60,031 nt of DNA. It comes from Streptomyces glaucescens (lineage in GTDB: Bacteria; Actinomycetota; Actinomycetes; Streptomycetales; Streptomycetaceae). A model generated the notes under the pieces. It was not told the DNA's origin, did not search any database, and saw only the letters and a program-made list of their open reading frames with translations. A program made the translations under genes and the position numbers. Location: NCBI RefSeq assembly GCF_002154375.1, contig NZ_MUND01000001.1, positions 1-60,031 of the forward strand, given 5' to 3'. Shown piece after piece: positions 1 through 60,031 of this stretch (position 1 is its first letter; every line of letters begins with the position of its first letter).

Positions 1-110
1 GTGCCGAGGACGAGGGTGCGGGTGCCCTCGCGGGCGGCGGTGAGCGCGGTGGCGGCGGCGAGGGTGGTACGGCCGGCGCCGCTCTGGCCGGTGATCAGGA
101 GGGTGCGCAT
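1..110 (-). CDS. ArsA-like P-loop ATPase, N-terminal fragment
   Basis: The gene runs off the left edge, so only about 36 N-terminal residues are visible. They read MRTLLITGQSGAGRTTLAAA and continue with an Ala/Thr-rich helix. The Walker A motif GQSGAGRTT lies immediately after the start, as in the ArsA/GET3 (deviant Walker A, SIMIBI) ATPases. These couple ATP hydrolysis to transport or protein targeting, and in actinomycetes they often occur without an arsenite pump. The ATG at 108-110 is the natural start; an in-frame GTG at 159-161 would add 17 residues, but neither has a good ribosome-binding site. The specific substrate cannot be judged from this fragment. Confidence 0.6.
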   Translation of the reverse strand, partial: MRTLLITGQSGAGRTTLAAATALTAAREGTRTLVLG

Positions 111-396
111 GGGGGTGAACGGTACAGAAGGCCACGTGGCTGCGAGGTCGCCCGGCGTCACGGGCGGGCGGAGCGGGGTCCCGCAGATGGTCCCGCAGGT
201 GGTCCGGCAGCCCGGCGCGACGGGTTGCCCCGGGCTCCTGGGCGGCCACCTGGCCGGGAGGTCTCGTGACCTGCCGTCCGCGGGCGGCGGGTGGCCGGTC
301 GCGCACTCCCCCGCGCACCTGGGCGGGGACGGTCGGCGTGTCCGCGGAGGCCGCCCCGGCTTCGGGCGCTCGTGCCGCCGGGGCGGCACCGGTGGG
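111..396. other. intergenic, no gene recognised
   Basis: This 286-bp stretch lies between the ArsA-like start and the stop of the SRPBCC gene. It contains a short direct repeat of TGCGGGACC (minus strand, around 180-205) and no convincing reading frame. It may simply be the leader of the ArsA-like gene. Reading frames that cross it are GC-bias shadows. Confidence 0.4.
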
Positions 397-843
397 CTAC
401 TCCGCCCCCGACTCCACCCTCTTCTTCAGTCCCGCGAGGGCCCGGTCGATGATGACCTTCTCGGCCTTGCGCTTGATCATGCCGAGCATGGGGATCTTGA
501 CGTCGACGGTGAGCTGGTAGGTCACCTCGGTCGTGGTCCCGTCGCCCGCGGGCCTCAGCAGGTAGGAGCCGTCGAGGGAGCGCAGCATCTGGGACTTGAC
601 CAGGGTCCAGGAGACCTCGTGCTCGCCGCTCCAGGTGTAGGCGAGCGTCTGGTCGTCCTTGATCGCGCCCGCGTCCATGACCAGCCGGACCTGCTCGGCG
701 CGGCCCCGCTCGTCGGTCTTGAGGACCTCCGCCTCCTTCACCTCGCCGGTCCAGTCCGGGTAGCGGGCGAAGTCGGCGATGACCGCCATGACGTCGGCCG
801 GTGCCGCCTCGATCGTGGTGCTCGAGCTGGTGTGTTCCGCCAT
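397..843 (-). CDS. SRPBCC-family protein (polyketide cyclase/lipid-binding fold)
   Basis: This 148-residue protein has the START-like SRPBCC fold pattern. The N-terminus reads TIEAAPADVMAVIADFARYP, the usual strand-helix opening with a conserved Tyr-Pro-x-Trp (YPDW, about residues 28-31). The C-terminus is an amphipathic helix ending ALAGLKKRVES. Such proteins bind hydrophobic ligands such as lipids or polyketide intermediates, or act as cyclases or coenzyme Q-binding helpers; no substrate can be read here. The start at 843 is preceded by a strong GGAGGAG. It is transcribed toward the ArsA-like ATPase, probably in one unit with it. The fold assignment is fairly secure, the function is unknown. 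Confidence 0.85.
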   Translation of the reverse strand: MAEHTSSSTTIEAAPADVMAVIADFARYPDWTGEVKEAEVLKTDERGRAEQVRLVMDAGAIKDDQTLAYTWSGEHEVSWTLVKSQMLRSLDGSYLLRPAGDGTTTEVTYQLTVDVKIPMLGMIKRKAEKVIIDRALAGLKKRVESGAE

Positions 844-985
844 CGCCGTGGCTCCTCCAGATGCGGGCCGTACTGAGGAAGTGTGCGCACGTGTGTGCAG
901 CGTGAAGGCTACCGCGCGGCGCCCGGCCCGCCGTCATCCGTATCCGCCCCGCCCGCGCCGGCCGGGAGCCGTGCGGTGCCGTCGC

Positions 986-1783
986 TCACCACTCCAGCAC
1001 CCAGGGCCGTCCGGTTGCCGCGAAGTGCCCCACGTTCACGCACTCGGTGGTCCCGATCCGCATCCGCCGCACCAGCGGCTGGTGGACGTGGCCGAAGAGG
1101 GCGTAGCGCGGCCTGGTGCGGCGGATGGCCTCCAGCAGGGCGGTGCTGCCGCGTTCGAAGCGGCGGGCGACGGTGTCGTAGACGAGATCGGGCACCTCCG
1201 GCGGGATGTGGGTGCACAGCACGTCCACCTCGCCGATCGCCTCGATCTTCGCCGCGTACTCCTCGTCGCTGATCTCGAACGGGGTGCGCATCTCGGTCCG
1301 CAGGCCGCCGCCGACGAAGCCGAAGGTCCGGCCGCCGATCTCGACGCGTTCCCCGTCGAGGACGGTGACCCCGGGTCCGGCGTACTCCTTCCACAGGCCC
1401 GGCATGTCGACGTTGCCGTAGGTGGCGTAGGCCGGGGTGGGGAACGCGGCGAACAGCTCGGTGTACTGCGCCCGCACGGCCGCCTCGACGACCTGCGCCC
1501 GGTCCCCGTCGATCCCGGACCACAGCCGGGAGCCCAGCTCGCGGGCCTCGTCGAAGCGGCGGGCGGTGCGCAGGTCGATGAGCCGGCGGGCGTTCTCCTC
1601 GCCGAAGAGGTCGGGGAAGATGCCGCGCGAGGGGTCGGCGTAGTCGAGGAAGAGGATCAGGTCACCGAGGCAGACCAGGGCGTCGGCGCCCTCGCCGGCC
1701 CGGGCGAGGTCCCGTGCGTTGCCGTGCACATCGCTGACCACATGAATGCGCGTCCTGCGGTTTCCGACCGGTGTGGGTGACAT
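986..1783 (-). CDS. calcineurin-like metallophosphoesterase
   Basis: This is a dinuclear-metal phosphoesterase of about 265 residues. The signature blocks appear in order: SDVHGN (Asp-x-His, near the N-terminus), LGDL, GNVD, CTHIPP and GHVH at the C-terminus. Together they form the metallophosphatase metal site. These enzymes hydrolyse phosphomono- or diesters, and the substrate is not predictable. The ATG at 1783 is preferred over a TTG nine bases upstream (1792). The gene faces away from the acyl-CoA ligase; the 300-bp gap holds both promoters. It probably precedes the SRPBCC gene in the same direction with a 142-bp gap. Confidence 0.88.
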   Translation of the reverse strand: MSPTPVGNRRTRIHVVSDVHGNARDLARAGEGADALVCLGDLILFLDYADPSRGIFPDLFGEENARRLIDLRTARRFDEARELGSRLWSGIDGDRAQVVEAAVRAQYTELFAAFPTPAYATYGNVDMPGLWKEYAGPGVTVLDGERVEIGGRTFGFVGGGLRTEMRTPFEISDEEYAAKIEAIGEVDVLCTHIPPEVPDLVYDTVARRFERGSTALLEAIRRTRPRYALFGHVHQPLVRRMRIGTTECVNVGHFAATGRPWVLEW

Positions 1784-2097
1784 GGCGAGCAAGCGTAGGC
1801 GTGTGCGGCAAACGTGAACAGTAGCGGCCGGACCTGCGATTACTCGCCAGTCGGGAAAGGCGTGGACTACTGTGCGCGAAGCAGCAGCAATCCGTGTGAC
1901 GCAGCGAACATCTCGCCGGGACCCCCTGTCGTAGACGCCATACCGGCGGGTAACGTCCGGGCAGTCCAGTCGTGCTCAGGATTTCAACCAGTGGGGTCCC
2001 TCCCCTGGCGAACGCCCTGAGCACCTGCCCGAGCCTTGGACCGCACCGTCGCATCACACAACGTCGTGGCGCCGGCGCCCTATGAGGAGCAGCAGTC
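1784..2097. other. divergent promoter region
   Basis: About 314 bp separate the metallophosphoesterase and acyl-CoA ligase starts. The region is less GC-rich than its surroundings and must carry both promoters. I see no confident -10/-35 pair, operator palindrome or riboswitch. The only clear element is the GAGGAG ribosome-binding site at 2084-2089 for the ligase. Confidence 0.4.
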
Positions 2098-3894
2098 TTG
2101 CGCGAGTTCAGCCTTCCGGCTTTGTACGAGGTCCCCTCGGACGGCAATCTGACCGACATCGTCCGCAGAAACGCCGCGCAGCACCCCGAGGTCGCCGTCA
2201 TCGCCCGCAAGGTGAACGGTGCCTGGCAGGACGTGAGCGCGACGGCCTTCCTCGCCGAGGTGCACGCCGCCGCCAAGGGCCTCATCGCCGCGGGCGTGCA
2301 GCCCGGCGACCGGGTGGGCCTGATGTCCCGCACCCGCTACGAGTGGACGCTGCTGGACTTCGCGATCTGGAGCGCGGGCGCGGTCACCGTGCCGGTGTAC
2401 GAGACCAGCTCGCCCGAGCAGGTCCAGTGGATCCTCAGCGACTCGGGCGCCACCGCCTGCATCGTCGAGCTGGACGGCCACGCCGCCGCCGTGGAGTCGG
2501 TGCGCGAGACGCTGCCCGCCCTCAAACACGTCTGGCAGATCGAGGCCGGGGGCGTGGCGGAGCTGGAGCGGCTCGGCCAGGACGTCAGCGACGAGACGGT
2601 CCAGGAGCGCGGCTCGCTCGCCAAGGCCGACGACCCGGCGACCATCGTCTACACCTCCGGCACCACCGGCCGGCCCAAGGGCTGCGTGCTCACCCACCGC
2701 AGCTTCTTCGCCGAGTGCGGCAACGTCGTCGAGCGGCTGCGCCCGCTGTTCCGCACCGGCGAGTGCTCGGTCCTGCTCTTCCTGCCCCTCGCGCACGTCT
2801 TCGGCCGCCTGGTGCAGGTCGCGCCGATGATGGCGCCGATCAAGCTGGGCTGTGTCCCGGACATCAAGAACCTCACCGACGAGCTGGCCGCGTTCCGCCC
2901 GACGCTGATCCTGGGCGTGCCGCGGGTCTTCGAGAAGGTCTACAACTCGGCGCGCGCCAAGGCGCAGGCCGACGGCAAGGGCAAGATCTTCGACAAGGCG
3001 GCCGACACGGCGATCGCCTACAGCAAGGCGCTGGACACCCCGTCCGGCCCGTCCTTCGGCCTGAGGATCAAGCACAAGGTCTTCGACAAGCTGGTCTACG
3101 GCAAGCTGCGCGCGGTGCTCGGCGGTCGCGGCGAGTACGCCATCTCCGGCGGCGCCCCGCTGGGCGAGCGCCTCGGCCACTTCTTCCGCGGGATCGGCTT
3201 CACGGTGCTGGAGGGCTACGGCCTGACCGAGTCCTGTGCCGCCACCGCCTTCAACCCGTGGGACCGCCAGAAGATCGGCACGGTCGGCCAGCCGCTGCCG
3301 GGCTCGGTGGTGCGGATCGCGGACGACGGCGAGGTGCTGCTGCACGGCGAGCACCTGTTCAAGGAGTACTGGAACAACCCGGGCGCCACCGAGGAGGCGC
3401 TGGAGGACGGCTGGTTCCACACCGGCGACCTCGGCACCCTCGACGAGGACGGCTATCTGCGGATCACCGGCCGGAAGAAGGAGATCATCGTCACGGCGGG
3501 CGGCAAGAACGTCGCCCCGGCGGTGATCGAGGACCGGATCCGGGCGCACGCGCTGGTCGCGGAGTGCATGGTGGTGGGCGACGGGCGGCCGTTCGTGGGC
3601 GCGCTGGTCACCATCGACGAGGAGTTCCTGGGCCGGTGGGCCGCCGAGCACGGCAAACCGGCCGGCTCCACCGCGGCGTCACTGCGCGAGGACGCGGATC
3701 TGCTCGCCGCGATCCAGACCGCGATCGACGACGGCAACGCGGCGGTGTCGAAGGCGGAATCGGTGCGGAAGTTCCGCGTCCTGCCCGCCCAGTTCACCGA
3801 GGACTCGGGGCATCTGACGCCGTCGCTGAAGCTGAAGCGGAACGTGGTGGCGAAGGACTTCGCGGACGAGATCGAGGCGATCTACGCGAAGTAG
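2098..3894 (+). CDS. long-chain fatty-acid-CoA ligase (AMP-forming)
   Basis: This 598-residue member of the ANL adenylating superfamily activates long-chain fatty acids to acyl-CoA through an acyl-AMP intermediate. The phosphate-binding motif YTSGTTGRPKG starts near residue 185, the adenine/AMP motif GYGLTES is near 373, and the C-terminal hinge and lysine region TGRKKEIIVTAGGKN is near 458. Its length matches FadD15-like long-chain ligases of actinobacteria. The start is a TTG with GAGGAG eight bases upstream; no ATG or GTG fits as well, so TTG is well supported. It is monocistronic and followed by a tandem-repeat region. Lipid metabolism is secure, exact chain-length preference is not. Confidence 0.95.
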   Translation: MREFSLPALYEVPSDGNLTDIVRRNAAQHPEVAVIARKVNGAWQDVSATAFLAEVHAAAKGLIAAGVQPGDRVGLMSRTRYEWTLLDFAIWSAGAVTVPVYETSSPEQVQWILSDSGATACIVELDGHAAAVESVRETLPALKHVWQIEAGGVAELERLGQDVSDETVQERGSLAKADDPATIVYTSGTTGRPKGCVLTHRSFFAECGNVVERLRPLFRTGECSVLLFLPLAHVFGRLVQVAPMMAPIKLGCVPDIKNLTDELAAFRPTLILGVPRVFEKVYNSARAKAQADGKGKIFDKAADTAIAYSKALDTPSGPSFGLRIKHKVFDKLVYGKLRAVLGGRGEYAISGGAPLGERLGHFFRGIGFTVLEGYGLTESCAATAFNPWDRQKIGTVGQPLPGSVVRIADDGEVLLHGEHLFKEYWNNPGATEEALEDGWFHTGDLGTLDEDGYLRITGRKKEIIVTAGGKNVAPAVIEDRIRAHALVAECMVVGDGRPFVGALVTIDEEFLGRWAAEHGKPAGSTAASLREDADLLAAIQTAIDDGNAAVSKAESVRKFRVLPAQFTEDSGHLTPSLKLKRNVVAKDFADEIEAIYAK

Positions 3895-3950
3895 CTCCGC
3901 CGGTTGCGCTGTGGATTCGCGTCTTCCGACGTGCCGCTCGGGCGTCGTCG

Positions 3951-4355
3951 GCGGGTGCGGGGCCGTTGGGGCTTTGTCGCGCAGTTCCCCGCGCCCCTTC
4001 GATGGCCGGTCATGTGAAGCAGCTCCGCCGAGATTGCTGCGGGCCCCGCGCCCACCCGTCTGCCTCTTGTGCGCCGTCGGCGGGTGCGGGGCCGTTGGGG
4101 CTTTGTCCCGCAGTTCCCCGCGCCCCCTCGATGGCGGCCACGTGAAGCAGCTGCCCCGGATTCGCTGCGGGCCCCGCGCCCACCCGTCTGCCTCTTGGGC
4201 GTCGTCGGCGGGTGCGGGGCCCTTGGGCTTTGTCGCGCAGTTCCCCGCGCCCCCTCGATGGCGGCCACGTGAAGCAGGCCGAGATTGCTGCGGGCCCTGC
4301 GCCCACCCGTCTGCCGCTTGTGCGCCGCTGGCGGGTGCGGGGCCGTTGGGGTTCT
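3951..4355. repeat. imperfect tandem repeat, ~128-bp unit, three copies plus a partial fourth
   Basis: Units begin with GCGGGTGCGGGGCC at 3951, 4080, 4208 and 4331, giving periods of 129, 128 and 123 bp. Each unit carries a GGGGCTTTGTCGCGCAGTTC...CGCGCCCC block, a CATGTGAAGCAGC/CACGTGAAGCAGC block and a GCGCCCACCCGTCTG block. The fourth copy breaks off near 4352. The array fills the gap between the acyl-CoA ligase and a convergent glycosyltransferase. Each unit can fold through its GGGGC/GCCCC ends, so it may act as a series of terminators. No real coding is seen in it. Confidence 0.9.
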
Positions 4356-4373
4356 CGCGGCCCTTCGGGAGTG

Positions 4374-5516
4374 CTACAGGAGGGTTTTCAGCTTCTCCGC
4401 CAGCAGGTCCCAGCGCCACTTCTCCTCGACCCACCGGCGGCCCCGCTCCCCCATCCGGCGGCGCAGTTCCGCGTCGGCGAGGAGAGTGGTGATGCGGTCG
4501 GCGGCCTCCTCGGGGGCGCCGCCACGCACCACCCAGCCGGTCTCGCCGTCGAGCACCGCGTCGGGCGCGCCGCCGGAGTCACCGGCGACGACGGGCAGCC
4601 CGGTCGCGGAGGCCTCCAGGTAGACGATGCCCAGGCCCTCGACGTCGAGCCCGCCGCGCCGGGTGCGGCAGGGCATGGCGAAGACGTCACCGGCGCCGTA
4701 GTGCGCGGGCAGCTCGGACCAGGGCACGGCTCCGGTGAAGCGCACGGAGCCGGCGACGCCGGTCTCGTGGGCGAGGCGGCGCAGGTCCTTCTCGTAGGGG
4801 CCGCCGCCGACGATCAGCAGCACCGCGTCCGGCTCCTTCGCGAGGATGCGCGGCATGGCCTGGATGAGGGTGTCCTGGCCCTTGCGCCGCACCAGCCGCG
4901 AGACGCAGACCACGACCGGCCGGTCGGTGAGTCCGAGCCGGGCCCGCACCTCGGCGCCGCCCGACTCGGGGTGGAAGGTCTTCTCGTCGACCCCGGGCGG
5001 CAGCTGCGTCATGCGCGCGGCGGCCTGCGGGGTGAGCGCCGAGGCGATCCGCGAGCGGGTGTACTCGCCCAGGTAGGTCAGGGTGTCCGTGCCCTCGCCG
5101 ATCCGGCGCAGCAGCTGCCGGGCGGCGGGCAGCTGGGCCCAGCCGGCTTCGTGCCCGTGGGTGGTGGCGACCAGGCGTTCGGCGCCGGCCCGGCGCAGCG
5201 CGGGCGCCATCAGCCCGAGCGGCGCGGCGGCCCCGAACCACACCGACGTGCAGCCGTGCTCGCGCAGCAGCCCGACGGCCCGCCGGGTGGCGGCGGGGGT
5301 CGGCAGCAGCATGGTGGTGGCGTCCCGTACGACGGTGAAGGGCTGCTCTGCGTCGAACGCGGCCGTCGCCTCCCGGCCCTCGTGGCCGCGCTTCCAGGTG
5401 GAGGCGTAGACGACGAGCCGGTCGGGGTCGAGGCGGAGGGCCATGTTGTGCAGGAACGCCTGGATGCCGCCGGGGCGGGGCGGGAAGTCGTTCGTCACGA
5501 TGAGGGTCTTGCGCAT
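4374..5516 (-). CDS. GT4 glycosyltransferase, PimB'-like mannosyltransferase
   Basis: This 380-residue glycosyltransferase has the GT-B fold. The N-terminus is MRKTLIVTNDFPPRPGGIQ, with the family-typical DFPPRPGG acceptor loop. The C-terminal donor-binding motif EGLGIVYLEASATGLPVVAG is at about residues 293-312, with the two glutamates of the E-x7-E signature. This fits the GDP-mannose-dependent PimB'/MgtA group, which build phosphatidylinositol mannosides or related glycolipids at the inner membrane. The start at 5516 gives the canonical N-terminus; longer upstream readings look non-coding. It is divergent from a GT87 mannosyltransferase-like gene, suggesting a common role in mannolipid synthesis. 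The exact acceptor is inferred. Confidence 0.85.
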   Translation of the reverse strand: MRKTLIVTNDFPPRPGGIQAFLHNMALRLDPDRLVVYASTWKRGHEGREATAAFDAEQPFTVVRDATTMLLPTPAATRRAVGLLREHGCTSVWFGAAAPLGLMAPALRRAGAERLVATTHGHEAGWAQLPAARQLLRRIGEGTDTLTYLGEYTRSRIASALTPQAAARMTQLPPGVDEKTFHPESGGAEVRARLGLTDRPVVVCVSRLVRRKGQDTLIQAMPRILAKEPDAVLLIVGGGPYEKDLRRLAHETGVAGSVRFTGAVPWSELPAHYGAGDVFAMPCRTRRGGLDVEGLGIVYLEASATGLPVVAGDSGGAPDAVLDGETGWVVRGGAPEEAADRITTLLADAELRRRMGERGRRWVEEKWRWDLLAEKLKTLL

Positions 5517-5646
5517 CGTCGCCGACCCTACCCAACGTAGACTCACAGGCCGGTACGGCCGTGCTTTTGGTCTTCGCACAGGCGGCCGGGGGATCATGGC
5601 CCCGACAGCACCCGGGACGGCCATCGGACGGAAGCAGGGGCTCGAC

Positions 5647-6885
5647 GTGGACAGGACGGACGGCCGGCGGCAGGTGCCGTGGCTGCTGGCGGTGTGGGCC
5701 CTGACCCGGCTGTTCCTGCTGCTCTTCGTCTTCAAGGTGTACGTCTTCCCCGGCCCCGACGTCACCAGCGACATCTCGGTGATCTACCAGGGCTGGTACG
5801 AGGTCCTGCGCACCGGAACGTTTCCGCTGGACGATGTCACCTGGCAGTACCCGCCGGCCGCCGCGCTCGCGGTGCTCTCCCCCGCGCTGCTGTTCTTCCT
5901 CGACTACGCGCACGCCTTCTTCGTCCTGGCCTTCCTCGCCGACCTCATCGCGTTCGCCCTCCTGCTGTACGCCGCCGGGCGCCCCGGCCGGACCCCGCGC
6001 GGCGCCTGGGTGTGGGTCGCCGGGGTGCCGCTGCTCGGGCCGACCGTCTACGCCCGCTACGACGTGATGGTCACCGCCGTCGCGGTGGCGGCGCTGCTCG
6101 CGGGCGCCCGGCGTCCCCGCCTGATGGGCGCGCTGACCGCGTTCGGGGCGCTGCTGAAGGTGTGGCCGGTGCTGCTGCTGGTGGCCGCCCGGGGGCGGCG
6201 CGCCTGGGTCTCGGCGGCGGTCACCGCCGCGGGTGTCGCGGCACTGTTCGCGCTGGCCATGCCCGGCGCGTTCGCCTTCCTGACGTTCCAGCGGGACCGG
6301 GGCACCGAGGTGGAGTCGCTGGGCGCGCTGGTCTTCCACGTGGCGCGGCACTTCGGCTGGGACGGGCAGGTGCTGCTGAACTACGGCTCCGTGGAGTTCC
6401 TCGGCCCGTACGTGGAGGCGGTCAGCACGGCCGCGCTCGCGCTGACCGGCGCGGCGTTCGGCTGGCTGCTGCTGTGGCGGCTGCGGGCGGTGCGGTTCGA
6501 GCCGCACACCCTCGCGGACGCGGCGTTCGTGGCGGTGCTGCTGTTCACCACCACCAGCCGGGTGATCAGCCCGCAGTACCTGGTGTGGCTGGTCGGGCTC
6601 GCGGCGGTGTGCCTGTGCTTCCGGGCGAGCCGGATGGGGCCGGCGGCCGGCCTGGTGCTGGCGGCGTCCTTCGTGACGGTGCTGGAGTTCCCCGTCTGGT
6701 TCTCGCACGTCGTGGCGAGCGACAACCTGGGCATCACCCTCCTGGTCGTCCGCAACGGCCTCCTGGTCGCCGCCACCGTCGTCGCCGCCCGGGTGCTGTG
6801 GCGGGCGACCGTGTCCCGCCCGGCCGGGCCCGCCCCGCTGCCCCCTCAGGCGACCCGGGCCAAGGAGCCCACGCCCTCCTCCTGA
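5647..6885 (+). CDS. GT87-family polyprenol-dependent mannosyltransferase-like membrane protein
   Basis: This polytopic membrane protein of about 412 residues has roughly ten hydrophobic segments and a long C-terminal cytosolic Pro-rich tail. Features typical of GT87 (DUF2029) are an early acidic loop after the first helix (FPGPDVTSDISVIYQGWY), the VTWQYPPAAA segment, and ARYDVMVTAVA followed by GALLKVWPVLLL. Members use polyprenyl-phosphate mannose outside the membrane to extend lipomannan-type or phosphatidylinositol mannosides. The GTG at 5647 has AGGGG six bases upstream; an ATG at 5596 would add 17 residues and has poorer spacing. The 3' end overlaps the convergent MATE gene by 40 bases. 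Confidence 0.85.
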   Translation: MDRTDGRRQVPWLLAVWALTRLFLLLFVFKVYVFPGPDVTSDISVIYQGWYEVLRTGTFPLDDVTWQYPPAAALAVLSPALLFFLDYAHAFFVLAFLADLIAFALLLYAAGRPGRTPRGAWVWVAGVPLLGPTVYARYDVMVTAVAVAALLAGARRPRLMGALTAFGALLKVWPVLLLVAARGRRAWVSAAVTAAGVAALFALAMPGAFAFLTFQRDRGTEVESLGALVFHVARHFGWDGQVLLNYGSVEFLGPYVEAVSTAALALTGAAFGWLLLWRLRAVRFEPHTLADAAFVAVLLFTTTSRVISPQYLVWLVGLAAVCLCFRASRMGPAAGLVLAASFVTVLEFPVWFSHVVASDNLGITLLVVRNGLLVAATVVAARVLWRATVSRPAGPAPLPPQATRAKEPTPSS

Positions 6886-8156
6886 CGCCGGCCGCGGCGC
6901 GCCAGCACCGCGAGTGCCGCGCACTGCACCGCCATGGCGAGCGCGAGCGCCAGCGCCACGCCGGGCAGGCCCAGTCCGGACAGCAGGTATGCCAACGGCA
7001 GCTGCACCGCCGTGCCGAGCACGGTCACCCGCAGCAGCAGCGGTGCTCCCCCGCTGCCCTCGAGGACCCCGCCGAACGCGATGAAGCAGGCCATGAGCAG
7101 CAGATACGGTCCGGCGCAGCGCAGGAACAGCGCACCGGCCGCGGCCACCTCGGGCCCGGCGCCGAAGGCGGCCATGATCCAGGGCGCGGTGGCCGCGAGC
7201 AGCACCGCGGCCACCAGTCCCACCGTCCCGGAGATCAGTGCGGCCTGCCGCGCGATGACGCGCCGCGCGTCCCTGCCCTCCCCCCGGGTGTGCGCGGTGT
7301 GGATCGCGGCGGCCTGCCGCACCGCGTAGAACGCCATCGTGGCGACGAACATGACCTTGAACGCGATCGAGTACGCCGCCACCGCCGTCACCCCGAGCCG
7401 TGCCACGACCGCCACCAGCGCGAGCGCGCCCGCCTGCCGCACGGTGAAGTCGGCGGACATCGGCAGTCCGGTCCGCAGGGTGCGCCGCAGCGCCGCGCCG
7501 AGGGGCCCGGCGGGTGGCGCCCCGGCCCGGAGCAGCGGGTTCCGCCGTACGGCCACGAGTCCGGCCCCGAGGGCGAGGCAGCGGCACAGCACGGTGGAGG
7601 CGGCGGCGCCCTGGACGCCGTAGCGGTGGATGAGCCAGGGGTCGCAGACGAGGATCAGCCCGCCGGCGAGGAGGGCGAGCCGCATGGGCGTCCGGGTGTC
7701 GCCCGCGCCCTTCAGCAGCCCGTCCACGAGCTGCTGCGCGAAGAAGACGGCCATGCCGGGCAGGGAGATCGCGAGGTAGGCGGCGGCCGGGGGCACCGCC
7801 GCGCCGCCGCCCAGCGCCAGCCGGGCGAGCGGTTCGCGCAGCAGGAACCCGCCGACGGCCACCAGGGGCGTCACCAGGGCGCACAGAGCCCAGCCGCCCC
7901 GCACGGCCGCCCGCACGGCGGCGGGGTCACGGGCGCCGCGGGCGTGCGCGACCAGCACGGTGGTGCCGGAGCCGAAGACGAGCGCGACGCCGAGCAGCAC
8001 GTTCTCGACCGTGGTCGCCATGGCCACGGCGGCCACGGCCGGTCCGCCGAGCCGGGCGACCCAGACGGTGTTGATGATCCCGGCGGCGACGGACGCCAGG
8101 AGCTGCGCGTAGACGGGTCCGGCGAGCGAGACGAGCTGCTTGCGGTCGGTGGCCAC
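6846..8156 (-). CDS. MATE-family efflux transporter
   Basis: This integral membrane protein of about 436 residues has 12 hydrophobic segments in two similar halves, the pattern of MatE (MOP superfamily) sodium- or proton-driven multidrug exporters. The N-terminal half contains LAGPVYAQLLASVAAGIINT and VARLGGPAVAAVAMATT, typical of helices 1-2. The GTG start at 8156 has GAGGGGG five bases upstream. Upstream lies a 27-bp palindrome and the divergent padR-type gene, so the exporter is almost certainly repressed by that regulator. The stop lies 40 bases inside the convergent GT87 gene. The transported substrate is unknown. Confidence 0.92.
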   Translation of the reverse strand: MATDRKQLVSLAGPVYAQLLASVAAGIINTVWVARLGGPAVAAVAMATTVENVLLGVALVFGSGTTVLVAHARGARDPAAVRAAVRGGWALCALVTPLVAVGGFLLREPLARLALGGGAAVPPAAAYLAISLPGMAVFFAQQLVDGLLKGAGDTRTPMRLALLAGGLILVCDPWLIHRYGVQGAAASTVLCRCLALGAGLVAVRRNPLLRAGAPPAGPLGAALRRTLRTGLPMSADFTVRQAGALALVAVVARLGVTAVAAYSIAFKVMFVATMAFYAVRQAAAIHTAHTRGEGRDARRVIARQAALISGTVGLVAAVLLAATAPWIMAAFGAGPEVAAAGALFLRCAGPYLLLMACFIAFGGVLEGSGGAPLLLRVTVLGTAVQLPLAYLLSGLGLPGVALALALAMAVQCAALAVLARRGRRQEEGVGSLARVA

Positions 8157-8172
8157 GGATACCCCCTCGTTT

Positions 8173-8199
8173 CGAGCTACCTCGAATCGAGGTAGCTCG
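8173..8199. promoter_or_regulatory. 27-bp perfect palindrome, likely PadR operator
   Basis: Two 13-base arms, CGAGCTACCTCGA and TCGAGGTAGCTCG, flank a single A at 8186. A further half-site, AGAGGTAGC, follows at 8203-8211. The element sits between the MATE exporter start (8156, minus) and the PadR gene start (8259, plus). A regulator bound here would control both genes. Repression released by a toxic ligand is the usual logic for this gene pair. Confidence 0.85.
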
Positions 8200-8258
8200 C
8201 TTAGAGGTAGCATGATGTCAGGTCACCCGCAAGGAGGGCCCGGAGAACCAGGAGGGTC

Positions 8259-8939
8259 ATGCTGGAGCTGTCGATCCTCGGCTTCCTCGCCGAGCAACCC
8301 CTGCACGGCTATGAGCTGAAGGAGCGCATCAAGGCCCTCAGCGGCCATGTCCGCCCGGTCAGCGACGGCGCCCTGTACCCGGCGATCACCCGCCTGGTCG
8401 CCGCGGGAAAGCTCGACCAGCACACCGAGCCCGGCGCGAGCGCCGCCCCGCGCCGGATCCTCTCCCTCACCGAACAGGGCCGCGCCGACCTGTACGAACG
8501 GCTGCGCCGTCCCAAGCAGACGGAGATCACCGACCAGGTCCGCTTCAACACCGTGCTGGCCTTCCTGCGGCATCTGCCGGACCCCGCCGGACAGGCGGCG
8601 GTGCTGCGCCGGCGGCTGGACTTCCTCCAGACCCCGGCGAGCTTCTTCTACCGCGACGGCGAGCCGGTACGGGCCGAGGAGGCGGGCGATCTCTTCCGGC
8701 AGGGCATGCTGCGCGTGGCCCGGGCGACCGGCGAGGCGGAGCGGGCCTGGCTGCGGGAGGCCATCGCCGTACTCGAGTCCGCCGCACCCGAAGCCACCGG
8801 CCCCGAAGCCGCCACGATCGACGCCGCACCACCCGCAGCGGCACCACCCGCAGCGGCACCACCCGCAGCCGCACGACCCACAGCCGCACGACCCGCAGCC
8901 ACCGCGCCCGGACGCGGGACCGCTCAGCCGCCGAACTGA
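8259..8939 (+). CDS. PadR-family transcriptional regulator
   Basis: This 226-residue protein opens with MLELSILGFLAEQPLHGYEL, the hallmark of the PadR winged-helix domain, followed by the DNA-contacting segment SDGALYPAITRLVAAGKL. A helical effector/dimerisation region (Vir_C-like) follows to about residue 175. The last about 45 residues are low-complexity Ala/Pro/Arg repeats encoded by a 15-bp tandem repeat. The start has GGAGG just upstream with short spacing. It is divergent from the MATE exporter and very probably represses it and itself through the palindrome at 8173-8199. The gene overlaps the convergent lipoprotein gene by 16 bases. Confidence 0.92.
   Translation: MLELSILGFLAEQPLHGYELKERIKALSGHVRPVSDGALYPAITRLVAAGKLDQHTEPGASAAPRRILSLTEQGRADLYERLRRPKQTEITDQVRFNTVLAFLRHLPDPAGQAAVLRRRLDFLQTPASFFYRDGEPVRAEEAGDLFRQGMLRVARATGEAERAWLREAIAVLESAAPEATGPEAATIDAAPPAAAPPAAAPPAAARPTAARPAATAPGRGTAQPPN
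8827..8903 (+). repeat. 15-bp tandem repeat inside padR
   Basis: A CACCACCCGCAGCGG-type unit is repeated about five times with drift (CACGACCCACAGCCG in the later copies). It encodes a PPAAA/RPAAA tail. Because the unit is a multiple of three bases, copy-number change would lengthen or shorten the regulator tail without frameshift. Confidence 0.85.
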
Positions 8940-10114
8940 TCCCGCAGGTACTCCCGCCACAGCCCGGTGAACTCCTCCGGGGTGGTACCAAGGACCTCGG
9001 CCGTCGCCCGCTCGACCGCGCCCTCCCGCTTCCCGTGCGCCCCGACGGCCCGGTAGAACGCGCCGAGCCGTGCCTCGCCCCAGCGCTCCGCGATCAGCCG
9101 GCAGGCCAGCCAGCCGCCCTCGTACGCCTGCGCGAGGGCCGTCGCGTCCCCGGTGAACTCGAAGTCCCGGTCGGCGGGCAGCCCGGCCGGCAGCCGCCCC
9201 TCGGTCACCGCCCGGGCCAGCTCCGGAGCGGCCTGCGCGGGAGAGTGTCCGGTGCCGCGGTAGCCGACCCAGTCCGCGTAGCCCTCGGACAGCCACAGCG
9301 GGGTGGCGGCGTTGGTGTGGGCGCGGGTGGCGACATGGGTGGCCTCGTGGGTGAGCACGACCTGCCGGCCGGCGGGGCCGAGGACGCCGTACGCGTCCGG
9401 GTTGACGATGATCCGGTCGGCGGGCGCGCGGTCCGCCCCGGTCTCGCCGGTGGTGACCGCGGCGATGCCCCGGTAGGCGGAGGCGGGCGAGCCGAGCAGC
9501 GCGGCCATGCCGTCCAGCGACGCGGGGACGAGCACCACCAGCCGGCCGCTCCAGCCGGTGCCCCACACGTCGGAGACGGCGGGCACCGCGCGGTCCGCGA
9601 GGCGTGCGAAGACCCGCAGCTCCGCACGGGACCGGCCGACGCCGAGCACCAGGCTGTCCGCGCCGCGCACGGCGGTGACCGTGCCCTGGTCCCAGAGCTG
9701 TTCGGCGGCCGCGGGAGCGGGCCGGTCGGAGACGACCGTCCACCGCCCGCCCGCGTCCCGCGCGAGGGTGAGGGTGCGGCCCGCGGTGACCGGGGCGGCG
9801 TCGTGCCCGGCGACGCGGTAGCGCAGCACGGCGCCGGCGGTGGCCCGGTCGCCGGCGCGGTCGAACGACGTCAGCCGGTAGGACCAGTCGGCGAGCGGCA
9901 CCGCGCGCAGCCGGCCGTACCCGGCGGCGGCGCCCGTCGCGCCGTAGGCGGTCGCGTCGTGGTCGAGGACGGCGGCGGCCCGGCGGTCGAGGAGCCGCTG
10001 CACCTCGGCCCGCGCGCTGTCCGTCGCGGGCCGTCCCCCGCATCCCACCAGGGCGACGAGCAGCAGACACAGCGTCAGCACCCGGGGCCCTCGCGCCCGC
10101 CTTCGACCAGCCAC
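8924..10114 (-). CDS. lipoprotein with gluzincin-type zinc peptidase domain
   Basis: The 396-residue protein starts with a basic stretch and hydrophobic helix ending LLVALVGC, a lipoprotein signal with the lipid-modified Cys near residue 26. An NTF2-like region follows (about 32-150). A metalloprotease domain then carries HEATH (about residues 256-260) and, about 19 residues on, WLSEGYADW, which supplies the downstream glutamate. This is the HExxH...E pattern of the MA(E)/M1-M61-like peptidases. It should act on the outer face of the membrane; the substrate is unknown. The gene is convergent with padR and lies just downstream of the NlpC/P60 gene at 10145, possibly co-transcribed. Confidence 0.8.
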   Translation of the reverse strand: MAGRRRARGPRVLTLCLLLVALVGCGGRPATDSARAEVQRLLDRRAAAVLDHDATAYGATGAAAGYGRLRAVPLADWSYRLTSFDRAGDRATAGAVLRYRVAGHDAAPVTAGRTLTLARDAGGRWTVVSDRPAPAAAEQLWDQGTVTAVRGADSLVLGVGRSRAELRVFARLADRAVPAVSDVWGTGWSGRLVVLVPASLDGMAALLGSPASAYRGIAAVTTGETGADRAPADRIIVNPDAYGVLGPAGRQVVLTHEATHVATRAHTNAATPLWLSEGYADWVGYRGTGHSPAQAAPELARAVTEGRLPAGLPADRDFEFTGDATALAQAYEGGWLACRLIAERWGEARLGAFYRAVGAHGKREGAVERATAEVLGTTPEEFTGLWREYLRDQFGG

Positions 10115-10144
10115 CTTCCCGAGGGTACGGGGGCCCCGGCCGGT

Positions 10145-11161
10145 TCAGACCCGGGTGACGGCCGAGACCGGCATCATCCCGACCGGGTCGTAGCGGACCG
10201 GTGCGCCCGGGTACGGCGCGTGGATGACCTGGCCGTTGCCCACGTACATCCCGACGTGGCTGGCGTCGGAGCGGTAGGTGACCAGGTCGCCGGGCTGCGC
10301 CTGGGAGAGCGGCACCTGCCGGCCGGCCACCCGCTGCGCCTGCGAGGTGCGCGGCAGGAAGACCCCGGCCTGGGCGTACGACCACTGCATCAGGCCGGAG
10401 CAGTCGAAGCCGCCGGGTCCGGCGGCGCCCCACACGTACGGCTTGCCGAGCGCCGAGCGGGCGGCGGCGACCGCGGCGGCGGCGCGGCCCGAGGCGGGGA
10501 CGGCGCCGGTGAGGCCGGGCATCTCGTCGCGGCCGGAGCGGGAGGCCCGGTCGTAGGCGGCGCGCTCCTCGTCCGGCAGGGAGTTGAGCAGCTGCCGGGC
10601 GCGGGCGAGCCTGCGCTCCACGGACCGCTTGTGGGCGGCGACGGCCTTGCGGCTCTTCTCCAGCTCGCCCAGGGTCTCGGCGGCCTCGGACCGGTCCTGG
10701 GCGAGTTCCCGCATGGCCGTCTGGAGGTCCTTCAGCCGGGCGGCCTGGTGGATGCCGATCCGGTCCAGGGCAGTGGCCTTGTCCAGGTAGTCGTCCGGGT
10801 CCTCGGAGAAGAGCAGGGCCAGCGCCGGGTCGATCCCGCCGGAGCGGTACTGGGCGCCGGCCAGCGAGCCCAGCGCCTCCCGCATGGTGTTGATGCGCTC
10901 CTGCTGCCGGGCGATCCGGTCCTGGGCGCGGCCGACCTCGCCGCGCAGCGCGTCGGCGCGCTCGTCGGCCTTGTTGTAGGCCTCGGTGGCCTTCTCGGCC
11001 TCGGCGTAGAGACGGTCGACCTCGGCACGGGTGTCGTCGTGCGGCGCGGCCATGGCCGGCGCGACGCCGAGTGCGGCCGCGGCGGCGGACAGGAGGGAGA
11101 CCGCTGCGGTCGCGCCGCGGTCGAGACCGGACGACGGTGCCTGACGGCGATGGGACCCCAC
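10145..11161 (-). CDS. secreted NlpC/P60 peptidoglycan endopeptidase, copy 1
   Basis: This protein of 338 residues is RipA-like. A signal peptide ends near PAMAAP, followed by a long coiled-coil (about 45-215, including GAQYRSGGIDPALALLF). The C-terminal NlpC/P60 domain has catalytic Cys254 in GGFDCSGL, then SHVGMY and IHAPYPG carrying the histidines. It cleaves stem-peptide bonds in peptidoglycan, with the coiled coil likely controlling activation. The GTG at 11161 has AAGGAG nine bases upstream and gives a normal signal peptide; upstream codons do not. It is paralogous to the gene at 11425-12459, from which it is separated by terminator-like hairpins. The leader holds a perfect stem-loop. 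Confidence 0.92.
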   Translation of the reverse strand: MGSHRRQAPSSGLDRGATAAVSLLSAAAAALGVAPAMAAPHDDTRAEVDRLYAEAEKATEAYNKADERADALRGEVGRAQDRIARQQERINTMREALGSLAGAQYRSGGIDPALALLFSEDPDDYLDKATALDRIGIHQAARLKDLQTAMRELAQDRSEAAETLGELEKSRKAVAAHKRSVERRLARARQLLNSLPDEERAAYDRASRSGRDEMPGLTGAVPASGRAAAAVAAARSALGKPYVWGAAGPGGFDCSGLMQWSYAQAGVFLPRTSQAQRVAGRQVPLSQAQPGDLVTYRSDASHVGMYVGNGQVIHAPYPGAPVRYDPVGMMPVSAVTRV

Positions 11162-11198
11162 GAGAAGCCGCGCTCCTTCCACTTGCGGACAGGAAAAG

Positions 11199-11224
11199 CC
11201 CTCACACCGATGCCGGTGTGAGGG
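11199..11224 (-). promoter_or_regulatory. 11-bp stem-loop in NlpC/P60 leader
   Basis: Arms CCCTCACACCG and CGGTGTGAGGG with a four-base loop are followed, on the transcribed strand, by CTTTTCC. The stem-loop lies 38 bases upstream of the gene start at 11161. It looks like an attenuator or 5' stabilising structure. I could not match the rest of the leader to a known riboswitch. Confidence 0.55.
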
Positions 11225-11290
11225 AAACGCGGCAGACAGTAACCCCGTGACACGGTGCCAGCCAAAGACCTCCGCGGGCACACACGGTGA

Positions 11291-11324
11291 CGCCCCGCCG
11301 CTGACGCAGGTCATCGGCGGGGCG
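11291..11324 (-). terminator. hairpin downstream of NlpC/P60 copy 2
   Basis: Arms CGCCCCGCCG and CGGCGGGGCG are perfectly complementary over 10 bp with a 14-base loop. The hairpin lies about 100 bases past the stop at 11425. It probably works with a closer hairpin at 11392-11412. Confidence 0.6.
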
Positions 11325-11391
11325 TGGGGTCAGAACGCGTCCCGGTGATTCGCCCGTTCGGGGGGCATGGGCGCCCCGGTCCCGGAACGGA

Positions 11392-11412
11392 CCGGCCCCG
11401 GCGGGGGGCCGG
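11392..11412 (-). terminator. GC-rich hairpin after stop of NlpC/P60 copy 2
   Basis: CCGGCCCC pairs with GGGGCCGG around a five-base loop. It begins about a dozen bases after the stop codon at 11425-11427. There is no U-run, as is common for Streptomyces terminators. Confidence 0.55.
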
Positions 11413-11424
11413 AACCGGTGTGGA

Positions 11425-12459
11425 TCAGATCCGGACGCCGAACTGGTACGGCATGTTGTTGATCGACTCGTAGCGCACGACGGTGCCGGTGCGCGGGGCG
11501 TGCAGCACCTGGCCGTTGCCCGCGTAGAAGCCGACGTGGTGCAGGTCGCCGTAGAAGATGACCAGGTCGCCGACCTTGAGGTCGGACTGGGAGTAGATCC
11601 TGGTGCCCGCGTTGGCCTGGTCCTGGGAGATGCGCGGGATGGCGACGCCGGCCTGGGCGAAGGCCCAGGAGGTCAGGCCCGAGCAGTCGAACGAGGACGG
11701 GCCGGTGGCGCCGTAGACGTACGGCGAGCCGATCTTGCTCTGGGCGGCCTGGAAGGCGGCCATCGCGCGGCCGGAGGCCGGGGCGGTGTTGCCGAGGTCC
11801 ACGCGCTCGGCGGAGGACCGGCTGGCGCGCTCCTCCTCGGCGGCGAGCGCCGCCTTCTCCTGCGCGGTGAGGGTGTTGAGCAGCTTCTGCGCCTCGGCCA
11901 GCTTGCCCTGGACTTCCTGCTTCTTCTTGCCCAGTTCGGTGCGGGTGGAGGAGAGGTCCTTCAGCTTCTCGGAGGCCTCGGCGCGCTGCTGGGCGAGTTC
12001 GCGCTGCTTCTCCTGGATCTTCTTCAGCGCCTCGACCTGCTGGCCGCTGAGCTGGTCGAGCGTGGAGGCCTTGTCCAGGTAGTCGTCCGGGTCGGCGGAG
12101 AGGAAGAGCTGGAGCGAGGGGTCGATGCCGCCGGACCGGTACTGGGCGCTGGCCATCGAACCCAGGCCCTCACGCAGCTCGTTGACCTCTTCCTGGCCCC
12201 GGGCGACGTTGTCCTGGATGGTGGAGATCTCCTTCTGGAGCTTCTCCTGCTTCTCCTTGGCCCCGTTGTACTTCTCGGTGGCCTGCTCGGCCTGCTCGTA
12301 GAGCTTGTCGACCTTCGCCTTCACCTCGTCCTTGCTCGGCTTCTCGGTCGGTGCCGCATGGGCGGCCTGGGAGCCGAGGGCGACGGCAGCTGCTGCTGCG
12401 GTGGTCAGCACGGTCACACGGGCGCGACTGGGCTGCTTGGGTCGACGGTGGGACGCCAC
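11425..12459 (-). CDS. secreted NlpC/P60 peptidoglycan endopeptidase, copy 2
   Basis: This 344-residue paralogue of the neighbouring copy 1 has a signal peptide ending near QAAHAAP, a Glu/Lys/Gln-rich coiled coil (about 45-220), and a C-terminal NlpC/P60 domain. The domain carries catalytic Cys259 (SFDCSGL), a histidine in HHVGFYAG and another in LHAPRTG. The shared GSMASAQYRSGGIDP segment shows common descent with copy 1. The GTG at 12459 has AGAAGGAG nine bases upstream. The role is likely septal or hyphal cell-wall remodelling, as for RipA/RpfI-type enzymes. The promoter region is unusually AT-rich for this genome and contains repeated GTGAYC elements. Confidence 0.93.
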   Translation of the reverse strand: MASHRRPKQPSRARVTVLTTAAAAAVALGSQAAHAAPTEKPSKDEVKAKVDKLYEQAEQATEKYNGAKEKQEKLQKEISTIQDNVARGQEEVNELREGLGSMASAQYRSGGIDPSLQLFLSADPDDYLDKASTLDQLSGQQVEALKKIQEKQRELAQQRAEASEKLKDLSSTRTELGKKKQEVQGKLAEAQKLLNTLTAQEKAALAAEEERASRSSAERVDLGNTAPASGRAMAAFQAAQSKIGSPYVYGATGPSSFDCSGLTSWAFAQAGVAIPRISQDQANAGTRIYSQSDLKVGDLVIFYGDLHHVGFYAGNGQVLHAPRTGTVVRYESINNMPYQFGVRI

Positions 12460-12564
12460 GGAGGTGAACTCCTTCTTCTGAGTGATCACCCGCTCGGAGG
12501 TTCGAGGCCAGACCCTAGTGACCTTCTTGTGATCAGTTCAAATCCTCACGAGAAAAATCTCGTC

Positions 12565-12600
12565 ACACCCTGCATTCTTTGCCCATAACTCACAGGGTGT
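12565..12600 (-). terminator. inverted repeat, candidate terminator of NYN gene
   Basis: ACACCCTG (12565-12572) and CAGGGTGT (12593-12600) form an 8-bp stem with a 20-base loop. It lies 70 bp downstream of the stop of the gene at 12670. A second small palindrome, ACGAGA-AAAA-TCTCGT, is at 12548-12563. Either could instead be an operator for the NlpC/P60 gene at 12459. Confidence 0.4.
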
Positions 12601-12669
12601 TCACGACGGTTGACGCTACGTTGCGTGAGGGGACCGTCAATTCGGGCATTGAGCCCGCACGTTGACCTT

Positions 12670-14013
12670 TCAGGACAGTCGCTTGAGAAGTACCGCGGAT
12701 GCCACCGGCCGGGCACCGGCCCGCGCCACCCCGTCGGCGACCTCACGGTCGGTGGAGGCCACGATGACCGGACGGCCCGGCGGTTCCGCGCGCACCAGCT
12801 GACGGATCAGCTCGTCGGCGGTGACGCCCGGCTTGGAGAACAGCACCCGCACCCCGCGCGGCGGCGCCAGCAGCACCGGAGCGGCCAGCTCGGCCCCGTC
12901 GAAGACGCAGGTGACCTCGGCGCCGGTCTGCGCGGCCAGCTGGGAGAGCTGCCCGAGCAGCCGGAGGCGCTGCTTCTCCAGGGGCATCTGGGGATAGCCG
13001 GTCTTGGTGACGTTGTAGCCGTCGACGACGAGATGGGCCTGCGGCAGGGCGAGCAGCTGGTCGAGGATGGCCGGATCGTTCTCCGACAGGGCCCGCGCGG
13101 CGATGTCCTTCGGGGTCATGCGTCCCGGTTCGACCGCGTCCACGGTCTCGGCCGGCCGCACCGACACCGGCGGCAGCGCGAGTTCGCGGCGCAGCCCCTG
13201 GGTCGCGTCCAGCAGGGTGTCGAGCAGCAGCCGGACCCGCATGTCCTCGACGCTGCGCCCCTCGCGGGCGGCCCTCCGGGTGGCCTCCAGGGCGGCCTCC
13301 GCCTCCCCCAGCCGCGCCTTGAGCCGCCGCACCTCGCTCTCGGCGGAGGACACCTGGGCGTGCCCCTCGGAGCGGATGGTCTCGATCTCGCCGTGCGCCT
13401 TGCGCAGCGCCGCCTCGCCGCGCTTGACGTCGCTGAGCGCGGCCCGCAGTTTCCGGTGAAGCGATTCCGCTTCCTTGCGGGCACCGTCCAGCTCGGCGCG
13501 CAGCCGCTCGGTCTCGGTGCGGGTCTGCTCGCGGGCGGCGGCGAGTTCGGCGCGCAGCCGCTCCAGTTCGGCCCGGCTCTCCTCGTCGGCGCGTTCGGCG
13601 TCGGCGCGCAGGGCCTCCTCGCCCGCGGCGGTCACCAGCTTCACCCAGCCGGTGGGCCGCAGTACGTAGGCCGCGGCCGCCACGTCGAGCGGGTCCGCGG
13701 CCGGCGGCGGCGAGCCGGAGTCGAGGGCGCCGGAGAGCTCCGGCTGGCTCTCTCTGAACTTCTCGCCGATGCGCTGCCGGAACAGCGCATCGGTCTCCAG
13801 TGCCGCGGCCATCGCGTTACCCGCGAACTTGGCCCGGCGGTTCGGGGCGAACCGGGCGTACTGCCGTAGCTGCGCGGGCAGTTCCGCCACGGTCAGCCCG
13901 CCGAAACCGTCCGCGACGATCTGGACGACCCGGCGGCGCACACCCTCGGGCAGCGGACGGTCGAGCACCTCAGCGGCGCCGTCGCCCGGCCCCCCGCCTT
14001 GTGTCTCCACCAT
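12670..14013 (-). CDS. NYN/YacP-like RNase-fold protein with coiled coil
   Basis: This 447-residue protein has three parts. An N-terminal helical region contains LRQYARFAPNRRAKFAGNAM. A long charged coiled coil runs from about 135 to 265. A C-terminal NYN (PIN-like, YacP/DUF901) domain starts near LVVDGYNVTKTGYP and has further acidic positions in CVFDGAEL and VIVASTDREVADG. NYN domains are metal-dependent RNases acting in tRNA or mRNA processing. The acidic residues expected at the active site are present. The ATG at 14013 lies 65 bp downstream of the stop of the zinc-ribbon gene at 14079, so the two may be co-transcribed. The RNA target is unknown. Confidence 0.85.
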   Translation of the reverse strand: MVETQGGGPGDGAAEVLDRPLPEGVRRRVVQIVADGFGGLTVAELPAQLRQYARFAPNRRAKFAGNAMAAALETDALFRQRIGEKFRESQPELSGALDSGSPPPAADPLDVAAAAYVLRPTGWVKLVTAAGEEALRADAERADEESRAELERLRAELAAAREQTRTETERLRAELDGARKEAESLHRKLRAALSDVKRGEAALRKAHGEIETIRSEGHAQVSSAESEVRRLKARLGEAEAALEATRRAAREGRSVEDMRVRLLLDTLLDATQGLRRELALPPVSVRPAETVDAVEPGRMTPKDIAARALSENDPAILDQLLALPQAHLVVDGYNVTKTGYPQMPLEKQRLRLLGQLSQLAAQTGAEVTCVFDGAELAAPVLLAPPRGVRVLFSKPGVTADELIRQLVRAEPPGRPVIVASTDREVADGVARAGARPVASAVLLKRLS

Positions 14014-14078
14014 CCCTCACACCCCTATGCCTCTACGGGACCCCACGAGGGGATCGCGCGTGCGGGGCCGCGCTCCCG

Positions 14079-14318
14079 TCAGGAGCCGGCGCCCGGCCTG
14101 TCCACGAGTTCCACCTGGTCCACGGCGTTGCACCAGCGGCAGCGCACCGACTCGATGGTCTCACTGACCACCTCGCGCTCCTCGACCGTCGGCTCTCCGG
14201 CCAGATCCAGGTGGACGTACTCGACGACCTTCGACGAGCGCGTCACGTCGAAGCGGGTGAGGTTGCCGCAGAGGGCACAACGCCATCGCGTCGTGGCGGT
14301 CGGCAGGGGAACCGTCAT
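14079..14318 (-). CDS. small zinc-ribbon protein
   Basis: This is a 79-residue protein. It contains CALCGN near the N-terminus and CRWCNA near the C-terminus, two CxxC knuckles that should bind one zinc ion. Between them is an acidic stretch (LDLAGEPTVEEREVVSET). Such proteins are conserved but uncharacterised in streptomycetes. The ATG at 14318 is chosen; AGAAGGAAAG lies upstream with long spacing, and a 12-residue longer form from 14354 is possible. It probably forms a unit with the NYN-domain gene downstream, which would suit an RNA-related role, but that is inference. Confidence 0.75.
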   Translation of the reverse strand: MTVPLPTATTRWRCALCGNLTRFDVTRSSKVVEYVHLDLAGEPTVEEREVVSETIESVRCRWCNAVDQVELVDRPGAGS

Positions 14319-14474
14319 CGTGACTGTTCGCTTTCCTTCTAGTGTCCGTGACACGCTGGCCTTCCCGCGCGTGTGGCTCGTAACCCTACGGCCTGCCGGG
14401 CGCCGGGCGCCCGTCCGTCCACGGCGGCGAGGCGGTCTGTGCGGTTGCGTCCGGTTACGTCATGCTCTGTATTC

Positions 14475-15209
14475 GTGATCAGCAATCGGAGGGTGCCGGA
14501 CCGGCGGGGTGTCCGCCGGCCGTCGGCGCCGGTGACCTACGCCCTGATGACCCTGTGCTGCCTGATCTTCCTGATCGGCCCCGCCTCGGGGCTCAATCCG
14601 TCCTACGGCACCGGCGACGAAATGCTCGCCGCGCAGCGGGCCTACTTCCGGCACTGGGGCGTGGTTCCCGCTGAGCTGTTCGAAGGGTCCCCCCGGGCGG
14701 CCCTCACCCCGGCCACGGCCCTGTTCGTGCACGGCAGCTGGGTCCATCTGCTCGGCAACATGCTCTTCTTCTACGTCTTCGGGATGATGACCGAGGAGCG
14801 GATGGGCCGGGTGCAGTTCACCCTCTTCTACCTCGGCTGCGGCTACCTCGCCCTGCTCGGCTACGCGTGCGCCAACTCCGGCTCCGGGCAGTCACTGGTC
14901 GGGGCGTCCGGGGCGATCTCGGCCGTGCTCGGCGCGTTCCTCTTCCTCTTCCCGCGCGCCCGGGTGACCAGCCTCCTGCCGTTCCTGTTCTTCCTGCCGC
15001 TGCGCTTCCCGGCCTGGCTCGTGCTGCCCTTCTGGGCGGCGCTCCAGTGGCTGGCGGCCGGGCGGGCCACGCAGGGCCCGGGAGTGGCCTACCTGGCCCA
15101 TCTCGTCGGCTTCGCGCTGGGCCTGCTCTTCGCGTGGGCCCGGTTCGGGCCTGCGACTAGAGTGAAGGCCGCCCCAGCTCCGGCACCCGAGGGAGAGAAC
15201 CAGCCGTGA
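14475..15209 (+). CDS. rhomboid-family intramembrane serine protease
   Basis: This protein of 244 residues has six predicted membrane helices. The rhomboid signatures are HGSWVHLLGNMLFFYVFG (L1/TM2 region), catalytic serine in GASGAISAVLGAF, and catalytic histidine in AHLVGFALGLL. It would cleave transmembrane substrates within the bilayer. A long extracytoplasmic loop after helix 1 (NPSYGTGDEMLAAQ...) is typical of this actinobacterial group. The GTG at 14475 is preferred because it leaves a short cytosolic tail; no strong ribosome-binding site is visible. Its stop overlaps the start of the RAM-domain gene by GTGA, implying translational coupling. Confidence 0.9.
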   Translation: MISNRRVPDRRGVRRPSAPVTYALMTLCCLIFLIGPASGLNPSYGTGDEMLAAQRAYFRHWGVVPAELFEGSPRAALTPATALFVHGSWVHLLGNMLFFYVFGMMTEERMGRVQFTLFYLGCGYLALLGYACANSGSGQSLVGASGAISAVLGAFLFLFPRARVTSLLPFLFFLPLRFPAWLVLPFWAALQWLAAGRATQGPGVAYLAHLVGFALGLLFAWARFGPATRVKAAPAPAPEGENQP

Positions 15210-15487
15210 TCACCGCGATCGTCCTCATCAAGACCAGCGTGGACCGGATCCCCGAGATCGCGGAGTCGATCGCCGCGCTGGAGAACGTCAGCGAGGTGTT
15301 CTCCGTGACCGGCACCTACGACCTGATCGCGATGGTCCGGGTCAAGGAGCACGAGGACCTGGCCGAGGTCATCCCCGGCCGCATCAGCAAGATCCCCGGC
15401 GTCGAGGGGACGGACACCCACGTGGCGTTCCGCACCTACTCCCAGCACGACCTGGAGGCGGCGTTCGCGATCGGCCTGGACAACTGA
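15206..15487 (+). CDS. stand-alone Lrp/AsnC ligand-binding (RAM) domain protein
   Basis: This 93-residue protein consists only of the RAM effector domain of Lrp/AsnC regulators. It begins MITAIVLIKTSVDRIPEIAE and contains VFSVTGTYDLIAMVRVK and the closing HVAFRTYSQHDLEAAF. It has no helix-turn-helix. Stand-alone RAM proteins form dimers or decamers and bind amino acids or help regulate full-length Lrp proteins. It starts at a GTG overlapping the rhomboid stop (GTGA) and has GGGAGAG upstream. The coupling to rhomboid is conserved-looking, but its meaning is unknown. Confidence 0.9.
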   Translation: MITAIVLIKTSVDRIPEIAESIAALENVSEVFSVTGTYDLIAMVRVKEHEDLAEVIPGRISKIPGVEGTDTHVAFRTYSQHDLEAAFAIGLDN

Positions 15488-15504
15488 GCGAACTTGCCCG
15501 CCAT

Positions 15505-15600
15505 GGCCGGGGAGACTCCCTGAGGGGCGCGGGGAACCGAGCGAGGAGCCGCGGACGACCCGCGCCCCGCACCGGGCGGCGCCCCTACGGCGCACCCCGC
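15505..15600. repeat. dispersed intergenic repeat remnant
   Basis: GGGGCGCGGGGAACCGAGCG (from 15524) matches the reverse complement of the core of the array at 3951-4355 (GGGGCGCGGGGAACTGCGCG there), with a few changes. It occupies the gap between the RAM gene and the two-component operon. It may serve as a terminator. Confidence 0.55.
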
Positions 15601-15602
15601 GT

Positions 15603-15650
15603 CGGATGAAGACTCCTTCATCCGCCCCTCATCCGCGCCGCACGGCACCC
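15603..15650 (+). promoter_or_regulatory. candidate response-regulator operator upstream of small secreted protein
   Basis: TTCATCC at 15618 and CTCATCC at 15629 are direct repeats with an 11-bp period, the spacing used by OmpR/PhoB-type regulators. TTCATCCG is also the right arm of a perfect 9-bp inverted repeat (CGGATGAAG 15603-15611, CTTCATCCG 15616-15624). A 33-bp window from 15618 matches the window at 18073 upstream of the SLC13 gene at about 24 positions. It ends only about 10 bp before the ATG at 15659, which suits a leaderless transcript. Confidence 0.55.
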
Positions 15651-15658
15651 CGCGCAGG

Positions 15659-15958
15659 ATGACCCGCATGTCCTTCACCCGCCGGATGGCCGCCCTGGCC
15701 GCGGTCGTGGTGATCCCCCTCGGGATCGCCGCGACCAGTTTCGCCCTCACCGACAGCCCCGAGCCGCCGAAGGTCCCGGCGAAGGTCGAGCTGGACAGCG
15801 GCTCCCCCTCACCGGCGGCGACCCCCACCCGACCGGCGCCCACCCCCAGCGACGAGGTCGTCTCCCGGCCTCCGGTCACCGACGCCCCCGGCAGTGATGA
15901 CGATGACGACGACCGCGGCACCGGTGGCGACGACGACGGACCCGGCGACGACGGCTGA
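15659..15958 (+). CDS. small secreted acidic protein
   Basis: This protein of 99 residues opens with a signal peptide (MTRMSFTRRMAALAAVVVIP, cleavage expected near TSFALT). The remainder is Pro/Ser/Thr-rich and ends in an Asp/Gly-rich tail (SDDDDDDRGTGG). It has no recognised domain. It is the first gene of an operon with the histidine kinase and response regulator and overlaps the kinase start in another frame by about 65 bases. It may be the extracytoplasmic signal partner of the kinase, with the Asp tail binding metal cations, but that is inferred from context only. Confidence 0.7.
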   Translation: MTRMSFTRRMAALAAVVVIPLGIAATSFALTDSPEPPKVPAKVELDSGSPSPAATPTRPAPTPSDEVVSRPPVTDAPGSDDDDDDRGTGGDDDGPGDDG

Positions 15959-17387
15959 CCGGCCCCGCCGACGGGTCTCCGCCCGCGTCCGCATCCTGCT
16001 GTGGCTGCTGCTGGTGATGGCGGTCGCGCTCGCCTCGGTGGCCACCACCACCCGCTCGATCCTGCTGCGCGACACCGACCAGCGGATCGGCAGTCTGCTC
16101 GCCCAGGAGGCCGCCGAGTTCGCCCACTTCGAGGAGGCGGGCGTCGACCCGGTAACGGGCCGTCCGTTCACCGATCCGGCCCGGCTGCTGCGGGTCTTCC
16201 TGGAGCGGCAGTACGCCGACCTGGACGAGGAGCTGATCGGCCTGGTGGGACACCCGGAAGGCGGCGGCGCCCCGGCGCAGATCATCCAGCAGCGGGAGAT
16301 CCCCGTCGCCCGGCCGCTGCACGAGGACGCCGTTGCCCGCCGCCGGATCTTCGCCTCGCCGGACTCCTCCGGCACCCTGGACCGGCCGTCCGGCGCGATC
16401 CGCTGGGCCAAGGTGGCGGTGGCCCGGTACGGCGGCGAACCGGAGGCCGCGTTCGTGGTGGCCTTCCACCCGGGCCGCGAGCACGACCGCGCCGACGAGG
16501 TGTTCCGGGTGCTGCTCGCGATCTCGGGGGTCGCCCTGGTGATGACGATCGGGATCGCCTGGGTGGTCGCGGGGCGGATCCTGAAGCCGGTCCGGCTGGT
16601 GCGCGCCGCCGCCGCGCAGCTCACCGAGCAGGATCTGACCCGCCGTATCGAGGTGGTGGGCCGGGACGACGTGGCCGCGCTCGCGGAGACGTTCAACGCG
16701 ATGCTGGACCGGCTGGAGCGGGCCTTCGCCGTCCAGCGGCAGTTCGTCGACGACGCGGGCCACGAGCTGCGCACCCCGATCACCATCGTGCGCGGCCATC
16801 TGGAGCTGATGGGCGACGACCCTGCGGAGCGGGAGGAGACGGTCCGGCTGGTCACCGACGAGCTGGACCGGATGAGCCGGATCGTGGAGGACCTGCTGCT
16901 GCTCGCCAAGGCCGAACGCCCCGACTTCGTCTCGCCCGAGCCGGTCCAGCTCGCCGAACTCACCGCCGACGTCTACGTCAAGGCCCGCGCCCTGGGCGAG
17001 CGGGACTGGCGGCTCGCCGAGGTCGCCGACCGGGAGGCCGGACTGGATCCGCAGCGGATCACCCAGGCGATGGTGCAGCTGGCCCAGAACGCGGTCCAGC
17101 ACACCGCTTGCGGGCAGACCATCCGGATCGGTTCGCGCGCCGACGGGGAGCGGATCGAGCTGTACGTCGCCGATTCGGGTCCCGGGGTGCGGCCCGAGGA
17201 CGCGGAGCTGATCTTCGAGCGGTTCCGGCGCGGCACGGCCCGGCGGGGGGTGCGCGGTTCGGGCGCCGGTCTCGGGCTGTCGATCGTGAAGGCGATCGCG
17301 GAGGGCCACGGCGGCCGGGTCCGGCTGCGGCCCACCGAGGGCGGCGGCGCCACCTTCGTACTCACCCTGGGAGAGACCCGACCGTGA
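15894..17387 (+). CDS. sensor histidine kinase (OmpR-system partner)
   Basis: This protein has up to 497 residues. After a Thr-rich tail there is a first membrane helix (about 34-50), an extracytoplasmic sensor region (about 52-205), a second helix (206-227) and a HAMP domain (228-280). The HisKA dimerisation helix has phospho-accepting His290 in DDAGHELRTP, and the HATPase domain has N-box QNAVQH, DSGPGV and GSGAGLGLSIV. The start is uncertain: GTG 15894, ATG 15897, ATG 15903 and GTG 15924 are all in frame and none has a clear ribosome-binding site. Its stop overlaps the regulator start (GTGA), so the pair is translationally coupled. Confidence 0.93.
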   Translation: MMTMTTTAAPVATTTDPATTADRPRRRVSARVRILLWLLLVMAVALASVATTTRSILLRDTDQRIGSLLAQEAAEFAHFEEAGVDPVTGRPFTDPARLLRVFLERQYADLDEELIGLVGHPEGGGAPAQIIQQREIPVARPLHEDAVARRRIFASPDSSGTLDRPSGAIRWAKVAVARYGGEPEAAFVVAFHPGREHDRADEVFRVLLAISGVALVMTIGIAWVVAGRILKPVRLVRAAAAQLTEQDLTRRIEVVGRDDVAALAETFNAMLDRLERAFAVQRQFVDDAGHELRTPITIVRGHLELMGDDPAEREETVRLVTDELDRMSRIVEDLLLLAKAERPDFVSPEPVQLAELTADVYVKARALGERDWRLAEVADREAGLDPQRITQAMVQLAQNAVQHTACGQTIRIGSRADGERIELYVADSGPGVRPEDAELIFERFRRGTARRGVRGSGAGLGLSIVKAIAEGHGGRVRLRPTEGGGATFVLTLGETRP

Positions 17388-18049
17388 ACCGCATCCTCAT
17401 CGTCGAGGACGAGGAGCGCATCGCCTCCTTCGTCGAGAAGGGCCTGCGCGCCAACGGCTTCACCACCACCGTCGTCGGCGACGGCGACGCCGCCTACGAC
17501 TACGCCGTGACCGGCGGCTTCGACCTGGTGGTGCTGGACATCGGCCTGCCCGGCCGGGACGGCTTCACCGTGCTGCGGGAGCTGCGCGAGGCACGGGTGA
17601 CGGTCCCGGTGATCGTGCTGACCGCGCGGGACTCCGTGCGGGACACGGTGGCCGGTCTGGAGGGCGGCGCCGACGACTGGATGACCAAGCCGTTCCGTTT
17701 CGAGGAGCTGGTGGCGCGAGTGCGCCTGAGGCTGCGCACGGCGGCCCGGGCGCCGGAGGTGACGGTGCTGCGGTCGGGCACGCTCAGCCTGGACCTGCGC
17801 ACCCGGCGGGCCCGCTCCGGGGAGCGCACGGTGGACCTGACGGCCCGTGAGTTCGTGCTCCTCGAACTGTTCCTCCGCCATCCGGGCCAGGTGCTCTCCC
17901 GGGAGCAGATCCTCTCCCACGTGTGGGGCTACGACTTCGACCCGGGCTCCAACATCGTCGACGTGTACGTCCGGGCGCTGCGCAAGAAGCTCGGCGCGGA
18001 GCGGGTGGAGACGGTCCGCGGGATGGGGTACCGGCTGTCGGCCGGGTGA
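17384..18049 (+). CDS. OmpR-family response regulator
   Basis: This 221-residue protein starts MNRILIVEDEERIASFVEKG. The receiver domain has acidic pocket residues E8-D9-E10, phosphorylated Asp52 in LVVLDIGLPG, and conserved Lys102 in MTKPF. A winged-helix DNA-binding domain follows, with DLTAREFVLLELFL and SNIVDVYVRALRKKL typical of OmpR/PhoB. The GTG start overlaps the kinase stop by four bases. Its likely targets are the 11-bp direct repeats found upstream of its own operon (15618) and upstream of the SLC13 permease (18073). The signal sensed is unknown. Confidence 0.95.
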   Translation: MNRILIVEDEERIASFVEKGLRANGFTTTVVGDGDAAYDYAVTGGFDLVVLDIGLPGRDGFTVLRELREARVTVPVIVLTARDSVRDTVAGLEGGADDWMTKPFRFEELVARVRLRLRTAARAPEVTVLRSGTLSLDLRTRRARSGERTVDLTAREFVLLELFLRHPGQVLSREQILSHVWGYDFDPGSNIVDVYVRALRKKLGAERVETVRGMGYRLSAG

Positions 18050-18072
18050 GGCCCGTGCCGGGTGAGTTTTCC

Positions 18073-18105
18073 TTCATGCGCGGCTCATCGACGGCTCACG
18101 GCCCG
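18073..18105 (+). promoter_or_regulatory. candidate response-regulator operator upstream of SLC13 permease
   Basis: TTCATGC at 18073, CTCATCG at 18084 and CTCACGG at 18095 are spaced exactly 11 bp apart. The 33-bp window resembles the one at 15618. The motif ends about 17 bp before the GTG at 18123, consistent with binding over a -35 region of a leaderless or near-leaderless transcript. Confidence 0.55.
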
Positions 18106-18122
18106 CCGGAACCCTCGATGAC

Positions 18123-19538
18123 GTGACCCTCACTCCCCGTCTCGGCGTGGCCCTGTGCGCGGCGCTCTCGCTGTGCGCGCTGCTCGCGGTGCCCGGCGCC
18201 TTCCCCGGTCTCGGCGGGGACGCGCGCCTCACCCTCGCGGTGTTCGTCCTGGCGACCTGTGCCTGGATCGGCACCCCGGTCGACGACACGTACATCGCGC
18301 TGGGCGCCGGTCTGGCGCTCACGGCGACCGGGGTGATCAGCAGCGACACCCTCTTCGGCACCCTCGGCGACTCCACGGTCTGGCTGCTGATCTGCGCCTT
18401 CGTACTGGCCGCGGCGGTCACCCGGACGGGGCTCGCGGGCCGGGCGGCGGCCTTCCTGGTGGGGGGCGCGCGCACGGTCCGCCAGCTGGTCCACCTCACC
18501 ACGGCCGCGCTGGTCGTCACGGCGTTCGCGGTGCCGGCCACCTCCGGCCGGGCGGCGCTCGCGCTCCCGGTGTTCCTGGCGCTCGCCAAGGCACTCGCCG
18601 ACCGCAGACGACTGGTCGTGATGCTGGCGCTGCTGTTCCCGACCGTGATTCTTCTGTCGGCGGTGGCGACCCTGATCGGCGCGGGCGCGCATCTGATCAC
18701 CGTATCGGTGCTGTGGGAGACCACCGGGGAGCGGATCGGGTTCGTGCGGTGGCTGCTGCTCGGGCTGCCGCTGGCGGTGGCCTCCTCCCACCTGGCCGCC
18801 GAGACCGTCCTGCTCACCACCACCCGGCGCGCCGACCGCCACGGCCCGGTGCGCATCACCACCGAGGAGATCCAGCGGCACAGCGACACCCCGGTCACCG
18901 GTCCCTGGACCCCGGAGGAGACCCGCTGCGCGCTGCTGCTGGCCACGGTGGTGCTGCTGTGGTGCGGCGAGCCGCTGCACCGGGTGCCGCCCGCGGTCGT
19001 CGCGCTGACCGGCGCGGTCGTCGCCGCCTCCCCCGCCCTGGGCACCGTACGGCTGAAGGACGCGCTGCGGACCGTTCCCTGGTCGCTGCTGCTGTTCATG
19101 GCCGCGACCATGGCGATGGGCGTGGCCCTCGCCGACTCGGGCGCGGCGAAGTGGCTGGTGTCCGGGCTGCCGTCGGACGTCGGCCCCGTGCCGTTCCTGG
19201 CCGTGGTGATCGCGGTCAGCACGGCCGCCCACCTGGTCCTCCAGTCCCGCTCCGCCCGCTCCTCCGTGCTGGTCCCGCTGGTGGTGGCCGCCGCCGTGAG
19301 CGCCGGCGTCGACCCGGTCGCCGCCGCGCTCGCCTCCACGGCCGCCGCGGGCTTCTGCCACACCCTGCCCGCCTCCGCCAAGCCGGTCACGCTCTACGCG
19401 GACCTCCCCGGCACCCCCACCTACACCCCGCGCGACCTGCTGCGGCTGTCCGCCGTACTGGCCCCGCTGACCGCCGCCCTCGTCCTGCTCTTCGCCGTGG
19501 CGGTATGGCCACTGCTCGGCGTTTCCCCGACCCCCTAG
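18123..19538 (+). CDS. SLC13/DASS-family anion permease
   Basis: This 471-residue membrane protein has about 12 hydrophobic helices in two halves. The general pattern (an STVWLLICAFVLAAAV segment, a VPATSGRAALALPVF hairpin, and in the second half LQSRSARSSVLVPLV followed by FCHTLPASAKPV) matches the CitT/DASS divalent-anion symporters, which carry dicarboxylates, tricarboxylates or sulfate with Na+. It starts at GTG 18123; the nearby ATG at 18118 is out of frame and stops at once. The glycerate kinase follows 10 bp downstream, so the substrate may be glycerate, tartrate or a related hydroxyacid, but this is inference. Confidence 0.85.
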   Translation: MTLTPRLGVALCAALSLCALLAVPGAFPGLGGDARLTLAVFVLATCAWIGTPVDDTYIALGAGLALTATGVISSDTLFGTLGDSTVWLLICAFVLAAAVTRTGLAGRAAAFLVGGARTVRQLVHLTTAALVVTAFAVPATSGRAALALPVFLALAKALADRRRLVVMLALLFPTVILLSAVATLIGAGAHLITVSVLWETTGERIGFVRWLLLGLPLAVASSHLAAETVLLTTTRRADRHGPVRITTEEIQRHSDTPVTGPWTPEETRCALLLATVVLLWCGEPLHRVPPAVVALTGAVVAASPALGTVRLKDALRTVPWSLLLFMAATMAMGVALADSGAAKWLVSGLPSDVGPVPFLAVVIAVSTAAHLVLQSRSARSSVLVPLVVAAAVSAGVDPVAAALASTAAAGFCHTLPASAKPVTLYADLPGTPTYTPRDLLRLSAVLAPLTAALVLLFAVAVWPLLGVSPTP

Positions 19539-19548
19539 GAGACCTGCC

Positions 19549-20745
19549 ATGCTGAGCCGAGTCGTCGTGGCCCCCAGCGGCTTCAAGGAGTCCCTGTCCG
19601 CCCAGGCAGCCGCCGACGCCATCGCGGACGGGGTCCGCCGGGTGCTGCCGGACGCCGAGATCGACCGGATCCCGCTGGTGGACGGCGGCGAGGGCACGGC
19701 CGTCGCGCTGGCCGCCGCGACCGGCGGACGGCTGGTCGCGCTGCCCGCCACGGGCCCGGTGGGCGACCGCCTCGGCACCCACTTCGCGCTGCTCGGCCCG
19801 GCCGGGGACACCGCACTGGTGGAGATGGCGGCGGTCGCCGGGCTCTCCCTCGTGCCGCACTCCCTGCGCGACCCGGGCGCCACCACCACCTACGGCGTCG
19901 GGGAGCTGATCCGTGCCGCGCTCGACACCGGCGTACGGCGGATCCTCGTCGGCTGCGGCGACTCCGGCACCTCGGACGGCGGCGCGGGCGCCCTCCAGGC
20001 GCTCGGCGCCCGCCTGCTCGACCCGGACGGCTTCGAACTCCCGCCAGGCGGACGTGAGTTGCTCCGCCTGCACCGGATCGACCCGTCCGGCCTCGACCCC
20101 CGTCTCGCCCGGACCGAACTCCTGGTCGCCTGCAACCCGTACAACGTGCTGTGCGGCGAGCGCGGTGTGGCCCGCGTCTTCGGCCCGCAGAAGGGCGCGA
20201 CACCCGCGCAGGTGGAGCACCTGTCGGCCGGTCTGGAGAACTGGGCGTACGTCCTCACCCGCGACCTGGCGGTAACGCCCACCGAGCTGCGCACCGGCCC
20301 CGGCACCGGCGCCTCCGGCGGCCTGGGCGCCGCCCTCGCCGCGCTCGGTGCCCGGCTGCTGCCCCGGTTCGACGTCCTCCTCGGCCACCTGGACCTGGAC
20401 GCCCGCCTGGCCCGCGCCGACCTGGTCGTCACCGCCGAGGGCGCCCTCGACCACCAGACCCCGCGCGGCAAGGTCCCGGCGGAGGTGGCCCGCCGTGCCA
20501 AGCGGTACGGCCGTCCGGTGCTGGCGCTGGCCGGCACGCTCGGCGAGGGGGCGCACGAGGTGCCGGGCGTGGACGCGTTCAGCGGCATCCTGCCCGCGCC
20601 CATGGCCCTCGCCGAGGCCCTGGTCCGGGCGGGCGAACTGCTCACCGACGCCACCGAGCGCGCCCTGCGGATGATCCTGCTGGGCGCCCGGCTACCGGCT
20701 CACGCCGAGGTGTCCGGCACGCAACGGCCGTCCTCGGTGCGGTAG
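19549..20745 (+). CDS. glycerate kinase (GarK/GlxK family)
   Basis: This protein of 398 residues, with the two-domain glycerate kinase fold, phosphorylates D-glycerate to 2- or 3-phosphoglycerate. Recognisable blocks are VVVAPSGFKESLSAQAAADA at the N-terminus, DGGEGTAVAL (about 44-53), the GCGDSGTSDGGAGALQALGA loop (about 140-160), FGPQKGAT, and VTAEGALDHQTPRGKVPAEV near residue 300. AGGAGA sits six bases before the ATG. It is in one operon with the SLC13 permease, which suggests uptake and phosphorylation of glycerate or a precursor. Its last 46 bases overlap the convergent aminotransferase gene. Confidence 0.95.
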   Translation: MLSRVVVAPSGFKESLSAQAAADAIADGVRRVLPDAEIDRIPLVDGGEGTAVALAAATGGRLVALPATGPVGDRLGTHFALLGPAGDTALVEMAAVAGLSLVPHSLRDPGATTTYGVGELIRAALDTGVRRILVGCGDSGTSDGGAGALQALGARLLDPDGFELPPGGRELLRLHRIDPSGLDPRLARTELLVACNPYNVLCGERGVARVFGPQKGATPAQVEHLSAGLENWAYVLTRDLAVTPTELRTGPGTGASGGLGAALAALGARLLPRFDVLLGHLDLDARLARADLVVTAEGALDHQTPRGKVPAEVARRAKRYGRPVLALAGTLGEGAHEVPGVDAFSGILPAPMALAEALVRAGELLTDATERALRMILLGARLPAHAEVSGTQRPSSVR

Positions 20746-22067
20746 TTCCAGCGCGCGCCGTCCCGCACCAGCTCCTTGACCGCGCCCAGGAACCGCTCCA
20801 CGTGCTCGTCCGGGGTGCCCGCGCCGAAGCTGACCCGGATCGCGTTGAGGGACTTCTCGCCGGGCGCGGCCTCGGGGGCGCCGCACTCGCCCTGCGTCTG
20901 CGGGTCGCTGCCGAGCAGGGTGCGCACCAGCGGGTGGGCGCAGAACAGGCCGTCGCGCACCCCGATGCCGTACTCGGCGGAGAGCGCGGCGGCGAAGTGG
21001 GAGCTGTTCCAGCCGTCGACGACGAAGGAGATCACGCCGACGCGCGGGGCGTCGTCGCCGAAGAGGGACAGCACGCGCACCTCGGGGACCTCGGCGAGCC
21101 CGGTCCGCACCTTCTCGATCAGGTGGCGCTCGCGGGCGACCAGGCTGTCGAACCCGGCCTCCGTCAGCGCCTTGCACGCGGAGGCGATGGCGTAGGCGCC
21201 GATGACGTTCGGCGAGCCCGCCTCGTGCCGGGCGGCGGTCTCGTGCCACTCCACGTCCACGCCACCGTCCTGTCGCCGGGTCACCCGGCGGCTCGCGCCG
21301 CCGCCCGCGAGGTACGGCTCGGCCTCGCGCAGCCAGTCGGCGCGGCCGGCGAGGACGCCGGAGCCGAACGGGGCGTACAGCTTGTGCCCGGAGAAGGCGA
21401 CCCAGTCGACGTCCAGTTCCCGCACGGACACCGGGTGGTGAGGGGCGAGCTGGGCGGCGTCCAGCACGATCCGCGCGCCGTGCGCGTGCGACGCGGCGGC
21501 CAGTTCCCGTACGGGCCACAGCTCGCCGGTGACGTTGGAGGCGCCGGTGACGCAGACCAGGGCCGGGCCGTAGGGGTCGCGGTCGGCGAGGGCGCGCTCC
21601 AGGGTGGCGACCGCCTCGTCCGGGGTGCGCGGCGCGTCGAGGTAGGTGACCTGGGCGTTCGTCCAGGGCAGCAGGGAGGCGTGGTGCTCGGTCTCGAAGA
21701 CGAAGACCCGGCAGCCGGCGGGCAGCGCGGCGGCGAGCAGGTTGAGCGAGTCGGTGGTGGACCGGGTGAAGACGACCTGGTCGCTCTCGCGGCAGTCGAG
21801 GAACTCGGCGACGGTCTGCCGGGCGTTCTCGAAGAGGTCCGTGGACAGCTGGGAGAGGTATCCGGCACCGCGGTGCACGCTGCCGTAGTACGGCGCGTAC
21901 GCGGCGACGTCGTCCCAGACCCGCTGGAGCGCGGGCGCGCTGGCGGCGTAGTCGAGCGCGGCGTAGGCGACCTCGCCGCCGGTGACGAGCGGCACCGTGA
22001 CATCCCGCCCCAGAACGGGCAGAGGGGCACAAACGGACTGGTCGGCGGCAGCGGTGGAGACAGACAT
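20700..22067 (-). CDS. class V aminotransferase-fold enzyme (cysteine desulfurase/selenocysteine lyase-like)
   Basis: This protein of 455 residues is a PLP enzyme of fold type I, class V. FTRSTTDSLNLLAAALP is the phosphate-binding loop, ETEHHASLLPW is the usual His region, VLDAAQLAPHHPV supplies the PLP Asp, and SGHKLYAPFG has the Schiff-base lysine, K229. Near the C-terminus GVRDGLFCAHPLVR includes a Cys that could act like the desulfurase cysteine. The ATG at 22067 has GGGAG six bases upstream. The leader contains a SAM-IV-type riboswitch, so the enzyme most likely works in sulfur amino-acid metabolism and is switched by S-adenosylmethionine. The precise reaction is not known. Confidence 0.88.
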   Translation of the reverse strand: MSVSTAAADQSVCAPLPVLGRDVTVPLVTGGEVAYAALDYAASAPALQRVWDDVAAYAPYYGSVHRGAGYLSQLSTDLFENARQTVAEFLDCRESDQVVFTRSTTDSLNLLAAALPAGCRVFVFETEHHASLLPWTNAQVTYLDAPRTPDEAVATLERALADRDPYGPALVCVTGASNVTGELWPVRELAAASHAHGARIVLDAAQLAPHHPVSVRELDVDWVAFSGHKLYAPFGSGVLAGRADWLREAEPYLAGGGASRRVTRRQDGGVDVEWHETAARHEAGSPNVIGAYAIASACKALTEAGFDSLVARERHLIEKVRTGLAEVPEVRVLSLFGDDAPRVGVISFVVDGWNSSHFAAALSAEYGIGVRDGLFCAHPLVRTLLGSDPQTQGECGAPEAAPGEKSLNAIRVSFGAGTPDEHVERFLGAVKELVRDGARWNYRTEDGRCVPDTSA

Positions 22068-22134
22068 GGCGAACTCCCGTGAAGCGGAGGAGGAATGAGC
22101 GAAAAAGGGTGTGCGGAGGCGGGGCTCGGCGGCC

Positions 22135-22155
22135 CTATCGCATTCGCTTGCTCAC
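22135..22155 (-). CDS. possible 6-residue leader peptide
   Basis: A GTG-initiated mini-ORF encodes MSKRMR and then TAG. GAGGGAG lies seven bases upstream of the GTG. It sits between the riboswitch expression-platform hairpin and the aminotransferase start at 22067, 68 bases before it. If translated, it could couple ribosome loading to the riboswitch. It may be coincidental. Confidence 0.35.
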   Translation of the reverse strand: MSKRMR

Positions 22156-22177
22156 GGAAGACTCCCTCGAACGACCA

Positions 22178-22202
22178 GGACCCCTGGTGACGCGAGGGGT
22201 CC
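22178..22202 (-). promoter_or_regulatory. expression-platform hairpin
   Basis: GGACCCCT (22202-22195) pairs with AGGGGTCC (22185-22178). Its first four bases also belong to the pseudoknot strand CGCGGAC, so aptamer pseudoknot and hairpin exclude each other. A shorter alternative hairpin, CCAGG-CCTGG, overlaps it at 22175-22187. These offer a simple on/off mechanism for SAM control. Confidence 0.55.
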
Positions 22203-22316
22203 GCGCTTGCCGTAGACCTCGCTGCCTACGGCCTGGTCTTCACCCGGGGCACCCCGCCACGGACGGAGGGTTGCCGGACAGTCGGCCGGGGCCTCATGAC
22301 TGTCACTCATGACCTG
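22195..22316 (-). promoter_or_regulatory. SAM-IV-type riboswitch aptamer
   Basis: Read on the minus strand, the leader contains GGTCATGAGTGACAGTCATG, then AGGCCCCGGCC, CCGGCAACCCTCC, GCGGGGTGCCCCGGGTGA and GACC. This is the actinobacterial SAM-binding core of the S-box superfamily. A P5-like hairpin GCCGTAG...CTACGGC follows. A loop sequence GTCCGTG (22264-22258) can pair with CGCGGAC (22205-22199), the extra pseudoknot expected of SAM-IV. The aptamer precedes the class V aminotransferase and follows the trpD terminator. I identified it from memory of the consensus, without a covariance search. Confidence 0.85.
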
Positions 22317-22341
22317 GTACAGGAAAGTAGACGAAGTGATC

Positions 22342-22377
22342 GTCGTCCCGCAACCCGTGTCCGGATCGCGGGACGAC
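22342..22377 (-). terminator. trpD terminator
   Basis: GTCGTCCCGC and GCGGGACGAC form a perfect 10-bp stem with a 16-base loop, 10 bp past the trpD stop. On the minus strand its 3' arm overlaps a plausible promoter for the riboswitch transcript, with TTGCGG and TACTTT separated by 18 bases. Confidence 0.75.
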
Positions 22378-22386
22378 ACCCGAGGG

Positions 22387-23451
22387 TCACGCGTTGCTCG
22401 CGGCCACCCAGCGCTCCAGCGTCCGCTTGGCCGCGCCCGAATCGACGGACTCGGCGGCCTTCGCCATCCCCGCGCGGATCTGCTCGGCCAGCGGGGCGTC
22501 GGTCGGGTGCAGGGCGACCAGCGCCGCCGCCGAGTTCAGCAGCACCGCGTCCCGCACCGGGCCGGTCTCCCCGTCCAGCAGACGGCGGGCCACCTCGGCG
22601 TTGTGGGCGGCGTCCGCGCCGCGCAGCGCCTCCACCGGCACCAGCTCGATACCGACGTCGCGCGGGTCGAAGGTCTCCTCGGTGACCTTCCCGTCCCGGA
22701 CGATCCACACCCGGGAGGTGGCGGTGGTGGTCAGCTCGTCGAGACCGTCGTCCCCGCGGAACACCAGCGAGGAGTTGCCGCGTTCGGCGAACACGCCCGC
22801 GACGATCGGTGCCATCCGCAGATCCGCCACGCCCACCGCCTGCGCCTTCACCCGGGCCGGGTTGGTCAGCGGGCCGAGGAAGTTGAAGGTCGTCCGGATG
22901 CCCAGCTGACCGCGGGCCGCCGCCACATGGCGCAGCGCCGGGTGGAACTTCACCGCGAAGCAGAAGGTGATGCCCGCCTCGTCGGCGACCTCGGCCACCC
23001 GTCTCGGCGTCAGCTCCAGATTGACGCCCAGCTTCTCCAGCACGTCCGAGGCGCCGGACGCCGAGGACGCGGCCCGGTTGCCGTGCTTGACCACCTTGGC
23101 GCCGGTGCCGGCCACGACGATGGAGGACATCGTGGAGATGTTCACCGTCCTGGCCCCGTCGCCGCCGGTGCCGACGATGTCGACGGTGGCGCCGGGCACC
23201 TCGATCACATTGGCGTGCGCGTACATCGTGCGGACCAGGCCGGTGATCTCCTCGACCGTCTCGCCCTTGGCCCGCAGCGCCACCGCGAACCCGGCGATCT
23301 GCGCGTCGGTCGCCTCGCCGCGCATGATCCGGTCCATCGCCCAGGCGGTGTCCTCGGCGCTCTGGTCCCGGCCCTCCAGCAGGCCGTTCAGCATCGCGGG
23401 CCAGGAACGGCCCGCCGCGGTGTCGCCTCCAGCGGGGGTCACAGCGCTCAT
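22387..23451 (-). CDS. trpD: anthranilate phosphoribosyltransferase
   Basis: This protein of 354 residues catalyses the second committed step of tryptophan synthesis, joining anthranilate to phosphoribosyl pyrophosphate. Key motifs are [17 protein letters not shown] (PRPP pyrophosphate loop, about 95-110), [20 protein letters not shown], the [12 protein letters not shown] segment, and [14 protein letters not shown], all conserved in TrpD. AGGAG six bases upstream supports the ATG at 23451. It is a single gene here, not in a trp operon, and is followed by its own terminator. The qcrB gene lies upstream in the same orientation beyond a strong terminator. Confidence 0.97.
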
Positions 23452-23525
23452 CAGCCGCTCCTGATCGTCGTAGAACACATGGCACGCATGGGTGTGCGCC
23501 CAGCCTATCCATCCCGGAGCACGGC

Positions 23526-23562
23526 GAAGGGCCCCCGTCCGAACACCGGACGGGGGCCCTTC
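23526..23562 (-). terminator. qcr operon terminator
   Basis: A perfect 16-bp stem, GAAGGGCCCCCGTCCG with its complement, encloses the loop AACAC. It lies 24 bp past the qcrB stop and should end the qcrCAB transcript. Confidence 0.9.
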
Positions 23563-23586
23563 AGCGTGGCGTGGCGAACGCAGCGA

Positions 23587-25224
23587 TCAGTGGTGGCCGT
23601 GGCCGCTCGTGATCTCCTTGTACTCCTCGACGGTCGGCTTCGGGATCTGGGCGTCCTCGCCGAAGTACGCCTTGCTGAGCTTGGCGCGCAGCTTCTGGGA
23701 GCCCTTGACCTTCCGCTCGACGCCGTTCTCGTCGACCGTCGGGCCGATCTCGGCCGGCGCGTACTGCTCGTGCGCCGTGAGGCTGTGCAGCGACGCCTGG
23801 CTGAGCGGCTCGTGCACCTCGATGTACTCACCGTGCGGCAGGCGCTTGATGGTGCCGGTCTCGCGACCGTGCAGCACCTTGTCCTTGTCCCGGCGCTGCA
23901 GGCCGAGGCAGATCCGCTTGGTGACGACGAACGCGATGACCGGGCCCACGAAGAAGCCGATCCGGACGAACCAGGTGACCGCGTTGATCGAGAGGTGGAA
24001 GTGGGTGGCCACGATGTCGTTGCCACCGCCGATCAGCATGATCATGTAGGCGGTGATCCAGGCGACACCCAGCGCGGTGCGCGTCGGGGCGTTGCGCGGG
24101 CGGTCCAGGATGTGGTGCTCGCGCTTGTCCCCGGTGATCCACGACTCGATGAACGGGTACACCGCGATCGCCGCGAGGAACACGCCGAAGAGCACCAGCG
24201 GGACGAACACGCCGAGGACCAGCGTGTGACCCCACAGGTTGATCTCCCAGCCGGGCATGGCACGGACCAGACCCTCGGCGAAGCCCATGTACCAGTCGGG
24301 CTGGGCGCCGGTGGACACCATGTCCGGGCGGTACGGGCCCAGGGCCCAGATCGGGTTCACCGTCGCGATGCCGGCGAGGACCGCGATGACACCGAAGACC
24401 AGGAAGAAGAAGCCTCCGGCCTTGGCCATGTAGACCGGCAGCAGCGGCATGCCGACGACGTTCTTGTTGCTCTTGCCGGGACCCGCGAACTGCGTGTGCT
24501 TGTGGTAGAAGACCAGGATCAGGTGGGCCACCACGAGGCCGAGCATGATGCCCGGCAGCAGCAGGATGTGGATCGAGTAGAACCGGGCGACGAAGTCGTC
24601 GCCGGGGAACTCCCCGCCGAACAGGAACATCGAGATGTACGTGCCGACGATCGGCACGGACAGGATCGCGCCCTGCGTGAAGCGGACACCGGTGCCGGAG
24701 AGCAGGTCGTCCGGGAGCGAGTAGCCGGTGAAACCGGTGAACATGCCGAGGACGAACAGCAGGAAGCCGAACAGCCAGTTGATCTCACGCGGCTTGCGGA
24801 ACGCGCCGGTGAAGAAGACGCGCATCATGTGCACGAACATGCCGGCGAGGAAGACGATGGCCGCCCAGTGGTGGATCTGCCGGATCAGCAGACCGCCGCG
24901 GACGTCGAAGCTGATGTCCAGCGTCGACTTGTAGGCCTCGCTCATCAGCTGGCCCTGCATCGGGATGTAGCTGCCGTGGTACTCCACCTCGTTCATCGAG
25001 GGGTGGAAGAACAGCGTCAGGTACACACCCGTGAGGATGATGATGAGGAAGCTGTAGAGGCAGACCTCGCCCAGCATGAAGGACCAGTGGTCCGGGAAGA
25101 TCTTCCGCATGTTGGCCTTGGCCAGGGAGTAGATCCCCAGCCGGCCGTCGGCCCAGTCGGCGACGCGCTCGCCGGCCGGTGCCTTCCCGCGCGCGCGGGA
25201 CTGTGTGCTGTCGTTGGTGCTCAT
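23587..25224 (-). CDS. qcrB: cytochrome bc1 complex cytochrome b subunit
   Basis: This 545-residue cytochrome b of the actinobacterial bcc menaquinol oxidase carries hemes bL and bH and the quinol sites. Haem-ligand histidines lie in helices around IRQIHHWAAIVFLAGMFVHM and RFYSIHILLLPGIMLGLVVAH. The Qo motif appears as PDWYMGF rather than mitochondrial PEW. A C-terminal cytosolic extension of about 120 residues rich in charged residues is typical of actinobacteria. The start overlaps the qcrA stop by ATGA, giving translational coupling. It works with QcrA, QcrC and the aa3 oxidase as a supercomplex in the cytoplasmic membrane. Confidence 0.97.
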   Translation of the reverse strand: MSTNDSTQSRARGKAPAGERVADWADGRLGIYSLAKANMRKIFPDHWSFMLGEVCLYSFLIIILTGVYLTLFFHPSMNEVEYHGSYIPMQGQLMSEAYKSTLDISFDVRGGLLIRQIHHWAAIVFLAGMFVHMMRVFFTGAFRKPREINWLFGFLLFVLGMFTGFTGYSLPDDLLSGTGVRFTQGAILSVPIVGTYISMFLFGGEFPGDDFVARFYSIHILLLPGIMLGLVVAHLILVFYHKHTQFAGPGKSNKNVVGMPLLPVYMAKAGGFFFLVFGVIAVLAGIATVNPIWALGPYRPDMVSTGAQPDWYMGFAEGLVRAMPGWEINLWGHTLVLGVFVPLVLFGVFLAAIAVYPFIESWITGDKREHHILDRPRNAPTRTALGVAWITAYMIMLIGGGNDIVATHFHLSINAVTWFVRIGFFVGPVIAFVVTKRICLGLQRRDKDKVLHGRETGTIKRLPHGEYIEVHEPLSQASLHSLTAHEQYAPAEIGPTVDENGVERKVKGSQKLRAKLSKAYFGEDAQIPKPTVEEYKEITSGHGHH

Positions 25225-26279
25225 CCGCGCTCCCAGAAAGCAGGACCGACGGGCTCTTCGAAGTCGCCGAGCGCTTCGAGGTAGCCCTCGTCGTTCACCC
25301 CGATGCGCAGCTGCGGCAGCGGGTGACCGGCGGGACCGAAGATGACCCGGGCACCGTCGGAGAGGTCGAAGGTGGACTGGTGGCAGGGGCACAGGACGTG
25401 GTGCGTCTGCTGCTCGTACAGGGAGATCGGGCAACCGACGTGGGTGCAGATCTTCGAGTACGCCACGATGCCCTCGTGCGACCACTCGAGCTCGCGCTTG
25501 TCCTTGATGTCCTCCGGCTGGATCCGGACGAGCATCAGGGCGGCCTTGGCGATCTCGTTCTGGAAGCCGTGGTCGTGCTCCTCCAGGCCCTCGGGCTTGG
25601 CGAAGGTCAGCGAGCCGACGGCGACGTCCGACGGCCGAAGCGGCTCGTTGGTGTTCATGTTGACGATCAGCTTGCCCTTGCGCCACAGGGTGTGGCGCAG
25701 CTTGTCCTCGGGCAGCGGACCGAGGTCGCGCAGCAGGACGACGCCGGAGAGCGGCACCATGGCCATCGCGCCGAACATCGTGTTGCGGATCAGCTTGCGC
25801 CGGCCGAGCTGGGACTCCTTGGCGCCCTGCCGGAAGTCCTCGAAGACCTGGGCGCGGACGTCGGCCGGGGCCTCGATCGGGTGGCGCTCCTGGACCAGCT
25901 CGTGGTCGGACATCAGGGTGCGGCCCCAGTGGACCGCGCCCGCGCCGATGCAGAACAGCGCCACGCCCAGGGTCAGGCCCAGCGCGAAGTTCATCGCGTT
26001 GATGTGCCCGAGCGTGAAGACGTAGATCGACTTGTCGTGCGGGATCGCCACGAAGGAGGCGATGAAGCCGATGGTGGCCAGCATCGACACCGTGAACAGC
26101 AGGGCGACCGTGCGCTCGGACCGCTTGGCGGCCCGCTCGTCGATGTCCTGGATCCGGGGCTCGTGCGGGGGCAGGCCCGGGTCGGCGAACGGGTGCTTCT
26201 CGTCCGCGACGCCCAGCGCGCCGTGGCCGGTGTCCTGCGCTGCGGGCAGGTTCTCTTCGGGAATGTCTTGGCTACTCAT
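25221..26279 (-). CDS. qcrA: Rieske iron-sulfur subunit of cytochrome bc1
   Basis: This protein of 352 residues has an N-terminal cytosolic stretch and three membrane helices (around 55-75, 90-110 and 160-185), the actinobacterial form of Rieske protein. The [2Fe-2S] ligands are in CTHVGCPISLYEQ and LCPCHQSTFD near the C-terminus. It passes electrons from menaquinol to the cytochrome cc subunit. Both ends use ATGA overlaps, with qcrC upstream and qcrB downstream. The N-terminal arginine pair (SERTVALL region) and length match known QcrA proteins. Confidence 0.97.
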   Translation of the reverse strand: MSSQDIPEENLPAAQDTGHGALGVADEKHPFADPGLPPHEPRIQDIDERAAKRSERTVALLFTVSMLATIGFIASFVAIPHDKSIYVFTLGHINAMNFALGLTLGVALFCIGAGAVHWGRTLMSDHELVQERHPIEAPADVRAQVFEDFRQGAKESQLGRRKLIRNTMFGAMAMVPLSGVVLLRDLGPLPEDKLRHTLWRKGKLIVNMNTNEPLRPSDVAVGSLTFAKPEGLEEHDHGFQNEIAKAALMLVRIQPEDIKDKRELEWSHEGIVAYSKICTHVGCPISLYEQQTHHVLCPCHQSTFDLSDGARVIFGPAGHPLPQLRIGVNDEGYLEALGDFEEPVGPAFWERG

Positions 26280-27088
26280 GACTTCTTGGCCTTTGCGGTC
26301 CGGGCGGCCACCCACACGGCGATGGCGATGAGGGTGCCGAGGCCGAAGATCCAGCCGAAGAGGCCTTCGGCAACCGGGCCGATACCGCCCAGCTCCATCC
26401 CGCCGGGGGTCTCCGTCTCGTCGCTGTTGACCGCGTTCAGGTACGCGATGATGTCCTTCTTGTTCTGCTCCGACAGCGTCGTGTCGGGGAAGGAGGGCAT
26501 GTTCTGCGGGCCGGTCTGCATGGCCTCGTAGATGTGCTTCGGGTTCACGCCCTCGAGGGTCGGCGCGTACTTGCCCTTGGTGAGGGCACCGCCCTTGCCG
26601 GTGAAGTTGTGGCACTGCGCGCAGTTGTTGCGGAACAGCTCGCCGCCCTTGGCGATGTCCGCGCCCTCCGGGCCGTACTGCTCCTCGGTCGGGACGGACG
26701 GGCCCGCGCCCAGCGAGGCGATGTACGCCGCGAGCTGGTCGATCTGGGCCTGCGTGTAGATGTTCTTCTTCCGCGGCACCTGCGCGCCCTGGGAGGTCGC
26801 GGCCGGCATACGGCCGGTGGCGACCTGGAAGTCGACGGCCGCCGCGCCGACGCCGACCAGGCTCGGACCGTCGGAGGTGCCCTGACCGCCGGTGCCGTGG
26901 CAGCTGGCGCAGCCGACGGCGTAGAGCTTCTTGCCCTCGTCGATGGCGAGGGACTGGGCGGTTTCATCGGCCTGCGCCTTGCCCGCGGGTGCGAACGCGG
27001 CGTACAGCCCCCCGGTAGCCGCCAGCGCGAGGAGTAGGACGACGACCGCCGCCAGCGGATGGCGTCGTCGTGCGGAGAGCTTTTTCAC
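26276..27088 (-). CDS. qcrC: diheme cytochrome c subunit of the bcc complex
   Basis: This 270-residue diheme protein has an N-terminal membrane anchor or signal (HPLAAVVVLLLALAATGGLYA) and two c-type heme motifs, CASCH (about residues 60-64) and CAQCH (about 158-162), with downstream Met ligands. A C-terminal membrane helix follows (WIFGLGTLIAIAVWVAART). It replaces a soluble cytochrome c by passing electrons directly to the oxidase. The GTG start at 27088 has GGGGTAA upstream, and the stop overlaps qcrA by ATGA. It is separated from ctaE by 80 bp and is probably transcribed with it. Confidence 0.97.
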   Translation of the reverse strand: MKKLSARRRHPLAAVVVLLLALAATGGLYAAFAPAGKAQADETAQSLAIDEGKKLYAVGCASCHGTGGQGTSDGPSLVGVGAAAVDFQVATGRMPAATSQGAQVPRKKNIYTQAQIDQLAAYIASLGAGPSVPTEEQYGPEGADIAKGGELFRNNCAQCHNFTGKGGALTKGKYAPTLEGVNPKHIYEAMQTGPQNMPSFPDTTLSEQNKKDIIAYLNAVNSDETETPGGMELGGIGPVAEGLFGWIFGLGTLIAIAVWVAARTAKAKKS

Positions 27089-27168
27089 GGATTACCCCGG
27101 TGTCAGGATCTTCTGCGTCGATGCTTCTGGGATGTGCGTTACGGGAACGCGCGAGGGATCGGGTCCGG

Positions 27169-27789
27169 CTACTTGATCATGTAGATCGTGGCGAAGAGGC
27201 CGATCCAGACGACATCGACGAAGTGCCAGTAGTAGGACACGACGATGGCGGCGGTCGCCTGCTCGTGAGTGAACCTCCGGGCCGCGTAGGTACGGCCCAG
27301 GACCAGCAGGAAGGCGATGAGACCGCCCGTCACGTGCAGGCCGTGGAAGCCGGTGGTCAGGTAGAAGACCGAGCCGTAGGGGTCGGACGAGAGCGAGAGG
27401 CCCTCGTGCTTGACCAGCTCGGTGTACTCGTACACCTGGCCGCCGATGAAGATCGCACCCATGATGAAGGTGACGATGAACCACATCCGGAGCTTCTTCA
27501 CGTCACCGCGCTCGGCGGCGAACACGCCGAGCTGGCAGGTGAGGGAGGAGAGCACCAGGATCGTGGTGTTCGTCGCCGAGAACGGGAAGTTCAAGGCGGA
27601 CGCCTTCTCACTCCAGAACTCGGGTCCTGTCACCGATCGCAGGGTGAAGTACATCGCGAAGAGGGCCGCGAAGAACATCAGCTCGGAACTCAGCCAGATG
27701 ATCGTTCCGACGCTGACGAGGTTCGGCCGGTTGACCGACGGGTGCGCGTGCCCGGTATCTACTGTCGTTGCTGTCGCCACGACCGACAT
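27169..27789 (-). CDS. ctaE: cytochrome c oxidase subunit III
   Basis: This protein of 206 residues has five membrane helices, the short bacterial form of subunit III. Typical stretches are [51 protein letters not shown] and [18 protein letters not shown] near the C-terminus. It stabilises the aa3 terminal oxidase. As usual in actinobacteria it is linked to qcrCAB rather than to ctaCD. A 21-bp palindrome lies across its start codon. The first gene of the ctaE-qcrCAB unit, it is divergent from the pseudo-receiver gene. Confidence 0.97.
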
Positions 27790-27800
27790 TATGTCGGTCG
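27780..27800. promoter_or_regulatory. 21-bp palindrome over the ctaE start codon
   Basis: CGACCGACAT and ATGTCGGTCG flank a single T at 27790, forming a perfect 10-bp inverted repeat. The ctaE ATG (27789-27787) lies inside the left arm. It could be an operator for the respiratory operon, or an mRNA hairpin masking the start. Confidence 0.6.
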
Positions 27801-27936
27801 CTTATCCCGCCCTCACTCCGGGGGGTGCCGTTCGGAGTGTTGCCCTCGGCCATACCGGTGTTGACGTGGTGTGCAAGGGAGTAGCATCCGGGCCGACAGG
27901 CCCTTCCCGTACGACGCCGAAGTCACGGAGGAAGCT

Positions 27937-28338
27937 ATGCAGCCGACCGCCACGGTGCTGGTCTACAGCGACGACTCCAACACCCGGGAGCAGGTGCGGC
28001 TCGCGGCCGGGCGCCGGCCCGCTCCCGACGTCCCCCTGGTGGAGTTCGTGGAGTGCGCGACCCCGGGGGCCGTCGTCAGGGAACTGGACAAGGGCGGCAT
28101 CGACGTCTGCGTGCTGGACGGGGAGGCCGTGCCCATGGGCGGCATGGGCCTGTGCCGGCAGATCAAGGACGAGGTGTTCGAGTGCCCGCCGGTGCTGCTG
28201 CTGATCGGGCGGCCGCAGGACGCGTGGCTCGCCACGTGGAGCCGCGCCGAGGCGGCGGTGACGCTGCCGGTGGATCCGGTGGAGTTCGCGTCCGCGCTGG
28301 CCTCTCTGCTGCGGCAGCGGAAGCTGCAGAGCGCCTAG
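27937..28338 (+). CDS. stand-alone response-regulator-like (pseudo-receiver) protein
   Basis: The 133-residue protein resembles a CheY-type receiver without an output domain. TVLVYSDDSNTREQVRLAAG has an acidic pair after strand 1, DVCVLDGEAVPMGGMGLCRQ has the Asp at the phosphorylation position, and PPVLLLIGRPQD is the strand-4 region. The Lys normally found in strand 5 is replaced (VTLPVDPVEFA), so it may not be phosphorylated normally. GGAGGAAG precedes the ATG at 27937. It is divergent from ctaE-qcrCAB, a position that hints at a link to respiration. The stop codon lies inside a dispersed repeat. Confidence 0.8.
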   Translation: MQPTATVLVYSDDSNTREQVRLAAGRRPAPDVPLVEFVECATPGAVVRELDKGGIDVCVLDGEAVPMGGMGLCRQIKDEVFECPPVLLLIGRPQDAWLATWSRAEAAVTLPVDPVEFASALASLLRQRKLQSA

Positions 28339-28430
28339 TCACTGCGCGGGTGCGCGACCGGGCGGCCGCGGGTCCGTCGTGGTCGCTCACGCCCGCGGCG
28401 GAGCCGGACATCGACACAGCCCCGCGCCCC
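28333..28430 (+). repeat. dispersed intergenic repeat, copy A
   Basis: It shares GCCTAGTCACT at its start and GCGGGTCCGTCGTGG (28368-28382) with the copy at 33065-33161, and ends in CCCCGCGCCCC like that copy. A third, degenerate copy lies in the opposite orientation at 34590-34650. It fills the gap after the pseudo-receiver gene and supplies its TAG stop. Confidence 0.75.
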
Positions 28431-28441
28431 TGAGGGGCGCG
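28423..28441. terminator. bidirectional terminator hairpin
   Basis: CGCGCCCC and GGGGCGCG flank the loop TGA. It lies between the convergent pseudo-receiver and L,D-transpeptidase genes, touching the stop of the latter. Confidence 0.65.
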
Positions 28442-29704
28442 TCACACCGCGGCCGGCCGCAGGCGTGCCGTTTCCTCCGGCTTGGGGGTCTCCGGCGTGC
28501 CGGCGGTCAGGGCGCTGCCCTCGCGCCACTTCTTCCAGGTCAGGTTCCAGTCGCCGAAGCCGTTGCCGAAGGTCTCCATGGTGCTGCCGTAGGAGTTGAC
28601 GACCTCGACGACGTCGCCCTCGCGGACGTTCTCGAAGAACCAGGCGGCGTTTCCGGTGCTCATGCCGGTGCAGCCGTGGCTGACGTTGGCGTAGCCCTGG
28701 GAGCCGACGGACCAGGGGGCGGCGTGCACGTACTCGCCGCTCCAGGTCACCCGGGTGGCGTAGTACACCGGCAGGTCGTACGACTCCGAGGAGCCGGCGG
28801 AGATGCCGATGCTGGTACTGCGCATCCGTACGAAGTACTCCTTGCCGAGCACCACCTTGACGCCGTTGCGGGTCTCGAAGCCCGGCTTGCCGGTGGTGAC
28901 CGGCATGGAGTTGATCTCCTCGCCGTTCTTGTAGACGGTCATCCAGTGGGACGAGGCGTCCGTGACGGCGACGACCTTGTCGCCGGTGGAGATCTTCAGC
29001 GGCTTCGCCCTGCCGCCCCGCAGCCGGTCGCTGATCCTGATGCCCTCCAGGTTGCTGCGGACCTGGATGGTGGCGTGGCTGGGCCAGTACTCCTTGGGGC
29101 GGTAGTGGAGCTCCTTGTCGTCCACCCAGTGCCAGCCGCCCTCCACGGCGGGTGAGGAGTGCACCTTGAGGGCGCGCTCGACGACGGCGCGCTCGGCGCG
29201 GCCATGGACCGGGCGGCTCAGCTCGGCGGTGATGGGCTGGCCGACGCCGTAGGTGCCCGCCTTGGGGCCGAAGGTGACGTCCAGCGGCTTCTGGGCGAGG
29301 GGCTTGCCGGTGTCGAGGACCAGGACCCGGCGGCCGGGCCTGCCGTCCTCGTCCTCGGTGCTCACCCGGACCGTGTAGCGGGCGTCGGCGGCGAGCGGGG
29401 AGGTGGAGTGCCAGCGGCCCCCGTCGGCGGAGAGTTCGCCCGCCAGATGGCGGCCGGCCGCGTCGACGGCCGTGACGTCCGTGATGCGCCCCTCGTCGCC
29501 GTCGGCGGTGACTTCCAGGGGCTTGTCCGGGTCGGCCTTCTTCCCCTCGCCCGTGGGGCCGTTGAAGGAGATCTGGTCCGCCGCGTCGTACGGCGCGGCC
29601 GACAGCGGGTTTCCGTCGCCGCCGCAGGAGGTGACGGCCGGGCCGAGGGTCATCACCAGCACAGTGCAGCCGATGACGGTACGGGTACGCGGTGTGTGGC
29701 TCAT
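28442..29704 (-). CDS. L,D-transpeptidase lipoprotein
   Basis: This protein of 420 residues forms 3-3 peptidoglycan cross-links. It has a signal peptide with a lipobox-like end (AVTSCGG, Cys near residue 27), two Ig-like domains (about 60-250), then the YkuD catalytic domain. The active site reads HAAPWSVGSQGYANVSHGCT, with nucleophile Cys345 and upstream His. The C-terminal WNLTWKKWREG extension is typical of the actinobacterial LdtMt2 group. ATG 29704 is preceded by a divergent gap ending in a terminator. The enzyme acts outside the membrane on cell-wall stems. It is placed between two oxidase operons without obvious functional link. Confidence 0.94.
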   Translation of the reverse strand: MSHTPRTRTVIGCTVLVMTLGPAVTSCGGDGNPLSAAPYDAADQISFNGPTGEGKKADPDKPLEVTADGDEGRITDVTAVDAAGRHLAGELSADGGRWHSTSPLAADARYTVRVSTEDEDGRPGRRVLVLDTGKPLAQKPLDVTFGPKAGTYGVGQPITAELSRPVHGRAERAVVERALKVHSSPAVEGGWHWVDDKELHYRPKEYWPSHATIQVRSNLEGIRISDRLRGGRAKPLKISTGDKVVAVTDASSHWMTVYKNGEEINSMPVTTGKPGFETRNGVKVVLGKEYFVRMRSTSIGISAGSSESYDLPVYYATRVTWSGEYVHAAPWSVGSQGYANVSHGCTGMSTGNAAWFFENVREGDVVEVVNSYGSTMETFGNGFGDWNLTWKKWREGSALTAGTPETPKPEETARLRPAAV

Positions 29705-29779
29705 GAGCTCACGCTAGGGAGCCCCGTCGGACGCGGCGCGCTGGGTAGCCCGGCCGGGGGACGGACGTTGCTGCGACGG

Positions 29780-29819
29780 CAGGAGCCCGGACACTCCTGA
29801 CGGAGTGTCCGGGCTCCTG
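29780..29819. terminator. ctaCDF operon terminator
   Basis: A perfect 18-bp stem begins CAGGAGCCCGGACACTCC and has a TGAC loop. It lies 16 bp past the ctaF stop and is among the strongest hairpins in the window. Confidence 0.92.
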
Positions 29820-29835
29820 GCGGGTTCAGCGCGTG

Positions 29836-30234
29836 CTACTGGGTGCGGTTCTCACCGCGGTAGTACTCGAAGACCCAGCCGAAGATGCCGATCAGGATGA
29901 TCGGGAAGGCGAAGTACAGCAGCCACCAGCCGACCGCGACACCGAGGAAGGCGAAGGCGCCACCGATCGCCAGGGCGAGCGGCTGCCAGCTGTGCGGGCT
30001 GAAGAAGCCCAGCTCACCCGCGTCGTCCGCGACATCGGCGTCCAGGTCGTCCTGCGCACCGACGTCGACCCGCCGGGCGGTGAAGCCCAGGTAGAAGCCG
30101 ATCATGATGCACAGGCCGAAGGCCAGGAAGAGGGCCGTGGTGCCGGCCGGCTCCTTCGACCACACGCCATAGACGACCGCCATGGCGAGGACGAAGACGC
30201 TCAGCCACATGAACATCTTGCCCTGGATCTTCAC
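29836..30234 (-). CDS. ctaF: cytochrome c oxidase subunit IV (actinobacterial)
   Basis: The 132-residue protein has four membrane helices. The N-terminal [20 protein letters not shown] and the C-terminal [19 protein letters not shown] are characteristic of the actinobacterial fourth subunit. It is a small structural partner of the aa3 oxidase. The GTG start at 30234 overlaps the ctaD stop by four bases (GTGA). It is the last gene of ctaCDF and is followed by the hairpin at 29780-29819. Confidence 0.96.
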
Positions 30235-31958
30235 TTGCCGGCCTCCTTGCTACCAGCGAGCGCGCTCTGGCCGGAGTGACCCAGCTGCTCCAGGGCGGCG
30301 ATGTCGGGGTGGTGCAGGTCGAACGCCGGGGATTCGCTGCGGATCCGCGGCAGGGTGAGGAAGTTGTGCCGCGGCGGCGGGCAGGAGGTCGCCCACTCCA
30401 GGGAGCGGCCGTAACCCCACGGGTCGTCGACCCCGACCGGCTTGCCGTACTTGGCCGTCTTCCACACGTTGTAGAAGAACGGCAGGATCGACAGGCCGAG
30501 CACGAACGAGCTGATCGTGGAGATCGTGTTCAGGGCGGTGAAGCCGTCGGCCGCCAGGTAGTCGGCGTACCGGCGCGGCATGCCCTCGGCGCCCAGCCAG
30601 TGCTGGACCAGGAAGGTGCCGTGGAAGCCGACGAACAGCGTCCAGAAGGTGATCTTGCCCAGACGCTCGTCGAGCATCTTGCCGGTGAACTTCGGCCACC
30701 AGAAGTGGAAGCCGGAGAACATCGCGAAGACGACCGTGCCGAAGACCACGTAGTGGAAGTGGGCCACCACGAAGTACGAGTCGGAGATGTGGAAGTCCAT
30801 GGGCGGCGAGGCCAGGATGACACCGGTCAGACCACCGAAGGTGAAGGTGATCAGGAAGCCGGTCGCCCAGAGCATCGGTGTCTCGAAGGACAGCGAGCCC
30901 TTCCACATCGTGCCGATCCAGTTGAAGAACTTCACACCGGTCGGTACGGCGATGAGGAACGTCATGAAGGAGAAGAACGGCAGCAGCACACCGCCGGTGA
31001 CGTACATGTGGTGAGCCCACACGGTCACGGACAGACCGGCGATCGCGATGGTCGCCGCGACCAGACCCCAGTAGCCGAACATCGGCTTGCGGGAGAAGAC
31101 CGGGATGACCTCACTGATGATGCCGAAGAACGGCAGGGCGATGATGTACACCTCTGGGTGTCCGAAGAACCAGAAGAGGTGCTGCCAGAGCAAGGCGCCG
31201 CCGTTGGCCGCGTCGAAGATGTGCGCCCCGAACTTGCGGTCCGCCTCCAGGGCGAACAGCGCGGCCGCCAGGACCGGGAAGGCCAGCAGGACCAGGACAC
31301 CGGTCAGCAGGACGTTCCAGGTGAAGATCGGCATGCGGAACATCGTCATGCCGGGTGCGCGCATGCAGATGATCGTGGTGATGAAGTTGACCGCGCCGAG
31401 GATGGTGCCGAAGCCCGAGAAGGCCAGGCCCATGATCCACATGTCGGAGCCGAGGCCCGGCGAGCGGACCGCGTCGGACAGCGGGGTGTAGGCGAACCAG
31501 CCGAAGCTGGCGGCGCCGTTCGGGGTGAGGAAGCCACCCACCGCGATCAGCGAGCCGAACAGGTAGAGCCAGTAGGCGAACATGTTCAGCCGCGGGAACG
31601 CCACGTCGGGGGCGCCGATCTGCAGCGGCATGATCCAGTTCGCGAAGCCCGCGAACAGCGGCGTCGCGAACATCAGCAGCATGATCGTGCCGTGCATCGT
31701 GAACGCCTGGTTGAACTGCTCGTTCGACATCATCTGCAGACCCGGACGGGCCAGCTCGGCGCGCATGAAGAGCGCCAGGATGCCGCCGATGCAGAAGAAC
31801 GCGAACGACGTCGTCAGGTACAGGGTGCCGATCGTCTTGTGGTCGGTGGTCGTCAGCCACTTCACCACGACGTTGCCGGGCTGCTTGCGCCGGACCGGCA
31901 GCTCGTTCTCGTAGGTGCCGGCCTCGGGGGCACCTGCGGGTTCGTTGACGATACTCAC
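30231..31958 (-). CDS. ctaD: cytochrome c oxidase subunit I
   Basis: This 575-residue catalytic subunit of the aa3 oxidase has 12 membrane helices and carries heme a, heme a3 and CuB. Ligand signatures are [15 protein letters not shown] (heme a His), [14 protein letters not shown] (CuB His and the cross-linked Tyr), [10 protein letters not shown] (two CuB histidines) and [11 protein letters not shown] (heme a3 and heme a). K- and D-channel residues lie in the expected blocks. The start is GTG 31958, overlapping ctaC by GTGA. It reduces oxygen to water and pumps protons. Confidence 0.98.
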
Positions 31959-32914
31959 AGGATGTTCGCCTCCCGGTTCTTCTCGTGCTCGGTCTGCTCG
32001 ATACCGGCGGGGACGTAACCGGTCTGGCCCTTCTCGGCCAGCTCCTTCAGGTGCTGCTCGTAACGCTCGGGCGAGACGACCTTCACGTTGAACAGCATCC
32101 GGGAGTGGTCGACGCCGCACAGCTCGGCGCACTTGCCCAGGAAGGTTCCCTGCCTGTTCGGGGTCACCTGGAAGGCGTTGGGGTGGCCCGGGATGACGTC
32201 CTGCTTCATCAGGAACGGCACCACCCAGAAGGAGTGGATGACGTCCCGCGAGGTGAGGACGAAGCGGACCGTCTTGCCCTCCGGCAGCCACAGCGTGGGG
32301 CCGGGGTTGCCGGTCTGCGGGTTCCGCTCACCCGGGGTGCCACAGGTGTAGACGCCGCCCGCGTTGTCCGGGAAGTCCTTCTTGTAGCGTTCCGGGACCG
32401 AGTTCAGTTCCTGGGCGGTCTTGGCGTCGCCCGTGGAACCCTCGACGTTCTCGATGTAGTTGAAGCACCAGCTCCACTGGAAGCCGACCACGTTGACCGT
32501 GACATCCGGCTTCTTGTCCATACTGAGCAGCTTGGACTCGTCGCGGGCCGTGAAGTAGAAGAGGACCGAGACGATGATGATGGGTACGACCGTGTACAGC
32601 GCCTCGATGGGCACGTTGTACCGGGTCTGCGGAGGGATCTCCACCTTGGTGCGGCTGCGCCGGTGGAAGATGGCACTCCAGAGGATCAAGCCCCACACCA
32701 GCACGCCGACGGCGAGCGCGGCAGCCCAGGAGCCCTGCCAGAGGGAGAGGACGATCGGCGCCTCTTCCGTGGTGGGGGTGGGCATACCAAGGCGGGGGAA
32801 GTCCTCCCATGTGCAACCGGTGGCGGTCGCCAGGACCAGGCCCGCGGTCAGTGCCTGCAGCAGCTTCCGCCGCATCGGGCGCCGCGGCGAGCGGTCGGAG
32901 CCGTTGGGACTCAC
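31955..32914 (-). CDS. ctaC: cytochrome c oxidase subunit II, lipoprotein
   Basis: This 319-residue protein begins with a lipoprotein signal ([11 protein letters not shown], Cys near residue 34). Two membrane helices (about 60-82 and 105-125) precede the periplasmic-side cupredoxin domain. The CuA site is in [12 protein letters not shown] near the C-terminus, and the electron-entry aromatic stretch is GFQWSWCF. The GTG at 32914 has GGAAGG six bases upstream. It is the first gene of the ctaCDF operon and receives electrons from QcrC. A long insert (about 150-210) is usual in actinobacteria. Confidence 0.97.
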
Positions 32915-33064
32915 GTAGCGCCTTCCCGAGAGTCTCGCCCGCGCGGATCGGCTGCGGCCTGGCCTTCTCGCTGGTCGGTCGCCGCCCTGCGTCGGGCAGG
33001 GGTTTGGATGTTTATGCGGACCAAACCCTAGCCCACCCTCTCCGAGGGTTCGCGGGGAGGGGTG

Positions 33065-33161
33065 CCTAGTCACTCCGCGGGTTCGCTGGATTGGCGGCGG
33101 CGGGTCCGTCGTGGCTGGTCGCGCCCCGCGCGGGAGCCGCCGCGGACACATCCCCGCGCCC
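33065..33161 (+). repeat. dispersed intergenic repeat, copy B
   Basis: GCCTAGTCACT at the left end, GCGGGTCCGTCGTGG at 33100-33114, and ATCCCCGCGCCCC at the right match the copy after the pseudo-receiver gene. It lies in the gap between the ctaC and cysteine desulfurase starts. Divergent promoters must flank or overlap it. Confidence 0.75.
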
Positions 33162-33201
33162 CCTGGCGGACGTTGCCCGCAGCGCGGTCTAGCGTTGCGG
33201 T

Positions 33202-34578
33202 ATGGCCTACTTCGACACCGCTTCCGCGGCTCCTCTCCATCCCGTCGCCCGTCAGGCCCTGTTGGCCTCTCTGGATGAGGGATGGGCGGATCCCGCTCGG
33301 CTGTACCGGGAAGGGCGCAAGGCCCGGCTGCTGCTGGACGCGGCGCGGGAGGCCGTCGCCGAGGCGGTCGGGTGCCGGGCGGACGAGGTGGTGTTCACGT
33401 CCTCCGGAACCCGCGCGGTGCACTCGGGCCTCTCGGGCGTGTTGGCGGGCCGGCGACGGGTCGGGCGCCACCTGATCGTGTCATCCGTCGAACACTCCTC
33501 GGTACTCCACTCGGCCGAGGCCCACGAGGCGGCCGGCGGCACGGTCACCCAGGTCCCGGTGGACCGCCGGGGCTCCGTGGACCCGTCGGCGTACGCCGCC
33601 GCGCTGCGCGAGGACACCGCGCTGGCGTGTCTGCAGTCCGCCAACCACGAGGTGGGCACCGTGCAGCCGGTGGCCGAGGTCGCCGAGGCGTGCCGGGCGG
33701 CCGGGGTGCCGCTGCTGGTGGACGCGGCCCAGTCGCTGGGCTGGGGGCCGGTGGCGGGCGACTGGTCGGTGCTGACCGCGAGCGCCCACAAGTGGGGCGG
33801 GCCGTCCGGGGTCGGACTGCTCGTCGTCCGCAAGGGTGTGCGGTTCGCGCCGCAAGGACCGTCGGACGAGCGGGAGTCGGGCCGGGCCCCCGGTTTCGAG
33901 AACATCCCGGCGATCGTGGCCGCCGCGGCCTCGCTGCGGGCCGTACGGGCGGAGGCGGACGCCGAGGCGGTACGGCTGCGCGGGCTCACGGACCGGATCC
34001 GGGCCCGGGTGCCCGAGCTGGTGCCGGACGTGGAGGTGGTGGGCGAGCCGGAGCGGCGGCTGCCCGGGATCGTCACCTTCTCCTGCCTCTACGTCGACGG
34101 GGAGGCGCTGCTGCACGAGCTGGACCGGGAGGGTTTCTCGGTTTCCTCCGGATCGTCCTGCACCAGCAGCACGCTGACCCCCAGCCATGTGCTGCGCGCC
34201 ATGGGGGTGCTGAGCGAGGGCAACGTCCGGGTGTCGCTGCCGTCCGGGACGGTCTCCGAGGAGGTCGACGCGTTCCTGGAGGTGCTGCCCAGGGTGGTGG
34301 CCGGGGTGCGGGAGAAGCTGGGCGCGCCGTCCGCCTCGGTCGTACGGCAGGAGGACGCCCTGGTCCTGGACGCCCTCGGCAAGCTGTGCCCGCTGCCGGT
34401 GATCGAGCTGGCGAAGGTGATCGGCGAGGTGCCGGTGGGCGGCACCGTCCGGGTCCTCGCCGACGACGCGGCGGCCCGCCAGGACATCCCGGCGTGGTGC
34501 GAGATGCGCGGACAGGAGTACCTGGGCGAGGAACCGGCGGAGAAGGGCACGGCGTACGTGGTACGCCGGACCGGCTGA
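33202..34578 (+). CDS. cysteine desulfurase fused to TusA sulfur-carrier domain
   Basis: This two-domain protein has 458 residues. Residues 1 to about 380 form an IscS/NifS-type cysteine desulfurase. FTSSGTRAVHSG is the PLP phosphate loop, SVEHSSVLHS has the catalytic His, VDAAQSLGW has the PLP Asp, SAHKWGGP has Lys197, and SVSSGSSCTSST has the persulfide Cys320. Residues about 385-458 are a TusA domain with the Cys-Pro-x-Pro motif KLCPLPVIELA (Cys396). The fusion would pass persulfide sulfur directly to TusA for tRNA thiolation or cofactor synthesis. The start lacks a ribosome-binding site; TAGCGT at 33190 suggests a leaderless mRNA. Confidence 0.93.
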   Translation: MAYFDTASAAPLHPVARQALLASLDEGWADPARLYREGRKARLLLDAAREAVAEAVGCRADEVVFTSSGTRAVHSGLSGVLAGRRRVGRHLIVSSVEHSSVLHSAEAHEAAGGTVTQVPVDRRGSVDPSAYAAALREDTALACLQSANHEVGTVQPVAEVAEACRAAGVPLLVDAAQSLGWGPVAGDWSVLTASAHKWGGPSGVGLLVVRKGVRFAPQGPSDERESGRAPGFENIPAIVAAAASLRAVRAEADAEAVRLRGLTDRIRARVPELVPDVEVVGEPERRLPGIVTFSCLYVDGEALLHELDREGFSVSSGSSCTSSTLTPSHVLRAMGVLSEGNVRVSLPSGTVSEEVDAFLEVLPRVVAGVREKLGAPSASVVRQEDALVLDALGKLCPLPVIELAKVIGEVPVGGTVRVLADDAAARQDIPAWCEMRGQEYLGEEPAEKGTAYVVRRTG

Positions 34579-34589
34579 CCCGCCCCTCG

Positions 34590-34655
34590 ACGCGGGGCTG
34601 TGCCGGCATGCGGCCGCCGCCGCGGGCGCGACCGGCTGCCACGCGCCCGCGGTCG
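34590..34655 (-). repeat. dispersed intergenic repeat, degenerate copy C
   Basis: Read on the minus strand it contains a CGTGGCAGCCGGTCGCGCCC stretch and ends in ACAGCCCCGC, matching the inner part of copies A and B. It lies between the convergent desulfurase-TusA and kinase genes. Confidence 0.55.
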
Positions 34656-34699
34656 ACGACGCACCCGCCCGAGCAGCGACGAGTGGCCGCCCGGCGCGC

Positions 34700-35674
34700 T
34701 CAGCCCAGGTGCGCCTGGACCTCCGCCGCGGCGTCGTGCCCGTACGCCTTGGTGAACCGGTCCATGAAGTGCGCCCGCCGCAGCTGGTACTCCTGCGTGC
34801 CCACCGTCTCGATGACCAGCGTCGCGAGCATGCAGCCCACCTGCGCCGCCCGCTCCAGGGAGACACCCCAGGCCAGACCCGACAGGAACCCGGCGCGGAA
34901 GGCGTCGCCGACGCCGGTGGGGTCGGCCTTGCGGTCCTCCTCCGGGCAGCCGACCTCGATCGGGTCCTCGCCGACCCGCTCGACGCGCACGCCGCGCGAG
35001 CCGAGGGTGGTGACGCGGGTACCGACCTTGGCCAGGATCTCGGCGTCGGTCCAGCCGGTCTTGGACTCGATGAGGCCCTTCTCGTACTCGTTGGAGAAGA
35101 GGTAGGTGGCCCCGTCCAGCAGGATGCGGATCTCCTCGCCGTCCATCCGGGCGATCTGCTGGGAGAAGTCCGCGGCGAACGGGATGGCGCGGGAGCGGCA
35201 CTCCTCCGTGTGACGGAGCATCGCCTCCGGGTCGTCGGCGCCGATCAGGACCAGGTCCAGGCCGCCGACCCGGTCCGCGACGGTCTTCAGCTCGATCAGG
35301 CGGGCCTCGCTCATCGCGCCGGTGTAGAAGGAGCCGATCTGGTTGTGGTCGGCGTCGGTGGTGCAGACGAAGCGGGCGGTGTGCAGGGTCTCGGAGATGC
35401 GCACCGAGCCGGTGTCGACGCCGTGCCGGTCCAGCCAGGCGCGGTACTCGTCGAAGTCGGAGCCGGCCGCGCCGACCAGGATCGGCCGGGTGCCGAGCTG
35501 GCCCATGCCGAAGGCGATGTTCGCCGCGACGCCGCCCCGGCGGACGTCGAGGTTGTCGACCAGGAAGGACAGGGAGACCGTGTGCAGCTGGTCCGCGACG
35601 AGCTGGTCGGCGAAGCGCCCGGGGAAGGTCATGAGGTGGTCGGTTGCGATGGAGCCGGTGACTGCGATGCGCAC
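34700..35674 (-). CDS. PfkB-family kinase, adenosine kinase-like
   Basis: This 324-residue ribokinase-fold enzyme starts MRIAVTGSIATDHLMTFPGR. The sugar-binding segment is RRGGVAANIAFGMGQLG (about 45-61), and the catalytic and anion-hole motif DPTGVGDAFRAGFL is near residue 250. The overall pattern matches the bacterial adenosine kinase group described in mycobacteria, which salvages adenosine to AMP, though other sugars cannot be excluded. It starts at GTG 35674 with AGGAG 10 bases upstream. In S-adenosylmethionine metabolism it would remove adenosine released from S-adenosylhomocysteine. Confidence 0.87.
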   Translation of the reverse strand: MRIAVTGSIATDHLMTFPGRFADQLVADQLHTVSLSFLVDNLDVRRGGVAANIAFGMGQLGTRPILVGAAGSDFDEYRAWLDRHGVDTGSVRISETLHTARFVCTTDADHNQIGSFYTGAMSEARLIELKTVADRVGGLDLVLIGADDPEAMLRHTEECRSRAIPFAADFSQQIARMDGEEIRILLDGATYLFSNEYEKGLIESKTGWTDAEILAKVGTRVTTLGSRGVRVERVGEDPIEVGCPEEDRKADPTGVGDAFRAGFLSGLAWGVSLERAAQVGCMLATLVIETVGTQEYQLRRAHFMDRFTKAYGHDAAAEVQAHLG

Positions 35675-35805
35675 GGCGTGAACGCTCCTGGGTGGAGGGG
35701 TAATGACAATCCACGCTACCCGTTGCGCGACCCCGCCCAGAAGCAGGGAAAACTACCCGATAGTAGATCTTTCTTCGTGAGCCGACCCGTGCCTACGGTG
35801 CCGCT

Positions 35806-36018
35806 ATGACGAACCTCGAGGCACCAGCGGCCCCCGTACCCACCGACCCGGAAGGCGACCTGGCGTCACTGCGCGGCGACTGCGCCCGGATGGCCCCGCA
35901 CTGGACGGCCCCGGACCGGGTCGCGGCCCGGCCCGTGTCCCCCTCCCGGATCCACGGGGTGACCGTGCCGCCGGGCTCCGCGCGGCTGCTGGACGCGATG
36001 TCCGACTACGGCGACTGA
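35806..36018 (+). CDS. small conserved hypothetical protein
   Basis: This soluble protein of 70 residues starts MTNLEAPAAPVPTDPEGDLA and ends LLDAMSDYGD. It has no signal, membrane helix or recognised domain. Its coding bias fits a real gene. There is no ribosome-binding site, but TACGGT at 35794-35799 could be a -10 box placing transcription start at the ATG, so it is probably leaderless. It is divergent from the adenosine kinase-like gene. Function unknown. Confidence 0.65.
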   Translation: MTNLEAPAAPVPTDPEGDLASLRGDCARMAPHWTAPDRVAARPVSPSRIHGVTVPPGSARLLDAMSDYGD

Positions 36019-36131
36019 GCCCGCCGCCCCCACGACCACGCCACCGGCCGGGCCGGAGGGGAACCGCGCGCTCCTGCTCCGCGTCCCATCGCTGTCCCCC
36101 GTAACAGCTGTGCGGCCGAAGGAGCGATGCG

Positions 36132-37826
36132 GTGAACACCGAGCGACCCGAGAACGACGACGAGGTCGTGGGAGCGTCCGGCGCCGCCGAACGTGCGGCA
36201 GCGGACGCGAACGCCTCCCGGGAAACCGCGCCGGAAACCGGGAGCACACCGGAAGCGGAGTCCGCACCGGACACCGAGGGCACGCCGGAAGCGGAGTCCG
36301 CGCCGGCGGACACCGAGGGCACGCCGGAAGGGGTCCCGGCGCCCGACTCGCGGGAGGCTTCCGAGGCGGAGCGCGCCCGGGAGGACTCGCGGTCCCGGCG
36401 CCGCTCCCCCGCCCTCGTCGCCGCCGTGGCCGCCGCCGTGCTGCTGGCCGGGGGCGGCGGAGCGTATCTCGCCGCCTCGGCGGGCGGCGGGACCGGCGCG
36501 GGATCCGGGTCCGGCGCGCCCGGCGGGAACGCCACTCCCCCGCCGCTGGCCCTCGACGGCTACGCCGAGGGCGCCGGGAACGGCATCGCGCCCGGCGAGC
36601 CCGACCCGAACGGCGTCACCTACCAGGCGTCCGGAGCACTGCGGAAGGGCCCCGGTTCGGCGCCCGTGTACTGGGCGAAGGGAGAGGTCACCGAGGCGGA
36701 GGTGACCCGGCTGGCCGCGGCGCTCGGAGTGGACGGGACGCCCGTGGCCGAGGGGCAGGCCTGGAAGGTCGGATCCGGCAAGGACGGCCAGGGGCCGAGT
36801 CTCCAGGTGAACCGGCAGGCGCCCGGCACCTGGACGTTCCACCGGTACGCCCCCGGCACCGACGACTGCGAGAGCGTGACCGTCTGCGCCAAGGCGCCCG
36901 CGTCGCCGTCCGTGGACCCGGTCGGCGAGGCCGCGGCGCGCAAGGCGGCGGCACCGGTGCTGAAGGCACTCGGCCAGGACTCCGCGCGGGTGGACGCCTC
37001 CCGGGTGAACGGCGCGGACCGGGTGGTGACCGCCGACCCGGTGGTCGGCGGACTGCCGACGTACGGCTGGCCGACCGGGCTGACGGTCAGCGCGCAGGGC
37101 GAGGTCGTCACCGGCAGCGGCCAGCTGAAGACGCCGGTGAAGGGGGCCACGTATCCCGTGCTGGACGCCCGCCGGACGCTGGACCGGCTGAACGCGGCCC
37201 AGGAGCCCGGCCATCGCGTCGGCATCGGCGGCTGCGCCAGTCCCGTACCGCTGGAGGACGACCGGGCGCAGGCGCCGTGCGAGACCTCGGTGCCCGGGAA
37301 CGGGAAGCGGGAGACGATCGTCGTGGAGGACGCGGTCTTCGGGCTGGCCTCGCACTTCGTGGACGCGCGGCAGACGCTGGTGCCGTCCTGGCTGTTCGAG
37401 GTGCGGGCGCCGGGCGCGGCGGAAGGTTTCACCGTGACGTACCCGGCGGTCGACCCGCGCCATCTGACCTCGCCGGCGCCGTCCGGGGAGACGGACGGCG
37501 ACCCGAGCCCGCGGCCGACGGGGCCGGACGCGCCCGTCGAATCGCGGAACGTGACGGTGGAGGGCTACACCGCCGAGGGCACGGAGCTGACCGTCGCCTT
37601 CACCGGCGGGGTCTGCGCGGACTACACGGCGACGGCGACCGAGAGCGCGGGCCGGGTGACGGTGACGGTGACCGAGAAGCCCTGGCCGGACAAGGTCTGC
37701 ATCATGATCGCCAAGGTGCACCACCGCACGGTGGAGCTGGACGAGCCGCTCGGCGACCGCAACGTGGTCGGGTCGGACGGCGAGGCGGTCCCGCTGGAGA
37801 AGCCGGGGGCGCGACTGCCGCGCTAG
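36132..37826 (+). CDS. membrane-anchored secreted hypothetical protein
   Basis: This 564-residue protein has a cytosolic acidic N-terminus (about 1-95) with repeated TPEAESAPDTEG-type units. One membrane helix follows (about 96-117, ALVAAVAAAVLLAGGGGAYL), then a Gly/Ser linker and a large external domain. The external part has two Cys pairs (DDCESVTVCAK and GGCASPVP...APCETS) and a C-terminal beta-rich domain with more Cys (GGVCADYTATAT, DKVCIMI). AAGGAG eight bases upstream supports GTG 36132. I do not recognise the family. A cell-envelope role is inferred from topology only. Confidence 0.75.
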   Translation: MNTERPENDDEVVGASGAAERAAADANASRETAPETGSTPEAESAPDTEGTPEAESAPADTEGTPEGVPAPDSREASEAERAREDSRSRRRSPALVAAVAAAVLLAGGGGAYLAASAGGGTGAGSGSGAPGGNATPPPLALDGYAEGAGNGIAPGEPDPNGVTYQASGALRKGPGSAPVYWAKGEVTEAEVTRLAAALGVDGTPVAEGQAWKVGSGKDGQGPSLQVNRQAPGTWTFHRYAPGTDDCESVTVCAKAPASPSVDPVGEAAARKAAAPVLKALGQDSARVDASRVNGADRVVTADPVVGGLPTYGWPTGLTVSAQGEVVTGSGQLKTPVKGATYPVLDARRTLDRLNAAQEPGHRVGIGGCASPVPLEDDRAQAPCETSVPGNGKRETIVVEDAVFGLASHFVDARQTLVPSWLFEVRAPGAAEGFTVTYPAVDPRHLTSPAPSGETDGDPSPRPTGPDAPVESRNVTVEGYTAEGTELTVAFTGGVCADYTATATESAGRVTVTVTEKPWPDKVCIMIAKVHHRTVELDEPLGDRNVVGSDGEAVPLEKPGARLPR

Positions 37827-37877
37827 CCGTATCGACAGCCGGCCGCCGCGCCCGGCTCGCCCGGCTGCGGCAACGCG

Positions 37878-37913
37878 AAGGCGGCGGCCCCCTCGGCAGG
37901 GGGCCGCCGCCTT
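37878..37913. terminator. bidirectional terminator
   Basis: AAGGCGGCGGCCCCCT and AGGGGGCCGCCGCCTT flank the loop CGGC, a perfect 16-bp stem. It separates the convergent membrane protein and erpA genes. Confidence 0.92.
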
Positions 37914-37944
37914 ACGTCACTGCCTCACTCGGCTCGGTCCAGGC

Positions 37945-38301
37945 TCAGCTGAACGAGTCGCCGCAGGCGCAGGAGCCCGTCGCGTTCGGGTTGTCGATCG
38001 TGAAGCCCTGCTTCTCGATCGTGTCCACGAAGTCGATGGTCGCGCCGCCCAGGTACGGGGCGCTCATCCGGTCGGTGACGACCTTGACCCCGCCGAAGTC
38101 CTTCTCCACGTCACCGTCGAGGGAACGCTCGTCGAAGAACAGCTGGTAGCGCAGGCCGGAGCAGCCGCCGGGCTGGACGGCGACGCGCAGCGCGAGGTCG
38201 TCGCGCCCTTCCTGGTCGAGCAGCGCCTTGACCTTGGACGCGGCGGCGTCGGTCAGGATGATGCCGTCGGTGACGGTGGTGGTCTCGTCCGATACGGACA
38301 T
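37945..38301 (-). CDS. erpA: A-type iron-sulfur carrier (HesB/ErpA)
   Basis: This 118-residue A-type carrier delivers Fe-S clusters to apo-enzymes. The three ligand cysteines are present: one in QPGGCSGLRYQ and two in the C-terminal GSCACGDSF. The start at 38301 has GGGAGAG eight bases upstream. It is divergent from nadA, whose product is a [4Fe-4S] enzyme, and it is near the cysteine desulfurase-TusA gene. A link between cluster supply and NAD synthesis is plausible. The 430-bp gap between the two genes carries repeats and an operator-like region. Confidence 0.94.
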   Translation of the reverse strand: MSVSDETTTVTDGIILTDAAASKVKALLDQEGRDDLALRVAVQPGGCSGLRYQLFFDERSLDGDVEKDFGGVKVVTDRMSAPYLGGATIDFVDTIEKQGFTIDNPNATGSCACGDSFS

Positions 38302-38339
38302 CTACATCTCTCCCGGTTTGTACGGAGACTGCTTGCCGA

Positions 38340-38351
38340 CGGTTGCAACCG
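38340..38351. promoter_or_regulatory. 12-bp palindrome upstream of erpA
   Basis: CGGTTGCAACCG is a perfect palindrome 39 bp upstream of the erpA start. It may be an operator; no regulator is assigned. Confidence 0.35.
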
Positions 38352-38434
38352 GCGGGGCCGCGGATTCATTCCGGGACGGGCCCGAGTCATTTCTCCTTGG
38401 CTTCTTTTTCATGCTCGCACATGCGCGGGCGGGC

Positions 38435-38504
38435 GGACAGCGGCCTGTGAGCGAGCGGACAGCGTCCTGCGGGCGAGCGGACAGCGTCCTGCGGGCGAGC
38501 GGAC
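38435..38504. repeat. 22-bp tandem repeat, three copies plus a partial fourth
   Basis: GGACAGCG...GCGAGC units start at 38435, 38457, 38479 and (partial) 38501, exactly 22 bp apart. The copies at 38457 and 38479 are identical and the first differs at a few positions. The array lies between erpA and nadA, upstream of the nadA promoter. The 22-bp spacing equals two helical turns. Confidence 0.85.
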
Positions 38505-38584
38505 GCGGCCCGGGGCGGGCCGGGAGCGGCGCGGCCCCGGGCCGGGAGCGGCGTCCCGGCAAGGTGACGTTCCGGACATCGGGA

Positions 38585-38639
38585 TTCACGTCACATCGAC
38601 GCTATGGACATCGTCAAAGTGACGTGAAGCGGTTATGAT
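38585..38639 (+). promoter_or_regulatory. nadA promoter with inverted-repeat operator
   Basis: TTCACGTCAC (38585-38594) and GTGACGTGAA (38619-38628) form a perfect 10-bp inverted repeat, 24 bp apart. TATGAT at 38634-38639 is a good -10 box. A smaller palindrome, CGTCA-AAG-TGACG, lies inside at 38612-38624. A repressor bound here would block the promoter. The mRNA leader also has TTCGAC-GAAAAG-GTCGAA at 38652-38669. Confidence 0.6.
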
Positions 38640-38737
38640 AGATAGCGTCATTTCGACGAAAAGGTCGAAGCGCTGTCCCGCCATCCGCCGGTCCGGTCCC
38701 CGGGCCGGCGAGCCGCAGAAAAGAAAGGGTGCGTGTG

Positions 38738-39922
38738 GTGACCACCGCCCAGACCCAGGAGCTCGACGTCCAGCCGACGCCCCTCGCCCTGCTGCTCCTC
38801 GGCCGCGAGGCCGACCCGAGGAGCGAGCGCGGCGTGGAGTGCCCCGGCGACCTGCCCTCGCCGTCCGACCCGGACCTGGTCGAGCGCGCCCGCGCGGCCA
38901 AGGAGAAGCTGGGCGACAAGGTCTTCGTGCTGGGCCACCACTACCAGCGCGACGAGGTCATCCAGTTCGCGGACGTCACGGGCGACTCCTTCAAGCTGGC
39001 CCGCGATGCCGCCGCCCGTCCCGAGGCCGAGTACATCGTCTTCTGCGGCGTCCACTTCATGGCGGAGTCCGCCGACATCCTGACCTCCGACGACCAGAAG
39101 GTCGTCCTCCCCGACCTCGCGGCCGGCTGCTCCATGGCCGACATGGCGACGGCCGAGCAGGTCGCCGAGTGCTGGGACGTGCTGACCGACGCCGGCATCG
39201 CCGAGCAGGTCGTCCCGGTCTCCTACATGAACTCGTCCGCCGACATCAAGGCCTTCACGGGCAAGCACGGCGGCACGATCTGCACCTCGTCCAACGCCAA
39301 GCGGGCCCTGGACTGGGCGTTCGAGCAGGGCGAGAAGGTCCTCTTCCTCCCCGACCAGCACCTCGGCCGCAACACCGCCGTCCGCGACATGGGCATGTCC
39401 CTGGACGACTGCGTGGTCTACAACCCGCACAAGCCGAACGGCGGCCTGACCGCCGAGGAGCTGCGCGGCGCCAAGATGATCCTGTGGCGGGGCCACTGCT
39501 CGGTCCACGGCCGCTTCAGCCTGGACTCGGTCAACGACGTCCGGGAGCGCATCCCCGGGGTGAACGTCCTCGTCCACCCGGAGTGCAGGCACGAGGTCGT
39601 CGCCGCGGCGGACTACGTCGGCTCGACCGAGTACATCATCAAGACCCTGGAGGCGGCCCCGGCCGGCTCCAAGTGGGCCATCGGCACCGAGCTGAACCTG
39701 GTCCGCCGCCTGGCGAACCGTTTCGCCCCCGAGGGCAAGGAGATTGTCTTCCTCGACAAGACGGTCTGCTTCTGCTCCACCATGAACCGCATCGACCTCC
39801 CCCACCTGGTCTGGGCCCTCGAATCCCTGGCCGAGGGAAACCTCGTCAACCGCATCGAGGTCGACAAGGAGACCGAGGCGTTCGCCAAGCTGGCGCTGGA
39901 GCGGATGCTGGCGCTGCCGTAG
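38738..39922 (+). CDS. nadA: quinolinate synthase A
   Basis: This protein of about 394 residues makes quinolinate from iminoaspartate and dihydroxyacetone phosphate in NAD synthesis. It needs a [4Fe-4S] cluster. Ligand cysteines lie in VFCGVHFMAES, HPECRHEV and TVCFCSTMN. The substrate loop GHHYQRDEV is near residue 70. The GTG at 38738 has GAAAGGG eight bases upstream; GTG 38735 is nearly equivalent, and 38729 overlaps the ribosome-binding site. nadB and nadC are not adjacent. The operator-like repeat upstream suggests regulation. Confidence 0.95.
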   Translation: MTTAQTQELDVQPTPLALLLLGREADPRSERGVECPGDLPSPSDPDLVERARAAKEKLGDKVFVLGHHYQRDEVIQFADVTGDSFKLARDAAARPEAEYIVFCGVHFMAESADILTSDDQKVVLPDLAAGCSMADMATAEQVAECWDVLTDAGIAEQVVPVSYMNSSADIKAFTGKHGGTICTSSNAKRALDWAFEQGEKVLFLPDQHLGRNTAVRDMGMSLDDCVVYNPHKPNGGLTAEELRGAKMILWRGHCSVHGRFSLDSVNDVRERIPGVNVLVHPECRHEVVAAADYVGSTEYIIKTLEAAPAGSKWAIGTELNLVRRLANRFAPEGKEIVFLDKTVCFCSTMNRIDLPHLVWALESLAEGNLVNRIEVDKETEAFAKLALERMLALP

Positions 39923-39967
39923 TGACGGTGGCCGTGCGAGCGTGACCGACCCCGGTCACCCCGACGA

Positions 39968-42205
39968 TCAGCCCACTGCGGGCTTCCTGTCGGGGTGGCC
40001 GGGGTCGACCGTGAAGAGGGTGCCGTCCGGGGTGACGACGATCAGGCCGCCCTCGTGCGGGACGACCTCGGGCTGGGCCCAGCCGTTGGCCGAGACCCGC
40101 GCGGAGCGCGGCCGTGTCTCCCACAGCAGGGACCCCTTACGGGCGTCCAGGGCCGCCACCCGGCCGCTGAGGCTCGCCAGGAACATGGTGCGGCCCCGCT
40201 GGTCGAGCACCGCGCGGCCCGGCTGTTCCAGCGTGGTCGCGGTCTCCCACAGCTGCTTGCCCGTGGTCGGCGAGACGGCCCGTACGACGCCGTTGGACAT
40301 CGTGAACAGGAGCGTGCCGTCCGTCAGCGTGGGGTGCCCGGCGAAGTTCTCGGCCAGCCTCACCCGCTCGCGGTCCCCGGTGTCCGGGTCCACCAGCAGG
40401 ATCGCCTCGTACGCGTCGTCGGTGGCGCCCGGACCCCCGCTGTCGTCGGCCCACTGGAGGAAGGCCAGCCGGCCGTCGACGACGCCGTGGAGCGTGCTCT
40501 CGAGCGGGACGTTCACCTGACGGGTCGAGCCGTCGGCCGCGTCGAGCTCCAGGATCAGCGTGTGGGAGGTCTCGGTCTCGGGGCTGCACTCCGTGTACAG
40601 GCCGGAGGCGTTCCCCAGGAACGTGCAGTAGTGGCCCGCGGGCAGCTTCCTCGTCCAGCGCTCCTCGCCGGTGCGCGCCACGCGGGCGACGAGCGAGCTT
40701 CCGCTGTCGTCCGGAGCGACCACCAGACCGTCGGCGAAGGAACTGTCGGCGTACGTCTCGTTCACGGAGCGCGTCCACAGCCGTGCGCCGTTGTCCACGT
40801 CGAGGGCGATGAGGCTGACCTCGTCGTTCTCCCACTCCTCGTCGGAGATGACCAGGCGCACGACCACCACGCCGTCCGCCACCCCCAGGACGGCGGCGGA
40901 GGAGAGCCGGTCGGTGGACACCCCGTCCGGCAGCAGATCGGCCCGCCACGCCGTCCTCCCCGTGAGGGCGTCCACGCGCACCGGCAGCATGGCGTCACCC
41001 CCGCAGTAGACGGCGGTCTCGTGCAGCAGGCACTCCGGCCCGGTCATCGCGCCGTTCTCGCCCACGGCCTTCGGGCCGCGCGCGGCCTTCTCGAACACCG
41101 TCGTCTGCCAGGGCTGCCAGCCCTTCGGCAGGCTCGCCCACCGGGTCGGCGCGCTCACCTCGGGCCGGGCCGACCCTCCGGTTGCCGTCCCGCCGTCCGC
41201 GCCGGGCCCCAGCAGATACGCCGCGAGGCCGAGCGCGAGCGCGCCGACCGTGCCGGCGGCGGCCAGCAGCGGGCGGACGCGGCCGGGACGCCGCCCGGGC
41301 TGCGTGGTCCCCCGGTCGGCGATCGTGCCGGGGTGCGTCGTCGCCAGGTCCGACGGATCGAGGCGCAGGGTCACGGTCGCCGGGTCGCCCGGGTCCGGCT
41401 CGGGCAGCGCGGCGGCGAACTGCCGGGCCAGCTCGTCGAGTCCGGGGCGGCCCTCCCGCTCCTTGGTCAGACAGCGTTCCAGCAGGGTCCGCAGCTGCCG
41501 CGGCACCCCGTCGAGCACCGGCTCGTCGTTGATGACCCGGTACGCCGTCAGATACGGGCTCTCGGCGTCGAACGGCCCGCGCCCCCTCATGGCGTACGCC
41601 AGCAGCGCGCCGAGCGAGAAGACGTCGGAGGCCGGGCCCACCGAGCGGGCGTCGGTGAACTGTTCCGGGGACATGAACGGCGGGGTGCCGATCATCTGAC
41701 CGGTCTCGGTCAGGGTGAGGTTCTCGGTGGCGCGGGAGATGCCGAAGTCGATGACGCGCGGCCCGTCCTCGGCCATCAGCACGTTGGCCGGCTTGAGATC
41801 CCGGTGCACCACCCCGGCCCGGTGGATGTCCCGCAGCGCCTCGACCAGGCCCAGCGCGAGCCGCCGCAACTCGGTGTCGCGGAGCGGGCCGTGGGCGCGT
41901 ATCCGCTCGGCGAGGGAGCGGCCGGGGACGTACTGGGTGGCCATCCACGGCCGGTCCGCCTCGGGGTCGGCGTCCACGACGGGCGCGGTGAACGCGCCGC
42001 TGACCTTGCGGACGGCCTCGATCTCCTGGCGGAACCGGGCCCGGAAGACGGGGTCCTGCGCGTACTGCGCGTGCACCACCTTGACGGCGACCTCGCGCCC
42101 GGACCGGGCCCTGCCCCGGTAGACGACCCCCATGCCCCCGGCTCCGAGCCGGTCGGTCAGCCTGTACCCGCCGAGTGACCGCGGATCGTCCCTGTGCAGT
42201 GTCAC
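39968..42205 (-). CDS. membrane Ser/Thr protein kinase with PQQ-like propeller sensor
   Basis: This 745-residue protein has a Hanks-type kinase domain (about 10-280), a Pro/Thr-rich juxtamembrane segment, a single membrane helix (about 317-340) and an extracellular repeat domain (about 400-745). The kinase shows the Gly loop LGAGGMGVVYRG, Lys42, HRDLKPAN with Asp136, DFG at 153-155 and GTPPFMSPEQ. The outer part has repeated LDVDNGARLWTR- and VSPTTGKQLWETA-like blades of a PQQ/beta-propeller. The GTG at 42205 has GGAAGGGAA upstream. It is complete, with all catalytic residues. The sensed ligand is unknown. Confidence 0.93.
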   Translation of the reverse strand: MTLHRDDPRSLGGYRLTDRLGAGGMGVVYRGRARSGREVAVKVVHAQYAQDPVFRARFRQEIEAVRKVSGAFTAPVVDADPEADRPWMATQYVPGRSLAERIRAHGPLRDTELRRLALGLVEALRDIHRAGVVHRDLKPANVLMAEDGPRVIDFGISRATENLTLTETGQMIGTPPFMSPEQFTDARSVGPASDVFSLGALLAYAMRGRGPFDAESPYLTAYRVINDEPVLDGVPRQLRTLLERCLTKEREGRPGLDELARQFAAALPEPDPGDPATVTLRLDPSDLATTHPGTIADRGTTQPGRRPGRVRPLLAAAGTVGALALGLAAYLLGPGADGGTATGGSARPEVSAPTRWASLPKGWQPWQTTVFEKAARGPKAVGENGAMTGPECLLHETAVYCGGDAMLPVRVDALTGRTAWRADLLPDGVSTDRLSSAAVLGVADGVVVVRLVISDEEWENDEVSLIALDVDNGARLWTRSVNETYADSSFADGLVVAPDDSGSSLVARVARTGEERWTRKLPAGHYCTFLGNASGLYTECSPETETSHTLILELDAADGSTRQVNVPLESTLHGVVDGRLAFLQWADDSGGPGATDDAYEAILLVDPDTGDRERVRLAENFAGHPTLTDGTLLFTMSNGVVRAVSPTTGKQLWETATTLEQPGRAVLDQRGRTMFLASLSGRVAALDARKGSLLWETRPRSARVSANGWAQPEVVPHEGGLIVVTPDGTLFTVDPGHPDRKPAVG

Positions 42206-42323
42206 CGCCCGATTCCCTTCCCCCGTTGAGCAGTTCGCGGCCACAGGATACGTAACCAACGGTCACGTTCCGGTGCGTGTCACCGCCCTTGTCTCCTCAC
42301 GGCACCTCACGCACGGGGGCGGG

Positions 42324-42500
42324 ATGACGCAACGGCGCGACCGGGTCGACGACCTCGTGGTCGTGGTCCCGGGGATCATGGGCCGCCCGGCGGACGCGGA
42401 CGGCAGGGAGAGGTGTGGGGGCCGTCGGGCGAGGCACTGTTGTGGGGGATCCGAACCATCGGCCGCTCCTTGAAGGGCGGGCCGCACCTCCTCCACTGGA
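42324..42500 (+). pseudogene. frameshifted N-terminal remnant of an LCAT/PGAP1-like lipase
   Basis: The first frame reads MTQRRDRVDDLVVVVPGIMG, the opening strand and oxyanion-region motif of LCAT-type alpha/beta hydrolases (VVVVPGIMGS...). After DADGRE the sense continues two bases out of phase from 42410 as EVWGPSGEALLWGIRTIGRS. An extra AG at 42411-42412 (GAGAGG for GAGG) accounts for the shift. The recognisable sequence ends after about 55 codons, so the catalytic Ser, Asp and His are absent. It is a truncated, inactivated gene. The family call rests on motif memory. Confidence 0.7.
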
Positions 42501-42538
42501 CGAGCCTGGTCCAGGCCTCCACGGGGCGGCGTAGGGAG

Positions 42539-42572
42539 ACGGCCGGGCCCCGTACCCACGGGACCCGGCCGT
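42539..42572 (-). terminator. hairpin after the RND gene
   Basis: ACGGCCGGG...CCCGGCCGT form a long stem with one interior mismatch, 17 bp past the stop of the RND transporter. Confidence 0.65.
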
Positions 42573-42588
42573 TCGCATGCCGTGCGTG

Positions 42589-45500
42589 TCACACGCCCGC
42601 CGGCTGCGGCACCTCCTCCGACCGCTCCTTCGCGGCCCGCTTCTTCGCGCGCCGCTCCTTGCGGAGTTCGATCATCGCGTAGAGGGTCGGGACGAGGAGC
42701 AGCGTCAGCAGCGTGGACGTGACCAGGCCGCCGATCACGACCACGGCCAGCGGCTGGGCGATGAAGCCGCCCTCGCCGGTGATGCCGAGGGCCATCGGCA
42801 GCAGGGCGAAGATGGTCGCCAGGGCCGTCATGAGGATGGGGCGGAGGCGGTGGCGGCCACCCTCGACGACCGCCTCGACGACGCCGTAGCCCTGCGCCCG
42901 GTACTGGTTGATCAGGTCGATCAGGACGATCGCGTTCGTGACCACGATGCCGATCAGCATCAGCATGCCGATCATCGCGGGGACGCCCATGGGGGTGCCC
43001 GTGGCGAGGAGGAGGCCGATCGCGCCCGTTGCCGCGAAGGGGATCGACACCAGCAGGATCAGCGGCTGGATCAGCGAGCGGAACGTGGCGACCAGCAGCA
43101 TGAAGACGATCGCGATCGCCGCCAGCATGGCCAGGCCCAGGTTGGCGAAGGCCTCCTCCTGGTCCTCGGAGACACCGCCGATCTCGGCCGTGGCGCCTTC
43201 CGGGAGGTCCAGCGAGTTGATCTTCGACTGGAGGTCGGCGCTGACCGCACCGGTGTTGTCGCCGGTCGGCTTGGCGGTGACGGTGGCGGCGCGCTGGCCG
43301 TCGATGCGGGTCATCGAGACGGGCCCGTCGACGAGCCGGACGTCCGCGATGTCACCCAGCTTCACCGGGCCCAGCCGGAGCCCCTTCAGCTCGGCCAGGG
43401 TGTCCGCGGGGCGCGCCGAGCGGATGACGACGTCCCGCTCGGTGTCGTCCAGGGTGGCCCGGGCGGCGGTGGTGCCGCGGACCGCCTGGGTGACGGCCGC
43501 GCCGAGCGTCTGGTCGGTGAAGCCGGCCGCTGCGGCCTTCTCGTTGGCGCGGACCGAGATCCGCGGGACGCTCTGGGCGAGGTCGCTGGTGACGTCGGTG
43601 ACGTCGTCCAGGCCGGCGACCGCCTCGCGGACCTGCTCGGCGGCCTCGCGCAGCACCTGCGCGTCGGCGGCCTTCACGACCACGCTGAGGTCCTGGCTGC
43701 CGAAACCGTCACCGGCGGCGATGGTCGTGGTGCCGATGCCGTCGAGCTTCTTCAGGCCCTCGTCGATGGCCTTCTCGACGTCCTCGTAGGACGCCGAGTC
43801 CGCCAGCATCACCGAGTACGACGCCTGGTTGGTGTCGGTACCGCCGCCGAAGGCCGCCATGAAGCCGGAGGAGCCGACGGTGACCTGGTAGTCCTCGACG
43901 CCCTCGATGCCGTCGAGCATCTTCTCGATCTTCTTCGCCTGGGCGTCGGTCGCCGCGAGGCTGGTGCCGGGCTTCAGCTCCTGCTTGACGGTGAGGACCT
44001 CCTGCTCGCCCTGGTCGAAGAAGTTCGTCTTCAGCAGGGGGGCCATGCCGAACGTGCCGATCAGGACGACGACCGCGATGGCCACGCTGGTGAGGCGGCG
44101 GCGCGTGGCGAACCGCAGGATCGGGACGTAGATCCGCTGGAGGCGGCTCCTGGCCTCCTTCTCCTCCGCCAGCCGGCGGGCCTCGTCGGCGTCCTCCGGG
44201 GTGCCCTTGGGGGGCCGCAGGAACCAGTACGAGAGGACCGGGACGACCGTCAGGGAGACCAGCAGGGACGCCAGCAGGGCGGCCGTCACGGTCAGCGAGA
44301 ACGAGCCGAACAGCTCGCCCACCATGCCGCCGACCAGGCCGATCGGCAGGAACACGGCGACGGTGGTGAGGGTGGAGGAGGTGACGGCGCCGGCCACCTC
44401 GCGGACCGCGTTGAGGATGGCCTCCCGGCGCTCCTCGCCATAGCCGAGGTGCCGCTTGATGTTCTCCAGGACGACGATCGAGTCGTCGACGACCCGGCCG
44501 ATGGCGATGGTCAGGGCGCCGAGGGTGAGGACGTTCAGCGACAGGTCGCGGGTCCACAGGACGATCAGCGCCAGGACCACGGAGAGCGGGATGGAGACCG
44601 CCGTCACCAGGGTCGAGCGGATCGACGCGAGGAAGACGAGGATCACCAGGACGGCGAAGAGGAGGCCGAGCGCGCCCTCCGTCGTCAGGCCCTCGATGGA
44701 CTTGGACACCGCCGGGCCCTGGTCGCTGACGACCGTGATGGTGGCGCCGGCTCCCAGGTCGGCGCGCATCTCGGGCAGCTTGTCGCGGACGGCGTCGGAG
44801 ATGGCGACCGCGCTGCCGTCACGGTCCATGGTGACCGCGACGGCGAGGCTGGGCTCGCCGTTGGTGCGGGTGAGGGAGTCGGCGCGGGCCGCCTCCTGCT
44901 TCACCTCGGCGACGGCACCGAGGCGGACGGGGCGCCGCGCGCCCTCGCCGGTGACCATCAGGTCCTCGATCTGCTTCAGGGAGGTGAGGCCGCCGCCGAC
45001 CTGCACGGTGCGGTTGGCGCCGCCCTCGTCGAAGGAGCCGGCCGGGACGGTCGCGCCGCCCGCCTGGAGCGCCTCGGCGAGGGACTGGACGGTCAGTCCG
45101 GCACGGGCCAGCCTGCGGTCGTCCGGCGTCACGGTGACCTGGAGGTCGCGTACGCCGTCCACGGTGACCTGGCCGACGCCCTCGATGTCCTTGAGGTCCG
45201 GGACGACGGTCCGGTCGAGCCGGTCGGCGAGGGCCTGCTGGTCGCTGTCGGAGGTGACGGCCAGGACGACGGTCGGGATGTCGTCGGTGGAACCGGCCAC
45301 GACCTGCGGGTCCACGTCCTCCGGGAGCTGGACGCGGGCCCGGTTGACGGCCTGCTGGACGTTGGCGACGAGCTGGTCGGTGTCGTTGCCGTAGTCGAAG
45401 GACGCCACGATGACGGCGTTGCCCTCGCTCGCCGTGGAGGTGACGCCGGTGATGCCGTCGACCGCCTCCAGGTTGTCCTCGATCGGTTCGACGACCTGCT

Positions 45501-45684
45501 TCTCGACCACGTCCGGGGACGCACCCTGGTACGGCGCGAGCACCGACACCATGGGCAGTTCGATGGTGGGCAGCAGTTGCTGCTTGAGCTGCGGTATCGC
45601 AATCGCCCCGAAGGCGAGCGCGATGATGGACATCAGCCCTATCAGGGCCCGTTGTGCGAGGCTGAATCTCGACAGCCAGGACAT
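42589..45684 (-). CDS. RND-superfamily efflux transporter (AcrB/HAE-like)
   Basis: This protein of 1031 residues has the 12-helix RND topology: helix 1 near the N-terminus, a large external loop, helices 2-6 (about 345-525), a second large loop and helices 8-12 (about 850-1005). Typical signatures are GQVTVDGVRDLQVTV in the first porter domain and IAIGRVVDDSIVVLENIKRH, whose Asp-Asp pair supplies the proton relay. It is AcrB-type rather than the MmpL type commoner in actinomycetes, and no adjacent membrane-fusion protein is present. It lies downstream of the NarL-type two-component genes in the same direction and may be regulated by them. Confidence 0.92.
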   Translation of the reverse strand: MSWLSRFSLAQRALIGLMSIIALAFGAIAIPQLKQQLLPTIELPMVSVLAPYQGASPDVVEKQVVEPIEDNLEAVDGITGVTSTASEGNAVIVASFDYGNDTDQLVANVQQAVNRARVQLPEDVDPQVVAGSTDDIPTVVLAVTSDSDQQALADRLDRTVVPDLKDIEGVGQVTVDGVRDLQVTVTPDDRRLARAGLTVQSLAEALQAGGATVPAGSFDEGGANRTVQVGGGLTSLKQIEDLMVTGEGARRPVRLGAVAEVKQEAARADSLTRTNGEPSLAVAVTMDRDGSAVAISDAVRDKLPEMRADLGAGATITVVSDQGPAVSKSIEGLTTEGALGLLFAVLVILVFLASIRSTLVTAVSIPLSVVLALIVLWTRDLSLNVLTLGALTIAIGRVVDDSIVVLENIKRHLGYGEERREAILNAVREVAGAVTSSTLTTVAVFLPIGLVGGMVGELFGSFSLTVTAALLASLLVSLTVVPVLSYWFLRPPKGTPEDADEARRLAEEKEARSRLQRIYVPILRFATRRRLTSVAIAVVVLIGTFGMAPLLKTNFFDQGEQEVLTVKQELKPGTSLAATDAQAKKIEKMLDGIEGVEDYQVTVGSSGFMAAFGGGTDTNQASYSVMLADSASYEDVEKAIDEGLKKLDGIGTTTIAAGDGFGSQDLSVVVKAADAQVLREAAEQVREAVAGLDDVTDVTSDLAQSVPRISVRANEKAAAAGFTDQTLGAAVTQAVRGTTAARATLDDTERDVVIRSARPADTLAELKGLRLGPVKLGDIADVRLVDGPVSMTRIDGQRAATVTAKPTGDNTGAVSADLQSKINSLDLPEGATAEIGGVSEDQEEAFANLGLAMLAAIAIVFMLLVATFRSLIQPLILLVSIPFAATGAIGLLLATGTPMGVPAMIGMLMLIGIVVTNAIVLIDLINQYRAQGYGVVEAVVEGGRHRLRPILMTALATIFALLPMALGITGEGGFIAQPLAVVVIGGLVTSTLLTLLLVPTLYAMIELRKERRAKKRAAKERSEEVPQPAGV

Positions 45685-45720
45685 GGGTCAGCGTCTCTCT
45701 TCCGTGGCCTGAGCGAAGCA

Positions 45721-45742
45721 GTGGGCGCAAACCGGCGCCCAC
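45721..45742 (-). promoter_or_regulatory. stem-loop in RND leader
   Basis: GTGGGCGC and GCGCCCAC flank AAACCG, an 8-bp stem 37 bases upstream of the RND start. It may be an attenuator or processing site. A -10-like TATAAG (minus strand, around 45802-45797) would place transcription start above it. Confidence 0.45.
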
Positions 45743-45800
45743 CCCAACACCCTGGTCCATGGCGCACGCCCCGGCCGTCGCCCCCAGGTCCATTTCCTTA

Positions 45801-45833
45801 TACGGCGCATACTGCGGCTGGAGTAGCGCCGTA
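45801..45833 (-). terminator. terminator of the NarL-type two-component operon
   Basis: TACGGCGC and GCGCCGTA pair, and the stem extends inward through TACT/AGTA with one bulged A, giving about 12 bp. It lies six bases past the regulator stop. Confidence 0.7.
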
Positions 45834-45838
45834 CCCGG

Positions 45839-46525
45839 TCAGTCCACCCTTGGACGGACCAGCCCCGACTCGTAGGCGATCACCACCAGCTGGGCCCGGT
45901 CCCGGGCGCCCAGCTTGGCCATGGCCCGGTTGACGTGGGTCTTCACGGTCAGCGGACTCACCTGGAGGCGCTCGGCGATCTCGTCGTTGGAGTGGCCGCC
46001 GGCGACGAGGACCAGCACCTCGCGCTCGCGGACGGTCAGCGCGTCCAGCCGGTCGGCGCGGTCCGGGTCGCGCTCGCCGTCGGGGCCGTCACCGCCCTGG
46101 GCGAGGAAGCGGGCGATCAGGCCCTTGGTGGCGGTCGGGGAGAGCAGCGCCTCGCCGCCCGCGGCGACCCGGATCGCGTTCAGCAGCTCCTCCGGCTCGC
46201 TGCCCTTGCCGAGGAAGCCGGAGGCGCCGGCCCGCAGCGACCGCACCACGTAGTCGTCGACCTCGAAGGTGGTCAGGATGACGATCCGGACATGGGCGAG
46301 CGCCGGGTCGGCGGTGATCAGGCGGGTCGCGGCGAGACCGTCGGTGCCGGGCATCCGGATGTCCATGAGGACCACGTCGGCCTGCCGTTCCTTCGCCAGC
46401 CGCACCGCCTCCGCGCCGTCGGAGGCCTCGCCGACCACCTCCATGTCCGGCTCGGAGTCGACCAGCACCCGGAAGGCGCTGCGCAGCAGGGCCTGGTCGT
46501 CGGCGAGCAGGACGCGGATGGTCAT
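45839..46525 (-). CDS. NarL/LuxR-family response regulator
   Basis: This 228-residue protein starts MTIRVLLADDQALLRSAFRV. The receiver has the D9-D10 pair, phosphorylated Asp55 in VVLMDIRMPG and the conserved Lys in GFLGKGSEPEE. The C-terminal LuxR helix-turn-helix reads LTVREREVLVLVAGGHSNDE then SPLTVKTHVNRAMAKLGA. ATG 46525 has GAGGGGAAG upstream. The kinase/regulator junction is a four-copy 26-bp repeat, so an in-frame ATG at 46603, overlapping the kinase stop, could give a form 26 residues longer. Likely target: the RND gene downstream. Confidence 0.95.
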   Translation of the reverse strand: MTIRVLLADDQALLRSAFRVLVDSEPDMEVVGEASDGAEAVRLAKERQADVVLMDIRMPGTDGLAATRLITADPALAHVRIVILTTFEVDDYVVRSLRAGASGFLGKGSEPEELLNAIRVAAGGEALLSPTATKGLIARFLAQGGDGPDGERDPDRADRLDALTVREREVLVLVAGGHSNDEIAERLQVSPLTVKTHVNRAMAKLGARDRAQLVVIAYESGLVRPRVD

Positions 46526-46624
46526 ACGGGCTTCCCCTCGGCGGTCGTCATACGCGCTCCCCCTCGGCAGTCGTCGTCCGGGCTCCCCCGCGGCGATGGT
46601 CATCCGGGCTGCCCTTCGGCACCC
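46521..46624 (-). repeat. 26-bp tandem repeat at kinase/regulator junction, four copies
   Basis: Units start at 46521, 46547, 46573 and 46599. Read on the minus strand each holds a GAGGGG-type ribosome-binding site followed by a start-like (A/G)TGAC or GACGAC. The copy at 46599 carries the kinase stop overlapping ATG 46603 (ATGA). The copy at 46547 carries ATG 46551, which opens a 9-codon frame (MTTAEGKPV) ending in TGA that overlaps the regulator ATG 46525. Confidence 0.9.
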
Positions 46625-47817
46625 GCACGGCTCTCGACCGGCAGGATCGCATGGACGCGGAAGCCGCCGCCGTAGCGGGGGCCGGTGGTGAGGGTGCCGC
46701 GCAGCGCGGTGACGCGTTCCCGCATGCCGAGCAGGCCGTGTCCGCCGCTGTCGGCGGGCGGGGTGTCGCCGGAGCCGTCGTCGAGGACGGTGATCTCGAT
46801 GTGCGGGCCCACCCGCACCACGCTGACCTCGGCCTTCGCCTCCGTCCCGGCATGCTTCTGGACGTTGGTGAGGGCTTCCTGGATGACCCGGTACGCGGCG
46901 AGGTCGACGGCGGCGGGCAGGGTGGTGCCGTGGTCGGTGCGGGCGACCTCGACCCGGAGGCCGGCGTTGCGGAAGGTGCCGACGAGTTCGTCGAGGCGGT
47001 CCAGGCCGGGGGCGGGCTCCGTGGGGGCCTCCGGGTCTCCGGACTGGCGGAGCAGGCCGACGGTGGCGCGCAGCTCGTTGAGGGCGCAGCGGCTGGCCTC
47101 GCGGACGTGGGCGAGGGCTTCCTTGGCCTGGTCGGGGCGCTTGTCCATGACGTGGGCGGCGACCCCGGCCTGCACGTTGACCAGGGCGATGTGGTGGGCG
47201 ACGACGTCGTGCAGATCGCGGGCGATCCGCAGGCGTTCCTCGGCGACCCGGCGGCGGGCCTCCTCCTCGCGGGTGCGTTCGGCGCGTTCGGCGCGTTCCC
47301 GGATGGCCTGGACGAAGGCGCGGCGGCTGCGGACGGCGTCGCCCGCGGTGGCGCCGATGCCGGTCCAGGCGAGGATCGCCAGATTCTCCTGGGCGTACCA
47401 GGGCAGGGGGCCGCAGAGCATGGCGGCGCCGGTCAGCACGGTCATGGTGAGCAGACCGGCGCGCCAGGTGGTGGGGCGGTCGGTGGTGGAGGCGACGGTG
47501 TAGAGGGCGATCACCGCGGACATCGCGACGGGGGCGCGCGGGTCGCCGGTGGCGGACTCGACGAGGGAGAGCGCGCCGGTGAAGGCGAGGACCGTGTGGG
47601 GGGCGCGGCGGCGGAACGCCAGGGCGGCGGCCCCGAGGGCCATCAGCACCAGGCTGAGCCCGTCCGGGGTGCGCAGGCTCCAGGTGACGCCGTCGCTGCC
47701 GTGCGGGTCCGCGAAGGACCCCGCCACCATGCAGAGCAGCACACCTCCGGCCAGCGCGGCGTCCAGCGCCATCGGGTGGGCCTTGAGTCGGTGCCGGGCG
47801 CGCTGCAGGGTGCTCAC
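46600..47817 (-). CDS. NarL-system sensor histidine kinase (HisKA_3)
   Basis: This 405-residue protein has four to five N-terminal membrane helices (about 15-155), a short coiled coil rich in Arg/Glu, then the HisKA_3 domain with phospho-accepting His203 in ARDLHDVVAHHI. A HATPase domain follows, with VIQEALTNVQKHA (N-box), DDGSG and GHGLLGMRERV. It starts at GTG 47817. The stop overlaps an ATG (ATGA, 46603-46600) that is probably the ancestral regulator start. The membrane part lacks a recognised sensor domain. The signal is unknown, possibly cell-envelope stress as for similar kinases. Confidence 0.95.
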   Translation of the reverse strand: MSTLQRARHRLKAHPMALDAALAGGVLLCMVAGSFADPHGSDGVTWSLRTPDGLSLVLMALGAAALAFRRRAPHTVLAFTGALSLVESATGDPRAPVAMSAVIALYTVASTTDRPTTWRAGLLTMTVLTGAAMLCGPLPWYAQENLAILAWTGIGATAGDAVRSRRAFVQAIRERAERAERTREEEARRRVAEERLRIARDLHDVVAHHIALVNVQAGVAAHVMDKRPDQAKEALAHVREASRCALNELRATVGLLRQSGDPEAPTEPAPGLDRLDELVGTFRNAGLRVEVARTDHGTTLPAAVDLAAYRVIQEALTNVQKHAGTEAKAEVSVVRVGPHIEITVLDDGSGDTPPADSGGHGLLGMRERVTALRGTLTTGPRYGGGFRVHAILPVESRAGAEGQPG

Positions 47818-47873
47818 GCTGCCCCACGGTATCCGGGGCGGCGGCTCCCCGGCCCGGGTCGGCCGGGACGGGT

Positions 47874-47914
47874 CCCGGGGACGGACCCCCGCCCGGGGAG
47901 GGACGGTCCCCGGG
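47874..47914 (-). terminator. pspA-pspAA terminator
   Basis: CCCGGGGAC and GTCCCCGGG flank a GC-rich 23-base loop that can itself fold. It lies 18 bp past the pspAA stop and before the kinase gene. Confidence 0.6.
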
Positions 47915-47931
47915 GGCGGCGGGCGTGGTCG

Positions 47932-48213
47932 TCAGCCGGGGATGAGGCCGCCGCCCTCGGAGAGGAGGTCGCGGACCTCGTCCAGGGTCGCGTCGGGGGA
48001 CGGCAGGATGAGCTGGGAGGGTTCGAGGGAGGCGTCGGGGAGCGGGGTGCCCAGTTCGCGGACCCGGCTCAGGAGGGCGTTGAGGACGCGGCGGAAGCCG
48101 GGGCCGTCGCCCTGCTCCATCTCGGCGAGCAGTTCGTCGTCCAGCTTGTTCAGCTCGGCGAGGTGGCTGTCGGCCAGCCGCACCTGCCCCTCCCCCATGA
48201 TCCGTACGATCAT
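47932..48213 (-). CDS. pspAA: PspA-associated protein PspAA
   Basis: This 93-residue protein starts MIVRIMGEGQVRLADSHLAE and ends LSEGGGLIPG, the complete PspAA domain. It commonly accompanies actinobacterial PspA and is thought to help its membrane-stress function. The start lies 23 bp past the pspA stop, so the two are co-transcribed. The conserved Asp-rich centre LNKLDDELLAEMEQGDG is present. No other psp genes (pspB, pspC) are nearby. Confidence 0.9.
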   Translation of the reverse strand: MIVRIMGEGQVRLADSHLAELNKLDDELLAEMEQGDGPGFRRVLNALLSRVRELGTPLPDASLEPSQLILPSPDATLDEVRDLLSEGGGLIPG

Positions 48214-48236
48214 GTCGCCCTCCTCGGCGTGGGCCC

Positions 48237-49034
48237 CTACTGCTTGTCGAACCGCGGGGTGTCCTGCGGCTGCTGCTGGGGCTGCTGCTGTCCGTTGCCG
48301 CCCTCGATGGCCTGCTGGCCCGCGGAGCTGCCTCCGGCCAGCTCGGCCTTCATGCGCTGCAGCTCCAGCTCTACATCCGTACCACCGGAGAGCCGGTCCA
48401 GCTCGGCCTGGATGTCGTCCTTGGCCATGCCGGTGGGGTCGTCGAGGGCACCGGAGGCAAGCAGCTCGTCGATGGCGCCGGCCCGGGCCTGGAGCTGGGC
48501 GGTCTTGTCCTCGGCGCGCTGGATGGCCAGGCCGACGTCGCCCATCTCCTCGGAAATGCCGGTGAAGGCCTCGCCGATCCGGGTCTGCGCCTGGGCCGCG
48601 GTGTAGGTCGCCTTGATCGTCTCCTTCTTGGTGCGGAAGGCGTCGACCTTGGCCTGGAGCCGCTGGGCCGCCAGGGTGAGCTTCTCCTCCTCGCCCTGGA
48701 GCGTCGCGTGCTGAGTCTCCAGGTCGGTGACCTGCTGCTGGAGGGCGGCGCGGCGGGACAGCGCCTCGCGGGCGAGGTCCTCGCGGCCGAGCGCGAGCGC
48801 CTTGCGGCCCTGGTCCTCCAGCTTGGTGGACTGCTGCTGCAGCTGGTTGAGCTGGAGTTCCAGGCGCTTGCGGGAGGTGGCGACGTCCGCGACACCGCGG
48901 CGCACCTTCTGGAGCAGTTCCAGCTGCTTCTGGTACGAGTAGTCGAGGGTCTCGCGCGGGTCCTCGGCCCGGTCAAGGGCCTTGTTCGCCTTCGCGCGGA
49001 AGATCATCCCCATACGCTTCATGACACCGCTCAT
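48237..49034 (-). CDS. pspA: phage-shock protein A (PspA/Vipp1 family)
   Basis: This protein of 265 residues belongs to the PspA/IM30 ESCRT-III-like family, which binds and protects stressed membranes. It starts MSGVMKRMGMIFRAKANKAL, the amphipathic helix that docks on membranes, followed by PRETLDYSYQKQLELLQKVR and a long coiled coil to about residue 215. The C-terminal tail is Gln/Pro-rich (GNGQQQPQQQPQ), unlike shorter proteobacterial proteins. ATG 49034 has GGGGGCG upstream; a longer reading to 49112 looks non-coding. It is the first gene of a pair with pspAA. Confidence 0.95.
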   Translation of the reverse strand: MSGVMKRMGMIFRAKANKALDRAEDPRETLDYSYQKQLELLQKVRRGVADVATSRKRLELQLNQLQQQSTKLEDQGRKALALGREDLAREALSRRAALQQQVTDLETQHATLQGEEEKLTLAAQRLQAKVDAFRTKKETIKATYTAAQAQTRIGEAFTGISEEMGDVGLAIQRAEDKTAQLQARAGAIDELLASGALDDPTGMAKDDIQAELDRLSGGTDVELELQRMKAELAGGSSAGQQAIEGGNGQQQPQQQPQDTPRFDKQ

Positions 49035-49333
49035 GGGCTTCGCGCGCCCCCTTCTGACGGACTTAAGGCTCCAGCTCTGCGACAGAACCCACAGTACGGG
49101 CCCTGCTTCCATTGACGCACTGTTCGGGGACGGATGCGCTCCTCCCCAAGGACGACTGAGGACCGCACCCCCTCCGGCGTAGGGAGTAGGTGATCCCCGG
49201 GGGTGCCCGGGTGCCCGCCAGGGTCCGGGGCGTACGCATCGTCCCGTCTGTCCCCTTACAGACGACTGGTGTTGCCGGATCGTTCCCCGCGGGGCTGGGG
49301 TCCAACCCCGAGCACCCCGTACCCTTGGGTTTT

Positions 49334-49936
49334 GTGTTCCGTAGCCGTGCCACCAAGGATGAGAAGGCAGCCGTCGCCGACAAGGCGCCGGTGACCGTCT
49401 CCAAGCAGCCCCGTGACCCGCAGGCCCCCAAGGGCCGACCCACCCCCAAGCGCAGCGAGGCCCAGTCGCAGCGCCGCAGCGTGGCCAACACGCAGATGAC
49501 GCGCAAGGAGGCCGCGAAGCGTCAGCGCGAGGAGCGCCGGGCCGCCCTGGAGCGGCAGCGCCAGGCGCTGGCGGGCGGTGACGAGCGCTATCTGCCGGCC
49601 CGGGACAAGGGCCCGGTGCGCCGCTTCGCGCGCGACTTCGTCGACTCGCGGTTCAACATCGCGGAGTTCTTCCTGCCGATGGCCGTGGTCATCCTGGTGC
49701 TGAGCATGGTGCGGGTGCCCGCGCTGCAGAACGTCGCGCTGCTGCTGTGGCTCGTGGTGATCGTCCTGATCGTGCTGGACTCGTTCGTCACCGGCTTCCG
49801 CCTGAAGAAGCGGCTGGCGGAGCGCTTCCCCGACGACAACAAGCGCGGCGCCGTCGCCTACGCCCTGATGCGCTCTCTCCAGATGCGCCGGCTCCGGCTG
49901 CCCAAGCCGCAGGTCAAGCGCGGGGAACGGCCCTGA
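49334..49936 (+). CDS. DUF3043 membrane protein
   Basis: This 200-residue protein has a long basic, Lys/Arg/Gln-rich cytosolic N-terminus (about 1-110, including RKEAAKRQREERRAALERQR) and two adjacent membrane helices (FFLPMAVVILVLSMVRVP and LLLWLVVIVLIVLDSFV). A basic C-terminus with LKKRLAERFPDDNKRGAVAY follows. This is the DUF3043 pattern of actinobacteria; its function is unknown. GTG 49334 has no ribosome-binding site, but TACCCT (49320-49325) fits a -10 box eight bases upstream, so the mRNA is probably leaderless. The stop overlaps the start of the methyltransferase. Confidence 0.88.
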   Translation: MFRSRATKDEKAAVADKAPVTVSKQPRDPQAPKGRPTPKRSEAQSQRRSVANTQMTRKEAAKRQREERRAALERQRQALAGGDERYLPARDKGPVRRFARDFVDSRFNIAEFFLPMAVVILVLSMVRVPALQNVALLLWLVVIVLIVLDSFVTGFRLKKRLAERFPDDNKRGAVAYALMRSLQMRRLRLPKPQVKRGERP

Positions 49937-50721
49937 GCGCTGCGCCGTTCACCGGGGGTGCGGCCGACGCCTGGCTCAGCAAGGTGGGCGGTCTGCGCGA
50001 TGTCGTACGACAGGAGCTGGTCGCCCGGCAGCTCGAGGAGCAGATAGTCGGACGGTTCCCGGTCGGGCAGCGGCTGCGGGTGCTCGACGTGGGCATGGGC
50101 CAGGGCACGCAGGCGCTGCGGCTGGCCCGGGCCGGGCACCAGATCACCGGTCTGGAGCAGGATCCGACGATGATCGCCGCGGCGCGTACGGCGCTGTCCG
50201 GTGAGCCGGAGGGCATCCGGGAGCGGATGCGGATCATCGAGGGCGACGGCCGGGACACGGGGGTGCACTTCCTGCCGGGCAGCTTCGACGTGGTGCTCTG
50301 CCACGGCGTGCTGATGTACGTCGAGGAGCCCGATCCGCTGCTGGCGGGGCTGGCGCGGGTGCTGGCGCCGGGCGGTCTGCTGTCGCTGCTGGTGCGCAAC
50401 GGGGACGCGCTGGCGATGCGGCCGGGCCTGTCCGGGGACTGGGCGGGGGCGCTGGCCTCCTTCGACACCACGGCGTACCGCAACCGGCTGGGGCTGGACG
50501 TGCGCGCCGACCGGCTGAGCACGCTGACCGCCACGCTCGCCGGGATCGGGGCGCCGCTGCACGCCTGGTACGGGGTGCGGGTCTTCACGGACACGGCGGC
50601 GGACGGCGCGGAGGCGCCTGCCGACCTGGAGGCGCTGCTGGCGGTGGAGGAGAAGGCCGGGCGGACGGACCCGTACCGGGGGGTCGCGGCGCTGCTGCAC
50701 CTGTGCGGCGTACGGGGCTGA
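49933..50721 (+). CDS. SAM-dependent class I methyltransferase
   Basis: This protein of about 262 residues has the Rossmann methyltransferase fold. The SAM-binding glycine loop is VLDVGMGQGTQAL (about 50-62), the ribose acidic residue follows in ITGLEQDP, and motif IV is FDVVLCHGVLMYVEEP. The product group (small-molecule or lipid) is unknown. The frame starts at CTG 49933, which overlaps the DUF3043 stop as CTGA with GGGGAA six bases upstream; no ATG or GTG start exists until GTG 49984, which would remove 17 residues. A CTG start is therefore likely and unusual. Confidence 0.87.
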   Translation: MSAAPFTGGAADAWLSKVGGLRDVVRQELVARQLEEQIVGRFPVGQRLRVLDVGMGQGTQALRLARAGHQITGLEQDPTMIAAARTALSGEPEGIRERMRIIEGDGRDTGVHFLPGSFDVVLCHGVLMYVEEPDPLLAGLARVLAPGGLLSLLVRNGDALAMRPGLSGDWAGALASFDTTAYRNRLGLDVRADRLSTLTATLAGIGAPLHAWYGVRVFTDTAADGAEAPADLEALLAVEEKAGRTDPYRGVAALLHLCGVRG

Positions 50722-50757
50722 GGGCCGCCGGGCGCGGACACCGGACGGAACGGAACA

Positions 50758-50788
50758 CGAGGGGCGGCCCGGTGCGGGCCGCCCCTCG
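50758..50788. terminator. bidirectional terminator
   Basis: CGAGGGGCGGCCC and GGGCCGCCCCTCG flank the loop GGTGC, a perfect 13-bp stem. It separates the convergent methyltransferase and small hypothetical genes. Confidence 0.92.
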
Positions 50789-50841
50789 GTCGTTCCGGGG
50801 ACGGCCGTCGCCGGGACGGCCGTTCCCGCGTGCGGCCGTCG

Positions 50842-51096
50842 CTACGACGTCGCCTCGGCCGCGTCCGCCGTGTCGGCCGTGTCCGCCGCGTCCTCCGCGT
50901 GCAGGCTCATCGGGCCGTAGATCTCCGTGCCGTCCTCGGACAGGCGCACCTGGTCCGCGCCCCCGTCGAGCAGGTCCTTCCAGTGCTCCCCGATCCACGA
51001 CTCGGCGTCGCCCTGTGTGGTGAACTCCTCGGGCTGGACCGCGGGCTGGACCTCCGTCCCGTCGGCCTTCTCGAACCGCCACGTCCATGCCGCCAT
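50842..51096 (-). CDS. small conserved hypothetical protein
   Basis: This 84-residue soluble protein starts MAAWTWRFEKADGTEVQPAV. It contains the conserved-looking core FTTQGDAESWIGEHWKDLLD and QVRLSEDGTEIYGPMSL and ends in an Ala/Asp/Thr repeat (AADTADTADAAEA). GGGAGG six bases upstream supports the ATG. No domain with known function is recognised. It stands alone between a terminator and the divergent CobU fusion gene. Confidence 0.82.
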   Translation of the reverse strand: MAAWTWRFEKADGTEVQPAVQPEEFTTQGDAESWIGEHWKDLLDGGADQVRLSEDGTEIYGPMSLHAEDAADTADTADAAEATS

Positions 51097-51209
51097 GTAC
51101 GCCTCCCAGGTGTCGGCACCAGCAGAGCACGGGCCGGATCTTGGTCCGGCCCCTGCCCTGAGCCTAGCCGGACGCGCAAGAGCTGCGGGGACACGCGAAA
51201 ATCGGGTCC

Positions 51210-52418
51210 GTGGAACTGACTCTGCTCGGCACCGGTGCCCCCGCGGGACTGCCCCGCCCCGACTGCCCCTGCGCGGCCTGTGCGACCGCGCTGGGGCCGC
51301 ACGCGCGGGCGGCGACCGCGCTGCTCCTGGACGGAGCGCTGCTGCTGGACCTGACGCCGGGCGCGGCGTTCGCGGCGGCGCGGGCGGGGCGGTCGCTGGG
51401 CGGGGTGCGGCAGGTGCTGCTCTCGCACCCGCACAACGGGCCGGCCGTCGAGGTGCCGGCCGGGCTGCCGCAGCCGGGGCGGGTGCCGGACGGGCGGGAG
51501 CTGGCGCTGCTGACGGGGCACCGGGTGCGGGCGGTGGCGATGGACGCGCCGGGCACGGGGTACGCGGTGTCGGGGCCGGACGGGCAGCGGCTGCTGTATC
51601 TGCCGCCCGGTGGTGCCCCGGCCGGTCTGGAGGAGGGCACCGCGCACGCGGAGCCGTACGACATGGTGCTGGCCGACGTGGTGGGGCGGCCCGACGCGCT
51701 GGCGCGGCTGCGGGCGGTGGGGGCGGTCGGGCCGACGACGGACGTGGTCGCCGTCCATCTCGATCACGATGTGCCGCCGGGGGCGGAGCTGCGGCGGCGG
51801 CTGGCGGCGGCCGGGGCACGGGCGGTCCCGGACGGGACGACGCTGGCGGTGGGGGCGTACGAGGACGTGCCGGATGTGCCGCGGCGGACGCTGGTGCTGG
51901 GCGGGGCGCGGTCCGGGAAGTCGGTGGAGGCCGAGCGGCGGCTGGAGGCGTTCCCGGAGGTGGTCTACGTGGCGACCGGCGGGACGCGGGGTGGGGACGG
52001 GGAGTGGACGGCGCGGGTGGCGGCGCACCGGGAGCGGCGGCCGGGGTCGTGGCGGACGGTGGAGACGTGCGATCTGGTGCCGCTGCTGAAGGACGAGGGG
52101 CCGCCGCTGCTGATCGACTGTCTGTCGCTGTGGCTGACCGACGCGATGGACGCGGTCGGGGCGTGGGACGACGCGGAGTGGGCCGGCGGCGGGGAGCGCG
52201 CCCTGCGGGACCGGGTGCGGGAGCTGGCGGTGGCCGTGCGGGAGGCGCGGCGGGTGGTGGTCGCCGTGTCGAACGAGGTGGGCTCCGGGATCGTGCCGGC
52301 GACGGCGTCGGGGCGGCGGTACCGCGATGAGCTGGGACGGCTGAACGCGGCGGTCGCCGGGGAGTGCGAGCAGGTGGTGCTGGTGGTGGCGGGGCAGGCA
52401 CTGGTGCTGCGGGGGTAG
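51210..52418 (+). CDS. MBL-fold domain fused to adenosylcobinamide kinase/guanylyltransferase (CobU/CobP)
   Basis: This protein of 402 residues has two domains. Residues 1 to about 215 resemble a PhnP-like metallo-beta-lactamase domain (MELTLLGTGAPAGLPRPDCP, CPCAAC, LSHPHNGPA). The metal motif is degenerate: HPHNGP in place of HxHxDH. Residues about 225-402 are CobU. The P-loop GGARSGKS is at 231-238, followed by YVATGG, LLIDCLSLWLTD and the conserved VSNEVGSGIVP. CobU phosphorylates adenosylcobinamide and transfers GMP to make the GDP-cobinamide used by CobS. cobT and cobS lie nearby. The role of the MBL part is unclear. Confidence 0.9.
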   Translation: MELTLLGTGAPAGLPRPDCPCAACATALGPHARAATALLLDGALLLDLTPGAAFAAARAGRSLGGVRQVLLSHPHNGPAVEVPAGLPQPGRVPDGRELALLTGHRVRAVAMDAPGTGYAVSGPDGQRLLYLPPGGAPAGLEEGTAHAEPYDMVLADVVGRPDALARLRAVGAVGPTTDVVAVHLDHDVPPGAELRRRLAAAGARAVPDGTTLAVGAYEDVPDVPRRTLVLGGARSGKSVEAERRLEAFPEVVYVATGGTRGGDGEWTARVAAHRERRPGSWRTVETCDLVPLLKDEGPPLLIDCLSLWLTDAMDAVGAWDDAEWAGGGERALRDRVRELAVAVREARRVVVAVSNEVGSGIVPATASGRRYRDELGRLNAAVAGECEQVVLVVAGQALVLRG

Positions 52419-52461
52419 GGGACGTCCCCCGGGGCCTGCGGCGGCGCTCGTGTCGATGCGC

Positions 52462-53517
52462 CTACGCGGCGCGCCGGCCCTTGCGGGCGATCATCCGGTA
52501 GGTGTTCGCGAAGCCGGTGTGGCGGAGCAGGGGGGCCAGGGCGTGGTCCGTCGCCGCGGCGGCCGCGGTGAGGGGCGCGGTGGCGTAGGTGAGGGCCGCG
52601 CGCAGGGCCTGCTGGAACTCGGTCGGGGGGATGGGCCGCCAGGGGGCGTCCTGGGGCGGCAGGACGTGGGTGAGGGCGAGGGCCGTCGCGACGGTCAGGT
52701 CGTGGGGCGTGTGGAGGCGGTCCGTCCGGACGATCGCGCAGCCCTGGGACTCCAGCTCCGCCCTGAGGTTGGCCGGCGGGATGAGGTGGAGGTGGCGGGG
52801 CTGGGTGTGGGCGAGCCACCATCGGCCCAGGATCGTCGCGAAGGCGCTGGCCGGGTCCGGAAGTTCGACCAGGAGGTGCCCGCCGGGGCGGACCAGGCCG
52901 AGCGCCGCGTGGAGGTCGGCGCGGGGGTCCGGGGTGCGGTTCAGCTGGTGCAGCAGGCTGACGACGTCGTAGCGGGCGTGCAGTCCGTCGGTGATCCCGG
53001 GGGTCGTCAGGTGGCCGACGTAGGCCTCCTCCAGGCGGTCGGCCGCGCGGGCCCGCAGGACGCGCGGGGTGGGGTCGAGGCCGTCGAACGCGGTGTACGG
53101 GAAGAAGGCGCGGGCCGCCTCCGGGAAGTCCGCGTCCCCGGTGCCGACGTCGAGCCAGCCCTCCGGCTCCCCGTACGCCAGCATGACGCGGGCCGTGGCC
53201 CGCATCCGGCGCCGGGAGGCGCGCGGGTCGCCGGTGCGCGGCTGCGGGTCGCGGAAGTGGAAGGCGAGTCCTTCGAGGGTGAGCCGGGGGTTCTGGAAGA
53301 CGTGGGCGCAGTCGCGGCACACGTCGACGCCGAAGGTGCCGGGTCTGCCCTGGAGGAGGTCGGGCACGGAGAACCGGGTGCGCAGGCGCGGCGAGCCGCA
53401 CCAGGGGCACTGTGCGCGGCGCGGTTCGAGGAACCGTTCGGTGCCGTGGGCGAGTTCGGCGAGACAGGCGGCGCGGCGGCGGGCGGTCACCTGCGGGGCG
53501 GCGGGCAAGGACGGCAT
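52462..53517 (-). CDS. zinc-ribbon class I methyltransferase
   Basis: This protein of 351 residues has an N-terminal zinc ribbon with CPWCGS and CRDCAHVFQNP (about residues 35-80), then a Methyltransf_23-type domain. Its SAM loop is GWLDVGTGDADFPEAAR. Later parts include YDVVSLLHQLNRTPDP and PGGHLLVELPDP. This organisation occurs in methyltransferases that modify sugars or other small molecules, and also in proteins of unknown substrate. The start at 53517 has GGGAG seven bases upstream. It is transcribed convergently to the CobU fusion and divergently from cobT; a role in cobalamin synthesis is not evident. Confidence 0.85.
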   Translation of the reverse strand: MPSLPAAPQVTARRRAACLAELAHGTERFLEPRRAQCPWCGSPRLRTRFSVPDLLQGRPGTFGVDVCRDCAHVFQNPRLTLEGLAFHFRDPQPRTGDPRASRRRMRATARVMLAYGEPEGWLDVGTGDADFPEAARAFFPYTAFDGLDPTPRVLRARAADRLEEAYVGHLTTPGITDGLHARYDVVSLLHQLNRTPDPRADLHAALGLVRPGGHLLVELPDPASAFATILGRWWLAHTQPRHLHLIPPANLRAELESQGCAIVRTDRLHTPHDLTVATALALTHVLPPQDAPWRPIPPTEFQQALRAALTYATAPLTAAAAATDHALAPLLRHTGFANTYRMIARKGRRAA

Positions 53518-53540
53518 CGGCGGCTCCCGGGACGGGCAGT

Positions 53541-53592
53541 CACATACAGGTACGGACGGATGCATACCCGTACACATACGCGTACACAGGCA
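53541..53592. promoter_or_regulatory. GTAC/CACATAC repeat cluster between methyltransferase and cobT
   Basis: CACATAC occurs twice (around 53541 and 53573), CGTACACA twice about 12 bp apart, and GTACGG with CCGTAC forms an inverted repeat around ATGCAT. The stretch is clearly lower in GC than its surroundings. It lies between divergent genes and is a plausible binding region for a regulator. Confidence 0.4.
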
Positions 53593-53695
53593 AATGGGAA
53601 CGTATGGGATCGCGATCTTGGGTGCAACGACGTGGTGCCCGCGTGGTGGGCCGGTGGCGCCGCCCTGTTCGACCGGTGCCGGTACTGTTCGGCGA

Positions 53696-54856
53696 ATGAG
53701 CTCGCTTAATCTCGACGACTTCACCGATCTGATCGAGCGCCCCGACGGCGGGGTGCGCCGGGACGCCGAGGCGCGCCGGGAGCGCCAGATCGTGCCGCCC
53801 GGATCGCTGGGGCGCCTCGACGACCTGGGTGAGTGGCTGGCCGCGGCGCAGGGCACCGCTGCGGTGCGGCCGGTCGGACAGCCGCGGGTGGTGCTGTTCG
53901 CCGGTGACCACGGCATCGCCGGGCTGGACGTGTCGGCGCGGCCCGCGGGCAGTGCCCACGAGCTGGTGCGCGAGGTGCTGGGGGGTGCCCGCCCGGTGGC
54001 CGTGCTGGCCCGGCGGCTCGGGGTGCCGGTGCGGGTCGTGGACATGGCGCTGGACTGCGACCCGGACACGCTTCCCGCGGACGTCGTACGCCACCGGGTG
54101 CGGCGCGGCAGCGGGCGGATCGACATCGAGGACGCGCTGACCCTGGAGGAGGCGGAGGCCGCGTTCCGGGCCGGCGTCACGGTGGCCGACGAGGAGGCCG
54201 ACTCGGGGACGGACCTGGTGGTCCTCGGCGACATCAGCGTCGGCGGCACCACGGCGGCGGGCGTGCTGGTGGCCGCACTGTGCGGGACGGACGCCTCGGT
54301 GGTGACCGGGCGGGGCGGGCTCGCCGTCGACGATCTGGCGTGGATGCGCAAGTGCGCCGCGATCCGGGACGCGCTGCGCCGGGCCCGGCCGGTGCTCGGC
54401 GACCAGTTGCGGCTGCTGGCGACGGTCGGCGGCGCCGATCTGACCGCGATGACCGGGTTCCTGCTGCAGAGCGCGGTGCGGAAGATGCCGGTGATCCTGG
54501 ACGGCGTGGTGGCCGCCGCGTGCGCGCTGGTGGGCCAGCGGATCGCGTTCCGGGCGCCGGACTGGTGGCTGGCCGGGCACGACAGCGGGGAGCCGGGCCA
54601 GGCGAAGGCGCTGGACCGGATGGCGCTGGAGCCGCTGCTGACGCACGGGGTGAGGGTCGGCGAGGGCGCGGGCGGCCTGCTCGCGCTGCCGCTGGTGCAG
54701 TCCGCGGCGGCACTGGCGGCGGAGCTGCCGGAGCAGGCGCCGGCCGGGGAGGCCGGGGCCGGTGACACCGGTGCCGAGGCGGACGGGGCCGAGAAGGCCG
54801 GTGCCGAGAAGGCCGGCGCCGAGGCGGACGGGGCGGCGGAGAAGCAGGAGGCCTGA
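53696..54856 (+). CDS. cobT: nicotinate-nucleotide-dimethylbenzimidazole phosphoribosyltransferase
   Basis: This 386-residue enzyme activates the lower ligand of cobalamin, transferring phosphoribose from nicotinate mononucleotide to dimethylbenzimidazole. Motifs are PPGSLGRLD (about 35-43), VLFAGDHGIAG, VVLGDISVGGTTAAG, AVRKMPVILDG, HDSGEPGQAKALDRM and VRVGEGAGG, where the Glu is the general base. The C-terminal tail of about 45 residues is an Ala/Glu/Gly repeat (EKAGAEADGA type) not seen in enteric CobT. There is no B12-box riboswitch in its leader. It cooperates with the CobU fusion and CobS. Confidence 0.95.
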   Translation: MSSLNLDDFTDLIERPDGGVRRDAEARRERQIVPPGSLGRLDDLGEWLAAAQGTAAVRPVGQPRVVLFAGDHGIAGLDVSARPAGSAHELVREVLGGARPVAVLARRLGVPVRVVDMALDCDPDTLPADVVRHRVRRGSGRIDIEDALTLEEAEAAFRAGVTVADEEADSGTDLVVLGDISVGGTTAAGVLVAALCGTDASVVTGRGGLAVDDLAWMRKCAAIRDALRRARPVLGDQLRLLATVGGADLTAMTGFLLQSAVRKMPVILDGVVAAACALVGQRIAFRAPDWWLAGHDSGEPGQAKALDRMALEPLLTHGVRVGEGAGGLLALPLVQSAAALAAELPEQAPAGEAGAGDTGAEADGAEKAGAEKAGAEADGAAEKQEA

Positions 54857-54926
54857 GCGGGCCGAGCGACCCAGGTCACGCCGTTCTCGCTGAACTCCTC
54901 CCCGTCCGGCACGGTCTACCGGGGCG

Positions 54927-55664
54927 ATGAACACGCTCGCCCGTCTCTGCCGCGCCGAATGGGGACCCCTGTACGCGGCCGTGCGCCCACCGCTGCTGCG
55001 GCGGCGGCTGGGGGCCGTCCCGCTGACCGTCGGGGCGGTCTGCCTGACCGCCGTCCTGCACGGGGTGCACGGCACGTCGTGGGGCTACGGCCTCGTGCAG
55101 GGAGCCGGCACCGTGCGTGCGGCGGACCCGCTGTGGCTCGCCCTGCTGCGCACGCCCCTCTCCCTCTTCGTCCCGGCCCTCGACCTGCCGGTGTGGGGCG
55201 CGCTCGCCCAGATCCTGGTGGTCTTCGGGATCGCGGAGCTCTGTCTCGGCCGCCGCCGCACCCTCGCGCTCGCCTACGCCGCCACGCTCGCCGGGACGCT
55301 GTACGCCCGGCTGGGCATCGCGCTCGGCCCGCACACCCCGCTGGGCCTGCCCACGACGGACGCGCACGTCGTGGACACCGGCCCGTCGGCGGCCGTGGTG
55401 GGGCTCGCGGTGTACGTCGGCTGGCGCCACGGCGCGTATGTGACCGCGGGAGCGGTGATCGCGGCGATGGTGATCGAGGTCCTGGTGAAGGAGAACCTGG
55501 CCGGCAAGGAGCATCTGGCGGCGATCGCCGCGGTGTCGGCGCTGTGCGCGGCCGGTGCCCTGCGTCAGCGGTGGTCCAGGGCGCGGACGGGCTCGTCGGG
55601 GGCGCCGCCGATCCAGTCCTGGACCCTGCGGGACAGGCCCGTCCAGCGGCGGTCGTGGCGGTAG
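54927..55664 (+). CDS. rhomboid-like polytopic membrane protein, likely non-catalytic
   Basis: This protein of 245 residues has about six hydrophobic segments. The order resembles rhomboid: a first helix, HGVHGTSWGYGLV, a paired helix region, DTGPSAAVVGLAVYVGWRHG (where active rhomboids have GxSG) and GKEHLAAIAAVSAL near the last helix. The GPSAAV block keeps a serine, but the His-containing last helix is atypical, so proteolysis is uncertain. The C-terminal basic tail (from about residue 213) lies in the 100-base overlap with the convergent gene. Known in related genomes as a rhomboid-like protein; function unknown. Confidence 0.7.
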   Translation: MNTLARLCRAEWGPLYAAVRPPLLRRRLGAVPLTVGAVCLTAVLHGVHGTSWGYGLVQGAGTVRAADPLWLALLRTPLSLFVPALDLPVWGALAQILVVFGIAELCLGRRRTLALAYAATLAGTLYARLGIALGPHTPLGLPTTDAHVVDTGPSAAVVGLAVYVGWRHGAYVTAGAVIAAMVIEVLVKENLAGKEHLAAIAAVSALCAAGALRQRWSRARTGSSGAPPIQSWTLRDRPVQRRSWR

Positions 55665-56329
55665 GCGCGCAGGGCGGAGCGGGCGCGGGCGCGCGGCCGG
55701 CGGGCGTAGAAGCGGCGGGCCCACGCGGAGCCGGGGCGGGCCAGGCGGACGGCGCCGACGAGGGCGACGAGGGGCACGACCGTGCCGAGCAGCGCGGTGC
55801 GCAGCTTGCCCTTGCAGAGGGCGACGAGGGAGAAGGCGAAGTTCCCGGCGACGGTGGCGATGACGGTGCCCCGCCCCTGGCGTTCCTCGTCGTCGACGCC
55901 GTTGACCTCGAACGGGGAGAATCCGGCGAGGACCAGGCCGACCACGGCCACGGTCAGCACCACGACCTCGACGCTCTTGCGGCCCGCCTCGCTCCAGTAG
56001 ACGTCGTCGAGGTGCAGGATCAGCGCGAACTCGTCGAGCACCAGCCCCGCGCCGATCCCGAAGAGCACCGCGCACACCGCCGGGCCGAGTCCTTCCCGCC
56101 CGCTGGCCACCGCGCCGAACCCGCCGATGACGGTGAGCACGACACCCGGGACGACGTGGTGGATGTGGACTCCGCCCGCGCCCTGGACGTTGCGGAAGGG
56201 GCCCTTGCCGGCGCGGATCGTGCGGGTGATCAGCCGGGTGACCACGAAGGTGAGGACGAAGGCGGCGAGGGCAAGCAGCAGGGGGAGTTTGCCGGGTTCG
56301 ACGATGTTGCGTTCCAGCCACTGCCCCAT
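55565..56329 (-). CDS. conserved integral membrane protein
   Basis: This protein of 254 residues has five to six hydrophobic helices and a basic Arg-rich C-terminus (RRFYARRPRARARSALRAYR). The conserved-looking segments are GGVHIHHVVPGVVLTVIGGF and GLVLDEFALILHLDDVYWSE, where His and Asp residues in or near the membrane suggest metal or substrate contacts. I do not recognise a family with known activity. ATG 56329 is chosen; a longer form reaching 56413 would overlap the cobS start. It is convergent with, and overlaps by 100 bases, the rhomboid-like gene, and is divergent from cobS. Confidence 0.75.
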   Translation of the reverse strand: MGQWLERNIVEPGKLPLLLALAAFVLTFVVTRLITRTIRAGKGPFRNVQGAGGVHIHHVVPGVVLTVIGGFGAVASGREGLGPAVCAVLFGIGAGLVLDEFALILHLDDVYWSEAGRKSVEVVVLTVAVVGLVLAGFSPFEVNGVDDEERQGRGTVIATVAGNFAFSLVALCKGKLRTALLGTVVPLVALVGAVRLARPGSAWARRFYARRPRARARSALRAYRHDRRWTGLSRRVQDWIGGAPDEPVRALDHR

Positions 56330-56391
56330 ACGTCCCAGTGTGGCCGGATTCCGCTCGGGGCGCCGTCCGGACGGTCGCGTACCCTTCCGGC

Positions 56392-57183
56392 GTGTCCCCG
56401 ATCTTGCCCGCACCGCCCGCGCACGGCCTCCGTTTCGCCTTCGGCACGCTCACCGTCCTGCCGGTGAAGGTGACCCGCTGGGACCGGGACGCCGCCCGCG
56501 GCGGCATGCTGTGCGCGCCGGTCGCCGGGCTGGCCGTGGGCGCCCTCGCGGCGGCGGCCGGGGTACTGCTCCTGCTGCTCGGCGCCGGGCCGCTGCTCGC
56601 CGGCGTGGCCTCCGCCGCCGTACCGGCCGCGCTCACCCGGGGACTGCATCTGGACGGGCTGGCCGACACCGCCGACGGTCTGGGCAGCGCAAAGCCCGCC
56701 GAGGACGCGCTGCGCATCATGAAGCAGTCGGACATCGGTCCGTTCGGGGTGATCACCCTGCTCTTCGTGCTGCTGGCCCAGACGGCCGCCCTCGCCGAGG
56801 CCTACGCCGGCTCCTGGGCGCGAGGCGCGCTCGCCGCCGTGGTCGCGGCCACCGCGGCCCGGCTGGCGCTGACCCTCGCCGCGCGCACCGGAGTGCCCGC
56901 CGCCCGCCCGGAAGGGCTGGGCGCGGCGGTCGCGGGGGTCGTGCCCCGCAGCGGGGCGCTGGTCGTGGCGCTGCTCGTGCTGGGGGCGGCGGCGGGCGGG
57001 GGCGCGCCGCTCGGCGCGTACGACGTCGGCCGGGCGGTCCTCGCGGTGCTGCTCGCGCTCGGCGCGGCGGAGCTGCTGCTGCGGCACTGTGTGCGCCGGT
57101 TCGGCGGGGTGACCGGCGATGTGTTCGGCGGGCTCGCCGAGACGGCGGCGACGACGGCGCTGGTCGTCCTCGCCCTGGGCTGA
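56392..57183 (+). CDS. cobS: adenosylcobinamide-GDP ribazoletransferase (cobalamin synthase)
   Basis: This 263-residue membrane protein joins GDP-cobinamide and ribazole to form cobalamin. Motifs are FGTLTVLPVK near the N-terminus, the acidic metal motif GLHLDGLADTADGLG (about 80-94), MKQSDIGPFGV and GVTGDVFGGLAE near the end. It has about six helices. GTG 56392 has no ribosome-binding site; TACCCT at 56380-56385 suggests a leaderless mRNA. It follows cobT and the CobU fusion, so the nucleotide-loop pathway is complete here apart from a phosphatase and DMB synthesis. It nearly abuts the convergent GH114 gene (8 bp). Confidence 0.95.
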   Translation: MSPILPAPPAHGLRFAFGTLTVLPVKVTRWDRDAARGGMLCAPVAGLAVGALAAAAGVLLLLLGAGPLLAGVASAAVPAALTRGLHLDGLADTADGLGSAKPAEDALRIMKQSDIGPFGVITLLFVLLAQTAALAEAYAGSWARGALAAVVAATAARLALTLAARTGVPAARPEGLGAAVAGVVPRSGALVVALLVLGAAAGGGAPLGAYDVGRAVLAVLLALGAAELLLRHCVRRFGGVTGDVFGGLAETAATTALVVLALG

Positions 57184-57191
57184 GCCGGGGT

Positions 57192-57995
57192 TCAGCAGGC
57201 CCGGCGCCACGCCCCCAGCTCGTACCTCTTCAGCATCGAGCTGAGCCCGAGGCGCCGCGCCTCGGGGCAGAAGCCGCGCGTCGGCACCTCGTACTCCACG
57301 TGGAAGACGGCCTTGCCCGCCTCGATGAACGGGCTGAGGGTGTCGCACTCGTCGTACTGGGCGCACTGCTCGTTGACCGCGAAGTCGAAGTCGCCGACCA
57401 GCTCGGGGATCTGGTCGAGGTCGTTCTTCAGGCCCACCGCCAGGCCCCGCTCGTGGGCGAGGCGGGCGATCAGCCGGTTGTAGCGGAGCTGGTCTGCGGC
57501 GGTGAGCGGAAAGCCGGTGCGGTTGCGGTAGCCGTCCATGTTGTCCGGTTCCACCGCGTCGAAGCCCTTGTCCCGGCACATGTCGACGCGGGCCGCCATC
57601 AGCGGCTCCAGGACGTCGGTGCGGCGGATGTCGAGCCACCGCTCCCCCTTCCAGCCGTTGCCCCTGCCGAGCACCGCCTCCGGGAACTTCCCGGCGTCCG
57701 GACGGAACTCCTCCCAGGCTCCGGTGGACAGGTAGCAGATCACCTTGCGGCCCCGGCGGTGCAGGTCGGCCACGGTGTCCGCGTCGTGGTCGAAGCCGTC
57801 GATGTCGTAGACCGGCACGTCGACCGTCGGGTCGAGACGGCCGCTGAGCTGCCACTGCCAGGGGGTGCCGGGGCGCGGCTGCCAGAGCTGCCCGGGGGGG
57901 CGCTCCGGCTTGTCCGGCGTGTCCGCGCGGTCGGGCGCGGACGTACAGCCCGCGACCAGCAACAGCAGGGCGAGCAGGAGGATCGGGCGTCTCAC
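57192..57995 (-). CDS. GH114-like endo-alpha-1,4-polygalactosaminidase lipoprotein
   Basis: This protein of 267 residues has a lipoprotein signal (RRPILLLALLLLVAGC, Cys near 16) and a Pro-rich linker, then a TIM-barrel-like GH114/TM1410 domain. WQWQLSGRLD opens the domain, VDVPVYDIDGFDHD is strand 1, RKVICYLSTGAWEE follows, then DAVEPDNMDGY and VNEQCAQYDEC, whose Asp and Glu are likely catalytic. GH114 enzymes cut alpha-1,4-linked galactosamine polymers, as in the hydrolase domain of PelA. The GTG start overlaps the spherulin-4-like gene stop (GTGA). The substrate is inferred. Confidence 0.88.
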   Translation of the reverse strand: MRRPILLLALLLLVAGCTSAPDRADTPDKPERPPGQLWQPRPGTPWQWQLSGRLDPTVDVPVYDIDGFDHDADTVADLHRRGRKVICYLSTGAWEEFRPDAGKFPEAVLGRGNGWKGERWLDIRRTDVLEPLMAARVDMCRDKGFDAVEPDNMDGYRNRTGFPLTAADQLRYNRLIARLAHERGLAVGLKNDLDQIPELVGDFDFAVNEQCAQYDECDTLSPFIEAGKAVFHVEYEVPTRGFCPEARRLGLSSMLKRYELGAWRRAC

Positions 57996-58639
57996 CGGGC
58001 GGGCTCCAGGGTGTGCGGCAACGTACCCCAAGGATGATCGCCCGTGCCGGGCACCGCGCAGTGCACGGTGGCGCCGCGCTCCCGGGCCGGTCCGGCGAGG
58101 TCGACGCCCGGGGGGACGCCGTGGACGAGGTGGCACTGGCGCGCCCCGGTGACCGGCCAGGGCTGCGGCGGCCGGGTGCGGTACGTCGTCCAGTCGCCCT
58201 CGAAGGTGACCACGACGTCGGCGATGCGGGCGTAGCAGGGGTGGGGCGGGGTGCCGTGGTTCAGCACGAGGGTGGCGCAGCCCGCCGCCCAGGCGGCACC
58301 CGCCAGCCGGCGGTAGTGGGCGAACTCCTCGGGGCCGGCGGCCGCCTGGTCGAGGAAGGCGCCGTCGGTGGCGTACCAGTCGCGGTACCGCTCGAGGTCG
58401 CGGGCCACGTCGGCGTACGGGCGGCGGCCGTAGTCGGTGTCGGTGTACCCGAGCACCCGGACCTCCGCGGCCCGCAGCCGGGCGGCGACCTCGGCGAACG
58501 CCGGGTCGGGGGCCTCGCCCGGCCCGCTGGCCGGGTTGAGGACCACACCGTGGAGGCGGGGCGCGGCGGCGACGATCGCGTCCCATTCGGCGGGGCGGAC
58601 GGACGGGTGCTCGTAGTACGGGACCAGCAGGGTGCTCAT
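57992..58639 (-). CDS. spherulin-4-like protein
   Basis: This 215-residue protein starts MSTLLVPYYEHPSVRPAEWD. Conserved-looking blocks are GVVLNPASGPG (about 32-42), VLGYTDTDYGRRP, DGAFLDQAAAGPEE and TLVLNHGTPPHPCY, the pattern of the spherulation-specific family 4 TIM barrels, which are related to glycoside hydrolases. It has no signal peptide, so it should be cytosolic. It overlaps the genes on both sides by four bases (ATGA upstream, GTGA downstream). It is thus locked in an operon with the GH114 lipoprotein and the membrane protein. Its activity is unknown. Confidence 0.85.
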   Translation of the reverse strand: MSTLLVPYYEHPSVRPAEWDAIVAAAPRLHGVVLNPASGPGEAPDPAFAEVAARLRAAEVRVLGYTDTDYGRRPYADVARDLERYRDWYATDGAFLDQAAAGPEEFAHYRRLAGAAWAAGCATLVLNHGTPPHPCYARIADVVVTFEGDWTTYRTRPPQPWPVTGARQCHLVHGVPPGVDLAGPARERGATVHCAVPGTGDHPWGTLPHTLEPAR

Positions 58640-60031
58640 CGGTGGGCGCTCGCCCTTCCCAGCAGGACGCAGACCAGGGCCGCCTGGACGACGGCGCAGG
58701 CGCCGTACACCGTCATGGCGACCCCGTGCGGCTCACCCGTACGGGTGACCAGCGCCAGGGTCTGGACGAGGGCGGCCGTGCAGCACACCGCCGCCGCGCC
58801 GTGGATCGCGCCGAACGACTGGAGCAGCAGCCCGGTCCACAGCACCACGCCGAGCAGCAGCAGCCCGGCCAGGCGGACCCCGGTGGGCTCGGGGGAGCCC
58901 GGCCACAGGGCGGTGGCGGCCGGCGCGAGGGCGAGCAGCGCGGCGAGGTAGCCGGCGAGGCAGCGGACGAGGATCAGGGCGGCGGCACGCCGGAAGGCGC
59001 GGGGGGTGCCGGTGGAACGCAGCGCGGCGAGGCTGCCGCTGCGGAAGCGGTACAGCAGCCATTCGGCGGGCCCCATGCTGAGGGTGAGCGCCACCGCGGC
59101 GGGCGCCGCGACCGCGCTGTGCGTTCCGCCCGCCAGGACGTCACCGAGCGCCGCGTGGAGCACCAGGACACCGCTGCCGAGGCCGAACAGCGCGTACGGC
59201 ACGGAGCCGGTGAGCCGGGGGCCGCCGGCGCGGCGCGGGAACGGGTCCGGCGCACCGAAGGGCAGCAGCGCCGTCAGGCCCGCCGTCCAGCTGCCCTCCC
59301 CCGGCTCGCGCAGCGCGGGGGCCACGTCGAGCAGGGCGAGCGCCGAGACCACGGCCAGCGAGCCGAGCAGCAGGGCGATCCGGGCCGGCTCCGGCACCTC
59401 GGTGACCAGGGCCGCCACCGCCCCGGCCGCCATCGGTGACAGTGCGGCGAGCAGGGCCCGTTCCCGGCCCATGACCAGCAGGACGGTGGCGGCGCCCAGG
59501 TAGCAGGACTGTCCGGCGGCGAAGGCGAGCGCGCCCGGGTCGGCGGTGTCCGCGACGGCGAGCGCGGTGAGCGCGCCGAGCAGGGCGCCGAGCGGCGCGC
59601 CGGCGAGGAGACAGCGGCGGGCGGCGGAGCGGTCGCCGAGGCCGAGCCACGAGTGGGCGCGGTGGGCGAGGCCCTGATTCCAGGTCCAGCCGGTGAGGGC
59701 GCCCGCGAGCAGCGGGACCGTGCCGGCGGGGAGGCCGAGGTCGTCGTCGGGGCCGGCGAGGAGCGGGGCGCCGAGGACGTAGGCGAGGCCCGGGAGGGCG
59801 AAGACCACGCCGCGCAGCAGACAGCCCAGCAGGCCCACCTGCCAGGGGTCGGGGACGGGGCCGTCGGGTTCGGGGTGGCGACGGTCGACGCGGGCGTACA
59901 GCTCCTCGGCGAGCGCGAAGGAGTCCTTCACCCCGTACCGCTCGCGTATCCGGTCGTCGGAGAGGCCGTCGGACTCCAGCAGCGCGGCGATCTCGTCGGG
60001 GTGGACGGCGGCGGCTGTGAAGTCCTCCAGC
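58636..60031 (-). CDS. large polytopic membrane protein, 5' end outside window
   Basis: The open frame continues past the right edge, so only the last about 464 residues are visible. The edge-proximal part reads AAAVHPDEIAALLESDGLSD and RERYGVKDSFALAEELYARV, a soluble helical region. About 12 hydrophobic segments follow, from LGCLLRGVVFALPG to the C-terminal YGACAVVQAALVCVLLGRAS. The count and spacing resemble flippase or MATE-like exporters such as PelG, but no diagnostic motif is seen. It precedes the spherulin-4-like gene with an ATGA overlap. A polysaccharide-export role is suggested by the GH114 partner only. Confidence 0.75.
   Translation of the reverse strand, partial: LEDFTAAAVHPDEIAALLESDGLSDDRIRERYGVKDSFALAEELYARVDRRHPEPDGPVPDPWQVGLLGCLLRGVVFALPGLAYVLGAPLLAGPDDDLGLPAGTVPLLAGALTGWTWNQGLAHRAHSWLGLGDRSAARRCLLAGAPLGALLGALTALAVADTADPGALAFAAGQSCYLGAATVLLVMGRERALLAALSPMAAGAVAALVTEVPEPARIALLLGSLAVVSALALLDVAPALREPGEGSWTAGLTALLPFGAPDPFPRRAGGPRLTGSVPYALFGLGSGVLVLHAALGDVLAGGTHSAVAAPAAVALTLSMGPAEWLLYRFRSGSLAALRSTGTPRAFRRAAALILVRCLAGYLAALLALAPAATALWPGSPEPTGVRLAGLLLLGVVLWTGLLLQSFGAIHGAAAVCCTAALVQTLALVTRTGEPHGVAMTVYGACAVVQAALVCVLLGRASAHR

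Follow-up and report, generated by a model that had tools for sequence, protein, structure and literature searches.

Three Overlapping Genes at a Contig End

At the right-hand edge of a 60,031-nucleotide stretch of Streptomyces glaucescens DNA (the window), three minus-strand open reading frames (ORFs) encode a polytopic membrane protein (MEM), a spherulin-4-like protein (SPH), and a GH114 lipoprotein (Table 1), and the question they raise is what such a combination makes or degrades. An earlier note on the sequence had proposed a system for synthesis, export, or trimming of a galactosamine polymer. In our view, these genes quite probably form the 3′ portion of an operon of five genes, whose product would be a galactosamine-rich, partly deacetylated exopolysaccharide resembling fungal galactosaminogalactan (GAG) and Pel; the whole looks like a bacterial counterpart of the machinery behind these sticky polysaccharides. 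The ORFs and the four-base overlaps at both junctions proved exact as that note had placed them. Among 80 related Streptomyces loci, overlaps of this minus-4 kind recur at both junctions (Table 1) and between MEM and the GT4 glycosyltransferase gene that precedes it (71/77), so they are more than chance. They suggest cotranscription and translational coupling, whereas the fixed product ratio that had been read from them is unproven. For the three window genes compared with four relatives, dN is 0.06 to 0.16 against a dS of 0.21 to 0.53.

Table 1. Features of the three window genes, in window coordinates
Feature	Position	Strand	Remark
Polytopic membrane protein (MEM)	58636..60031	-	464 aa in window
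N-terminal soluble helical module of MEM (~residues 1-47)	59890..60030	-	
MEM residues 67-463, with 12 predicted membrane helices	58642..59832	-	AlphaFold model
ATGA overlap, MEM stop/SPH start	58636..58639	-	Minus-4 in 42/75 relatives
Spherulin-4-like protein (SPH), 215 aa	57992..58639	-	No signal peptide; homology indicates a GH135-type TIM barrel
SPH D97 (= Sph3 D166, nucleophile) and Q98 (= Sph3 E167)	58346..58351	-	
SPH E147 (= Sph3 E222, acid/base)	58199..58201	-	
GTGA overlap, SPH stop/GH114 start	57992..57995	-	Minus-4 in 62/63 relatives
GH114 endo-alpha-1,4-galactosaminidase-like lipoprotein, 267 aa	57192..57995	-	
GH114 lipoprotein signal with Cys17	57945..57995	-	Cys invariant in 11/11 aligned
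GH114 D151 (= Ega3 D189)	57543..57545	-	
GH114 E209 (= Ega3 E247)	57369..57371	-	

The Upstream Half Encodes a Glycosyltransferase and a Deacetylase

The window stops at the end of its contig (C1), which cuts the 5′ end of the MEM gene: the first whole codon is at 60030, and the ORF spans 58636 to 60030. The putative upstream half of the operon lies on a second contig of the same genome (C353; locus L063), where the frame of an Agd3-like protein (4494 to 6419) is followed by a GT4 (6565 to 8073) whose stop overlaps the MEM start (GTG/TGA). At the putative junction of C353 and C1, only four end bases agree. The same five genes are found in the same order on a single 9.4-Mb contig of another genome (G009; L034); this order, termed type A, is agd3-like, pelF-like GT4, MOP-type exporter, spherulin-4, and GH114.

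The note had suggested that a glycosyltransferase could follow past the right edge, and the gene there encodes a GT4 of the PelF family: a GT4 family alignment with the C353 protein as its first sequence matched six plasmid-borne PelF proteins by hhalign with E = 1e-65 over 464 columns, and relatives from L009 and L034 scored 165 and 123 bits against the NCBIfam PelF equivalog (cutoff 100). A single Agd3-like sequence used in phmmer returned one spurious PDB match (E = 0.1), and a 16-member profile recovered Agd3 (6nwz; E = 3e-10). The metal-site residues D234, D235, H326, and H330 are invariant (16/16) and correspond to the DD and HxxxH motifs named in PMC7229062. The Agd3-like proteins fall below the Pfam Agd3_CE cutoff (23.3 and 17.2 bits vs. 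27.6), and the AlphaFold model is poor (pLDDT 55). Unrelated upstream genes had been named beforehand as a point that would speak against the proposal; those found, for a deacetylase like Agd3 and a GT4 of the PelF family, fit it.

Homologs of the window genes co-occur with the glycosyltransferase, as had been expected: the GT4 adjoins MEM in 77 of the 80 related loci and directly precedes it in all 77 where the contig allows, the other three being cut by contig ends. Partners were counted as GT4 in 77 loci, Agd3 in 75, SPH in 75, and GH114 in 65, and all three GT4 absences and all five Agd3 absences fall at contig ends. Of the 75 loci with SPH, 12 have no GH114; cobS takes its place after SPH in 11 of these, whereas no cobS was seen in L138. 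SPH is missing away from contig ends in L089, L096, and L097; therefore, neither hydrolase is strictly required. No epimerase is present among the five operon genes, and type B SDR proteins, the only epimerase-type probes used, detected nothing in type A loci. By our own identity bands applied to GT4 alone, irrespective of neighbors, 41 of 150 sampled Streptomyces genomes encode a type A-like GT4 and 31 a type B-like GT4. A third paralog (type C) lies beside moeZ, and its spherulin lacks the catalytic acid/base.

The MEM Model Resembles MOP-Superfamily Exporters

MEM belongs to no Pfam or NCBIfam family. Its identity as PelG by sequence was rejected after Pfam PelG matched none of 21 MEM proteins, hhalign against PelG gave no match (E = 0.61), and hmmsearch of the 21 with a PelG profile gave a best E of 0.34; structural comparison was used instead. 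The AlphaFold model (pLDDT 81) contains 12 membrane helices, in agreement with the approximately 12 of the earlier note. Foldseek placed WzxE and MATE proteins as the best matches (E = 5e-4), a moderate match with TM-scores of 0.38 to 0.50 in the first 19 rows. VIA-align gave Z scores of 19.2 for MATE1, 14.0 for WzxE, and 12.4 for MurJ; of the 50 matches listed (Z 9.2 to 19.2; identity 6 to 13%), 49 are titled MATE/MOP, WzxE, or MurJ, and the remaining one "protein A." Because helical proteins may reach Z 13 through a common arrangement, according to the tool's own note, the WzxE and MurJ matches (Z 9 to 14) are weak, and only MATE (14.5 to 19.2) is clearly above. PelG is not among the structural matches listed, which with these tools excludes nothing, and among viral folds a BFVD search yielded nothing under E = 0.001. 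Comparison with PelG and MATE flippases, as had been suggested, has produced a MATE/MOP resemblance in the model and no PelG match by sequence or profile; the model resembles MOP-superfamily exporters and not a nonexporter family, which would have refuted the proposal. The predicted MEM fold thus resembles the MOP superfamily (MATE/Wzx/MurJ), including its twelve-helix arrangement, and an exporter of known fold in an unnamed family is, judging from the model, a less expected result. MEM differs from the MOP flippases in an additional N-terminal helical module, in having no Pfam match, and in its neighbor, which in every locus examined is a PelF-like GT4. Even the divergent type C proteins conserve this module, and when this genome was searched with it, nothing but the two MEMs rose above noise; it is a possible docking site for GT4 or the spherulin.

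PelG is affiliated with the MOP superfamily, and MEM might be a PelG that has diverged within a genuine Pel system. The GT4 belongs to PelF, MEM resembles MOP proteins, and MEM occupies the slot of PelG, following GT4 directly as pelG follows pelF in 6/6 annotated plasmid loci. In L155 and L156, a true PelG is surrounded by the same partners (PelF-like GT4, Agd3-like protein, and spherulin), and so the two membrane proteins hold equivalent places. In G041 (L153), the neighbor of a PelF-like GT4 is a protein of 564 aa that is matched by the MEM profile (4.7e-10) and, below the cutoff, by Pfam PelG (18.3 bits; E = 5e-4). Against this, in addition to the absence of any Pfam PelG match, profile comparisons with eight PelG proteins gave nothing, the L153 protein included; neither PelG nor PelD_GGDEF was found in this genome, PelD being found in the positive control W01 (4e-46); and the deacetylase is CE18/Agd3-like. 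We regard a diverged Pel system as unlikely. Separately, G001, of the same genus, gave a partial PelG match slightly over the cutoff (30.1 bits); it was set aside as an unrelated-looking 1,255-aa membrane-protein frame with no operon genes within 8.9 kb.

It is similarly improbable that MEM acts in a Wzx-like pathway, flipping lipid-linked oligosaccharides for a galactosamine-containing cell-wall glycan and not a free polymer. WzxE and MurJ are among its structural matches, and low-level galactosamine in Streptomyces walls is cited in the available text of PMC7229062, but there is no Wzy polymerase or initiating-transferase look-alike among the five operon genes, and GH114 and Agd3 act on polymers in known systems.

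GH114 Is Predicted to Be at the Surface and the Spherulin in the Cytoplasm

The GH114 protein matches Pfam Glyco_hydro_114 (PF03537; E = 1.6e-88, 296 bits, cutoff 27) and fungal Ega3 (E = 2.7e-61). Its D151 and E209 align with the Ega3 catalytic pair and are invariant (11/11), and the LPAM_1 lipoprotein attachment site scores slightly below the cutoff (18.4 vs. 20 bits). It is a predicted endo-alpha-1,4-galactosaminidase-like enzyme that has kept the catalytic Asp and Glu. Its earlier assignment to the family of the PelA hydrolase domain is incorrect, that domain being GH166 according to the part of PMC12054363 consulted.

SPH matches Pfam Spherulin4 (PF12138; E = 1.5e-32, 113.5 bits, cutoff 30.2) and fungal Sph3 (5c5g; E = 5.7e-13). 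We number the Sph3 nucleophile D166, after the accessible portions of PMC8546845 and PMC10485009; that of PMC12054363 gives Asp196. Asp at D97 is found in 73/73 and Glu at E147 in 74/74 of the readable sequences among 75 relatives. The position of Sph3 E167, a putative catalytic residue in the consulted part of the review PMC10485009, is Gln in the window SPH and in 73/73 readable relatives of the 75; Glu was found there in 2 of 30 Spherulin4 loci of a class survey and in L155/L156. With Gln in place of Glu167, the activity of SPH is uncertain. We dropped the idea that the window SPH is catalytically dead, since the Asp/Glu pair is retained and only type C loses the Glu.

By a hydropathy test (not SignalP), a hydrophobic leader is found in none of the 75 SPH relatives, at a threshold that flags 64/65 GH114 and 70/75 Agd3-like proteins, and in 0/77 GT4 proteins. 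Without a signal peptide, SPH should be cytoplasmic, apparently unlike fungal Sph3, for which surface export is described. In the actinobacterial PelG-type loci L155/L156, the spherulin is secreted with its Glu intact; with MEM, the signal peptide has been lost, and Gln or Arg replaces Glu167. We suggest only tentatively, and with some doubt, that the streptomycete spherulin-4, instead of being an extracellular hydrolase, belongs to the polymer synthase as a cytoplasmic subunit and acts on the nascent chain together with GT4 and an exporter of a new, MOP-like family, with type C as a chain-binding pseudo-enzyme. As part of that reading, the moeZ-linked type C spherulin, its acid/base lost, could conceivably prime, hold, or measure the polymer.

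That the cluster is for scavenging, with GH114 and the Agd3-like enzyme degrading GAG or Pel of fungi and other bacteria and no polymer of its own, is very improbable: the export signals on both proteins and endogalactosaminidase secretion by S. griseus (1975 work cited in the available text of PMC7229062 and PMC12054363) favor it, but the genes of a PelF-family GT4 and an exporter-like MEM overlap the hydrolase genes, GT4 and MEM stay together in every locus where the contig allows (77/80), and SPH has no export signal.

A Candidate Pathway for a Cationic Galactosamine Polymer

The GT4 neighbor, the exporter-like MEM model, and their co-occurrence support the original proposal of a galactosamine-polymer system, the polymer itself being putative. 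Gene order, families, presence or absence of signal peptides, and catalytic residues are read from sequence, and the exporter-like fold from a model; from these we infer the identity of the polymer, the sugar donor, complex formation, and the role of each protein. In the five-gene exopolysaccharide operon that we favor, the cytoplasmic GT4 would polymerize UDP-GalNAc, and the 12-helix MEM would move the chain across the membrane. SPH, on the cytoplasmic side next to GT4 and MEM, would handle the fully acetylated nascent chain, which it might bind, cut when jammed, or set to length. The secreted Agd3-like enzyme would then strip acetyl groups, and the GH114 lipoprotein on the outer face would cut the deacetylated polymer, tuning its length and release.

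The fungal GAG cluster of Aspergillus fumigatus comprises uge3, sph3, gtb3, ega3, and agd3, and the Streptomyces operon contains the same set of a GH135 spherulin-4, GH114, an Agd3-like CE18 enzyme, and a GT4 synthase that has a membrane component. It differs in that a soluble GT4 and a 12-helix membrane protein are separate products, where the synthase of the fungus is described as a single transmembrane protein (PMC12054363); in that no epimerase was seen in the operon, whereas fungal clusters have uge3; and in a spherulin without a signal peptide and with Gln at the E167 position. With Gram-positive Pel (pelDEADAFG; Bacillus cereus) and Gram-negative Pel, it shares a PelF-family GT4 followed immediately by a multispanning membrane protein, and deacetylase and hydrolase functions; its deacetylase is of the CE18 type, GH114 plus GH135 stand in place of the GH166 PelA hydrolase, and PelG and PelD_GGDEF, the c-di-GMP receptor, were not found in this genome.

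The earlier note knew of no characterized streptomycete version, and our paper searches listed none recognizable beyond PMC7229062 and PMC12054363. This kind of operon had appeared in the literature by 2020, with PMC7229062 describing Agd3-containing bacterial operons with a cytoplasmic glycosyltransferase, a multispanning membrane protein, GH114, and, in some Actinobacteria, spherulin-4. The text of PMC7229062 that we consulted does not contain the MEM fold, the residue changes of the spherulin or its missing signal peptide, the paralogous types, or the cobS and moeZ positions. The less expected features beyond that record are a spherulin that is apparently cytoplasmic, an exporter family without a name, and the third paralog beside moeZ.

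As a candidate source of a cationic galactosamine polymer, the operon is common in Streptomyces, whose pellets, surface attachment, and matrix chemistry are relevant to industry and soil. With only five genes, and with glycosyltransferase and exporter as separate parts of the synthase, it may serve as a simpler bacterial model for the GAG pathway of fungi, and it opens to testing the reason why an N-acetylgalactosaminidase-like protein would stay with the polymer synthase.

The Window Operon and Its Upstream Half

Three minus-strand genes, all under purifying selection alike, encode a polytopic membrane protein (MEM), a spherulin-4-like protein (SPH), and a GH114 lipoprotein (table). As the earlier note had described, they overlap, and by exactly four bases at both the MEM/SPH and SPH/GH114 junctions; such overlaps are no proof of the fixed product ratio drawn from them. 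A 282-aa protein without a Pfam family is encoded next to cobS and accompanies it in 49 of 80 relatives.

The Streptomyces glaucescens genome is 8.43 Mb in 1135 contigs, and the window spans contig 1 entirely. A search of the genome for counterparts of the genes that lie upstream in a relative led to contig C353, which encodes an Agd3-like (CE18-type) deacetylase and a PelF-family GT4, the glycosyltransferase guessed to lie beyond the right edge. On C353, a GTG start overlaps the GT4 stop and opens a frame ending ...DPIDELAERL, which leads into the first residues of the window MEM (LEDFTAAAVHPDE...), matching the uninterrupted relative L034 (...PVDELAVRLEDFIAAAVHPDE...). Because the contig ends have only four bases in common, the join is based on synteny and not on overlap.

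Coordinates of the operon genes, their neighbors, and related loci
Feature	Location	Strand	Remark
MEM, polytopic membrane protein	window 58636-60030	minus	5′ end cut at right edge
SPH, spherulin-4-like	window 57992-58639	minus	Pfam Spherulin4 1.5e-32
GH114 lipoprotein	window 57192-57995	minus	Pfam GH114 1.6e-88
cobS (cobalamin synthase)	window 56338-57183		abuts operon
282-aa protein	window 55565-56413		next to cobS
Agd3-like frame	C353 4494-6419
GT4	C353 6565-8073
Type B set	L009:3736-13146		own genome, C435
Type C set	L050:7389-12459
Type C set	L051:7346-12901
Type C set	L010:14593-15192		own genome, C426, contig edge
True-PelG locus	L155:7447-14139		with GT4, Agd3-like, spherulin
True-PelG locus	L156:7321-14078		with GT4, Agd3-like, spherulin
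Polygalactosaminidase	L157:4412-5311		plasmid-borne pel operon
Polygalactosaminidase	L158:4378-5202		plasmid-borne pel operon

Conservation of Gene Order

A scan of named genomes for MEM gave at least 332 confirmed loci, of which the best 80 were used, a few being the same contigs as loci taken from other genomes of this study. Chosen by MEM and from one genus (all are titled Streptomyces or "Actinobacteria bacterium"), the 80 are not independent events. GT4 lies directly upstream of MEM in 77, and in the remaining three the contig begins <100 bases from MEM. Agd3 is present in 75, with all five absences at contig ends, and SPH also in 75, with two absences at contig ends and three elsewhere (L089, L096, and L097). 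GH114, present in 65, is the most dispensable member, since 12 SPH-bearing loci go without it. Four-base overlaps recur at GT4-MEM (71/77), MEM-SPH (42/75), and SPH-GH114 (62/63) junctions, and Agd3-GT4 spacing exceeds 40 bases in 66 of 75. The operon holds a conserved chromosomal position, with cobS beside it in the window and present in 55 of the 80 related loci. Loci from two other families of the class (L165 and L168) have MEM-SPH-GH114 in unchanged order with MEM only 32 to 33% identical, so the operon either predates Streptomyces or was transferred.

Paralogous Sets

S. glaucescens encodes a second complete set, type B, ordered Agd3, GT4, MEM, two SDR enzymes flanking a nucleotidyltransferase, SPH, and GH114. 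The genes inserted between MEM and SPH, encoding a LegB-like 4,6-dehydratase, a sugar-1-phosphate nucleotidyltransferase, and a second SDR, suggest that the type B polymer differs and is possibly a 6-deoxy amino-sugar polymer. A third kind, type C, adjoins moeZ and comprises GT4 (40 to 48% identical), a membrane protein shorter than MEM, in which eight hydrophobic segments are counted (vs. eleven in the window MEM by the identical measure), an SDR, and SPH; neither Agd3 nor GH114 was found within the 18- to 20-kb stretches of L050 to L052. With E of 1e-60 as the limit, a PelF-like GT4 occurs in 124 of 150 genomes of the genus, and by GT4 identity bands alone 41 are type-A-like (≥72%; this count leaves out the fragments of genome G552) and 31 type-B-like (64 to 68%).

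In type C SPH, the acid/base Glu is replaced by Ser or Ala at 11 of 11 loci (L179 to L182, L190 to L192, L050 to L052, and C426), all adjoining moeZ (named from its protein by eye), and in L181 and L052 the nucleophile is gone as well. Median dN/dS is nevertheless 0.33 (45 pairs from ten loci; SDR 0.09 and MoeZ 0.15), indicating that type C SPH is under purifying selection and retained though it should not cut.

The Membrane Protein

No Pfam family matched MEM in a Pfam search of the window proteins. A fairly confident AlphaFold model from 43 homologs (pLDDT 81, pTM 0.77) has an N-terminal helical module of ~47 residues followed by twelve membrane helices, the number estimated earlier. Foldseek placed WzxE and MATE transporters at the top (E about 5e-4) with modest TM-scores (0.38 to 0.50 in the first 19 rows). 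With VIA-align, 49 of the 50 listed rows were titled MATE/MOP, WzxE, or MurJ; since helical proteins may attain Z 13 by common helix arrangement, it is the MATE matches (Z up to 19.2) that bear weight, rather than WzxE (14.0) or MurJ (12.4). The suggested comparison with PelG and MATE flippases thus gave a MATE/MOP resemblance of the predicted model, but Pfam and profile comparisons found MEM unlike PelG by sequence. Judging from the model, MEM, which occupies the place of PelG, probably functions as a MOP-like exporter; this does not imply PelG membership.

PelG itself is rare, exceeding the cut-off in 2 of 198 genomes of a phylum sample; in the same-genus genome G001, a partial match barely above cut-off lies within an unrelated-looking frame. 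A distant MEM-PelG link is possible, because a divergent 564-aa protein next to a PelF-like GT4 in another lineage (L153) is picked up by the MEM profile (4.7e-10) and also scores 18.3 bits, below cut-off, against Pfam PelG.

The Enzymes and Known Systems

By sequence the GT4 is of the PelF family: that of two relatives exceeds the NCBIfam PelF equivalog cut-off, and a profile headed by the C353 GT4 matched six plasmid-borne PelF proteins at E = 1e-65 over 464 columns. GH114, which is not the PelA family as had been supposed, matches fungal Ega3 (2.7e-61) with both catalytic residues retained. Two plasmid-borne pel operons of proteobacteria encode an endo-alpha-1,4-polygalactosaminidase directly after pelG; its gene shares the strand of pelG in one locus and is on the opposite strand in the other. 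A 16-member profile of the Agd3-like family hits crystal structure 6nwz (3e-10); the family, with Pfam scores under cut-off, retains D-D and HxxxH, the base and metal triad of Agd3 according to PMC7229062.

The five genes are the same set as the Aspergillus fumigatus galactosaminogalactan (GAG) cluster except for uge3. Canonical Pel has PelG and PelD, whereas the S. glaucescens genome has no recognizable PelG (Pfam and profile search) or PelD (search with positive control). According to PMC7229062, Agd3 occurs in bacterial operons together with genes for a multi-spanning membrane protein, GH114, and a cytoplasmic glycosyltransferase, joined by spherulin-4 in some Actinobacteria; the paper further cites reports of galactosamine in the walls of Streptomyces and of an endogalactosaminidase from Streptomyces griseus. 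The Streptomyces operon is of the same kind, which is therefore already known; literature searches found no characterized version of it. The PelF-family GT4, its place in 77 of 80 loci, and the MOP-like MEM model support the earlier reading as a galactosamine-polymer system, the polymer being one that we infer.

Location and Catalytic Residues of the Spherulin

The alignment of SPH with fungal Sph3 begins at SPH residue 2. No start codon yields a hydrophobic leader in any of 75 relatives, and SPH should therefore be cytoplasmic; the same measure flagged 64 of 65 GH114 proteins, 70 of 75 Agd3 proteins, and none of the 77 cytosolic GT4 proteins. Fungal Sph3, in contrast, is membrane-bound and cuts the polymer at the outer face of the synthase, according to PMC12054363. 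SPH retains D166 and E222 of Sph3, and E167 is Gln in 73 of 73 readable sequences from the 75 relatives. Spherulin4 is carried by 19 of 246 genomes in a class survey, and at position 167 the 30 loci read, out of the 32 matches that were listed, have Q (15 loci), R (11), E (2), C (1), or G (1).

Two genomes of another genus of the phylum (G080 and G051; loci L155 and L156) encode a PelF-like GT4, true PelG (470 and 459 bits), and an Agd3-like protein. Their spherulin, encoded on the opposite strand, is 495 to 509 aa long, has an N-terminal hydrophobic leader (judged by eye), keeps the DE and Glu motifs intact, and is extended by a long stretch at its C terminus. This contrast, suggestive only because just two related genomes are involved, counts in favor of SPH being a cytoplasmic subunit of the polymer synthase, a proposal that we regard as tentative and somewhat doubtful. 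In its main reading the operon extends a published system in an expected way; less expected for specialists would be the cytoplasmic SPH, the type C SPH that has lost catalysis, and an exporter family without a name.
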